Shown here: positions 1 through 39,479 of the stretch, piece by piece
How the letters are laid out: the number at the start of each line of letters is the position of its first letter
How positions within the stretch are numbered: the first letter of the stretch is position 1
Source: a virus
Length of the DNA stretch: 39,479 nucleotides
Reading direction: 5' to 3' (one strand)
Virus record (IMG/VR): IMGVR_UViG_3300006750_000022
Span: 1 to 39,479 of that record
Notes under the pieces: generated by a model
Told to the model about the DNA's origin: nothing
Databases searched by the model: none
Seen by the model: only the letters and a program-made list of their open reading frames with translations
Translations under genes and position numbers: made by a program

Positions 1-3000
1 ACTATCGTTGGTCTTAAAGGAGGAAATAATCCTACAATATTAATGACACGGGTGACAGAGGAAGAGTCGGCTGTAGCTCAAGATGAAGATGCATGGAGAA
101 CATATTGGTCAGATCAGCTTGAGTCAGATTTTATTACGGAAGAGCAACACGACCAAATAATTAGTGACTCTGAAGCATTATTTGAGAAGGGACATAACAA
201 TACAATGTCTCAGAGAATTGCTGTTCATGAGTTCATGAAGAAGAAAAGATATAATGAGTACATGAAGAATGGAAATGTTGTTCATCACTTTAGAAGAATG
301 GGTCTTGATTTTACAGACGGTTCTGTCCTTATTGGTATGGGGCCGTCCACTGTCAAGATCATGGACACTGAGAAGATAGATTTGTATATCGGCAAGCCAG
401 AAGATGGTAATCAAATACCAGTGATTGACTATGTTGCGGGATTGGATGAGAAATATCTCTTTGATGGCGCAATCTTTACAGATGAAGAGTTTCTGTTCAG
501 ATCAATGGATGCTCTTGGTCGTGTAGAGAGTCAAGATAAGACAGGGGGAACACCATTATTCGAGCTTAAAACCGTGCTTAGATACCGCAGTAGCGATTCT
601 AAGATGGACTTCGGAGAGCCTTTAGCGGACGGATCACCAGCTATTAGTGAGCATTATCCTTCTTCTTCTGCATTTAGAAAGGGAGATAAGTCACCACAGC
701 CTGCTGCGGCAGGTGATTCGTGGGATGGTGTTCATTATATGAACGCTAAGGGTAATGAGTTTGTTCCAGAGCCTGATCTATACTTTACAGAGAAAGGAAA
801 GCCTGATAATATTATTGCTTACACTGCAAAGGATGGAAGATTTATTAAAATATTTGATAATGTTGGGCGAAGAATTAATCAGTTGATGACCACTGAGGAA
901 GCGAAGGAGCCTGATGGTGGTGCTGGTTCTTTTAAATTAGATGGAAGAGTATCTACTGAGATATTATCTATACCTGAAGATGCTAGGCGCGTGGTTCAGG
1001 TTACGTCACCTCGCTCAAAACCTTCTTCTTCTAGTCCGATAGCTGCTGGGTGGGCTGACTTAATGAGTGACCCAGAATTTGCTGATGTAAAAGATGCTCT
1101 AGAGAATCATATGGTAGAGACTTCTAGGGCGTATTTGAATATGCTGTATCAGATGAGAGATGATACCAAGATGTTCAAGAAATATGTCAGAGCTATTCTA
1201 GGTTCAGGGACATCTGTTCCGAGGGAAATAGAAAAACTATTAATGCCTGACGGTAAGAATGTTATAGAGAATGGGTTCATGCATCCTCACATTATTTCAT
1301 CTTTAGCACCTCAAATTTTGAATAGGATGATAAAAGATGGTGCGTACAAGGGAAGAAGATATGACGCCAGTACCTACGTTGCTCTGAAGCCTGATGTAAA
1401 GGGAGAGGTTACAAGTCCTGACAATGTAATATTAAGCGTTGACAATGATATGGCGTGGCAATACATAAAGAAAAAGAGTGGAGAATCTACGCTTGAAGGG
1501 ATAAATAGCTGGCTTGAGTCTAATGAGACATATATATTGTCTTCAAGATTTCCAATCCCTGATGTCCAAGCCGTTGGAATGTATCGCATCCAATCATTTA
1601 AGCGTGGGAAGCATGGTGACGTTGCATGGTTTCATCCTGATACTATCTTTGGTAGGAAACAGGGTGATTTTGATGGAGACCATGTAACTCTAGAGTTTCT
1701 ATACAAAGGAGCAGACTTATCAGACTCTAGCCTTGTAGATAAGATTGTTGCTATGCAGGGAACGGATGCTTACGCTAAGAATAGACAGGTAGCAAGGCTT
1801 GAGTATTTTGAGGGGTATGATTTCCCTAACTATGATAGGGTATCAGATGTGTTTGCTGTAATGTCAAGAGTCTTGAAGCAAGAAAAGACACAGGGTATGA
1901 TAACTAACGGAAAGACTATACGTAGCGTACTTTCCATGAAAGATTTTAAAGCTGTGGTGGATGGAAAAGCAATTTCCGTGAGGAAGGAAGATGAAATTGT
2001 TATGTTGGGATCAAAACCTTTAAAGGCTGATGTAACACAGGATAAATTAGATCAGATAGCTGGTGAGGATGTGAATGGAGTGATTGTTGATAAGGATAAT
2101 AAGAGATGGAAAAAAGGAACAAAGTATCTACGAACAACTTCTGGGCATGAGTTCTCTATTTTGCTGCAGGCTGCTGTAGATCACGGGAAAGAGTTATTGC
2201 TATCTAGATGGAAGTTTAAAGGATACGATAGTCTTGTCCGCGCAATGTTTAAGAGAGAGGATGGGAAACCATTAAACAACAAGCAGGTTAGAGCATTAAA
2301 GAACCTTGTAAAGTTTTTCAAGTACAGTCCAGATCGTAAAGGTAATTCCGAAAAAGGTTTCGCACTTAACATGGATGAGATGTTTAACAGAAGCAGGGAT
2401 ATTGCGGAGCATGTCAGCTCTTCTGCTGAAAATCAGTCTTTAGATATTGAGACTCAGGTAGCACATCTTCGGAGACAGCAAGCAGACAAGGCTTTCAATA
2501 CTGAAAAAACATTGTCAGAGATAGCAGTTCTTGAGAAAGTTAGTGTTAATGGTCAGGTTGCGCCTATAGAAAAATTACTCTCCATCCCACATATTAGTAT
2601 GGCGCAATACAATAAAGATAATCCTGATAGTCAAATTAGTAAGAACCCATTTCATTATCCTGAGAATAAAATAGTCAATGCTCATGTTGCTGCCTTGCAG
2701 AATCTGCCCTTTGAAGTAACTCGTCCATATGGTAGTGGCACTAAGGACTTATCGAAGGACGAGCAAAGAGAGTATGAAGAGGCTCAAGATTTTGCTGAGG
2801 TATTTGCTTCTGAGTTTGGTAATCTGTTCGCCAAAGCAAAGAGCCATAATAAAAAAATGCAAAACGTCTTTAATGCACAGTCATTTGATTACGATGAATC
2901 TCTGAATGATTTGATTGATAAATATCTTTACGTTGGGAATGAGAAGTTTGGAGTTAAAGCCTTTAGATCAATGAATCAAAAGCAGCAGGCAACGGCTACA

Positions 3001-4062
3001 ATTTTATTTCTTGAGGGCACAGCTAGAGAGCTAAAGAAAGAAAGTGCTAGTATTAAAAGCAGAGTAAAGCAACACGTTAAAACTATTGATAATAAAACTA
3101 AGACACTAGAGACGAGAAGAAAAGAATTAGCAGAGCTTGAGAAGTCTTTACCTGAAGATGTTCCTGAAGGCGAGCCTAATCTTAGGAGAAATTTACCTAA
3201 TGTTGGTCTTATTTTTAGACCATTAAAGGATCACGCAGAGGGTGTCCAGCATATAGAAGGGGTTAGTGTTACGAGAAAAGGAAGGGGAGTGGTAGAGCAG
3301 TATGGAAATCCGTTCTCTCATCTTGAGCAGCATAACGGTGTGTTTCAAACTATGAATAGAAAAGAATCTATTGAAGCTTATGAACATTGGCTTAATACGG
3401 GAGAAGTTCTAGGTTCGGTTAGAGCCATAGAAGAAGAAGGTATGGGTGAGCCTGTAAATTGGGCAACACCACAAAAGAAGGTTCATGATAAGACTTTTTC
3501 GGAAATGACTAGAGAAGAAAAAGAAGATGCGATGGCTCCAGATTTTTCCGCTGACACTTTCTCAGAAAAAAAGAAATTAATAGATGCTCAAAGAGAATGG
3601 ATGCTTGACCAAATAGACTCAGGTCAATTAGATGCTGAAAATCTTATCTATTTTAAGAAGGTAAATGATAGCCACGCACACAGGCTTCGAAATTTTATTG
3701 TGAAGAGAAGGAGTGTCCCCGAGTCAAAAGAAGCTAAAGAATACAACGCAACTAAAAAGCAAATTGCGAAAGTAGAAGGTTTCATTAAGAATATCAAAGA
3801 CTCCATCGCGAAACTGGACGGAAATATCAAAGAACTTGGGCATCTAGGTGCTTATTATAGATCAAGGACTAGAGATGTGCAAAAACTTCCTCCTGTTGAG
3901 CTAATGCATAAGCCCACATATAAGAAATTCATAGAGGAGTTTGGTAAACAGCTTCCAGATGCATCAACAAAGCCGATTAAGCTTTCTAAAGAGGTTAGGT
4001 TGTATGAGAGTTGGCCCCAAAGAGTGATGAAAGAAAAAATGGATGAGGAGTATAGCTGCTAA
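1..4062 (+). CDS. Giant protein with RNA polymerase beta'-like double-psi beta-barrel motif (5' end at window edge)
   Basis: The frame is open from base 1; the first Met is at 43 (about 1,339 residues from there), with AAAGGAGG at 16-23 too far upstream to be its ribosome site. The gene is therefore probably cut by the window edge. At 1666-1680 it encodes DFDGD. The preceding 45 residues read SRFP, then a conserved F, then G, then WFHP, which is the spacing around the Mg-binding NADFDGD loop of bacterial RNA polymerase beta'. Further upstream, KGRRYDASTYV resembles the beta' GKRVDYSGRSVI segment. A second candidate barrel with FDGAIF and lysines in ELKT and SDSK lies at about residues 140-187 from Met43. 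At about 3259-3396, TRKGRG, YGNPF and ESIEAYEHWL resemble DUF4326. The C-terminus is lysine-rich coiled coil. Family knowledge: YonO and crAss-phage gp66 are single-chain polymerases with DFDGD. The polymerase role is inference from motifs; the coding call is certain. Confidence 0.8.
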   Translation, partial: TIVGLKGGNNPTILMTRVTEEESAVAQDEDAWRTYWSDQLESDFITEEQHDQIISDSEALFEKGHNNTMSQRIAVHEFMKKKRYNEYMKNGNVVHHFRRMGLDFTDGSVLIGMGPSTVKIMDTEKIDLYIGKPEDGNQIPVIDYVAGLDEKYLFDGAIFTDEEFLFRSMDALGRVESQDKTGGTPLFELKTVLRYRSSDSKMDFGEPLADGSPAISEHYPSSSAFRKGDKSPQPAAAGDSWDGVHYMNAKGNEFVPEPDLYFTEKGKPDNIIAYTAKDGRFIKIFDNVGRRINQLMTTEEAKEPDGGAGSFKLDGRVSTEILSIPEDARRVVQVTSPRSKPSSSSPIAAGWADLMSDPEFADVKDALENHMVETSRAYLNMLYQMRDDTKMFKKYVRAILGSGTSVPREIEKLLMPDGKNVIENGFMHPHIISSLAPQILNRMIKDGAYKGRRYDASTYVALKPDVKGEVTSPDNVILSVDNDMAWQYIKKKSGESTLEGINSWLESNETYILSSRFPIPDVQAVGMYRIQSFKRGKHGDVAWFHPDTIFGRKQGDFDGDHVTLEFLYKGADLSDSSLVDKIVAMQGTDAYAKNRQVARLEYFEGYDFPNYDRVSDVFAVMSRVLKQEKTQGMITNGKTIRSVLSMKDFKAVVDGKAISVRKEDEIVMLGSKPLKADVTQDKLDQIAGEDVNGVIVDKDNKRWKKGTKYLRTTSGHEFSILLQAAVDHGKELLLSRWKFKGYDSLVRAMFKREDGKPLNNKQVRALKNLVKFFKYSPDRKGNSEKGFALNMDEMFNRSRDIAEHVSSSAENQSLDIETQVAHLRRQQADKAFNTEKTLSEIAVLEKVSVNGQVAPIEKLLSIPHISMAQYNKDNPDSQISKNPFHYPENKIVNAHVAALQNLPFEVTRPYGSGTKDLSKDEQREYEEAQDFAEVFASEFGNLFAKAKSHNKKMQNVFNAQSFDYDESLNDLIDKYLYVGNEKFGVKAFRSMNQKQQATATILFLEGTARELKKESASIKSRVKQHVKTIDNKTKTLETRRKELAELEKSLPEDVPEGEPNLRRNLPNVGLIFRPLKDHAEGVQHIEGVSVTRKGRGVVEQYGNPFSHLEQHNGVFQTMNRKESIEAYEHWLNTGEVLGSVRAIEEEGMGEPVNWATPQKKVHDKTFSEMTREEKEDAMAPDFSADTFSEKKKLIDAQREWMLDQIDSGQLDAENLIYFKKVNDSHAHRLRNFIVKRRSVPESKEAKEYNATKKQIAKVEGFIKNIKDSIAKLDGNIKELGHLGAYYRSRTRDVQKLPPVELMHKPTYKKFIEEFGKQLPDASTKPIKLSKEVRLYESWPQRVMKEKMDEEYSC

Positions 4063-7000
4063 TGTATGATTTTTGCAGACAGGTTGCTGGAGAGGGTCTT
4101 AATGCTTTTGCTGATGAAGAAATTCTATTAAGGAAGGCTGAAGCTATTGATGGGGTTGGGAGCGTTGTAGGTGTCCCTATGGATGGAAGTATAGCATTGA
4201 GGAGGAGGCTTGACGAAGTTTTAAAGCCAGGAGAGAGAAAGAAGATACAAAAGCAGGCTAAGAAAGAAGAAGCGAGATATAAAGCACACAAAGACCTATA
4301 CGATTACTTAATTAACGACACAATCTTTCAGTTCCATGCTTCTGCTTATTTAATTGAGCCACACGTTAGGACTAATTGGATTCGTGGTATTCTTGGGATT
4401 CAATTTCCCGATCTGAATATGAGCAACTGGGATGAGCGTGAAATTATTAGTGCAAAGAAGTTCTTTCAGAAGTATGAGAAGGCGGCAAAGGGGAAGGAAG
4501 ACGAGGGAATGTCATCTGCACAGGACACTATAATGAATCCTCTTAGAGTAGCTGCTAGTCTAGACCCCTCTGGGTATGCTCTTCAAGCAGTGCAGATGTC
4601 GCAACAGGTGTTTGATTCTATAAAAAATAGAACACACAAATTGAAATCTAGGATTGATGGGCATAATAATCAGATTGCAAGAGTGGTAGATCAAGAGAGA
4701 TCACAAGAAGCACACGAACTATTGAGAGACATAATGGACGGAAGGCAAAGGAATCTTTACCCAGTAGATATACCAACCGATCCAGTGCAATTTAATATTT
4801 TTAGAAATGGCCCTATTGGAAGACAGTTTTTCTATTCCTTAAAGCATGCTCATCTTCAGCACAACATTGATATGGATGGAGAACCTGGGAGATATGTTAT
4901 GGTTGATCTATCTAAAGTGCCCTTTTGGGGGAAACCAGCTCCGAAGGGACAGAAAAGCGAGGGTGAACTTTGGCAGGAGAGACTAGAAGCTGTTATAAGA
5001 GGAAAATATGGAGAACTCCCAGAACAAGGAGTATCATACGCAATATTTAAGGTACCATCCAATATTGATGCATTTATAAAAGGAACCAGTAGCGCTGAGA
5101 ACATATCTGAGTCTCTGGATGCGAAGGGGAAAATTAGTGTAATTGATAAGAATCCTTTAGAGCAGGGATTTTACGAAGCAACAGTATTTGATACCTATGG
5201 TTCGGTAATGCCTAATACAACAACCAAGCACCAGCCTGCTGGGAAGAAGAGAAGGGGTTATCAAAACTTTGAGAGAAAAGAGAAGCAGCCTCCTAAAAAG
5301 TGGATGGATACTATATGGAGAGTAGCGGCAGAGCAAAGGGAAATGTATCAGGAAATATTTGATGAGTTTAAAGCTGAGATTGCTTCGTACAATGATTCTG
5401 TAAATTCTTTCAGAGCATCTGCTGATAAGGTTCTAGAGCTATGGGGTATCGGAGAAGAAAGAGAAGAGGGTAAGCAGGATGAACAAAGGACTAACTTTAT
5501 TGACATGATAGAGAATATGGGGGACTTTAACTCTAACCTTGTTTATGATGAGGATAACGATGTCCTTCTTAGCCCGAATACTTATGTTAGAAACATTAAA
5601 GAAGGATATGATTTTAACCAGTGGCACATAGGTCACTACTGGGATATGCTTAGTAACGCATTAGCTGACATGGAGGAAAAAAGAGCAACAGAGCAACGTG
5701 ATGTTGATAGAAACTCAAGGGTGCTACAGAGCAAAGAAGCAACGGAGGCTGATATTGAAGAGGCTATGTCGGCTATAGATAGAGCAACGAATAGGATCGA
5801 AGAGCTTGATAATATGACAGATATTATCAGCGAGATGGAAAGAAGAAGTAGCGGAGAACCCTCGTTTGAAGCTCAGAAAGATATGGTTTTGAATGGGAAG
5901 ATGTTAATGTTTAAGTCTAGGGGACTTCTTAATGATCCAATGCTTAGGCGTAGAGACCCAGAGCTGATGAAAGATTATGTTGAGAGTGGGTATAGAACAA
6001 TAGAAATGAATAAGATAAAGCTTGCTCTCTTAAAATCTATGGTTTTCATGCCCAATAAACAACTCGCAGAGTATGTAATAGATCAAGTATTGGCTTCGTC
6101 AGGCTCCCCACAAGTACAGGCAGGTCTTTTCAAAATGGGTTACTCGAATGAGGGGATAGCAAAATGGTTGCCAAAGATGATGCCGTGGAGATGGAAGGGA
6201 CGCAAGTTTGAAATGGATGCTGGTGACGTAGCACGTATGGGTGCTATGCATAATGGGTTTATTGTTTATTCTAACTTGGGATATAAAACAGCCTTTACCA
6301 ATAATTTTCAGAGAATTACACCATGGCTTGACTACGGGTGGCCCTTAATGGCTAGGGGCACGAAGGCTATTTGGACAGGAGACGATAGATATACATCTGA
6401 AGAATGGATGGATATTGTAAGAGAAACAGGTGTTCTTGATCCAATACAAGCTTTTACTGATATGTTATTAGCTGGAGCTAAAAGCTCTAGTGGGTGGGAT
6501 TTCGTAGTTCCTCTAGTTGATATGGCAAAAGTAAAACTAGGAGCAAAGGGGTTTGCTCAAAAGTGGACTATAGATTCTGTCCTAAAAAAGGCGTTGGGAA
6601 AAGAAGAGGCTGATCTTCAAGCTCTAAAGAAGAGAATACATGAGGTGGCAACTTCAGAAACAAAGGATAAAGCACTTTTAAAAAGACAAATTAGAGAACT
6701 AAATCTTGGTCTGTCTGAGAGTTATATGGGTAGACTAGTTGCTTGGAAGTTAGGTTGGACACCTGTTGGCAAAGGTCTTGGTCTCTTTACAATGACAGAA
6801 TCAGAGCAACTGATGAGAGCTGAAGTTGCACTGATGGGAATGTTCCAAGCGGAAGCTATGGGGGAATTGGGAGATGTTCAGTCTATACTTGGCAAGAATC
6901 CTGATGCAAAGCCGTGGCTATCTGAAGCAGGGATAAGAATGGCAAGGCTGATGGTGTATAATACTATGTTTGGAATGAGCCAACAGTTTCTTCCAAAGAT

Positions 7001-7691
7001 GTTCAGAGGTGCAGCTGGTAAATTCTTTTGGCAGTTTAAATCTTACCAGTACCATCAAGCTGAACATGATATGAAGTATCTTTCAAACTTTTGGAGAGGT
7101 AATAAGGGTAGAAATATGTTCACTCAAAGTGCGGAAGCTCCCGTCCGAATAGTTGCTGAGGTAGCAAAGATGATCGGAAGGGCTCCTGGCCGTCTAGGAA
7201 GTATGATATCTCCAATAAAAAAGGCTTCTAAATGGAAAGATATGGACAATACGATAGATGATAGGACAGCTAATCGTTTGGCAAAATTTTTACTCATAAG
7301 GGGTTTTGCTAGTGCGGTTTCTGTTTGGATGTTTTATCATAGTGCATTTACAGGGATACTAAGGATAGGTCTCAGAGGCGTAGGTCGTTCACCCTCGGCT
7401 AGGCGTGGAATTTTTGGTGCTGAATCACCGCTGTTTACTTATCCGATACATATAATGAGAGCGTTATATATGGCTATGGCTTATGGAATAAGAGGTGATG
7501 AGGAAGAGGACTTTGAAGATTTCTTTAGAGATTGGCTTCCTCCAGCATTTAGCGGCATCCATTATCTTTTAAAAGGAGAGTATCTCAAGTTTGCTAGGGC
7601 TTATACTCCTGAGCCACTTAAAACTGGTCTCCAGCACGCAGATAGGGAAGGGTTTCTCGATGGTGCTATCGAGCAGTTACGGAGATTCTAA
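4062..7691 (+). CDS. Giant internal-virion-type protein, 1,209 aa, unknown function
   Basis: The start codon shares its A with the stop of the polymerase-like gene (TAATG), so the two are translationally coupled. No catalytic motif was recognised. The protein has charged, mostly helical composition, a likely coiled coil at about residues 537-600 (ADMEEKRATEQRD, then MSAIDRATNRIEELDN), and an aromatic, basic segment (FFWQFKSYQYHQ) around residue 990. A hydrophobic stretch at about residues 1074-1105 could cross a membrane. Giant helical proteins of this kind next to head/tail genes in short-tailed phages are usually ejected internal virion proteins; that role is inferred from size, composition and position. 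A second polymerase subunit or polyvalent protein is an alternative. Confidence 0.8.
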   Translation: MYDFCRQVAGEGLNAFADEEILLRKAEAIDGVGSVVGVPMDGSIALRRRLDEVLKPGERKKIQKQAKKEEARYKAHKDLYDYLINDTIFQFHASAYLIEPHVRTNWIRGILGIQFPDLNMSNWDEREIISAKKFFQKYEKAAKGKEDEGMSSAQDTIMNPLRVAASLDPSGYALQAVQMSQQVFDSIKNRTHKLKSRIDGHNNQIARVVDQERSQEAHELLRDIMDGRQRNLYPVDIPTDPVQFNIFRNGPIGRQFFYSLKHAHLQHNIDMDGEPGRYVMVDLSKVPFWGKPAPKGQKSEGELWQERLEAVIRGKYGELPEQGVSYAIFKVPSNIDAFIKGTSSAENISESLDAKGKISVIDKNPLEQGFYEATVFDTYGSVMPNTTTKHQPAGKKRRGYQNFERKEKQPPKKWMDTIWRVAAEQREMYQEIFDEFKAEIASYNDSVNSFRASADKVLELWGIGEEREEGKQDEQRTNFIDMIENMGDFNSNLVYDEDNDVLLSPNTYVRNIKEGYDFNQWHIGHYWDMLSNALADMEEKRATEQRDVDRNSRVLQSKEATEADIEEAMSAIDRATNRIEELDNMTDIISEMERRSSGEPSFEAQKDMVLNGKMLMFKSRGLLNDPMLRRRDPELMKDYVESGYRTIEMNKIKLALLKSMVFMPNKQLAEYVIDQVLASSGSPQVQAGLFKMGYSNEGIAKWLPKMMPWRWKGRKFEMDAGDVARMGAMHNGFIVYSNLGYKTAFTNNFQRITPWLDYGWPLMARGTKAIWTGDDRYTSEEWMDIVRETGVLDPIQAFTDMLLAGAKSSSGWDFVVPLVDMAKVKLGAKGFAQKWTIDSVLKKALGKEEADLQALKKRIHEVATSETKDKALLKRQIRELNLGLSESYMGRLVAWKLGWTPVGKGLGLFTMTESEQLMRAEVALMGMFQAEAMGELGDVQSILGKNPDAKPWLSEAGIRMARLMVYNTMFGMSQQFLPKMFRGAAGKFFWQFKSYQYHQAEHDMKYLSNFWRGNKGRNMFTQSAEAPVRIVAEVAKMIGRAPGRLGSMISPIKKASKWKDMDNTIDDRTANRLAKFLLIRGFASAVSVWMFYHSAFTGILRIGLRGVGRSPSARRGIFGAESPLFTYPIHIMRALYMAMAYGIRGDEEEDFEDFFRDWLPPAFSGIHYLLKGEYLKFARAYTPEPLKTGLQHADREGFLDGAIEQLRRF

Positions 7692-7819
7692 TGCCAATAC
7701 CTAATCATTGTGTGGAATGTGACAAGCCTTTACGACCTGACGAGGTTTATATGTGTCAAAATTGTTTTGAGGAACAGTTGATTGATGAGAATCATAGGAA
7801 CGTAGAGACTGAGGACTAG
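7691..7819 (+). CDS. Small zinc-ribbon protein, 42 aa
   Basis: The ATG overlaps the preceding TAA (TAATG), and the TAG stop abuts the next ATG at 7820, so the ORF exactly fills the gap between two genes. It contains CVEC and CQNC, a classic pair of CxxC knuckles about 14 residues apart, followed by an acidic tail. Small zinc ribbons like this are common in phages and usually bind nucleic acid or protein; no specific role can be given. Confidence 0.8.
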   Translation: MPIPNHCVECDKPLRPDEVYMCQNCFEEQLIDENHRNVETED

Positions 7820-8995
7820 ATGTCTGATAAAAAACCAAAAATGGCACCGTATATCCCTTGGGCTCCCAAGCCAAAGTTTAATATTGAAGTTGATATGACT
7901 CCAATACCATACGATACTCCTGGCTACCCATCTACTCCACAACCTCTTGAGAGTCTTTTACCTACGGGCCCTATTGATTTTGCTGCTGAGACAATTTTAT
8001 CAGGTATAGGAAGGAACAATCCTAAACTTGCGATACTAGCTGGGCTAGCCGCTCCACACGCAGCTAAAGCAGCAGTACCTGTAGCTAAGGCTGCTGGTAG
8101 AGCAATAGATGTTCACGGCGGATCAATGTATTCAAAATGGATGTTGAATAGGGTATATAAGAAGGCTGGTTTAGACCCAGATTTTGCAGATATACCACTG
8201 TCAGAACTAAGTGAATTTGTTGATCGAGATGTTGCGGATGTACTGGGATTTGCAGGTAGGTATAAGCCAGTGGCAGGAAAAGTATGGTATGATAGAGCAG
8301 GAGATTCGGGAGTGTCCTTTGACCCAACATTCCAATATAAACCACAAACCTTAAGGGAAGCATGGGAAAATAGAACAGACTTTTTTGGTCAGGGAAGGTT
8401 TCTTGGTAGGGAAAGCATTGAAGATATTGCTTGGCATGAGTTAGAACATTTTAAGCAACACGGAAGAGGTTGGACTCATCCTTCACGTGGATCACGTGGT
8501 TTAGCAGGTGATACCTATGTAGAGCCATTATCAGGAAAGACGGTTACTTACGCAACCAATCCAAGCGTTCACGGTCAGTTCGCTACTAGGATTGACATTC
8601 CAAAACCAGCAAATAAGATGGCTGATTGGTTTATGGAGAGTAAAAAGGCTGCTTATCTTATGCAACCAATAGAAATTGAGGCTAGGATAGCAAGTCTTGC
8701 AAGAGTTAAAAATCCTAAAAAAATATGGCAACGCAGGCAGCATAGACAGCTAGAAGATATTGGATATAATGATGCTCAAATAGCAACAATGGTAGATAAT
8801 TTTAAGGATATAAAAAGGAAGAGTGAGTCTACTCTTAAAGATATGCAAAATTTTTTCGAGGGTACTTCTGTGGATAAGTTAAGAAAAGCAGCAATAGACA
8901 GGAAGGGACCAAGAGGTGTTGATGCTAACGTGCTAAGAGATTTTAAAGAATGGATACTGAAGTATCCAAACAGTGCTGAAAATTTTCAGCCATAG
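7820..8995 (+). CDS. HExxH zincin-like protein, 391 aa
   Basis: The N-terminal 90 residues are proline- and alanine-rich. The core carries IEDIAWHELEHFKQ: H206, E207 and H210 form an HExxH zinc-protease motif, and a downstream PIEIEAR (E285/E287) could supply the third ligand. The C-terminal third is basic and helical (about residues 290-360). This is the last gene of the plus-strand arm, coupled to the zinc-ribbon gene and followed by the convergent terminator. The motif block matches the 221-aa protein at 36178, where the first His is Glu. A virion-associated peptidase or maturation factor is possible; the substrate is unknown. Confidence 0.8.
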   Translation: MSDKKPKMAPYIPWAPKPKFNIEVDMTPIPYDTPGYPSTPQPLESLLPTGPIDFAAETILSGIGRNNPKLAILAGLAAPHAAKAAVPVAKAAGRAIDVHGGSMYSKWMLNRVYKKAGLDPDFADIPLSELSEFVDRDVADVLGFAGRYKPVAGKVWYDRAGDSGVSFDPTFQYKPQTLREAWENRTDFFGQGRFLGRESIEDIAWHELEHFKQHGRGWTHPSRGSRGLAGDTYVEPLSGKTVTYATNPSVHGQFATRIDIPKPANKMADWFMESKKAAYLMQPIEIEARIASLARVKNPKKIWQRRQHRQLEDIGYNDAQIATMVDNFKDIKRKSESTLKDMQNFFEGTSVDKLRKAAIDRKGPRGVDANVLRDFKEWILKYPNSAENFQP

Positions 8996-9003
8996 AATAG
9001 AGC

Positions 9004-9070
9004 AAAAAGGGGGGCGAAGCGCAGGACAATGTAAGGTTAAACCTACGCTCCACCGTTATCCCCTATTTTT
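9004..9070. terminator. Bidirectional terminator between the converging arms
   Basis: A5G6 at 9004-9014 is mirrored by CCCCTATTTTT at 9060-9070, giving a GC stem flanked by T tracts on either strand. The intervening 45 nt holds a smaller stem, GTA(A)GGT with ACCTAC, and an AGCG/CGCT pair, so the element is more than a plain hairpin. It separates the ends of the plus arm (8995) and minus arm (about 9063). Confidence 0.7.
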
Positions 9071-9158
9071 CAAATATAATACGTAGTATCTTTTCTAGTA
9101 TCTGTTTTATATGTCGAACACACTGAGCTATAAGCTCTAGCTTTTCTTCTGGAGACAT
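9063..9158 (-). CDS. 31-aa peptide, predicted amphipathic helix
   Basis: The ATG directly follows the TAA of the upstream 80-aa gene, with AAGGA eight bases before it inside that gene. The product (start MSPEEKLELI, end RIIFEK) alternates Leu/Ile with Lys/Glu and should form one amphipathic helix. Its stop lies inside the terminator stem, so this would be the last minus-strand gene. No known family. Short length is the main doubt. Confidence 0.5.
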   Translation of the reverse strand: MSPEEKLELIAQCVRHIKQILEKILRIIFEK

Positions 9159-9401
9159 TTATACTTTCCTTCCAATGCCGAACATCCAGTAGATGGGCCC
9201 GATTTCAAGGCATATATCTACATATTTTGTTCCTGTTATCTTTAATTCTATCCCGACTGGCCAGAGAGTTGCTGCAAGTACTCTTATCCTATGTCCATGT
9301 GATTGCATGATTACATACGTTCTTATATTAGATGTATCATTCCCAATTTGTTTTGTATCCCATACTTCAAATTGAATTTGTTGTTTCTCCTCAGACGCCA
9401 T
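9159..9401 (-). CDS. Hypothetical protein, 80 aa
   Basis: AAAGGAG lies nine bases before the ATG, inside the end of the resolvase gene, which supports the start at MASEEK. The protein looks beta-rich and small, with hydrophobic patches but no convincing membrane span and no recognised motif. It follows the RuvC-like gene at the distal end of the early operon. The overlapping plus-strand frame (9193-9375) lacks a ribosome site and is treated as a shadow. Confidence 0.7.
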   Translation of the reverse strand: MASEEKQQIQFEVWDTKQIGNDTSNIRTYVIMQSHGHRIRVLAATLWPVGIELKITGTKYVDICLEIGPIYWMFGIGRKV

Positions 9402-9405
9402 TGGT

Positions 9406-10155
9406 CTATTCTCCTTTCTGTTGAAACATTAAGTCTCTCATTAACCAATCGTTTTCAGTTATATGTTTGGCAATTCCTATAGCATCAGCATTAATTAGAG
9501 TTACTTTAATCTCTGGGAATACTTCAGCCATCTTTTTCTTAATTGTTCTCTTTCTATCGGCTTTCTCCATCCCTTTCTTTATACCGATTCCTTTTTGCCA
9601 TTCTCTGGGGGTTACATGGTAAACATTTGTCATTTCCTCACCAGCTAGTGCGCCTAACCACTGTCCATAATTAGTCCCAAATTTAAACGCAGCTCTCACC
9701 GCATTTGTGGGTCTTGCCCAGACCTTCTCCATTCCAACTAAAATCGAACTGAGGTATCCACCTTTACCTTGAAAATCCCACTTAATATGTCTCAGGGAAT
9801 CTACCATACCTTTTGCATCACTTGGGCATTTAATAACTTTCATGTCAAATAGCCAATCGCTACACCAAGCTATAGCTCCATTTGCACCTGGGTCTATACC
9901 TACGTATAAATACCCTGCGGTTGGAGCATCAGTTTTCACAGCGAACTTTACAGCTCTTACTATGTCTGAATCCGTTTCTTCAAAACCGCACTCTTCTTCA
10001 CATATATAGCCTTCTACTGTATTTTCTGGTGTTGCGGTTGTACCAAACTCTGCTTCTATAAGCCTACCCTTACATCTAGGGCAATGAAGAATACCTTTGT
10101 TTATCTCTATATAGATGCCTTCTTCGTCATGTTTTACTATGTCTCGTTTTGGCAT
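9406..10155 (-). CDS. RuvC-like Holliday junction resolvase with N-terminal zinc ribbon
   Basis: Residues 25-56 hold CPRC and CEEEC, a zinc ribbon. The RuvC/RNase H-fold core follows: VGIDPGANGAIAW (D88), VGMEKV (E143) and NADAIGIAK (D224), the acidic residues expected to bind two catalytic metals. It would cut branched DNA made by recombination or replication so that concatemers can be packaged. AGGAG precedes the ATG. The SSB-like, Sak3 and Cas4/RecB-like genes in the same arm fit a recombination-dependent replication scheme. The zinc ribbon fused before the resolvase is unusual and may add junction or partner binding. Confidence 0.88.
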   Translation of the reverse strand: MPKRDIVKHDEEGIYIEINKGILHCPRCKGRLIEAEFGTTATPENTVEGYICEEECGFEETDSDIVRAVKFAVKTDAPTAGYLYVGIDPGANGAIAWCSDWLFDMKVIKCPSDAKGMVDSLRHIKWDFQGKGGYLSSILVGMEKVWARPTNAVRAAFKFGTNYGQWLGALAGEEMTNVYHVTPREWQKGIGIKKGMEKADRKRTIKKKMAEVFPEIKVTLINADAIGIAKHITENDWLMRDLMFQQKGE

Positions 10156-10167
10156 TTTGATTTCTCC

Positions 10168-10425
10168 TCATATTTCATTCTTAACTCCAAATAGAGACTT
10201 CTCTTCTAAGTCCCTATTATACCTCTTTGATTGTCTAAAGCGTGTACCGTAATACTCTCTAATACAACACTGTCTGCAAACTATTCCAACTTCTTCTCTA
10301 GTGTATGCTGATGTAAAGTGGTAGTGTATTGCCTTTGTTTGCTTACTGCACATTCTGCATACCAGAATTTGCTTGTGGCTTATGTGTTTTACTATCGTTG
10401 GCGTCAGTTCTGGCTTCCTCGACAT
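10168..10425 (-). CDS. Zinc-binding protein, about 85 aa, start uncertain
   Basis: Two knuckles, CRMC and CRQCC, about 27 residues apart indicate a zinc ribbon; the C-terminus is basic. The reading frame overlaps the 3' end of the helicase gene in another frame. I chose the Met at 10425 because the later Met (10353) would delete the first zinc cysteine, but no good ribosome site precedes any candidate, and a start at 10461 or a non-ATG start is possible. The part downstream of the helicase stop (10343) is solid. Confidence 0.6.
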   Translation of the reverse strand: MSRKPELTPTIVKHISHKQILVCRMCSKQTKAIHYHFTSAYTREEVGIVCRQCCIREYYGTRFRQSKRYNRDLEEKSLFGVKNEI

Positions 10426-11725
10426 TCGTATATATCTTACACTTATCTCCATTAAAGCCAATTACATGATGTCCTACAACTCCATATCTAGCTTTGGCGG
10501 CTATTAGCTTTACTGTGTGTCTATCGAATCTACTACTGTCAAAAGCAAAGCCATAGAAAATAAGAAGTGCTGTCTCCGCTGTTTGCTCAATTACACCACT
10601 TTCTGCAAAGTCACTTAGCCTTGGCTCTGGGTCTATTCTTCTTTCTACTTCTCTATTTAATTGGCTAACTAGGATTGCTGAGATGTCATATTGCTTACAA
10701 GCCCACTTGTATTCGTATAGAATTTCTTCTATTTCAAATCTCCTATCTGTCTTTCCTTCTACGTTGATTAACTGTATATAGTCATCTATGATTACTTTTG
10801 GTTTTACTTTCGATATTTCTCTCATTGTATCGTTTAGATTTCTTATGTCGTCCATCATTGTCAAATACGGATAATATTTAGTCCTCATTAGCTTATCTAG
10901 CCTATCTATCTCTTTATTGTTCTTATAGAGTCCCCTTCTCATATTTTGATAACTTAGGTTTCCGCTTTCCATTACCATTAATTTTCTCCATATTTCCTCA
11001 CTTGTCATTTCTCTGTTAAATACCAATACCTTTGTTTCTTTCTCCACTAGTCCTTTAATGATATTTACAGCGAGAGTTGATTTACCATGACCTGGTCTAC
11101 CTCCTATAACTGTTATTTCTCCCTTTGACATTCCACCAGCTACCCAATCTAATTCTGGCATGCCGAATTTAGTCAGATTGGCTCCTGATCTTATTTCCTG
11201 TAAGGCTTGATTTGCTATAAGAGACAAGTCTTTCTTATTAGATGGCTGTACCTGCTTTAGCTCATCTATAAGCCTAGCATGCCCTTCTAATAGGATGTTT
11301 ACCTCATCATAGTCAGAGAATGATGAATTATAGAGGTTATAGGCACTATTTGCTGTTTCTCTTTGAATATATCTTTCCCATACGATCTTAGCATATGTTT
11401 CAATATTATGAACTGATTCAATATTCTCAACTAGTCCTGTGATGTAGTATGCTCCAACAGCTTCCTTTTTACCTCCCTCTCTATGTATTAATTCATCTTT
11501 ACAGGCATTAGTTACTGTGATTACATCAATCACTTTATTATTCTTATAGAGTTCCGTGATTCCTTTCCATACTATATAATTCTCTGCTGTATATATAGCT
11601 TCAGGTTTTCTTATCCATTTTAAGGCTTTCTCATATATATCATATGTTTCTTCACCTGCGTTAAGTATGCAACCGAGACAGGCTTCTTCTGCTTCTCTAC
11701 TGTGCGGATTAGGTTTTATATCCAT
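10343..11725 (-). CDS. dnaB: Replicative DNA helicase, DnaB family
   Basis: 460 residues, the usual DnaB length. The N-terminal domain opens with EAEEACLGCIL as in DnaB. The RecA-like domain has Walker A GRPGHGKST (209-217), Walker B VIIDD (311-315) and the SQLNREVE segment (about 354-361) typical of DnaB motif 4. It would unwind DNA 5' to 3' at the phage fork as a hexamer. AAAGGAG precedes the ATG. No primase or DNA polymerase was recognised in the window, so it probably feeds a host or hybrid replisome. Confidence 0.95.
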   Translation of the reverse strand: MDIKPNPHSREAEEACLGCILNAGEETYDIYEKALKWIRKPEAIYTAENYIVWKGITELYKNNKVIDVITVTNACKDELIHREGGKKEAVGAYYITGLVENIESVHNIETYAKIVWERYIQRETANSAYNLYNSSFSDYDEVNILLEGHARLIDELKQVQPSNKKDLSLIANQALQEIRSGANLTKFGMPELDWVAGGMSKGEITVIGGRPGHGKSTLAVNIIKGLVEKETKVLVFNREMTSEEIWRKLMVMESGNLSYQNMRRGLYKNNKEIDRLDKLMRTKYYPYLTMMDDIRNLNDTMREISKVKPKVIIDDYIQLINVEGKTDRRFEIEEILYEYKWACKQYDISAILVSQLNREVERRIDPEPRLSDFAESGVIEQTAETALLIFYGFAFDSSRFDRHTVKLIAAKARYGVVGHHVIGFNGDKCKIYTNVEEARTDANDSKTHKPQANSGMQNVQ

Positions 11726-11739
11726 CGTATTACTCCTTT

Positions 11740-12573
11740 CTAAAATAGATGTTCTTGGATAATGGGGTCGTAATTCATTATAAGAAGTTCACAGAAATCC
11801 TTATCTCTTGCTTCTGTCGCACCCGAGTACTTCGTCTTTATCTCCTGTACGTTATAATCATGGTATAAAGCCCTCACTTCTTCTCTGTTATCGTAACTGA
11901 GCATGAATTTACCCCCTCCCTGGTCAATCTGGTCTACCGCCTCCTTTAGGTCTTTATGCTCTTTTTGTCCAAAAGGATACCTGTAATAGTCCTTTCTTTC
12001 ACCTGCTACCCAATATGGGGGATCGAGATACCAGCAATCTTCTTCTCTTGGCTTATATCTAGTAATTAGCTCTCTAAAATCTAGGGACTCAATGGTAACT
12101 CCATTAAAGTACGTTCTAGAATGTTTAAGCTCCTCAATCAGATTGGCTCCCCAATCTGTCTTTGCTTGTTTTGAAAATGCTCCGTGTACAGATTTATTAA
12201 ATGCTGTCTTTACCTGATAATAATATCTGGCGGCTCGTTTAGGATCGGGAATAGTAATATTCCTATTTTCCTTTAATTCTTTCTTAATCTGATAGAAAAG
12301 AGTTCTAGAGCGTGGATACCAATATATATACTCAGCTAATTTGTCGAAATCTTCAATTACGGATATGTACAGATTAATAACATCGTCATCAATATCATTA
12401 ACTACATTCCATTTAACCTTCTTCTTTCTGAAAAACATTGATAGACCACCAGCAAACATCTCTATATACCGTTGATGAGGGGGAAGCATAGGAACGAGCC
12501 TTCTGCTCAGTTCAAACTTCCCCCCAAAGTACGGTAGAATAACAGGACATTTCTGCCATTCATAACTACTCAT
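11740..12573 (-). CDS. dam: Dam-type adenine-N6 DNA methyltransferase
   Basis: The order of motifs is that of the D12/Dam class: LPYFGGKF at residues 13-20 for S-adenosylmethionine binding, IEMFAGG at 37-43, and the catalytic DPPY at 184-187. The 277-aa length fits. Dam-type enzymes modify adenine, often in GATC, and phages use them to evade restriction or time DNA events; the target here is not known. The ATG overlaps the stop of the DUF932 gene (TAATG), indicating translational coupling. Confidence 0.92.
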   Translation of the reverse strand: MSSYEWQKCPVILPYFGGKFELSRRLVPMLPPHQRYIEMFAGGLSMFFRKKKVKWNVVNDIDDDVINLYISVIEDFDKLAEYIYWYPRSRTLFYQIKKELKENRNITIPDPKRAARYYYQVKTAFNKSVHGAFSKQAKTDWGANLIEELKHSRTYFNGVTIESLDFRELITRYKPREEDCWYLDPPYWVAGERKDYYRYPFGQKEHKDLKEAVDQIDQGGGKFMLSYDNREEVRALYHDYNVQEIKTKYSGATEARDKDFCELLIMNYDPIIQEHLF

Positions 12574-13364
12574 TATGCAACCGCTACAAAGTCAGCATTG
12601 TCAGACATCTTCTTAATAGTATTATAGACATTGGACTCTAGCTTATGAGTTGTCTCTTTATCTCTATTAAGAACGTGTGTTGCCATCCAAGTACAAGTAT
12701 TTAGTAAATCCCAATACGTTTCTGGCTTATGTGTCAGTAGATGATTAACAAGACTTTCCATAGATTGCTCAGGGAACAGTTCTATTATCTTAGCTATATC
12801 AGACTCATTTACTTTTATCCCTTGTAGGTCAGGTAGGTCATGTTCAATCGCTTGTATTGACGTTCTAATCATATCAGGGAGAGTAGTATCAAGATTCTCC
12901 ATATTTGGATTGAATACGCTATGTCTGTTATTGAATGTGCCATAGGTTATCCCTATAATCATTCCGTTGCTACAGACTAACCTGTATGCTCCACACATGA
13001 TGTATACCTGGGATGACCCATCATAGCTATTCCCCATTATGATCTCAGGATGCATATCATCCTCTCCGACTTTAACTGTCTGAGGGAATCTAAACTTCCA
13101 TCTACACCTGGCTCCACGTCCAAAAGACTTTTCTTCAACAAGTCTTCCTTCATATTCTTTGATAATCTTTTCAGATTTATCAAAGACTTCTTGATTGCTG
13201 ACTAGCTTGTATTCGTTGCTCATACAACTAATCACTTTATCGGTAGCTGAATTAACTATGAACTTATATCCAGTATTGTCATTTAATCCAAGCATTGCTG
13301 GCATTTCCTTTACTGGGAATAAGACATCATTATTTCGTTGGTGTTGTAGTATCTGATTGCTCAT
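12573..13364 (-). CDS. DUF932 (phage/plasmid-like) protein
   Basis: The central segment NSYDGSSQVYI followed by GAYRLVCSNGMIIG is the hallmark of DUF932 proteins, common in phages and plasmids. The biochemical role of the family is not established. GGAGG stands nine bases before the ATG, inside the end of the upstream gene, and the 3' end is coupled to the methylase. Position suggests a role in DNA metabolism or modification; that is inference. Confidence 0.85.
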   Translation of the reverse strand: MSNQILQHQRNNDVLFPVKEMPAMLGLNDNTGYKFIVNSATDKVISCMSNEYKLVSNQEVFDKSEKIIKEYEGRLVEEKSFGRGARCRWKFRFPQTVKVGEDDMHPEIIMGNSYDGSSQVYIMCGAYRLVCSNGMIIGITYGTFNNRHSVFNPNMENLDTTLPDMIRTSIQAIEHDLPDLQGIKVNESDIAKIIELFPEQSMESLVNHLLTHKPETYWDLLNTCTWMATHVLNRDKETTHKLESNVYNTIKKMSDNADFVAVA

Positions 13365-13791
13365 TACTTATATCCTCCATTTTGTATCTAAGTGTATTTC
13401 CACCTAGACGTTTATTTTCCATTTCCTTTAAGGACTCTCTATTCTTGTCGTGATTTTGTATAATTGCACGAAGATATGGGAATCCCTTTCCTCTGTTTAC
13501 GTGTTTTGCTGCATGGTATTGATTCAATCCCCATTCAACAACCTCTGGTTTACATCCCTCTATTGCTATGAGGAATTTTCTTGCTGCCTGTCTATTCTCT
13601 GATGGAATAGTCCTAATAATGGATCGGCAAATCTTTCTTAGAGATTTTCTAACCTTCTCTGGCCATTTAGCGTATAGCTCTCTTATATCTACTGATTGAT
13701 TGATGCTTCCGAAATTATTAATATTAACGAGTGGCTTATTACAATGTGGGCATTTAAAGGGAAGTGTCTTACCATCAAACTCACGTGGCAT
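13330..13791 (-). CDS. Possible replisome loader/DnaD-like protein with zinc knuckle
   Basis: I start at the ATG at 13791 (MPREFDGKTLPFKCPHC); the longer frame would need a TTG start. Near the N-terminus is a CPHC knuckle, the middle is basic and helical, and RGKGFPYLRAIIQNHDKNRE resembles the 'FpYLkaIikN' ending of DnaD-like primosome proteins. Loading the neighbouring DnaB-type helicase would fit, but this is inference from a short match. The gene overlaps its upstream neighbour by 11 nt and the DUF932 gene by 35 nt. Confidence 0.7.
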   Translation of the reverse strand: MPREFDGKTLPFKCPHCNKPLVNINNFGSINQSVDIRELYAKWPEKVRKSLRKICRSIIRTIPSENRQAARKFLIAIEGCKPEVVEWGLNQYHAAKHVNRGKGFPYLRAIIQNHDKNRESLKEMENKRLGGNTLRYKMEDISNEQSDTTTPTK

Positions 13792-13984
13792 ATTTATCTC
13801 TAAGATAGACACCAATGGTCTTCGCTTCTTTTAGTGGGATTTCATTTTGTGCATATCTGGTATATTTCCATCCTTTCTTATCGTACAGTGCTTTTCTATT
13901 GGGGTGTCTACCTCTGCAGACAAGTTGATACCTTTTTGTATTCAACTTTTTCTTAAACCAGTGTAAAAATACTCTATTCGCCAT
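13781..13984 (-). CDS. Hypothetical basic protein, 67 aa
   Basis: The likely start is the ATG at 13984 (MANRVF), overlapping the end of the upstream gene by 11 nt; the longer frame to 14035 would overlap much more. The protein is strongly basic (CRGRHPNRK, DKKGWKYTR), with repeated Lys/Arg and Tyr/Trp, suggesting nucleic-acid binding. No family recognised. Confidence 0.6.
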   Translation of the reverse strand: MANRVFLHWFKKKLNTKRYQLVCRGRHPNRKALYDKKGWKYTRYAQNEIPLKEAKTIGVYLRDKYAT

Positions 13985-14318
13985 CGTGTTCTTCAGGTTG
14001 AACACGTATATTGGGATTTGCTTCTTTGACATCATATGCTCCTTTTTGATAGGTTACTTGAGTTCCGCCTGCAATCTGTTTCTTTCCTAAATAGAATTTT
14101 GCCAAATCCTCGGCAAACTCTTCAGTACAATTAGTAAATTTTGGTACAGCATAGAATAATACGGTTGCGTAACTTGCGTTTGCACCAAGAAATACGCCTA
14201 TCATTCCTCCACTTGTTTTAAAATGGTCACCTTGCTCTAGCGATTCAAGGTCAACATATTTTTTCCTTTTAGTCACATTCCTCGCAGTATAGGGGCCCAT
14301 GGAATAATTGTGCTTCAC
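13974..14318 (-). CDS. Hypothetical protein, about 108-114 aa
   Basis: Either the GTG at 14318 or the ATG at 14300 (MGPYTARN) is the start; neither has a strong ribosome site, and both overlap the stop of the upstream gene. The middle (GDHFKTSGGMIGVFLG) looks like a small beta-barrel, and the end is acidic (QPEEHDGE). No known family; it lies in a run of tightly overlapping small early genes. Confidence 0.65.
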   Translation of the reverse strand: MKHNYSMGPYTARNVTKRKKYVDLESLEQGDHFKTSGGMIGVFLGANASYATVLFYAVPKFTNCTEEFAEDLAKFYLGKKQIAGGTQVTYQKGAYDVKEANPNIRVQPEEHDGE

Positions 14319-14547
14319 TTGTAGTATTCTCCTCTTCTTTGATTATTGAGTCTCCATCATTAATTATTGGCGATTCTGATCTATCTTCTTTTCCTTTTTG
14401 TCTCATACCTGAAAGCATATCATACAGGTCTCTATGCAGTGGTAAATAGTGACGTTTATGTGGTTTGTCATGTGTCTCACCAAGACATTCTACTATCATT
14501 GACAATTCGCTTTCTGTCATTCTTATTAATACTCTGGGTTCTCCCAT
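14269..14547 (-). CDS. Hypothetical protein, 92 aa
   Basis: AAAAGGAG sits eight bases before the ATG, a strong start. The N-terminal part (RMTESELSMIVECLGET) is a likely helix, the middle is charged, and the protein ends in CEECD, a possible single metal knuckle. No family recognised. It is the first gene after a 114-nt gene-free gap that holds an inverted repeat. Confidence 0.7.
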   Translation of the reverse strand: MGEPRVLIRMTESELSMIVECLGETHDKPHKRHYLPLHRDLYDMLSGMRQKGKEDRSESPIINDGDSIIKEEENTTSEAQLFHGPLYCEECD

Positions 14548-14582
14548 TGATATTTCTCCTTTTAATTATGTGGCAAAGATAT

Positions 14583-14652
14583 GGGAGAGTGGTATAAAAC
14601 ACGTGAGGAGTAAACACCGAATAGGAAAGGAAACGGTGGGAACCACTCTCCC
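14583..14652 (-). repeat. 11-bp perfect inverted repeat enclosing a second stem
   Basis: GGGAGAGTGGT (14583-14593) and ACCACTCTCCC (14642-14652) are perfect inverted copies 48 nt apart. Between them CACCG/CGGTG makes a 5-bp inner stem with a 14-nt loop that is pyrimidine-rich on the minus strand (TTTCC repeated). It lies between two minus-strand genes, so it could be a small structured RNA, a processing site or a terminator; no T tract follows the outer stem. Confidence 0.6.
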
Positions 14653-14661
14653 TTCCTCAAG

Positions 14662-14925
14662 TTAGCCTTTCCCTTTAAAAAAACCAAGCTGCGTTTTGTC
14701 CTCTGGCTTCCATTCAAAGTCATACAGAGTGTATTCTCCTCTATACTTGCTTTTGATTTTCTTAGCATGTAATTGCTTTGGATTTGATAGAGATTTATAT
14801 GGAATAGTCATCTCTTCTCCATTATGATCTATTATAAGGTCTTCTCTATCTTGCGCACATCTCTTAACAACGTAATCCCTAACAGATACATGACCTTTCC
14901 ATACTTTCTTAACTAGATATTTCAT
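14662..14925 (-). CDS. Hypothetical protein, 87 aa
   Basis: The product is basic and beta-rich (VSVRDYVVKRC, IIDHNGEEMTIPYKSL), resembling a small SH3- or OB-like fold but without a recognised family. The start overlaps the stop of the upstream gene by 4 nt, with an AGGGAGG run just before the coupling site. The 68-aa frame at 14562-14768 runs through its end in another frame and is taken as a shadow. Confidence 0.7.
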   Translation of the reverse strand: MKYLVKKVWKGHVSVRDYVVKRCAQDREDLIIDHNGEEMTIPYKSLSNPKQLHAKKIKSKYRGEYTLYDFEWKPEDKTQLGFFKGKG

Positions 14926-15164
14926 TTGCCTACATCCTCCCTTTCTAATGGTATATAGTATCCTGGGGGAGCATCATCTATGTCCTGTTTCTTCTTTTTC
15001 CAGATACCTTCTTCTTCAAGTTCTTGCTGGGCTTTTAGAAATCTATCGGCAGATAGTTCTGCTGATCTACGATCTTTAAAATAACAATCATTCATAAGAT
15101 AATCAACTAACTCTTCTTTGTCGCCTAGTTCTGATAGGTAGGCTACCCATCCCATTTTACTCAT
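14922..15164 (-). CDS. Hypothetical protein, 80 aa
   Basis: The ATGA overlap with the upstream stop fixes the start at MSKMGW. The protein is acidic and mostly helical (GDKEELVDYLMNDCYF, AQQELEEEG). No known family. It is part of a chain of five small genes joined by 1- to 35-nt overlaps. Confidence 0.7.
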   Translation of the reverse strand: MSKMGWVAYLSELGDKEELVDYLMNDCYFKDRRSAELSADRFLKAQQELEEEGIWKKKKQDIDDAPPGYYIPLEREDVGK

Positions 15165-15379
15165 TTCTCTATCTCCTTCTCTGTGTTTAAGCTATCGGGT
15201 ACGGTTGTACTGTCGGGTCGTGTAAGGATCAGGTCATCAACTAAGATACCCTTTCCTTGCTGTTCTTCTAACCATTGTTCTCTTATAAATATATCATCTT
15301 CCCTGCTTTTAAGCATACCATGATGATCTGCTACGAGTATGGCGAGTGTTATTGCTATATGTATGTAAAATTCTAACAT
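15161..15379 (-). CDS. Small membrane-anchored protein, 72 aa
   Basis: Residues 2-17 (LEFYIHIAITLAILVA) form a hydrophobic segment that could anchor the protein in the inner membrane, followed by a charged C-terminal domain. No lipobox. It overlaps both neighbours by a few bases. A host-envelope or lysis accessory role is possible but unproven. Confidence 0.65.
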   Translation of the reverse strand: MLEFYIHIAITLAILVADHHGMLKSREDDIFIREQWLEEQQGKGILVDDLILTRPDSTTVPDSLNTEKEIEK

Positions 15380-15612
15380 TAGTCTCCCTCCGTTCCACCT
15401 GGCACAGGTGACGGGCCCTTTGCCCGAACAGGTTTATCATTATTAAATTCTTTAAACCTCTCAAACTCAGAATCAAAGTGCCACGGCTTTTCAACTATGT
15501 CTATTATTTGACCTGGGCTACAATTTCCTGCTGCTACCCATCTAAGGAATTGTATAAACTCCTCGCTTGAGTGACATTCATTTCCCGTCATTGTGAAGCT
15601 TGTAATTTCCAT
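15379..15612 (-). CDS. Hypothetical protein, 77 aa
   Basis: I place the start at the ATG at 15612 (MEITSF) because AGGAGG lies eight bases upstream; the longer frame to 15651 starts before that site. The product has a helical middle (SSEEFIQFLRWVAAGN) and a Pro/Gly-rich tail ending in EGD. No family recognised. It overlaps the upstream gene by 35 nt. Confidence 0.65.
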   Translation of the reverse strand: MEITSFTMTGNECHSSEEFIQFLRWVAAGNCSPGQIIDIVEKPWHFDSEFERFKEFNNDKPVRAKGPSPVPGGTEGD

Positions 15613-15781
15613 TGTCGTCATCCTCCTTATTGATTTCGTATTTTTCGGCATATTCTTGTGCTATTCTAGTAAGGTATGTTGGGAGCACATGAGGGCCACG
15701 TACCAGTATTGCTTCTATGAGATGCTCAGCATCTTTAACTCTCTCTTTTAACCGTTGTATATATGGTACGTCAGGCTTCAT
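15578..15781 (-). CDS. Hypothetical helical protein, 67 aa
   Basis: AAAAGGAG precedes the ATG by five bases. The product is largely helical (IQRLKERVKDAEHLIEAILV) with an acidic end. It is the first gene downstream of the 400-nt gene-free structured region, and an 8-bp hairpin (15800-15807 with 15821-15828) stands just before its ribosome site. Confidence 0.7.
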   Translation of the reverse strand: MKPDVPYIQRLKERVKDAEHLIEAILVRGPHVLPTYLTRIAQEYAEKYEINKEDDDNGNYKLHNDGK

Positions 15782-15795
15782 GTTTTCTCCTTTTA

Positions 15796-16199
15796 ATTTT
15801 TTAGAGAACGATAATTTCTATCTCTAAATCTTTATGGATGGTTAGCCCCTTACTCCGCAAACAGAGTATTAACCGTGTGTGTTTATAGTCTAACACTTAA
15901 TAGGGCTCTAGATTCATTACGGCAACTACCTATTAGAGGTGTCCAGCAATTTCTACCAATCTTAAATTGGCTCATCGGTGACCATCCATAATTTAGATGG
16001 GACTTGGCAAGGCGTTTCGAGACTCATAACTTGCGGTAGCGAATCTCGGTCTAGTCGCAGATGTATGGATTTAGTTAGCCTGCAGGACACTTATTCCATT
16101 CCATCTTCCAAGCCCCCTCGAAATTTTGCGACATGCTCATAGTATCGTTTGAGGGTTTTACCCGAGGTAAGGGTTGATTTGCTATGAACATGCCGACTT
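15796..16199 (-). ncRNA. Candidate structured non-coding RNA of about 400 nt
   Basis: This is the longest gene-free stretch in the window. It holds several stems: a 14-bp stem (16129-16142 with 16182-16195), an 8-bp stem (16018-16025 with 16041-16048), a 7-bp hairpin (15851-15857 with 15862-15868) inside a 5-bp stem (15840-15844 with 15870-15874), CCAAT/ATTGG (15956-15970), CCATC/GATGG (15982-16000) and an 8-bp hairpin (15800-15828). All four imperfect pairs in the first three stems are G-U on a minus-strand RNA but A-C mismatches on the plus strand, so the RNA is read leftward, co-directional with the flanking genes. I do not recognise the class; it is not tmRNA or RNase P by motif. Confidence 0.6.
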
Positions 16200-16201
16200 C
16201 A

Positions 16202-16849
16202 TTAAAATGGAATATCGTCAGCTTCTAATTCATCAGAGCTTTTAGGTTGCCCTTCAGCCCAGAATTGAGAATCTTTGACTTTCCATACACTTCTTACTTC
16301 CTGTTGATGTTTAGGAAGCTCCCTTGTATCCTTTGTAACGAAGTGTTCTTGCATAAGTCTCACTAAGTAAGGCTTACCAATAACATCGTCAGTCTCAGGG
16401 ATTTCTAACTTGTACGTCAATGTGCCATCTTTATCAACTGACTCGGTTTCAATTCCGAGATTAGTCAGCCAATCAAAGTAGCCTTTATTACGACCAGACT
16501 CACTTCCTGAGTCAAATAGGAAAACGCCTTTACCTCTAAATCGCTTTCCTACTATGTGCTTACAATCAGTAATCGTCTGTTGACCTCTCTCATTGTGTAC
16601 GGGAACTCTATGCCCTTCATTATCTGTGGCATAGTTATATCCATCCATTTCCCACACTAGTTGAGTTAGCTCTTTAGCTTCATCAGCAATCTCGTATTCT
16701 AGTTCAAATACAGTTGCTTGATTACCTCTTACCGTAACTGGTCGCTCATTTAACGCACAGATGTGTGCAGGGTAGAGATTCCCATCATCTATAGGTCTCC
16801 ATCCTGCCTTTGATTTACTAGGATCAAACGTGGCTTCTGAGGTTCTCAT
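16202..16849 (-). CDS. Single-stranded DNA-binding protein-like, DDIPF tail
   Basis: The 215-aa protein ends in EADDIPF, the acidic tip by which bacterial and phage SSBs recruit partners. The body is beta-rich (FELEYEIADEAKEL, TYKLEIPETDDVI), consistent with an OB-fold, though closer to phage-specific SSB types than to E. coli SSB. It would coat single-stranded DNA for the neighbouring Sak3 annealing protein. AAAGGGA precedes the ATG. The stop is intact and adjacent to the structured RNA region. Confidence 0.8.
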   Translation of the reverse strand: MRTSEATFDPSKSKAGWRPIDDGNLYPAHICALNERPVTVRGNQATVFELEYEIADEAKELTQLVWEMDGYNYATDNEGHRVPVHNERGQQTITDCKHIVGKRFRGKGVFLFDSGSESGRNKGYFDWLTNLGIETESVDKDGTLTYKLEIPETDDVIGKPYLVRLMQEHFVTKDTRELPKHQQEVRSVWKVKDSQFWAEGQPKSSDELEADDIPF

Positions 16850-17130
16850 TGTGTAGTCCCTTTGGTCTTTATTTCAGTACCATATTCACGTATTAGCTCG
16901 TTTACTCTAGTATGAAACTCGGTCATCTTTTTACTCCAAGTGGTCTTATTACCACCTTCAAAGTAAAGCCGAGGTATTACTACTTTCCCATCTGCTGTTT
17001 TGAAACTGAAGTTAGTTGTAGTCCTCTTAGAGCTTACAACTCCCTCAGTCTCCATTTGGGTTCTGAGTTTAGCACTGATAATGTTCTTCTTTTGAAGGTC
17101 ATCAGCTTCTGCTACTGTTAGTTTACCCAT
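16846..17130 (-). CDS. Hypothetical protein in recombination cassette, 94 aa
   Basis: AAGGAG lies seven bases before the ATG; the ends overlap both neighbours by a few bases. The sequence is Lys/Thr-rich with a beta-like middle (TTNFSFKTADGKVVI) and a helical end (FHTRVNELIREYG). No known family. Its place between the SSB-like and Sak3 genes suggests a DNA-handling accessory. Confidence 0.7.
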   Translation of the reverse strand: MGKLTVAEADDLQKKNIISAKLRTQMETEGVVSSKRTTTNFSFKTADGKVVIPRLYFEGGNKTTWSKKMTEFHTRVNELIREYGTEIKTKGTTQ

Positions 17131-17482
17131 GATTAGTCTCCTTTTCTGTGTATTCTATGTTCTCTCCAGCATCCTCTGCGTCTTGCAGGGTAGCCTTTAG
17201 AGCTTGGTTTATTGGATCATCCTCAAGTGCATTAAATCCGAGTGATTTAAGAACACCATCGCTTACCTCACCTACTAGTTCCTCTATAGTGAAGGTGTGA
17301 AAGCTGGGATTGACTGTTAATTGCTGGTTCTCTGTGGTAGTGAAGGACATTATGGATTTTCCATTCATAAGCTTCCAACCATTGAAAACCACCTGTTTAA
17401 ACTCTTTCCCATCATTCGTTCCTATGCTGTAGGTTCTGCCTTCTTGTAAGCATTTGTCATCGTATGAATATGCGGTATTCAT
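17123..17482 (-). CDS. Hypothetical protein in recombination cassette, 119 aa
   Basis: The ATG overlaps the Sak3 stop by 4 nt. The N-terminal half is beta-rich (GRTYSIGTNDGKEFKQVVF); the C-terminal half is acidic and helical (DDPINQALKATLQDAEDAGE). No family recognised. The tight coupling on both sides indicates shared expression with the annealing protein. Confidence 0.7.
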   Translation of the reverse strand: MNTAYSYDDKCLQEGRTYSIGTNDGKEFKQVVFNGWKLMNGKSIMSFTTTENQQLTVNPSFHTFTIEELVGEVSDGVLKSLGFNALEDDPINQALKATLQDAEDAGENIEYTEKETNHG

Positions 17483-18051
17483 TTACTTGCCTCCCTTTGA
17501 AGTTTAGCTAATGCTCCTTTATAGTTATCTGAGTGAATCTTTCCACTCTCAATACTATCAAACACAGCTACCTCTTTATCAGCCTCTATCGCAGCTTCGA
17601 GGAGTGTTGTCGTTTGTTGTTCGGTTAGTGGATCAACAGGAATGTCTTCCCCTGCATAGATATATAAACCTAACCCGTGAAGTGCTATCGCTTTAGCTAG
17701 ACACCTCTGAATAGAGGTATTTATCTGATAAGCATTAGGCTCCATAATGGGTTGATTTCTATGATCTAATACAGGATGAACCTGATGTCTTGCTATACCA
17801 CCAGACCACACAGTTACTTTTACAAAGCAACCTGCACCTGTTCTCATGTATGGAGCTGTTATCTCTCCGTTTCCATGAATATATTCATGTACTTCCCAAG
17901 TTGCTTCTGTGTCTACCTTGAGAAGCTCTCTGACAGCGTATGCCCAACTAAGGTACTTGAATTTTCCCTTAGACTGAGTATACTTATCAATTTCTTTATT
18001 CTTATCAGGGCTTGTAAGCTCTTCAAAGATTACTGAGATTTCTTTATGCAT
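17479..18051 (-). CDS. Single-strand annealing protein, DUF1071/Sak3 family
   Basis: The pattern KFKYLSWAYAVRELLK near residue 30, then HPVLDHRNQPI, then INTSIQRCLAKAIALHGLGL and YAGEDIP is that of DUF1071, the Sak3 group of phage annealing proteins. The enzyme would pair complementary single strands in phage recombination together with the SSB-like protein and the nuclease encoded immediately upstream. AAAAGGAG precedes the ATG. At 190 aa it is near family length. Confidence 0.88.
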   Translation of the reverse strand: MHKEISVIFEELTSPDKNKEIDKYTQSKGKFKYLSWAYAVRELLKVDTEATWEVHEYIHGNGEITAPYMRTGAGCFVKVTVWSGGIARHQVHPVLDHRNQPIMEPNAYQINTSIQRCLAKAIALHGLGLYIYAGEDIPVDPLTEQQTTTLLEAAIEADKEVAVFDSIESGKIHSDNYKGALAKLQREASK

Positions 18052-18868
18052 TATTTCTCCTTTTTGGTTTCTTTAGCTTATTCATTTTCTCTTTACCATC
18101 ACATACATTTGTATAGGGACAGTAAGAGCATTCCCAATTTTGCACTGGGACGTTAGGTTCTTCGCCAGGTATCATCTCATCAGGTGAGACAATATCTGCA
18201 AGTGTTTCATTTAAATCTATCCAATAGTTTAATGCGTACTGTATGTAGTCAGGTGAAATCTTTATTGTTTTCATCGCACTATCATCTTTCTTGTACCAAA
18301 TGATATACATATCAATATCATCTATTGATATTCCTCTTAGATCAGAGAAGCCTAGCGCATATGTAGAGACTTGCATTTCATAGTTTCTACTTGGATGTGG
18401 ATCACGATTCTTCATGTGACCAAACCTTCTTTGCCAAGTGTATGCTTTAGCTGTCTTTAAATCATAGATAGCACACTCTTCCTCTTCACCTCTTAATAAG
18501 TAGTTGGTATTCTTTGGGTCAACAGGCCCCTTCACATACGCAATATCTAAATGTCCAATCACATTTAAGTCAGGAAGTTTAATTGTTTCTTCAAGATAAA
18601 TTTCTATATTATCAGTTTTTCCCTGCTCTACAGCCCACCTTATACCTTCTTCTATATCCCTGTGTACAACAGTGCCTAACCTTAACAGTCTTAGGCTTCC
18701 CTCTCCCATTTCTTTCTCTGGTGTACCATGAGTTCTATACCACTGCTTTTTATAGCACTGACCAACGGAACTAGCACTAAACCATTCTTCATGTCCCTCG
18801 TATATCTTCTTATATTCTTTATTTTGTGCCTGAATATAGTCGCTATAAATGTCTTGAATTAAGTTCAT
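18044..18868 (-). CDS. Cas4/RecB-like PD-(D/E)XK exonuclease with Fe-S cysteines
   Basis: Motifs in order: FSASSVGQC (C38), GTVVH (H69), IGHLDIAYV (D108), YDLKTA (D136, K138) and QVSTYALG (Q166), followed by C247-x2-C250-x5-C256. Together with C38 these four cysteines match the Cas4/AddB iron-sulfur arrangement, and the acidic residues match the RecB nuclease core. It probably resects DNA ends to make single strands for Sak3; phage genomes often pair the two. No Cas1 or CRISPR is nearby. GAAAGGAAG precedes the ATG weakly. Confidence 0.88.
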   Translation of the reverse strand: MNLIQDIYSDYIQAQNKEYKKIYEGHEEWFSASSVGQCYKKQWYRTHGTPEKEMGEGSLRLLRLGTVVHRDIEEGIRWAVEQGKTDNIEIYLEETIKLPDLNVIGHLDIAYVKGPVDPKNTNYLLRGEEEECAIYDLKTAKAYTWQRRFGHMKNRDPHPSRNYEMQVSTYALGFSDLRGISIDDIDMYIIWYKKDDSAMKTIKISPDYIQYALNYWIDLNETLADIVSPDEMIPGEEPNVPVQNWECSYCPYTNVCDGKEKMNKLKKPKRRNNA

Positions 18869-18910
18869 TTTGATGCTTCCTTTCCTATCTAAATTTAATA
18901 AAATCAGGCA

Positions 18911-18937
18911 ATTATATCAAATGGTATTACCTCTCAA
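18911..18937 (-). promoter_or_regulatory. Possible sigma-70-like promoter before the nuclease gene
   Basis: On the minus strand TTGAGA (18937-18932) is followed after 15 nt by TATAAT (18916-18911), in the only gap of more than 100 nt in this stretch. The -10 is perfect, but the spacer is short. It would drive the nuclease-Sak3-SSB genes. Nearby AGGAGG is followed by ATG-AAA-TAT-TGA, a three-codon ORF of unknown meaning. Confidence 0.35.
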
Positions 18938-18980
18938 TATTTCATTATTACCTCCTAAACTTCTGTCTCCACCTCTCGTA

Positions 18981-19280
18981 TTAATATCTTGCCAATCTCC
19001 ACATATGATTGGGCTTTCCATATTTTCCTGCTTTCATAACAGAATTAACTTTAATCAATCTATCATCATTGGTAAGGTCAGTCATAGCTCTTCTCACACT
19101 GGTGATAGGCCACTCCTTTCCCTGTAATATGCGAATCTCCTCTTGTACCTCAAAAGGAGTAAAGCTTCTGTATGGGTAATGCTCAAAGAACCTGAGTATA
19201 ACTTCTTCCTGTGACCTTGCTTGTTCCCAACTCTTTTTGAGTGACTCACCCATTTCTTTATTTGTATTATAATAAGCCAT
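18981..19280 (-). CDS. Winged-helix DNA-binding protein, 99 aa
   Basis: After a charged N-terminus, EEVILRFFEHYP, RSFTPFEVQEEIRI, ITSVRRAMTDLTNDDRLIKV and GKPNHMWRL follow the order helix, helix, recognition helix, wing of winged-helix regulators that sense or repress transcription. The ATG follows GGAGATTTTAAA. It may be a phage transcription regulator; the target is unknown. Confidence 0.75.
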   Translation of the reverse strand: MAYYNTNKEMGESLKKSWEQARSQEEVILRFFEHYPYRSFTPFEVQEEIRILQGKEWPITSVRRAMTDLTNDDRLIKVNSVMKAGKYGKPNHMWRLARY

Positions 19281-19281
19281 T

Positions 19282-19788
19282 TTAAAATCTCCTCCTTATT
19301 CCTTGTTTCGGATTAAATGAACCGTATTTACCTCTTACATCAAAGTACATCGCTGACTTTTCTGGCACTATTATATGCTTATCAGTAATGTTAAAGATAT
19401 AATAATCCCTTTGGGTCTTATATCTCTGATATCGGCTCTTCTTCTTCCATTGTCCCTTTCCTGCTGAAGTTTTTGGAAGGAATAGAAATGGCATTTTATT
19501 CTCTGTATATCTTGCAAGAGCAATGGATGCTTTAATGCCATTCTTGTATACATTATATCTAGGTATCACAGTAGTAGTATGATAGTGTGTTGTATCTCCT
19601 GACATAACTCGTTTTGTATCTTCTTCATAGAAGTTGTTAAACATAAGAACAAATCCTGCTCGTAGGGCTGGTAGTCTTATGTACAGCTCTTCCAGCCCTT
19701 TGTCGTTCTCTCTCTCAGTTATATAACCTATCTTGTGCATACCTGTTTCTTCTACGTATTCTTTTGATGGTGATTCTACTACGACCAT
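19282..19788 (-). CDS. Hypothetical protein, 168 aa
   Basis: A beta-rich protein (LEELYIRLPALRAGFVLMF) with a basic Lys/Arg-Tyr segment in the middle (GQWKKKSRYQRYKTQRDYYI) and an Arg-rich end. The start overlaps the upstream RHH gene by 10 nt and is followed closely by the winged-helix gene. No family recognised; nucleic-acid binding is possible from charge. Confidence 0.7.
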   Translation of the reverse strand: MVVVESPSKEYVEETGMHKIGYITERENDKGLEELYIRLPALRAGFVLMFNNFYEEDTKRVMSGDTTHYHTTTVIPRYNVYKNGIKASIALARYTENKMPFLFLPKTSAGKGQWKKKSRYQRYKTQRDYYIFNITDKHIIVPEKSAMYFDVRGKYGSFNPKQGIRRRF

Positions 19789-20057
19789 CTCTGTCTTCTC
19801 CCATTGGCATCTCTGTCATCATATCTATCACCTTTTTCCGCATATGTGTCGGCTTCTTTCTTGAGGACTTTAATATATTTAGAGCCTGAGGTCTTTAAGT
19901 ATCCCTGACTCTCAAGTAAGCGTTTGCAGCAATATCTTATCTGGGATGAAACTGATCTCTCTGAGACATCTGCAGCATGCTTTAATGCATCGTACATTTC
20001 TCTAGACATTCTCATTCCCAGTTCTTTGTAATCTTTTCCTAGTCTCTTTTTGTTCAT
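19779..20057 (-). CDS. Ribbon-helix-helix-type DNA-binding protein, 92 aa
   Basis: Residues about 12-50 read KELGMRMSREMYDALKHAAD then RSVSSQIRYCCKRLLE, the strand-helix-helix pattern of Arc/MetJ-like regulators (MRMSREMYDAL as strand and first helix, SVSSQIRYCCKRLL as second). AAGGAG precedes the ATG. The C-terminus is highly charged. It is a candidate repressor for one of the phage operators, such as the palindrome at 24265-24283; that link is a guess. Confidence 0.75.
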   Translation of the reverse strand: MNKKRLGKDYKELGMRMSREMYDALKHAADVSERSVSSQIRYCCKRLLESQGYLKTSGSKYIKVLKKEADTYAEKGDRYDDRDANGRRQRWS

Positions 20058-20069
20058 TGTTCTTTCTCC

Positions 20070-20450
20070 TTAGTATTTTAACCAATGATATTTACCTGAG
20101 CTTGCTCTACGAGCTTGCTCCACTTCTGGTAGAAATTTGAATGATACACCAGCGTACCACCACCATCCATATCCATTCTCATCCATGAGTTCTTGTCTAT
20201 GTTTAATCCATACTGGGTCTTCTACACCTTTGTAGTGTACCCAATGGTAAGTTCTATCCTGATCCTTTATCTTCTCTTTCTCTAGTTTTAAATTATGTTT
20301 CTGACAATCGTGGCAATCTTTCTCTTTGTGTGTATCACACTTTAAATATCCACCAGGAAATGTCCAGTCATACACTATAAATGTATTGCGTGGATCAACT
20401 TTACCTACTCGCTTCTTCATGTATCCTGTCTTTGGCCCTGTCTTTTCCAT
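20070..20450 (-). CDS. Hypothetical protein with Cys/His cluster, 126 aa
   Basis: GGAGG lies eight bases before the ATG. A CDTHKEKDCHDCQKH stretch could bind one zinc. The C-terminal half is aromatic (WIKHRQELMDE then GYGWWWYAG). No family recognised. It directly follows the 52-aa membrane protein. Confidence 0.7.
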   Translation of the reverse strand: MEKTGPKTGYMKKRVGKVDPRNTFIVYDWTFPGGYLKCDTHKEKDCHDCQKHNLKLEKEKIKDQDRTYHWVHYKGVEDPVWIKHRQELMDENGYGWWWYAGVSFKFLPEVEQARRASSGKYHWLKY

Positions 20451-20453
20451 CTT

Positions 20454-20612
20454 TTATCCTCCTATCATTGTATGTATAAGAGAGATGAGTGCAATCGTTG
20501 CAATCACTAGAATTGCAAAGTGTATTCTTCTATCTGTCTCATCTTTTTTAATCGTATCATTCACATTCTTTTCTAAAGCAGCAACTCTCTCTTCTCTAGT
20601 GATAGCTCTCAT
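20454..20612 (-). CDS. Small C-terminal-anchored membrane protein, 52 aa
   Basis: GGAGG six bases before the ATG supports this short ORF. The first 30 residues form a charged coiled-coil-like helix (REERVAALEKNVNDTIKK), then about 20 hydrophobic residues (FAILVIATIALISLI) make one membrane span near the C-terminus. The layout resembles small holin-like or envelope-targeted proteins; no family assigned. It overlaps the upstream gene by 17 nt. Confidence 0.72.
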   Translation of the reverse strand: MRAITREERVAALEKNVNDTIKKDETDRRIHFAILVIATIALISLIHTMIGG

Positions 20613-20862
20613 GTTGTGCCTCCAGTGCTAATTGATGATAATAATCACACATTTTACAGCAGCTTCTTTCTTTCAACCAATCTGTCCTGCCACATTTCAG
20701 ACAATGATTTGGAACAAGATCAATCCGAGATGTGACAGTATGTTGACAGATATGGCAGTGAGACTCAACGAATCTCACTATCTCCCGCTGAGATAGGGGT
20801 TTAACGTCCCGTTTTAGACTCCTGACGTTCTTTATGTCTTTTAAGTATTTGTTTAGTTTCAT
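20596..20862 (-). CDS. Zinc-finger protein, 88 aa
   Basis: The protein has CHICQH, HCLKCG and SCCKMC, up to three metal knuckles, after a basic N-terminal helix. This looks like a double zinc ribbon for nucleic-acid or protein binding. GAGGAG lies ten bases before the ATG, inside the upstream gene, which it overlaps by 62 nt in another frame. No specific function assigned. Confidence 0.7.
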   Translation of the reverse strand: MKLNKYLKDIKNVRSLKRDVKPLSQREIVRFVESHCHICQHTVTSRIDLVPNHCLKCGRTDWLKERSCCKMCDYYHQLALEAQHESYH

Positions 20863-20989
20863 CGGTAAGCCGCTCCTCTTTAAAGAATATTCTCATTCCA
20901 TTAGTTAGTTGAAAACCCATCTTCTTGTTATATGCGATAGGTTGCATAATCATTGTGTGGTATAGCTTTATCCATTCATTTATCTTCAT
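20801..20989 (-). CDS. Hypothetical protein, 62 aa
   Basis: AAGGAG precedes the ATG. The product is basic (ERLTDETKQILKRHKERQ) with a helical C-terminus and an aromatic N-terminal part. Its last 62 nt are also read in another frame by the zinc-finger gene. No family recognised. Confidence 0.6.
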   Translation of the reverse strand: MKINEWIKLYHTMIMQPIAYNKKMGFQLTNGMRIFFKEERLTDETKQILKRHKERQESKTGR

Positions 20990-21068
20990 TTTCCAATCTC
21001 CTTAGTATTTGATAGATTAACAATAGTATCCAAATGCCTGTAATATCGAATAGTAGTTCAAGTAGCAT
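20976..21068 (-). CDS. Single-span membrane peptide, 30 aa
   Basis: GGGAG eight bases before the ATG supports translation. About 22 mostly hydrophobic residues (LLELLFDITGIWILLLIYQI) are followed by RRLENEDK, which predicts one span with a basic cytoplasmic end. Phages encode such peptides for lysis or envelope control. It overlaps both neighbours by a few bases, as usual in this arm. Confidence 0.6.
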   Translation of the reverse strand: MLLELLFDITGIWILLLIYQILRRLENEDK

Positions 21069-21321
21069 TGTGTTTATCTCCCTTCTTTCTCAGGTCTAAT
21101 GGTATCATATCAATTTCTTGCTGTATGAATTGAACAACTGATTTATCATTATCTCTTAGTATTGATTGTTTCCTCTTTAGGGTATTATATAAATACTCTG
21201 ATATGATTTCTAGTTTCATATCCTTTGTAATTAGCTTATCAGGCTGTACCTGACGAGGGATTCCCTTACTCTGCCACATTGGTTCATATCTGACACCACA
21301 GTCTTTACATTTTTTAGTCAT
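21058..21321 (-). CDS. Hypothetical protein with N-terminal zinc knuckle, 87 aa
   Basis: CKDCG near the N-terminus may bind metal; the rest is helical and charged (LEIISEYLYNTLKRKQSI). ATGA overlap with the upstream stop gives the start. No known family. Confidence 0.68.
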   Translation of the reverse strand: MTKKCKDCGVRYEPMWQSKGIPRQVQPDKLITKDMKLEIISEYLYNTLKRKQSILRDNDKSVVQFIQQEIDMIPLDLRKKGDKHNAT

Positions 21322-21818
21322 TTTATGATACCTCCTGAAGGGAACTGTTTCTTTATGTATTCAGTCCCAAACAAACGGGCAATGTCTAACAGTGGTTTAG
21401 GAGTGTCCTCTTTAATTCTTACTTGTTCCTCTTCACGTCTTTGTTGTTTCATCTCTTCCTTCTCACGGGCCCACTTGCCTTCTTTAAGTGCTACCAAGTC
21501 TTCTTTCTGTGACTCGATGACCCACTCTTGCTGTTTAGCCTTAACTTTTAGACTATTGTACTTTCTATGTCTAAACATCCATGCAACAAGAAACCCTGCT
21601 GCAATCATAGCGATATGTTCCATGTATAGAACGATTGTCTTTGCGTATGTCCATGTTTCCATTGTTATTCTTCTCCAGTTTCGTTTTAGTCCAAACTCAA
21701 GTATGAGTAGTATTGCTACTCCGATGAGTGTGGTCTGCCATAGGTTTATGAATCCATATCTAAGGTACCAGGGTGTCTCATAGATTATTCTGCCGTTTTC
21801 TAGGATTATCTCTTCCAT
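21318..21818 (-). CDS. Two-span membrane protein with coiled-coil tail, 166 aa
   Basis: Two hydrophobic segments (about residues 28-42, TTLIGVAILLILEFG, and 66-84, MEHIAMIAAGFLVAWMF) are joined by a short loop and followed by a strongly charged Glu/Lys/Gln helix (about 95-145). Both ends would probably be cytoplasmic. AGGAG precedes the ATG. It could be a spanin-, holin- or superinfection-exclusion-type protein; the sequence does not decide. The plus-strand ORF opposite (21325-21783) has no ribosome site and is a shadow. Confidence 0.7.
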   Translation of the reverse strand: MEEIILENGRIIYETPWYLRYGFINLWQTTLIGVAILLILEFGLKRNWRRITMETWTYAKTIVLYMEHIAMIAAGFLVAWMFRHRKYNSLKVKAKQQEWVIESQKEDLVALKEGKWAREKEEMKQQRREEEQVRIKEDTPKPLLDIARLFGTEYIKKQFPSGGIIK

Positions 21819-21820
21819 TA

Positions 21821-22111
21821 TTATTTATCTCCTTTCATAGTTTTATCGCTATCGGTAACCATAGGAAATATATCAAAGGCGTTATCTAGGAGATATTTCA
21901 TGTCATGTATATTGCTTTCTTCGCGGTATCTGACATCAGTTATCTTGTCTAGCTCTTTTATAGCATAATACAAAGCCTGACTTATGATGAAATTACCTCT
22001 AGCACTATTGACAAAGCCTATAACGTCATCCTTTTCATCTTTGTCTATTGTTCTTAGGTCTGGGACGACACTATCATCGGTGTATATCATGCTTGTATCA
22101 GTCTCTTTCAT
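21821..22111 (-). CDS. Hypothetical acidic protein, 96 aa
   Basis: The ATGA overlap with the upstream 42-aa gene fixes the start. The product is acidic (TDDSVVPDLRTIDKDEKDDV) and helical in the middle. The end, DSDKTMKGDK, echoes the SDKTM stretch near the start of the 22780-23088 product, hinting at repeated use of a short segment. No family recognised. Confidence 0.68.
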   Translation of the reverse strand: MKETDTSMIYTDDSVVPDLRTIDKDEKDDVIGFVNSARGNFIISQALYYAIKELDKITDVRYREESNIHDMKYLLDNAFDIFPMVTDSDKTMKGDK

Positions 22112-22236
22112 TGTATCATACCTCTCTTTCGTTGTTTTATTCGTTTAATCTGAGCTGGAGTCCTACCATGCTTACTCAAATAATCATCCTTCTCACGTCT
22201 TTCTTGCTTACGATATTTAGCTTTCTTGTTAGGCAT
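22108..22236 (-). CDS. Very basic 42-aa protein
   Basis: AAGGAG seven bases before the ATG and an ATGA overlap at the stop support this short ORF. It is about one-third Lys/Arg (KKAKYRKQERREK, IKRIKQRKR), typical of nucleic-acid- or ribosome-binding peptides. No family recognised. Confidence 0.7.
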   Translation of the reverse strand: MPNKKAKYRKQERREKDDYLSKHGRTPAQIKRIKQRKRGMIQ

Positions 22237-22250
22237 GTCTAGTCTCCTTA

Positions 22251-22829
22251 TTAAGTGCAAAATTCATTGGATAGGATACCCTTAGATACATCTCTAGGGT
22301 CAACCTTCTTACAAACTCTTATTTTATCAAGAATCATCATGTACTGAGGACTCTGGTAGAGTGGATGGCCAAAGGAGAACTCTTTCGCTTTAAAGCACTG
22401 CATTACTGGGAATGGGACGAGTATTATATCTACGAATGAGTGTGAGGCTATTTCTGCTAATGCTTCAAACATATGTTCTGGCATTTTATAAACAAGATCA
22501 ATATCGTACCAATGAGGTTGCTCTCCATACTCCTTCATCATCATTAGACCATGATCCACGCCATATCCATCATTTTGATCTATATGAGTCCATCTTGGAA
22601 TCTTTATGATGTCAGACTCTAATTTATATTTATAAGCTATTTCTCTCGTACATCCATCCAATATCTGACCATTGTCAAATGCATAGAAGTGGAGTGAAGA
22701 GAAATTCACTATGTATACCTTAGAATCATCCATTACAACCAATGGGAAACGATCACCATCATTAGAGTCGTTGCGCAGTTTAACTGTTGAATCGTTTTTC
22801 AGCTTCTGGGTCTCTTGTAACTGTTCCAT
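22251..22829 (-). CDS. Hypothetical protein, 192 aa
   Basis: I use the ATG at 22829 (MEQLQETQ), with GAGAGG upstream; the longer frame to 22880 overlaps the previous gene further. The product has mixed alpha/beta character (VVMDDSKVYIVNF, VDIILVPFPVMQCF) with several aromatic and Asp residues but no motif I can assign. Confidence 0.68.
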   Translation of the reverse strand: MEQLQETQKLKNDSTVKLRNDSNDGDRFPLVVMDDSKVYIVNFSSLHFYAFDNGQILDGCTREIAYKYKLESDIIKIPRWTHIDQNDGYGVDHGLMMMKEYGEQPHWYDIDLVYKMPEHMFEALAEIASHSFVDIILVPFPVMQCFKAKEFSFGHPLYQSPQYMMILDKIRVCKKVDPRDVSKGILSNEFCT

Positions 22830-23088
22830 GTTCAAATGCCTCTCTTTGTGTTTTATAGTTAATGTCAAATATTGTCTCATCTATCTTTATGTTGGCTTGA
22901 CTGTACCATATGGCAAACAGTTGCTTTCTAGTCATCTTGTTTGCTTTAGGCTTAGTATCTTCACCAAATCTTCCAACGTACCAGTCAACCAGTTCATATT
23001 TATAATTGAACGGGCAGATATATGTAACAGTCCTGATAGCAGCTTTATTATCATCTCTGACAGTCATTGTTTTATCGCTATCAGCCAT
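22780..23088 (-). CDS. Hypothetical protein, 102 aa
   Basis: GGGAGG precedes the ATG at 23088; one more in-frame GTG lies just upstream. It contains TVTYICPFNYKYELVDWY and a helical end with basic residues. No family recognised. It overlaps the upstream gene by 8 nt and the downstream one by 50 nt. Confidence 0.67.
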   Translation of the reverse strand: MADSDKTMTVRDDNKAAIRTVTYICPFNYKYELVDWYVGRFGEDTKPKANKMTRKQLFAIWYSQANIKIDETIFDINYKTQREAFEHGTVTRDPEAEKRFNS

Positions 23089-23293
23089 CACACACCTCCC
23101 CCGTTAGTTTCACAAAGTCTATCTCAAGCTCACCTGTCTCTTTATTGATGACAGTACAGTCTTTGGGTATATATTTACCCTCAAGCTTAACATAGTCATT
23201 TAGATCAAACTCTTCATCTAAGAGCATCTCTGGATTTAATACAATCTCTTTAGTATCATCATCTTCATATATGACCCATCTATCGGTAACCAT
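23081..23293 (-). CDS. Hypothetical acidic protein, 70 aa
   Basis: TGATG coupling to the upstream stop and GGAGG before it give the start at 23293. The product is acidic and beta-like (VIYEDDDTKEIVL, EFDLNDYVKLEG). The initiation site (GGGAGGTGCGTGATGG) is nearly identical to that of the next gene (GGGAGGTGTGTGATGG). No family recognised. Confidence 0.67.
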   Translation of the reverse strand: MVTDRWVIYEDDDTKEIVLNPEMLLDEEFDLNDYVKLEGKYIPKDCTVINKETGELEIDFVKLTGEVCDG

Positions 23294-23583
23294 CACGCAC
23301 CTCCCTTTGGAAGTGCATGATAGTCACACATCAAGTCACCAAAACATTCACAGAGCGGACGGCTGTTGTCCACTACTTTATTGCAAATATCACAGTCTAG
23401 TTTATTGTGTGATGGAGAGTATTTCTCTCTCTCATGTCTAGAGTAACGCTCTCTTTTATTGACGTAGCCAAGCGTTTTATATCTATAGATAGATAGCATT
23501 GTACCTAACCATATGAATACTAATGAGGCTGTACTATAGACGTATGTGTCTAATATAGCCTGTTGCATGATAGTCTGTTCCAT
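23293..23583 (-). CDS. Membrane-anchored zinc-knuckle protein, 96 aa
   Basis: AAAAGGAG precedes the ATG. Residues about 15-32 (YSTASLVFIWLGTMLSI) form one membrane span, followed by a basic linker (NKRERYSRHEREK) and a Cys-rich part (CDICNK, CECFGDLMCDYH) that could bind zinc. A membrane-tethered zinc domain facing the cytoplasm is the simplest reading. Confidence 0.68.
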   Translation of the reverse strand: MEQTIMQQAILDTYVYSTASLVFIWLGTMLSIYRYKTLGYVNKRERYSRHEREKYSPSHNKLDCDICNKVVDNSRPLCECFGDLMCDYHALPKGGA

Positions 23584-23642
23584 GACGTATCTCCTTTTGT
23601 TTATTAATGGATAGAAACTTGTACCAATTCTACGCTTACATA

Positions 23643-23855
23643 CTACTTATTTAGAGAAGGGCGGGGTAAGAGCCAATGGCAAAAAGGAAGCGCCAGGTCA
23701 TCTCTTAACGTCTCAAGAGTACCAAGAGCATATTCTAAGGTCATAAACCCGTCACGAATATCACTATCTAGTGCTTTTACAGCTCGGTTAAACTGTCTCC
23801 AGTTCCTATCTTCTTCTTGTGCTTTATCCGTGGTTATTTCAGCTTTTGCTTTCAT
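23643..23855 (-). CDS. Hypothetical protein, 70 aa
   Basis: AAAAGGAG lies before the ATG. The product is charged and helical (EEDRNWRQFNRAVKALDSDI). It is the first gene after the terminator at 23975-24006, so it should start a new transcript; a TATAAT stands 54 nt upstream. Confidence 0.7.
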   Translation of the reverse strand: MKAKAEITTDKAQEEDRNWRQFNRAVKALDSDIRDGFMTLEYALGTLETLRDDLALPFCHWLLPRPSLNK

Positions 23856-23908
23856 TGTTATCTCCTTTTGTTTAGGTTTAAGCCCAAGTTAATGAATAGT
23901 AAGTATAT

Positions 23909-23914
23909 ATTATA
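23909..23914 (-). promoter_or_regulatory. Possible -10 element for the early arm downstream of the first terminator
   Basis: A perfect minus-strand TATAAT lies in a very A+T-rich 120-nt gap, 54 nt before the next start codon. No good -35 is visible at normal spacing (AAGATT at 17 nt), so it may need an activator or a different polymerase. Confidence 0.35.
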
Positions 23915-23974
23915 AGAAAAGTATGTAGATAAATCTTTGGATAGTTTAATGTGGTATCCAGCACAGGTATATTT

Positions 23975-24006
23975 AAAAACGAAAGGGAAGAGGCTATGCC
24001 TCTTCC
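23975..24006 (-). terminator. Intrinsic terminator overlapping a stop codon
   Basis: On the minus strand GGAAGAGGC-ATA-GCCTCTTCC (24006-23986) is a perfect 9-bp stem with a 3-nt loop, followed by CTTTCGTTTTT. The TAG stop of the 77-aa gene lies within the loop and second arm, so the ribosome would reach the stem as termination forms. Confidence 0.82.
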
Positions 24007-24227
24007 TCCCACACCGATGACAACGAGTCTTCGAGGTTGTCCATCTGAGAACTGAGGTCACCTGTCGAAGCGATTGCGGATACTGCTGACGAGTCCGCGA
24101 GGAAGCGATATCCGCTCCCTGTGTGCTTGACGAGATGATAGTTGACACCGTTGACCGCTTCGGTCTCGGTGGAAACTTGAATCTCGACTGGAATGAGTTT
24201 GCCTTTGATAGGGACGTTGGATTGCAT
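23994..24227 (-). CDS. First early gene, 77 aa, G+C-richer than neighbours
   Basis: This is the first minus-strand gene after the divergence point; AAGGAG precedes the ATG. The product has a beta-rich N-terminal part (KGKLIPVEIQVSTET, VNYHLVKHTGSGYRF) and an acidic C-terminus (LEDSLSSVWEEEA). Base composition is visibly richer in G+C than in the genes around it, and it has its own terminator. First-transcribed phage genes often encode host-takeover or inhibitor proteins; that is inference. No family recognised. Confidence 0.78.
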   Translation of the reverse strand: MQSNVPIKGKLIPVEIQVSTETEAVNGVNYHLVKHTGSGYRFLADSSAVSAIASTGDLSSQMDNLEDSLSSVWEEEA

Positions 24228-24399
24228 GATGCTTCTCCTTACATTGTTGATTTCTAACCTAAAAATGGATTACCATAATCCATCTCATCGGGTGTACGAG
24301 GTGAGTATTGCCATATATCATTCACATACAATTTTCTTGCAAAACTTGGGCAACAAGCCTAAGTTAGCGTATTAACTGGCTAACAAAGGAGTATTTGAC
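24228..24399. promoter_or_regulatory. Divergent control region between the two arms
   Basis: These 170 nt separate the first minus gene from the first plus gene, so both arms' promoters should lie here. It holds an 8-bp palindrome (24265-24283), GTTAGC/GCTAAC (about 24364-24385) and a plus-strand TACAAT at 24327-24332. No standard pair of -35 and -10 boxes is convincing on either strand, which would fit a phage-specific polymerase. Confidence 0.55.
24265..24283. repeat. Perfect palindrome, possible operator
   Basis: ATGGATTA-CCA-TAATCCAT: 8-bp arms with a 3-nt centre, 38 nt before the minus-strand start codon at 24227. A dimeric regulator such as the ribbon-helix-helix or winged-helix protein encoded in the early arm could bind it; in the minus-strand transcript it would fold as a hairpin. 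Confidence 0.55.
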
Positions 24400-24576
24400 A
24401 TGGGTAGAGTAAAAGGTGGAGTTGCTTTTCTTAGGGGAGTTAGGCGAGACGAGGGAATTACTGGCGCAAAGAACCTACAACCTCTGGAACCGCTGGCTGA
24501 GCTAGAAGGTTTGGATAAAGTAGAAGAGAAACCAAAAAAAGCAAAAAAAAGCTTGAAAAAAGCCAAAAAGGGATAG
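24400..24576 (+). CDS. Small basic-tailed protein, 58 aa
   Basis: First gene of the plus arm. AAAGGA lies nine bases before the ATG. The product starts MGRVKGGVAFLRGVRR, has an acidic middle and ends in a Lys/Ala tail (KPKKAKKSLKKAKKG) like histone or DNA-compacting tails. No family recognised. Confidence 0.72.
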   Translation: MGRVKGGVAFLRGVRRDEGITGAKNLQPLEPLAELEGLDKVEEKPKKAKKSLKKAKKG

Positions 24577-24582
24577 AAATTA

Positions 24583-24729
24583 ATGGGGGACAATAGGGGG
24601 CCCATATATAAGAGATTCTTACTTCCCATTGAAACTGAAGCAAGAATAGTCGTATATTCACGGTATAATGGCTTTTGTAATGGAAACACTCAGTCGGTTG
24701 CCGAAAGACATTCAGGAAAAGATTCTTGA
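24583..24729 (+). CDS. Possible 48-aa protein
   Basis: AAAGGG stands about ten bases before the ATG. The frame (MGDNRGPIYKRFLLPIETEA...) overlaps the next gene by 62 nt. The end, NTQSVAERHSGKDS, resembles the start of a helix-turn-helix but is cut off by the stop. It could be a real overlapping gene or a remnant of a longer one. Confidence 0.42.
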   Translation: MGDNRGPIYKRFLLPIETEARIVVYSRYNGFCNGNTQSVAERHSGKDS

Positions 24730-24904
24730 GGAAATCTCACTATCTCCTCCCTTTCCTGAGAGTCCTTTTGAGGGACAAGTCCCAATCGAGATCAATGGTA
24801 GCATATACGTCATTCCCCAAGAGGTCTTCAATCTCATCAACAATCTATCAGAACAGATCAGGGATTTAAGCACCGATGGAATACCAGAAAATCAAAGGTT
24901 CTAA
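24668..24904 (+). CDS. Hypothetical protein before small terminase, 78 aa
   Basis: Helical N-terminus (METLSRLPKDIQEKILEEI) and C-terminus (VFNLINNLSEQIRDL) around a short Pro-rich segment. No clear ribosome site; the ATG at 24680 is an alternative start. The 3' end overlaps the terminase small-subunit gene by 29 nt. No family recognised. Confidence 0.65.
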   Translation: MAFVMETLSRLPKDIQEKILEEISLSPPFPESPFEGQVPIEINGSIYVIPQEVFNLINNLSEQIRDLSTDGIPENQRF

Positions 24905-25673
24905 GCATTACGTCTTCAATTCCAAAAAAGAATATATAGATCATTTCAAGGGAGACCCTCCCGCTCTTCATGAGAATTGGAGAGATGCAGAGCAAGGTGA
25001 TTGGATCGTAGCTGATGATGGTGGTATTGTTCAGCTCCTCAAGGTTTCCAGCAATATATCTCATCCAAACGATAGAAAGAACTACAACTACGCTAAGGGA
25101 TGGGTTAGAACTGTTGTGGGGACTTTCCTTAACAGGGAAACCTCTAAGATGGATAGTGACTTCTCAAAGCATAAGAATAGGTACACATTCTCTCGTACCA
25201 TTAAGAATCCTTCTAAGCGAGTAAGGAAGAGGACTGTTTGCACAAAGAAGGAAAGATTGTTCGCAACAAACATGGCTGTCGGTAGCGGAGTTGTCAGAGC
25301 GTACAAAGATGCCTTTGGTGGAGAGGTGGAAGATGGAATCGCAAGAAGGAAAGGAATGGTTTTACTAAAACAGGATAGAGTAATGAAAGAAGTAGAAAAA
25401 TCAGTATTAGACGTAGCAAAGAAAATGGGTATTGACCATGAATACATTCTCAACAACTTGAAACAGCTCTGTGAGTACTCAGAGGATGAGAATATTCAGC
25501 TGCAGGCGACAAAAGAACTAGGGAAAGCCGTTGGCACGCTTGGTGCTCCCAAGATTCAACAAAGAGAGGTCGGTATATACGGTATGCTTCAAGAGTTCTC
25601 AACGGCAGAACTCGAAAAAGCGAAACGACCTGAACTAGAGGTTGCATCCGATGATCTGCCCACACTGCAATAG
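24876..25673 (+). CDS. terS: Terminase small subunit (probable)
   Basis: 265 aa. The C-terminal half carries KKERLFATNMAVGSGVVRAYKDAFG, then RRKGMVLLKQDRVMKEV and KELGKAVGTLGAP, the helical pattern seen in phage small terminases (DNA-binding helix-turn-helix, then oligomerisation helices). It would recognise phage DNA and present it to the large subunit at 26891. The N-terminal 100 residues are extra and unassigned. Gene order terminase small, phosphoesterase, terminase large supports the call. Confidence 0.7.
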   Translation: MEYQKIKGSKHYVFNSKKEYIDHFKGDPPALHENWRDAEQGDWIVADDGGIVQLLKVSSNISHPNDRKNYNYAKGWVRTVVGTFLNRETSKMDSDFSKHKNRYTFSRTIKNPSKRVRKRTVCTKKERLFATNMAVGSGVVRAYKDAFGGEVEDGIARRKGMVLLKQDRVMKEVEKSVLDVAKKMGIDHEYILNNLKQLCEYSEDENIQLQATKELGKAVGTLGAPKIQQREVGIYGMLQEFSTAELEKAKRPELEVASDDLPTLQ

Positions 25674-26544
25674 TTATCACGTAAAGAAAGATGGAAGGCG
25701 GCTCCGCAAGGGCCCCATTCAGCAAAGATTCAAATGCGGAAACTGCAAGAAGGTCTTTTCCATCCCCATAGCAAGTCTTGTAGAAGAAACCCCCTCAATT
25801 AAACCTGGGGAGATTTTTCGTTATGATTCAGATCAAGTAGTCAGGATACACGGCTTAACTGATATGCACGTTGGTGCTGGTTCTGGGGAAAGGGAAATAT
25901 TCGATAGAGAGAAGTTTCAATCGGCAGTGAAGGCAATATATGAGGATCAGAACGCTGTATGGTTCGGAAATGGCGATATAATCGAATGTATACCTCCTCA
26001 TTACAAGATTAGTCAACGAGGTCAATATATCCCCCCAGATGCACAGCATGAGGAGTTTTTGAACCTTGTTAGACCTATTGCTGATAAATGCTTGTTTATA
26101 CGTGGTGGAAACCACGACTTCCTTAGAAGTATCAATCTTCTAGACTATGACGTTGCGAAGATGATCGCAAAAGACTTGGCTGTCCCCTATTTCCAGTATC
26201 CTGGCTATTCAATCATTAATGTTAATGGGAAAGAATGGAATCTGGTCACTGGTCACGGGAAGAGTGGCGCCAAGAATGGAGATTTGGAGCTTTATAATAT
26301 GTCTAATGTCTATAGCAAGGGAGATGTGTTCTACTTAGGGCATAATCATCAGCTATACGCAAAACCTCTTGATTCTTTAAGGGTAGAAGACGAAAAAGAG
26401 AAACTGTACAAGAGATGGTTCATTAGAGGTGGAAGTTTCTTAAATTATGCTGATTATGCAAGATACTCATTTTATCAAGTTGTTAGGACAGGCTGGGTTA
26501 CGATGGAGTTCTCAGTCGAGGATATAAACTGTTGGGTGAATTAA
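25651..26544 (+). CDS. Metallophosphoesterase with N-terminal zinc ribbon
   Basis: I start at the ATG at 25651, with GAGG nine bases before it. Residues 3-32 hold CPHC and CGNC, a zinc ribbon like that of transposase/InsA-type domains. Then follow the calcineurin-like metal motifs: D71-M-H73, GNGD (106-109), GGNHD (152-156), GHG (201-203) and GHNH (230-233). Such enzymes cut phosphodiesters in nucleotides or DNA. Placement between the two terminase genes suggests a role in DNA processing during packaging, which is inference. Confidence 0.88.
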   Translation: MICPHCNSYHVKKDGRRLRKGPIQQRFKCGNCKKVFSIPIASLVEETPSIKPGEIFRYDSDQVVRIHGLTDMHVGAGSGEREIFDREKFQSAVKAIYEDQNAVWFGNGDIIECIPPHYKISQRGQYIPPDAQHEEFLNLVRPIADKCLFIRGGNHDFLRSINLLDYDVAKMIAKDLAVPYFQYPGYSIINVNGKEWNLVTGHGKSGAKNGDLELYNMSNVYSKGDVFYLGHNHQLYAKPLDSLRVEDEKEKLYKRWFIRGGSFLNYADYARYSFYQVVRTGWVTMEFSVEDINCWVN

Positions 26545-26750
26545 TAGAAACATATGATCCAGAAGGTCTGAATCTAGGGGAATGTATCAAAGAGCTAAAA
26601 AGGATAGCGAAGGAAATTGATTATGCCGCATTGGTGCAGGGTGATCCTGAGAGTGTGGTTAGGGTAGGTCAACTCAAACAAGTAATTGAGCATGTATCAG
26701 TTCCAGAGCTAGTAGGATATGAAAACAAAGAACACCACATCGAAGCATGA
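26532..26750 (+). CDS. Hypothetical protein, 72 aa, TTG start
   Basis: No ATG is available near the 5' end; the TTG at 26532 has GAGG ten bases upstream and overlaps the phosphoesterase stop by 13 nt. The product is acidic and helical (LGECIKELKRIAKEIDYAAL). No family recognised; its place in the terminase cluster suggests a packaging accessory. Confidence 0.62.
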   Translation: MGELIETYDPEGLNLGECIKELKRIAKEIDYAALVQGDPESVVRVGQLKQVIEHVSVPELVGYENKEHHIEA

Positions 26751-26952
26751 CATCGTCAGAGCAATTAAATCATTACGAGTTAGAATGGATAGGCTATACA
26801 GCATTTTGCTTATTCAGCAACAAGAAATTAAAGAGTATATCGAGTTCATGGGAAATGAGAAAGAATATGAGGCACATCTAAAGAAGAAATATGAACGTGA
26901 ACAGCCAGAAGATAACGGAAGCGGAGGAGACTCTAAATCTAGCAAAAAATGA
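26719..26952 (+). CDS. Hypothetical helical protein, 77 aa
   Basis: Helical, coiled-coil-like middle (VRMDRLYSILLIQQQEIKEYIEF) and a Gly/Ser/Lys tail (GSGGDSKSSKK). It overlaps both neighbours; 62 nt are shared with the start of the large terminase gene. No family recognised. Confidence 0.62.
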   Translation: MKTKNTTSKHDIVRAIKSLRVRMDRLYSILLIQQQEIKEYIEFMGNEKEYEAHLKKKYEREQPEDNGSGGDSKSSKK

Positions 26953-28447
26953 TCTCATAGCGTTTGGGAAGCTGTTTCTCCCTGATGACTTCCTTCGTAG
27001 TGAGACACCAAGCTTTCATTACGAGATAGCAGACCGAATTGATGACAGGGAATGTAAACAGTTAGCTATCATTGTACCGAGGGGACATGGGAAGACAATC
27101 CTCACAAAAGCGAGCATCTTAAAAGACTTTCTCTTTGCTGACGATTTATTCTTCTATGCTTGGGTATCAGCAACTCAGAAACTCGCTGTTGGGAATATGG
27201 ACTACATTAAACACCATCTTGACTATAACGAAAGAATTAAATACTATTTTGGCTCAATGAAGGGGCCAAAGTGGACTGAAGAAGATATAGAGCTTCGTAA
27301 CGGATGTAAGCTACTTTCCAAAAGTAATGTGGCTGGTATTCGTGGTGGAGCAAAGTTACATAAACGATATGACCTAATAGTACTGGATGATTTTGAACAT
27401 GAAGCGAATACGATTACCCCAGATGCAAGAGCTAAAAACGCTAACCTTGTCACTGCCGTTGTTTATCCTGCTCTTGAGCCTCACACTGGTAGGCTTCGTG
27501 TTAATGGGACTCCTGTACACTTTGATAGTTTTATTAACAATCTGCTTGTCAATAATGAAAAAGCTACAAAGACAGGGAAGTCTTTTTCTTGGAAAGTTAT
27601 TTCCCACAAGGCAATAGACAAAAGTGGCAATTCACTTTGGTCGTCTTTCTTTCCTAAGAAAAAGTTAGACGAGAAAAAGAAATTTTATCGAGACTCAGGG
27701 CAGGCTTCCAAGTTCTATCAAGAATACATGATGGAAGTGATGAGTGCTGAGGACGCAGCATGGAACAGCGGTAATATCAAGAATTGGAGCGGATACTATG
27801 AGCATGAGGAAGGCATTAACTATATCGTACAAGACGGAGAAAAGACACCTATCAATACATTTCTCGGTTGTGACCCTGCTACTGACATTGATACTAAAGA
27901 ATCTGATTTTAGTGTCATTATGGCTGTGGGTGTGGACACAGATAATAACTTATACGTCTTCGAGTATGAAAGGCATAGAAGTATTCCCACAATCGGATCA
28001 AAATCACCTAACGGAGAAGTATTTGGAAAGAAAGGTGTTGTAGATTATATCATTGAGTTATATGATAAGTATCACTGTACGAGTGCGACTGTAGAGGATG
28101 TAGCCATGAATAGATCAATTTTCCAAGCCTTGAATGAGGAGAGAAGGCGACTAAACCGCTTCGATATTGCCGTAATTGCCGAGAAACCAGGGGGAACACA
28201 GAAGAGAAATCGGATATATAGTGGTCTTTCAGCAAGATTTAGCATGGGAACCGTCTATATTCGCGACAGTCACTTGGATTTATTGCACGAAATCCTTACA
28301 TTCGGCCCCAGAATGGCGCACGATGATACCATTGAGACACTTTATTATGCAAATGTACACGCCTTCCCTCCCAATATGAAGAGAGATGAGAAGCAAAAAG
28401 TATGGATTAAGCCTAAACGTAAGGCTAAGCCGTGGATGGTAGCGTAA
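26891..28447 (+). CDS. terL: Terminase large subunit
   Basis: 518 aa. The ATPase domain has Walker A PRGHGKT (63-69) and Walker B LIVLDDFE (162-169); the RNase H-like nuclease domain has GCDPATDID (D328), a central VEDVAMN and a C-terminal MAHDDTIETL, the usual three acidic metal sites. It is the packaging motor that pumps DNA through the portal and cuts concatemers. The ATG lies inside the previous gene, and the stop is coupled to the next (TAATG). Confidence 0.95.
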   Translation: MNVNSQKITEAEETLNLAKNDLIAFGKLFLPDDFLRSETPSFHYEIADRIDDRECKQLAIIVPRGHGKTILTKASILKDFLFADDLFFYAWVSATQKLAVGNMDYIKHHLDYNERIKYYFGSMKGPKWTEEDIELRNGCKLLSKSNVAGIRGGAKLHKRYDLIVLDDFEHEANTITPDARAKNANLVTAVVYPALEPHTGRLRVNGTPVHFDSFINNLLVNNEKATKTGKSFSWKVISHKAIDKSGNSLWSSFFPKKKLDEKKKFYRDSGQASKFYQEYMMEVMSAEDAAWNSGNIKNWSGYYEHEEGINYIVQDGEKTPINTFLGCDPATDIDTKESDFSVIMAVGVDTDNNLYVFEYERHRSIPTIGSKSPNGEVFGKKGVVDYIIELYDKYHCTSATVEDVAMNRSIFQALNEERRRLNRFDIAVIAEKPGGTQKRNRIYSGLSARFSMGTVYIRDSHLDLLHEILTFGPRMAHDDTIETLYYANVHAFPPNMKRDEKQKVWIKPKRKAKPWMVA

Positions 28448-28812
28448 TGCCTGGTGCGTTGACAGGAAGTGGGTTTGGATTAGAGCCAGTCAGACCATCT
28501 GAGCAATCTCTTGCTACACGTGCCCTTAGTGGTACGATTCGTCAAATGGCACAAGGAAATACTAAATCTATGTGGCAGGGACTTGTCGGTGCCTCAGATT
28601 TTGCTAAAAGACATCCAATTCAGACAGGTTCATTAGCTGCTCTGTATATGCTTGGTAAAAAACGTGGTGTAAATATGAGAGGTGGGAAGCTGAATGTTCC
28701 TCTCGGTGAGGGTGGAAAACTTAGCATTGGAAGACATAACTATCGTTCACCAGTCCCAGGTGAGGATCAGGACACTCCATATTCAGGAATAAAATTCACT
28801 AAGAGGTTCTAA
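28447..28812 (+). CDS. Hypothetical Gly-rich protein, 121 aa
   Basis: TAATG coupling to the terminase stop fixes the start at 28447 (MPGALTGSG). The C-terminal half is glycine-rich and basic (RGVNMRGGKLNVPLGEGGK). No signal peptide, no recognised family. It lies in the head cluster between the packaging and transglycosylase-like genes, so a minor virion protein is likely. Confidence 0.68.
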   Translation: MPGALTGSGFGLEPVRPSEQSLATRALSGTIRQMAQGNTKSMWQGLVGASDFAKRHPIQTGSLAALYMLGKKRGVNMRGGKLNVPLGEGGKLSIGRHNYRSPVPGEDQDTPYSGIKFTKRF

Positions 28813-28813
28813 T

Positions 28814-29575
28814 ATGCCATACGGAGGAGATGTTCTAGAAATGATGTGGGGATATGTTGATCCTAACGGAGGTAGTTTTGCAAAAAGAATGAGTGATGCA
28901 GGTATTTCTAAAGAAGATTTTAAAGTCGGTATGACTCATTTTGCAGATACTTTACGCTATCTAGAAACTGGGAATAGAAAGAATCGAAGCGGAAGAAATA
29001 TTTCAGCGGAGGGTGGGTTTAGAGATAAGGAAGGAAAATATGGGGCAAAAGGAAATTATGTGAATTATGAAGACACCCCAGATCATGCAAGGGGTTATTA
29101 TCAATTTAAACCAAGTGCTGTTGATACTGCTATGAACAGAACGTCTAGTTTTTGGAATAAACTAACTGATGGGAAGGGAGACGCAGAAGCTGAATTTGAG
29201 TGGATGAAAGAAAGGGGAAATAAAGACTTTCACAAAAAAATGAGTGATTCACAGCAAAGAGAAATGATGCTAATTAATGTTTTCATGCAAGACGGTAGTT
29301 GGAATAGTATAGAAAATTATCTTACAAATCCAACTCCTGAAAGTTTGGTTGATTTATATGATAAACATCACTATAAAGCCGAAGGCTTGGATATAGCAAA
29401 TGTACTAGGTAGAGAAGCTGACTATAGAGGGGGGCAGATAATGGGAGCCTTTAATGCTGCTGAGAATAGACTAGCGAATATATCTAATGATCCAAGAGCA
29501 GTTGAAACATTAGCTGGCCGCCCTATTAGAGAAGCCGAGGAAAGAGCACTTAGACAGAGAGCGAGGAAAAACTAA
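28814..29575 (+). CDS. Transglycosylase-like muralytic virion protein (probable)
   Basis: Residues 50-54 LETGN followed by ARGYYQFKPSA (92-102) match the 'ESGN ... A-x-GxxQf-p-tA' layout of SLT/lysozyme-like transglycosylases, with E51 as the candidate catalytic acid. A later HHYKAEGLDI segment and helical end complete 253 aa. It would cut peptidoglycan at entry or in release. No signal peptide, and it sits between large terminase and portal, so a virion-carried enzyme is more likely than an endolysin. The match is by motif only. Confidence 0.65.
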   Translation: MPYGGDVLEMMWGYVDPNGGSFAKRMSDAGISKEDFKVGMTHFADTLRYLETGNRKNRSGRNISAEGGFRDKEGKYGAKGNYVNYEDTPDHARGYYQFKPSAVDTAMNRTSSFWNKLTDGKGDAEAEFEWMKERGNKDFHKKMSDSQQREMMLINVFMQDGSWNSIENYLTNPTPESLVDLYDKHHYKAEGLDIANVLGREADYRGGQIMGAFNAAENRLANISNDPRAVETLAGRPIREAEERALRQRARKN

Positions 29576-31845
29576 TGCCAAGAATAAGTAATAAAAAGAA
29601 GGCTACGAGGAATAAAGAACTTTGGTCTAGAGCCAATAATAGTAATCGTCAGAAATGGGAGAGCATACAACAGCAAGCCTATGACTTTTATCTGAACGAT
29701 CAGCTCACAAGTGATGAGAAGGTTCAATTAGAGGATGCAGGGATGCCTTCCTTTGTTATTAATAGAATTACTCCTGTTATTGAGATGATGAAGTACTTCG
29801 TTACGGCAAATAGTCCCAGATGGCAGGCTGTTGGTGCTGAGGGAAGCGATACTGACGTAGCTGCTGTACACTCTGATATTGCTGACTATTGTTGGTATCT
29901 CTCTAATGGTAAGTCAATATACTCTCATATCATTCAGGATGCTCTTACCAAGTCAGTAGGATACTTTCTTATTGATATAGACCCTGATGCTGACAGGGGC
30001 ATGGGAGAGGTTAAATTTGAAAGGATTGAGCCATTTGACGTATTTGTTGATCCAATGAGTACCGACTTCTTATTGAGAGATGCTTCCTATGTAATGGTTA
30101 AGAAGTCTCTTCCGAAACAGCAATTATACCGACTTTTCCCTGATATGAAGGGAAAAATTAAGAAAGCAAGTGGATCAGCCACAGAAGGGAACGCTGCTTA
30201 CACAATGCGAGATATAGGTAGATCAGATAGCATCCAGAGGGAAGATGTGGGATTTGAAGCCTTCGATCCTGACTCTGCAGAGGAAGATGAGATTCTCGAC
30301 CTTTTTGAGATGTATCAAAAGATTAAAGTCGCTTATAGGCACATCTACGTCAATATCCCACCCAATCAAGAAGAGATGGAAGCTATTAAGCAACAAGCTC
30401 AAGAAGAGCTTGAACTCATTAAAAAAGAGCTACAAGTCCAAATTAAAGAGAAAGAAAAGGCTTTAATGGAAGCTGTGGAACGTGGGGAGATGATTGAGGA
30501 GCGTGCCGTCCTAGAGCTTGAAAAAGCGAATAAAGAAGCTGAAGCAACACTTCAACAACAAGAACAGATGATTATTTCCAAGATCACAGAGCGTGAGACA
30601 AGAGTAGAGAATCAGACTGTTAGAGAAGAAGAATTTAAAGTTTTGATGGAAAATCAAGAGTTCGCTAAGAATCTAGTGGATTCAGTAAAGTTTTATGATA
30701 CGAGAATTAAGTTGTGCTGCACTTTGGCTGCGGATGTATTTCTATACGAATACATACTTCCTTGTACTGAATACCCAATCATTCCTGTAATGTATCAATG
30801 GACAGGAACTCCTTATCCCATGAGTGCGGTTACTCCACTTGTCGGAAAGCAACAAGAATTAAATAAAGCTCATCAGATAATGATTCATAATGCAAACCTA
30901 TCATCTAACCTTAGATGGTTATATGAAGAAGGATCAGTCCCAGAGGATGAATGGGAACAATATTCTTCCGCACCAGGCGCATTATTGAAATATAGGCAGG
31001 GATTCCAACCTCCAACTCCTATAAACCCTCTTCCTCTAAATAACGCTTTTTTCCAAATGACTCAAACTGGTAAGCAGGATATGGAGTATTTATCAGGTAT
31101 ATACTCCTCAATGCAGGGAAATGTTGGAGAACAACATGAAACTTATAGAGGTCTTCTTGCTGCTGATGAATATGGAACACGAAGAATTAAAGCTTGGATG
31201 GAGACATTAGTAGAGCCTGCCCTAGAACATCTAGGTAAAGTATTCAAAGAAATTGCTCAGGCGACATATACCGCGAATAAAGTCTTTAGAATTGTCCAGC
31301 CAAGTGCATTACAAGAAGAAAAAGAATCAGAGATTAACATTCCGATTTATAATGATTTTGGAGAAGCAATCGGTAAATGGAAGGATTATGGAACTGCTAA
31401 GTTTGATATAAGAATTATAGCTGGTTCTACGATGCCTGTTAATAGATGGGCATTACTTGAAGAATACTTTAGATGGTTCCAGGCTGGTCTTATTGATGAT
31501 GTTGCGATGCTCGCAGAAACGGATGTTCGTGGAAAAGAGAATATTATTAAGAGAAAATCCGTATATGCGCAACTCAAATCACAAGTAGACCAATTAGAGT
31601 CAATGCTGAAAGACAGAGAGGGAACGATTGAAACATTATCAAGGCAGGTTGTACAGGCTGGTATTAGAGAAGACATTAACGAAGCTGAGATGGAAATGAG
31701 GAAGGATGTCCAAGATACAAAAGCCGAGCAGAGAGTGGTAAGAAAGGGAATGAATCAAGAGTACGACTTGGCTAGAAAAGACCTACAGAGGGAAGTCAAA
31801 AGCGCAATAAATGAATCAAGAAGAGACAGGCAGCCTAAAAAATAG
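29575..31845 (+). CDS. Portal protein, 756 aa, with internal coiled coil
   Basis: Size, position after terminase and before scaffold and capsid, and typical portal segments (FVINRITPVIEMMKYFVTAN, FLIDIDPDADRGMGEVKFERI, FDVFVDPMS) identify the dodecameric ring through which DNA is packaged. It resembles P22-type portals in length. Residues about 262-362 form a long, Glu/Lys/Gln-rich coiled coil inserted in the middle, and the C-terminal 100 residues are coiled coil too (barrel). The ATG overlaps the previous stop (TAATG). Confidence 0.9.
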   Translation: MPRISNKKKATRNKELWSRANNSNRQKWESIQQQAYDFYLNDQLTSDEKVQLEDAGMPSFVINRITPVIEMMKYFVTANSPRWQAVGAEGSDTDVAAVHSDIADYCWYLSNGKSIYSHIIQDALTKSVGYFLIDIDPDADRGMGEVKFERIEPFDVFVDPMSTDFLLRDASYVMVKKSLPKQQLYRLFPDMKGKIKKASGSATEGNAAYTMRDIGRSDSIQREDVGFEAFDPDSAEEDEILDLFEMYQKIKVAYRHIYVNIPPNQEEMEAIKQQAQEELELIKKELQVQIKEKEKALMEAVERGEMIEERAVLELEKANKEAEATLQQQEQMIISKITERETRVENQTVREEEFKVLMENQEFAKNLVDSVKFYDTRIKLCCTLAADVFLYEYILPCTEYPIIPVMYQWTGTPYPMSAVTPLVGKQQELNKAHQIMIHNANLSSNLRWLYEEGSVPEDEWEQYSSAPGALLKYRQGFQPPTPINPLPLNNAFFQMTQTGKQDMEYLSGIYSSMQGNVGEQHETYRGLLAADEYGTRRIKAWMETLVEPALEHLGKVFKEIAQATYTANKVFRIVQPSALQEEKESEINIPIYNDFGEAIGKWKDYGTAKFDIRIIAGSTMPVNRWALLEEYFRWFQAGLIDDVAMLAETDVRGKENIIKRKSVYAQLKSQVDQLESMLKDREGTIETLSRQVVQAGIREDINEAEMEMRKDVQDTKAEQRVVRKGMNQEYDLARKDLQREVKSAINESRRDRQPKK

Positions 31846-31895
31846 TGCTCTTGACTTAGATAGTCTGTCTTAACTAAATTAGGGAGAATAAAATT

Positions 31896-32765
31896 ATGAG
31901 TGACAATCAAGAGACAGACAACCTGTTGGTAGACAGCCCTGAATCTCCTGTGCAAAATACAGATGAGGATACGGCAGACTTTTTTGCCGCCCTTGACAAA
32001 GATGTCAATAGTATGATGCATGACTCACAATCCAGTACCGAGCCAGATGCCCCTGTGCTTGCCGAAGCTCAATCGGAAACCTCTCAGGCAGTCCCTGTGA
32101 GCCCCGAGCAACAAAAGCACGATTGGGAAAAGAGATATTCAGATTCTAGTAAAGAAGCAAAACGTCTAAATGAAAGATTGAGTGAGCTAGAGCCTTATGT
32201 CCCAGTTCTTGATGCGATGAAAGAAGACCCCAACTTAATTACTCATGTGAGAGATTATTTTGAGGGTGGTGGTTCCGCACCAGTCAACTTGAAAGAGCGA
32301 TTGGGCGTACCAGAGGATTTTGTTTTTGATTATGATGAAGCAATTTCTGATTCCAATTCAGATTCAGCAAGAGTTCTTGGAGCTACCATTGATGGTGTTG
32401 TCCAACAAAGGTTGGGAGCATTTGCCAATGAGCAAAGAGCGCACAGCGACCTTGCGAATGAAGAAACAGCTTTCAAAAACCGTCACGAATTATCGGACGG
32501 TCAAATGGATGAAGTTCTTGAGTTCGCAAAAAGTCGTAAGCTATCTCTTGATGACATCTTTTATCTATTTAATAGAGAAAATCGGGATAAGAATATTGCT
32601 AATTCCGCTAGGAAAGAAGTAACTGAACAAATGAAAAATGTACGCCAGAAACCTAAGAGCGTAAGTACTACTGGTTCACAAACTATGGATCAGAGTTCTG
32701 ACGACCTTATTTTCGACCAACTTGCTAAACAAGGTGAGGGTGTGGAGGAATTGTTTAGACAATAA
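31896..32765 (+). CDS. Capsid scaffolding protein (probable)
   Basis: 289 aa, very acidic Ser/Glu/Asp-rich N-terminal 70 residues, then KRYSDSSKEAKRLNERLSEL (helix) and a second helical half, ending in a basic/acidic tail; this is the standard composition of phage scaffolds. It lies directly before the major capsid gene. AGGGAG stands before the ATG. It would guide capsid shell assembly and then leave the head. Confidence 0.82.
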   Translation: MSDNQETDNLLVDSPESPVQNTDEDTADFFAALDKDVNSMMHDSQSSTEPDAPVLAEAQSETSQAVPVSPEQQKHDWEKRYSDSSKEAKRLNERLSELEPYVPVLDAMKEDPNLITHVRDYFEGGGSAPVNLKERLGVPEDFVFDYDEAISDSNSDSARVLGATIDGVVQQRLGAFANEQRAHSDLANEETAFKNRHELSDGQMDEVLEFAKSRKLSLDDIFYLFNRENRDKNIANSARKEVTEQMKNVRQKPKSVSTTGSQTMDQSSDDLIFDQLAKQGEGVEELFRQ

Positions 32766-32785
32766 GGTAATAAGGAGATAAGGAT

Positions 32786-34378
32786 ATGGCTGTACACACA
32801 GCAACACCTGCTTTCCTGAGCGGCTCAACGGGGCTGACCGAATCTGGAACTGGCATAGTAGCTGGTTCAGGTCTAAGTACTGGCGATCTTCGTAGACGAT
32901 ATGACTTCTCTGAAAGATTTTCAGAACTTGCATTAGACCAGACTCCATTCTTTAGAATGGTATCTAAGGTTTCTAAGGCACCTGTTGACGACCCTCAGTT
33001 TAAGTATACAGAAAAACGTGGTTCAATCCACAAACGATACGCATACGTTCTCGGTTTTGAGAATAGTAGCACCGCATTGTTTAATGATGCTACAATAGTA
33101 GCTCAGAATGATGGCGGTGTACCAGTAGTAGGCGACACCCTGAAATTGATTATGGGAACTGATTACAAATCAGCTGGTAACATTCAGAATGTTTCAGGTC
33201 AGTCAACTGGTGCGATGGCAGTAGGTTCTGCAGGAACTGCCCCTGAGTTCTTTCTAACAAATCAGGTCGTAAAGATCAATGTATCTGAGACAGCTGGAGG
33301 TGACGCTACCATTAGCGATTATATCCTAATGCGAGTCACGGCTGTTGATGATGCGATAGATGCTAGTGACGCTGCTAACCTGACGGGTTCTAATACCCTG
33401 TCTGGAGCGGTGAATGTTAGGAGAGTTACGGGAACGGTTGTCAGAGCCTCTGGAACGGGTGGTGAGTTGACTTCTTTTTCAAGCAACGCACCTGTAACAG
33501 CTGTTTACAATGTAGACATCGCTACTGCTCTTGAAGCACAGCGTTGTCATGTTGTAGGCTCTGCATACGCAGAAGGTTCTAGTCTTTCGGAAGAGACTTG
33601 GAACGATAACCCATACAGTACGTCATATGGACAGACTCAGATTTTCAGAACTGAGTTTGGTATGACGAACACTGCAAGAGCAACTGCTCTTAAATACGAA
33701 CCTAATGAATGGGCACGTATTTGGAGAGATAAGTTGATTGAGCATAAGTGGGACATCGAACAAGCATCTCTATTTGGAAAACAGGGATCAAGCGGAAGTG
33801 GCTCATCTACTGTGTATTACACACAGGGAGCTGTTGACTTTGTATTGCAATCGGGTAACATATTTACTCTTACCCATTCAAGTAAGACATCTGATGACTT
33901 CCTTGATGATATGAGTAAGTATCTCGATCCTCGATACAACAACTCAGCTGCTTCGGTTTACTTCTGCGATACTGCTACCTACCATTGGCTGTTAAAGCTT
34001 GGTAGTGGTAGTCACAATGCGATGTTTGCGAACATTGTTCACGATGGTCAGGATAACTTTACTGGACGTTGGGACTTTGCAACATCAGGTAAGAAGAGCC
34101 TCTTCGGAGTTGATCTTACTAATATTGTGACTCCGTATGGCGACATCAAAGTTGCTCGTTGTATTGCACTAGATCATAGCTCAGTCAAGATTCTCGGACT
34201 CAACATGAAGCACGTGAAATATCGTCCTCTTGTTGGAAACGGCATGAATCGTGACACTGCGGTCTATGTAGGAGTACAATCGCTAGAGAACACAGGCAAA
34301 GATAAGAGAGTTGATATGATACTCACTGAAGCTGGGTTTGAGTACTCTATGCCAGAAGCTCACGCTATTTGGAAATAG
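32786..34378 (+). CDS. Major capsid protein
   Basis: 530 aa, directly after the scaffold with a strong AAGGAG. It contains LRRRYDFSERFSELALDQ then TPFFRMVSK near residue 55, a pattern of HK97-fold capsid proteins of SU10/DUF5309 type, a variable middle rich in Thr/Ser/Gly (about 130-240, probably an inserted domain), and a C-terminal beta-rich part (GRWDFATSGKKSLFGVDLTN). Forms the icosahedral shell. The fold assignment is inference from context and local pattern. Confidence 0.87.
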   Translation: MAVHTATPAFLSGSTGLTESGTGIVAGSGLSTGDLRRRYDFSERFSELALDQTPFFRMVSKVSKAPVDDPQFKYTEKRGSIHKRYAYVLGFENSSTALFNDATIVAQNDGGVPVVGDTLKLIMGTDYKSAGNIQNVSGQSTGAMAVGSAGTAPEFFLTNQVVKINVSETAGGDATISDYILMRVTAVDDAIDASDAANLTGSNTLSGAVNVRRVTGTVVRASGTGGELTSFSSNAPVTAVYNVDIATALEAQRCHVVGSAYAEGSSLSEETWNDNPYSTSYGQTQIFRTEFGMTNTARATALKYEPNEWARIWRDKLIEHKWDIEQASLFGKQGSSGSGSSTVYYTQGAVDFVLQSGNIFTLTHSSKTSDDFLDDMSKYLDPRYNNSAASVYFCDTATYHWLLKLGSGSHNAMFANIVHDGQDNFTGRWDFATSGKKSLFGVDLTNIVTPYGDIKVARCIALDHSSVKILGLNMKHVKYRPLVGNGMNRDTAVYVGVQSLENTGKDKRVDMILTEAGFEYSMPEAHAIWK

Positions 34379-34402
34379 CAAAATAAAGGGTACATAGGAT
34401 TT

Positions 34403-34444
34403 GCCCCCGCTGGATTTTCCCCTCCTCTTTGGTCTGGTGGGGGC
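34403..34444 (+). other. GC-rich inverted repeat after the capsid gene
   Basis: GCCCCC (34403-34408) pairs with GGGGGC (34439-34444) across 30 nt, in the 84-nt gap between the capsid gene and the next. A short T run follows (CCCTTT). It could be a partial terminator or mRNA-stabilising hairpin that sets higher capsid expression; the T tract is weak. Confidence 0.4.
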
Positions 34445-34462
34445 CCCTCCCTTTAAAGCACA

Positions 34463-36178
34463 ATGAAGCTTTGGCAAAAAATTAACACAGTTACTGGAAG
34501 CTCAACAAAATCCAGACTTTTAGTTGCTTTATTGAATGAAGCAGCTATATGGATAGTTAATAGTCTCCCAGAAAAGTTCTTATGGAGTATCGCGACTGAA
34601 TCCACAGTTAATGGATGGGAATCGGATGCTGCTACTGCTGACACTATTAATGAAGGCTCCTCGGTAGCTTATGATAAAATTTTAGCTGTCTATAGAAATG
34701 ACGGCTCTGCAAACGGGACAGTCATTAGAAGGATGTGTAGAGAAGTCCCTGATAAACTTGCATATGCTTTTGATGAAGCAAATAGCATATATCACCCAAC
34801 CAAGATGTTCCCCAAGTTCTACAAGCTCAGTGGAAAGCTCTTTATCAAACCTACCCCAGACTATAATGATGATACTGAGTCCCATACATATACAAAGCCT
34901 GGCGCGGGTAGCGCAACTACAGTTGGAGCGGCCGCAGGAGATAAGGGAGTAGTTGTATACGCAGCTCCCCCAGTAGTGGATGAGAATACTGAAGCTTGGG
35001 TATTAGTTGAGTGGGAGAACGTGGTAATAATGTACGCAGGCGCACTTGATATGTTAAGACAGTCAGCGGCAGACCAGACAAGCTCTACGACAGAACTCAC
35101 GACAGTCGGGACGTTACTGTCAACATATAACAGCGCAGTTCCAAGCGTTACAGCAATTTCATCTCCTGCTCTTCCTACGTATAGTCTTACAGGTAGCATG
35201 CCAACAATATCAATAACGGATTACGTTGATGAGGTGATCCAAGCATTACCAACTTTAGGTGCGATTGAGACACTATCGCTTCCAACGATTCCGTCTGCTG
35301 TCTTATCATATTCAGCTCCATCGGGATATACACTCCCCTCAGCTCTTGAGAATGTGAATGATAGCTTACCGACTTTTGTCCCTCCCGTGATGAACGCACC
35401 CAAATTTAGCGATGCTGATACTCACGTTTCTAGTGAAGACCCAGAGATGGTACAAGCGAGGACTGCTGTGATTGCGCAGCAAGTGAATGAGTATAACGCT
35501 AGTCTTCAAGGCGCTGTCCAAGATTTTAATTCTAATCTCAGTAAGTTTTCAGCCGATGTTAATAAGGCTATGCAGGACGCTCAGACTGAAATGGGTGCTT
35601 ATTCAGCTCAACAAAGAGATCAAGTACAATCATTTCAAAAAGAGGTTGAGCAATACAGGAATGACGTGCAGAAGTACACTGCGGAGGTTGGAGCTAAAGT
35701 GCAAGAATTTCAACAAAAGGAACAGGCTAAGACAGGAAGATATAACGCAGAAGCACAAGCGTTCATTAATCACTTTAACGCTAAAATGGGTCAGGCGATG
35801 CAAAAGTATCAGCAAAGAGCTGCTTCTGAGGTTCAGAGATTCCAACAAGAGGTTGCTAAGTACTCTCAAGAGAATCAGACGGGTATCAGTAAATATCAAC
35901 AGGATGTTGCAAAAGACATACAAAAGTATACCGCAGAGATACAGGGTAAGAGAACTGAGTTCCAATCTCAAATGGAAGCAGCCAAGAAAAGCCTAGAGCA
36001 AGCTCAGATAAGACTTCAGACCTCATCTCAGTATCAGCAAAAGTCTCAAGATAAATTTCAAAAGTATAACGCTCTGTATCGAGCGGCTCTTCAAGAGTTA
36101 ATATCAGTCACAGGTGCCCAGATGGCACCACCTCAGCAGCAAGCCGAGCAACGTGGAGAGGAGGCTGTAAGTACATAA
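34463..36178 (+). CDS. Head-tail adaptor-like protein with long coiled-coil tail, 571 aa
   Basis: Residues 1-200 (AYAFDEANSIYHPTKMFPKFYKLSGKL... with P-x-F-x-KLSGKLFIKP, then VLVEWENVVIMYAGAL) resemble the connector proteins that bind beneath the portal in short-tailed phages. Residues about 215-320 are Pro/Ser/Thr-rich. Residues about 340-520 are a Gln/Lys/Glu coiled coil with repeated Y/F-xxx-V-xxx-QQ spacing close to 11 residues. No ribosome site precedes the ATG. The long overlapping frames within this part, on both strands, are shadows of the repeat. Confidence 0.75.
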   Translation: MKLWQKINTVTGSSTKSRLLVALLNEAAIWIVNSLPEKFLWSIATESTVNGWESDAATADTINEGSSVAYDKILAVYRNDGSANGTVIRRMCREVPDKLAYAFDEANSIYHPTKMFPKFYKLSGKLFIKPTPDYNDDTESHTYTKPGAGSATTVGAAAGDKGVVVYAAPPVVDENTEAWVLVEWENVVIMYAGALDMLRQSAADQTSSTTELTTVGTLLSTYNSAVPSVTAISSPALPTYSLTGSMPTISITDYVDEVIQALPTLGAIETLSLPTIPSAVLSYSAPSGYTLPSALENVNDSLPTFVPPVMNAPKFSDADTHVSSEDPEMVQARTAVIAQQVNEYNASLQGAVQDFNSNLSKFSADVNKAMQDAQTEMGAYSAQQRDQVQSFQKEVEQYRNDVQKYTAEVGAKVQEFQQKEQAKTGRYNAEAQAFINHFNAKMGQAMQKYQQRAASEVQRFQQEVAKYSQENQTGISKYQQDVAKDIQKYTAEIQGKRTEFQSQMEAAKKSLEQAQIRLQTSSQYQQKSQDKFQKYNALYRAALQELISVTGAQMAPPQQQAEQRGEEAVST

Positions 36179-36843
36179 TGCCAAGTGGACTCCAAATAAG
36201 ACCAATGGAAGAGAGGGCACCAAAACCCATGCGTAGTGCATATGGATCACAGGTGGAACAATTCTTTGCTCCTTCTATGAGAAAATGGTATGGTGAGGAA
36301 GGTGTGGATCGAAGAGTGGATGCGATGCAGGGTCTATATGAAGAATATGGTTCTCCTGAATTTGTTGAAATACCAGAAGACTCGCCAAGAGGAGGTTCGT
36401 ATGATCCCTGGTCTAAAAAAGTTAATCTTAAAAGAAGTTTGGGGGATGCAAATATAACCTATTACCCACGTGAAGGAGGAGAAAGACGAGCAACAAAATT
36501 GGAAGATGTTGCTTTAGAAGAATTGGCTCATGTTGCACAACAAAAAGAAAGAAGTCCGATATGGGAAGCAGAGAGGTTTGAGAATCCAAATGCATTAATA
36601 CATCCATTCTCAAAAAAGGGAAGAAGAGCCATGAAATCTGAATTGGGACAGAATTTATTAAACGCAGTTGGTCACTTACCAGAAGGAAGATTTAGAAAAC
36701 ATTTATCTAGTAAATTTTATAATATGGCTGGATATGGAGACCCCAATACAGTTGAGTATGATGCACATCAAGTACGATCCCCCGTAATAAAAGATAGATA
36801 TTTTCAACAATTAGGAGAGATGGCAGGAGGTATAAAAGGATGA
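36178..36843 (+). CDS. Zincin-like protein with degenerate active site, 221 aa
   Basis: The ATG overlaps the previous TAA (TAATG). LEDVALEELAHVAQQ (E114-E115-L-A-H118) matches IEDIAWHELEHFKQ of the 391-aa protein at 7820, but the first His is Glu. A later NTVEYDAHQ is in the place of PIEIEAR there. The shared order suggests a common ancestor; the motif change suggests loss or alteration of metal-dependent peptidase activity. A structural or maturation role in the head-tail joint is possible. Confidence 0.75.
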   Translation: MPSGLQIRPMEERAPKPMRSAYGSQVEQFFAPSMRKWYGEEGVDRRVDAMQGLYEEYGSPEFVEIPEDSPRGGSYDPWSKKVNLKRSLGDANITYYPREGGERRATKLEDVALEELAHVAQQKERSPIWEAERFENPNALIHPFSKKGRRAMKSELGQNLLNAVGHLPEGRFRKHLSSKFYNMAGYGDPNTVEYDAHQVRSPVIKDRYFQQLGEMAGGIKG

Positions 36844-37115
36844 CAGTACTAGAATTAATGGAGCGTGCAGGCGCTGATAATACAAATTTAACGGTTGCTT
36901 GGATTAAGGATGCTGTGAATATGATTCAATCCAATACTAAACATGACTTGAAAAATGAGTTGATTAATATTGTAGAGAATACAAAATCATACGAGGTTGC
37001 TGCTGATTTAATGGCGATTGATAATGTGAGTATATTAGATACACAAGCAGATCAGTATAAAAGGATTCGTAGATTAGGTTTCCCACCCATAGTAACATTG
37101 GATAATAGCCCATGA
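36840..37115 (+). CDS. Head-tail adaptor (probable), 91 aa
   Basis: LTVAWIKDAVNMIQSNTKHDL, VAADLMAIDNVSILDTQ and YKRIRRLGFPP follow the 'W-l-kd-a-l-x-I ... P-D-l/m ... nV-x-v ... Y-k-x-I-x-R-L' layout of small phage adaptors that bind the portal. ATGA overlap with the previous stop. The identification is by pattern and position. Confidence 0.65.
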   Translation: MTVLELMERAGADNTNLTVAWIKDAVNMIQSNTKHDLKNELINIVENTKSYEVAADLMAIDNVSILDTQADQYKRIRRLGFPPIVTLDNSP

Positions 37116-37567
37116 GTACCCAGGTAGACAGAGATTGGTTTTGGAGACATAATGGTAAGAAGGTAGAGATTTATCGCCTCAAGAGGGGTTTGTCACGTGT
37201 AAGGACTGATGGAGTTCTAAGTTCTGGAGCTGATGAGCTTGTATACCCAGATGAGAGCATTACAAGTGGACTTAGGATTGAGTATACAGCTTTTATCAAC
37301 CCTTTTGTATCTTCTGATCCCGAGTCTACTAAGGACTCTGCAAACTCAGCAGTTACAACTCCAGTAGAGGAAACTCACGTCAATTTAAATAGGATGTTGG
37401 CTCTTTCCGTAGTAAGCTATCTTCGAGCAATGCTAGCTGAAGAGGAAGGGGATGTACAGAGAAAAGAATACTACATGAGAGATTTTTTAAAGAAAGTATC
37501 GGATAATGAAAGCAATAAAAGAAATGTTAGCATTTCTGCTCCGATTACACCATACGCAGTGAGGTAA
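37112..37567 (+). CDS. Probable connector/tail-completion protein, 151 aa
   Basis: Coupled to the adaptor by an ATGA overlap. It has a beta-rich N-terminal half (GKKVEIYRLKRGLSRVRT) and a helix (LALSVVSYLRAMLAEEEGD then KEYYMRDFLKKVSDNES) like those in head-tail joining proteins. No firm family. Its position suggests it completes the neck. Confidence 0.65.
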   Translation: MSTQVDRDWFWRHNGKKVEIYRLKRGLSRVRTDGVLSSGADELVYPDESITSGLRIEYTAFINPFVSSDPESTKDSANSAVTTPVEETHVNLNRMLALSVVSYLRAMLAEEEGDVQRKEYYMRDFLKKVSDNESNKRNVSISAPITPYAVR

Positions 37568-37570
37568 GAT

Positions 37571-38146
37571 ATGGCCGATAAAGTAAGATTCGCAGTAAGT
37601 GTTACACCAATAGAGGATGTAGGTGCTAGTCAGGAAGGCTCAGCTTCTAATTTTATCGCAGCCAGTGAGTGCTTTGGGTCTGCAGGCGGTGATGGACAAG
37701 TAGGTGGTGCTGCTGCCGATGGAGATAAGCTAACTGGTTTAACAATAGAGTCTGGTGGTGGAGCTAATGATGGATATACAGACAGTGCTAAGTATTATTT
37801 ACAGGCAACAGCAGTTGCAGAGGCATCCGCAGTTGTGGTAACTGATTTAGAATCTCTAGGTTTTGTTTATTTTAAGCATACAGGATTTGAATATAGCAGT
37901 ACATCAGCTTTAAGTACTACAGCGAACACAGCCGACCTTCTTTCAATATCAACTAATAGTGCAAGTGACGAAAGAGTCGTAATCGCAAGACTTTATGCAG
38001 GAGAGGCTATAGCATTGCCAGTTCGCAAAGGAACTTCATTAAATAACTTTGCTATAGCATCAACAGATGGAACTAATGTTGATGCGACTACAGGAGCAAA
38101 TGATATTGCAGTCGAATTTATAGCATTTGCAGTAACTGGGCCATAA
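37571..38146 (+). CDS. Structural protein, 191 aa, Ser/Thr/Ala/Gly-rich
   Basis: Low-charge, beta-rich sequence (TIESGGGANDGYTDS, ATAVAEASAVVVTDL) typical of decoration or tail proteins. Start MADKVRFAVSVT with AGGTAAGAT before it. No family recognised. Its TAA overlaps an ATG that opens a 10-codon ORF, too short to call. Confidence 0.68.
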   Translation: MADKVRFAVSVTPIEDVGASQEGSASNFIAASECFGSAGGDGQVGGAAADGDKLTGLTIESGGGANDGYTDSAKYYLQATAVAEASAVVVTDLESLGFVYFKHTGFEYSSTSALSTTANTADLLSISTNSASDERVVIARLYAGEAIALPVRKGTSLNNFAIASTDGTNVDATTGANDIAVEFIAFAVTGP

Positions 38147-38203
38147 TGAAAGTACAGGAAGCATTTGGTTTAGACTAAAATTAATTAATAACAGGAGATA
38201 ATA

Positions 38204-38728
38204 ATGGCACAAACAGACTTATTTAAGTACTCAACTCAGGAAAGGCAGAATAAGCAGGAACTGGATGTAATTACAGTTACTCTTACTACTGATGCTGAGA
38301 CAATAGGCGACAATAAGGTCTTAGCTCAATCCATTGAGATACCATATGCTTTTTCAATACCAGCTGGTCGTTCAATGATTCAATCAATAGTATTATTGGA
38401 TGAAGTGGTTACAGGGCCTGCAGTTGATATATTCTTTTCAACTACAGATGATGCAATTACGCAGGATCAGGGAAAAGCAATAGGTGAAGATGTAGATGAT
38501 CTTGACACAATTTTTGCTAACTTTGTTGGTCACGTAAATATTGCCGCAGGTGATTGGGCTGATATGGCTGATGCTAAGTTAGGTACTAAGTCTAATATTC
38601 AGTTAGCGGTGCATGGTGCATCTGGTTCTACAAGTTTATATTGTCACGTAGTCAATAGAAGCGGTGCGAACTGGGTAGCAACTGCTACTACTAATATGAA
38701 AATGAAGATTGGCATACTGAAGGACTAA
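38204..38728 (+). CDS. Structural protein, 174 aa
   Basis: AGGAG stands before the ATG. Beta-rich sequence (LDVITVTLTTDAETI, IPYAFSIPAGRSMIQSI, WVATATTNMKMKIGIL) of the jelly-roll type, without a recognised family. Lies among tail genes; a tail or decoration role is inferred. Confidence 0.68.
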   Translation: MAQTDLFKYSTQERQNKQELDVITVTLTTDAETIGDNKVLAQSIEIPYAFSIPAGRSMIQSIVLLDEVVTGPAVDIFFSTTDDAITQDQGKAIGEDVDDLDTIFANFVGHVNIAAGDWADMADAKLGTKSNIQLAVHGASGSTSLYCHVVNRSGANWVATATTNMKMKIGILKD

Positions 38729-39178
38729 ATGCCCGAAGCAAGTAAATCGTATGCGAATTGGGAGATTCTGCAGGATGCTGATTCAGATATTACTGTTCAG
38801 TTCAATGATGAATATCCTATTGATGACTATACTTATAAGGCTAGGATAGTGAAAGACTTTGATGGCACTGCATTTGCTTTTGGTGATGCAGGAAGTATTG
38901 ATTTCATTGAAATTGACCAAACTAGTAGGAGTTCAGCTCCTTCAGTAAATGGTGTAAAGAATTATGGAGCTATTACTAAAGCTGGTGGCGATGGCGAATC
39001 TGGGTCTACTCCTGTTATGACCGTAAAACTTTTCGCAAGTCAGACCAAAGATTTTCCAGATAGTTTTGAAGGATATTGGGATTTACTTGAGCTAATTCCT
39101 TCAACTGGGGCATACACAAGACAGGCACAAGGTGAGATTTTTGTTGGTAATAGTGCAACAGCTCAGGAAGGATGGTGA
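38729..39178 (+). CDS. Tail/fibre-base-like protein, 149 aa
   Basis: The pattern 'DITVQF...Y.YKARIVKDFDG ... YWDLLELIPSTGAYTRQAQGEIFVG' is like the short proteins with an Ig-like fold found beside phage fibres, which end in 'YDLel-x-x-G-x-v-x-r-l-x-x-G-x-v-x-v'. No gap to the previous gene. It probably sits at the fibre base; inference. Confidence 0.68.
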   Translation: MPEASKSYANWEILQDADSDITVQFNDEYPIDDYTYKARIVKDFDGTAFAFGDAGSIDFIEIDQTSRSSAPSVNGVKNYGAITKAGGDGESGSTPVMTVKLFASQTKDFPDSFEGYWDLLELIPSTGAYTRQAQGEIFVGNSATAQEGW

Positions 39179-39184
39179 TATTAA

Positions 39185-39479
39185 ATGGCTGTAACGAGTA
39201 CAAAAAGTTTCGGAACTAATACTGCCTCAAAGACGACAGATAGTTTCAGTATAAATTCATCAGCAATTCCCCATAGTAGTACGAATGTAACTGCTACGAA
39301 TGTGAGAGATGCTATTGAAGAAGTCGCAACACAGGTTGCAGTGGGAGCAACGGCCCCAACTGGGTCGGCTGTTACCGAAGGTGATTTGTGGTACGACACA
39401 GATGACGATCAATTATTTGTGAGGAGAGATAGTTCTTGGACTGAGATGGTTCAAGAAGACCTCACAGGTGATATAGATG
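39185..39479 (+). CDS. Fibre-type protein, 3' end beyond window
   Basis: ATG at 39185, open to the right edge (98 codons). GDLWYDTDDDQLFVRRDSSW is the 'GDLWyD...L.vr..s.W' signature of phage tail fibre and receptor-binding proteins. If the window ends are joined, the frame would stop at bases 15-17 of the window, giving a product of about 103 residues; otherwise it continues beyond. Confidence 0.75.
   Translation, partial: MAVTSTKSFGTNTASKTTDSFSINSSAIPHSSTNVTATNVRDAIEEVATQVAVGATAPTGSAVTEGDLWYDTDDDQLFVRRDSSWTEMVQEDLTGDID

Follow-up and report, generated by a model that had tools for sequence, protein, structure and literature searches.

What occupies the gap between two leftward early genes at positions 15782 to 16201 of a 39.5-kb virus record (39,479 nt; hereafter the window, meaning this whole stretch of DNA)? 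In the window, the TerS, TerL, portal, and capsid genes run rightward, and an early block encoding a Sak-like annealing protein, a Cas4-type exonuclease, a DnaB helicase, a methyltransferase, and a Holliday-junction resolvase runs leftward. A sequence-only reading had proposed that an ORF-free stretch of this early arm carries a structured minus-strand RNA of about 400 nt. The stretch is indeed the complete gap between two genes, extending from the end of an SSB-like ORF (16202 to 16849, minus strand) to the start of the next leftward ORF (15578 to 15781, minus strand), a frame of 67 aa with no assigned function and with its own GGAG ribosome-binding site. The SSB-like gene is identified by its acidic C-terminal tail (...DDIPF) alone; its product matched no PHROG or Pfam entry and no protein among the phage records. 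The sole ORF of at least 50 aa inside the gap is a 54-aa frame on the plus strand, which has no support.

Folding of the whole gap gave −123.1 kcal/mol (z = −5.2) on the minus strand and −108.2 kcal/mol (z = −1.6) on the plus strand. In 150-nt segments, the minus strand of the gap reached z-scores of −0.9 to −3.0, compared to values as low as −6.6 elsewhere in the contig. Given that the region is unexceptional in this contig-wide control, folding energy alone proves little, and we dropped it as main evidence; the decisive evidence for an RNA is comparative. The strongest local z-scores of the contig (−5.3 to −6.6) fall outside the gap in ORF-dense stretches (33601 to 33750, 14701 to 14850, and 13051 to 13200), which underlines how little such scores prove in this contig.

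Homologues were reached through IMG/VR relatives found by way of TerL and Sak, followed by pattern scans on the shared stretch. In one contig among these relatives, 172 nt matched the region at 84% identity. A covariance model of the conserved RNA core, module C (15832 to 15992, minus strand, 5′ end at 15992), was built from 19 sequences, the window among them. Accepted copies scored 86 to 199 bits, with 46.6 bits for one copy cut by a contig end, whereas matches outside the accepted set scored at most 20 bits; one of these (L208, 19 bits) was excluded from the family as uncertain. The window copy scored 170.8 bits (E about 1e−49) against model R1, which itself includes the window sequence. 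With a copy from G038 added later, the alignment comprised 28 distinct sequences, and about 32 contigs carry module C when near-identical copies and the truncated one are counted. Copies are about 135 to 200 nt long, and each record has a single confident one. In a cross-genome comparison of intergenic DNA, 219 of 302 matches fell inside module C. Several candidates were rejected as chance or coding matches (L168, L170, L172, and L174 to L178, as well as the exact-pattern hits L182, L187, L193, L194, and L196 to L200). A motif spotted by eye after the SSB gene in L162 (the contig of L040) was also rejected; it lies on the strand opposite the early genes and has no model match.

The secondary structure of module C, described here for the minus strand of the window, is closed by helix P1, in which 15981 to 15989 (5′ strand) pair with 15834 to 15842 (3′ strand); P1 is 96% paired, with double changes in 9 of 9 pairs. 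The junction that follows, CACCGAUGA (15972 to 15980), is identical in 28 of 28 copies. We propose that the ACCG of this junction pairs with CGGU at 15872 to 15875, a putative helix without covariation support because it is invariant. Hairpin P2 (15955 to 15971; 88% paired, double changes in 6 of 6 pairs) is highly variable in length from copy to copy. The P3 domain (15890 to 15946), of the form CUG-R-RYAY / RURU-YAG, pairs 15939 to 15946 with 15890 to 15896 (95% paired) and encloses P5 (15929 to 15934 with 15899 to 15904; 95% paired, double changes in 6 of 6 pairs). A possible CUCU/AGAG pseudoknot in this domain (15935 to 15938 with 15906 to 15909) is 80% paired and has zero double changes, and in about one-third of the copies the P5 part is swapped for a short hairpin with a UGACGA-type loop. 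There follow the conserved strand AGACUAUAAACAYACRCGGUUAA (15869 to 15891), of which ACUAUAAACA.ACaCGGUUA is nearly invariant among the 28 copies, hairpin P6 (15851 to 15868; 98% paired, double changes in 5 of 6 pairs), and an invariant AGGGGC (15845 to 15850), which UA follows in nearly all copies. The family is defined by the P1-P6 fold together with four near-invariant strands, CACCGAUGA, AAA.UGCUGG, ACUAUAAACAYACRCGGUUA, and AGGGGC, and the window copy has all of these.

The stems of module C covary across the homologues, and the refuting condition set by the sequence-only reading, homologues that fail to conserve the stems, was therefore not borne out for C. In the model-fitted alignment of 28 copies, 95.2% of 978 pair cells are canonical, compared to 31 to 37% in slid controls. 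Double changes occur in 29 of 38 pairs; doubly changed cells number 255 versus 83 in shuffles, and the covariation score is 0.641 versus 0.212 in shuffles. A custom tree-aware null (threshold, E < 0.05) returned exactly five significant pairs from this alignment, all five inside the model and three of them in P1, a result to be read in light of the bias of a fitted alignment toward its model. On an unfitted alignment of 19 sequences, the same test found zero significant pairs (best E, 0.075). An unfitted MAFFT alignment had 88.1% canonical pair cells and a covariation score of 0.422, and RNAalifold, run on it with no structure supplied, recovered P1, P2, P3, P6, and the ACCG/CGGU helix. We conclude that module C is a strongly supported RNA family.

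The same alignment settles the strand. The sequence-only reading had argued for a leftward RNA from G-U pairs in its best stems, and this argument was correct: the 28 homologues contain 83 G-U cells versus 7 A-C cells, so the RNA is the minus strand. The core is noncoding, and most homologues lack an open frame across it. A structured minus-strand RNA in the early arm is therefore confirmed by the comparative evidence from module C. What did not hold is its size, since the gap consists of three modules that occur separately elsewhere, and only C (∼160 nt) is broadly conserved.

Module B (15993 to 16121, minus strand) has an outer stem, GA.GGGRCUUGG / CCAAGUCCC.UC, around variable inner hairpins, and was found in five further contigs (L237, L239 with the same sequence in L173, L166, and L171). 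Its position relative to C varies: B precedes C in the window and L237 (L167) and follows it in L166, L239, and L173. In L171 it is found about 1.8 kb upstream of C, and the stem of this copy carries a compensatory change from UGG/CCA to CAG/CUG. Module A (16114 to 16201, minus strand) is a strong hairpin, AGUCGGCAUGUUCAUAG...CUAUGAGCAUGUCG with loop ACCCUUACCUCGGGU, that has few homologues: a similar hairpin with a longer insert precedes C in L171 (94% identity over 50 nt), and another was seen by eye before C in L163. Module A is probably an RNA, and at most probably, because a reading frame traverses the L171 copy. The best explanation for this pattern is that A and B accompany C as RNA modules that are reshuffled independently of it. 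Between C and the start codon that follows it, a small hairpin (15800 to 15828, minus strand) was detected by folding only (z = −2.8) and is a candidate.

Two further features of module B were noted. By eye, an inner hairpin with the loop GUGUCCUGCRGGCYAACYAAA is common to the window (15993 to 16121) and L171 (418 to 568), with stem changes that compensate, and it may be a further submodule. In addition, CCCAUC at the end of B (15996 to 16001) could pair with GGAUGG of P1 (15982 to 15987) in competition with P1, a potential pairing that is present where B adjoins C.

Does module C belong to a known class? Rfam 15 (4,227 families, including GOLLD, ROOL, tmRNA, RNase P, self-splicing introns, ribozymes, and riboswitches) gave no family for the window at the gathering cutoff or at E up to 10. 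Among 11 homologous loci scanned at gathering, the sole match was a tRNA far from C, and nothing exceeded the gathering score in L189 at E up to 10 or in eight further loci at E up to 1. ARAGORN called no tRNA or tmRNA in the window. The impression that the region has no specific identity and is neither tRNA nor tmRNA thus agrees with the model searches. BLAST searches of phage records with the entire region and with several cores gave no match, and the window core by itself produced nothing better than weak partial hits in phages and plasmids (E of 0.5 or worse). There was no match to module C in 50,697 phage records, and an exact-pattern scan of 84,980 bacterial and archaeal species returned five hits, none with the RNA core. 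Literature searches, with most subscription journals outside our reach, found no account of this RNA. We set aside a possible word-level resemblance between rRNA and the conserved strands of C. A group I intron was rejected: Rfam gave no intron match, and in the window there are no gene halves to join, the SSB-type tail being complete upstream and the downstream ORF having its own start and ribosome-binding site.

Large ornate phage RNAs had been offered as precedents. GOLLD and ROOL are phage-encoded structured RNAs whose assembly into RNA-only nanocages is a matter of cryo-EM study (PMC12286853), and they hold as a loose analogy: like C, they are structured phage RNAs without an assigned function, and one C-bearing contig has a tRNA gene immediately ahead of B and C. 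The analogy ends there, however, because their Rfam models give no match to C, they are 600 to 800 nt or more whereas the C core is 135 to 200 nt, and they occur near tRNA islands whereas C lies inside an early protein operon with no tRNA island. C is also reminiscent of the marine metagenome motifs of Weinberg et al. 2010 (manA, wcaG, and PhotoRC-II), which are mostly environmental, with some in phages (PMC2864571). Unlike those, C has no fixed gene association, and it has no match in Rfam, where manA and PhotoRC-II are included (accessions in PMC2864571). Phage tRNA genes resemble C in being accessory, codirectional stable-RNA genes among phage genes, but C has no tRNA fold by either ARAGORN or Rfam.

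The genomic setting of C bears on what it might do. C lies on the majority strand of its neighboring genes in 31 of 31 records, which are related by descent and do not represent 31 independent events, and opposite to TerS in all 22 records with TerS, i.e., sense to the early genes. Across the 31 records, the genes flanking C are of about 19 types upstream and 21 types downstream, with gaps of 12 to 750 nt to the next substantial gene, and because these neighbors differ so widely no single gene is the regulatory client of C. The upstream gene stops only a few bases from P1 in several phages, implying that P1 marks the limits of C and that C is self-contained. C is absent from contigs with the early gene order of the window (G034, G043, and G046), and is thus accessory. 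No protein family is common to all C-bearing contigs, many of which are fragments, the widest being TerS and TerL; gene sharing among them reveals no RNP partner for C. In G005, the SSB gene is separated from modules B and C by a tRNA-Asn (GTT) gene (L237, 13828 to 13900). This gene lies about 150 nt upstream of C, B intervening, which indicates that other RNA genes share the site; it was the only tRNA near C among 30 loci scanned. One C-bearing assembly (G024, 71.5 kb; L221 to L224) has several gene families doubled (DnaB, SSB, and tail type) and is possibly chimeric or concatenated.

Orientation, single copy, neighbor independence, and patchy presence are best fitted by a stand-alone trans RNA gene, and the independence from neighbors makes a trans role more likely than a cis role. 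We regard C as probably a functional RNA gene and not a protein-coding segment. To the fuller reading, that C is an accessory trans-acting RNA gene, probably cut from the early transcript and most likely binding a host factor, we give about even weight. From its structure and distribution we infer expression, processing, target, and function as follows. C would be transcribed within a long early polycistronic RNA and, delimited by P1, probably excised from it. The observed helices P1, P2, P3/P5, and P6 would be brought together with the proposed ACCG/CGGU helix into a compact junction whose conserved strands may form an active or binding surface. Early in infection, the RNA would then act in trans, most likely through a host factor that it binds for takeover or counterdefense, and it would be exchanged between related phages across a large uncultivated clade. 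Two observations count against a trans role: in six records a single-strand-annealing (Sak-family) gene is next downstream of C, leaving room for a cis role there, and codirectionality is equally expected of a cis transcription element.

Such an element is the main rival, although we consider it unlikely. The putRNA of phage HK022 reportedly binds the passing RNA polymerase as it is made and confers resistance to termination; nascent C RNA could act similarly along the early operon. Like putRNA, C is a folded RNA in sense orientation within a phage early transcript, and its intergenic position, single copy per record, indifference to the next gene, and conserved unpaired strands would all suit such a role. 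That a cis RNA element can by itself act on early phage transcription is documented (PMC9378689). C is larger than putRNA, however, and any effect on transcription is only hypothetical. Moreover, the distance of C from the TerS end is 2.5 to 14 kb in most records, and C is sometimes close to where the early genes finish, which would be an unfavorable position for an antiterminator of that operon; close relatives manage without it.

More doubtful is a self-processing or processing element that would cleave the early mRNA, either as a novel self-cleaving ribozyme or as an RNase target. Consistent with this, C is in sense orientation at a position independent of neighbors, and its junction strands, arranged around a closed helix, are invariant; but nothing matched the Rfam ribozyme families, and invariant junctions are more than a bare RNase III site would require. 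Less probable again is a riboswitch-like RNA that senses a ligand and controls the next gene. C resembles typical aptamers in its compact multihelix junction and in the conservation of its unpaired strands; against this, the downstream gene, its distance, and the expression platform are not constant, and Rfam searches with the window and L189 turned up nothing similar at E values as high as 10. A packaging RNA like phi29 pRNA, partnering the terminase these phages share, is very improbable: TerS and TerL are indeed the widest-shared genes of C-bearing contigs, but C lies in the early region, and relatives with the same TerL have no model match in long records (G034, 60 kb; G043, 48 kb; G044, 43 kb). 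The comparison with pRNA by its own model was through the Rfam scans only. Finally, chance structure in a spacer, which unexceptional local z-scores might suggest, is already refuted for C by covariation, strand bias, and recurrence across many differing genomes, but may still account for the 15800 to 15828 hairpin and in part for module A, which are candidates only.

To our knowledge, structured phage RNAs fall into few known classes, most of which have no assigned function. We think it possible, somewhat short of an even chance, that C is the first of a new functional class, be it of host-directed takeover or counterdefense RNAs, ribozymes, or antiterminators, and that it travels with module B as a transferable cassette among the early operons of a major uncultivated clade. 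C has a compact, well-supported secondary structure, numerous copies, and a defined genomic context; it can be produced directly in vitro and is amenable to probing, cleavage, binding, and transcription assays. It also reveals an early operon in which RNA modules swap like genes, in a clade whose window representative has a portal protein with no match at E 1e−5 in 50,697 phage records and a TerL with only distant matches there (<60% identity, about 21 to 24% among the matches listed).

Two further sites near this family were noted by eye. Downstream of C, L163 (8390 to 8530) and L167 (256 to 400) have in common a stretch like CTTAACTTAAAAGGAGTCC within a long closing stem, a possible fourth module. 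The post-SSB gap of G043, a relative that lacks C (L162, 3784 to 4085), looks structured, with long stems and a possible CCCCC/GGGGG pseudoknot, and other RNA modules may occupy the same site.
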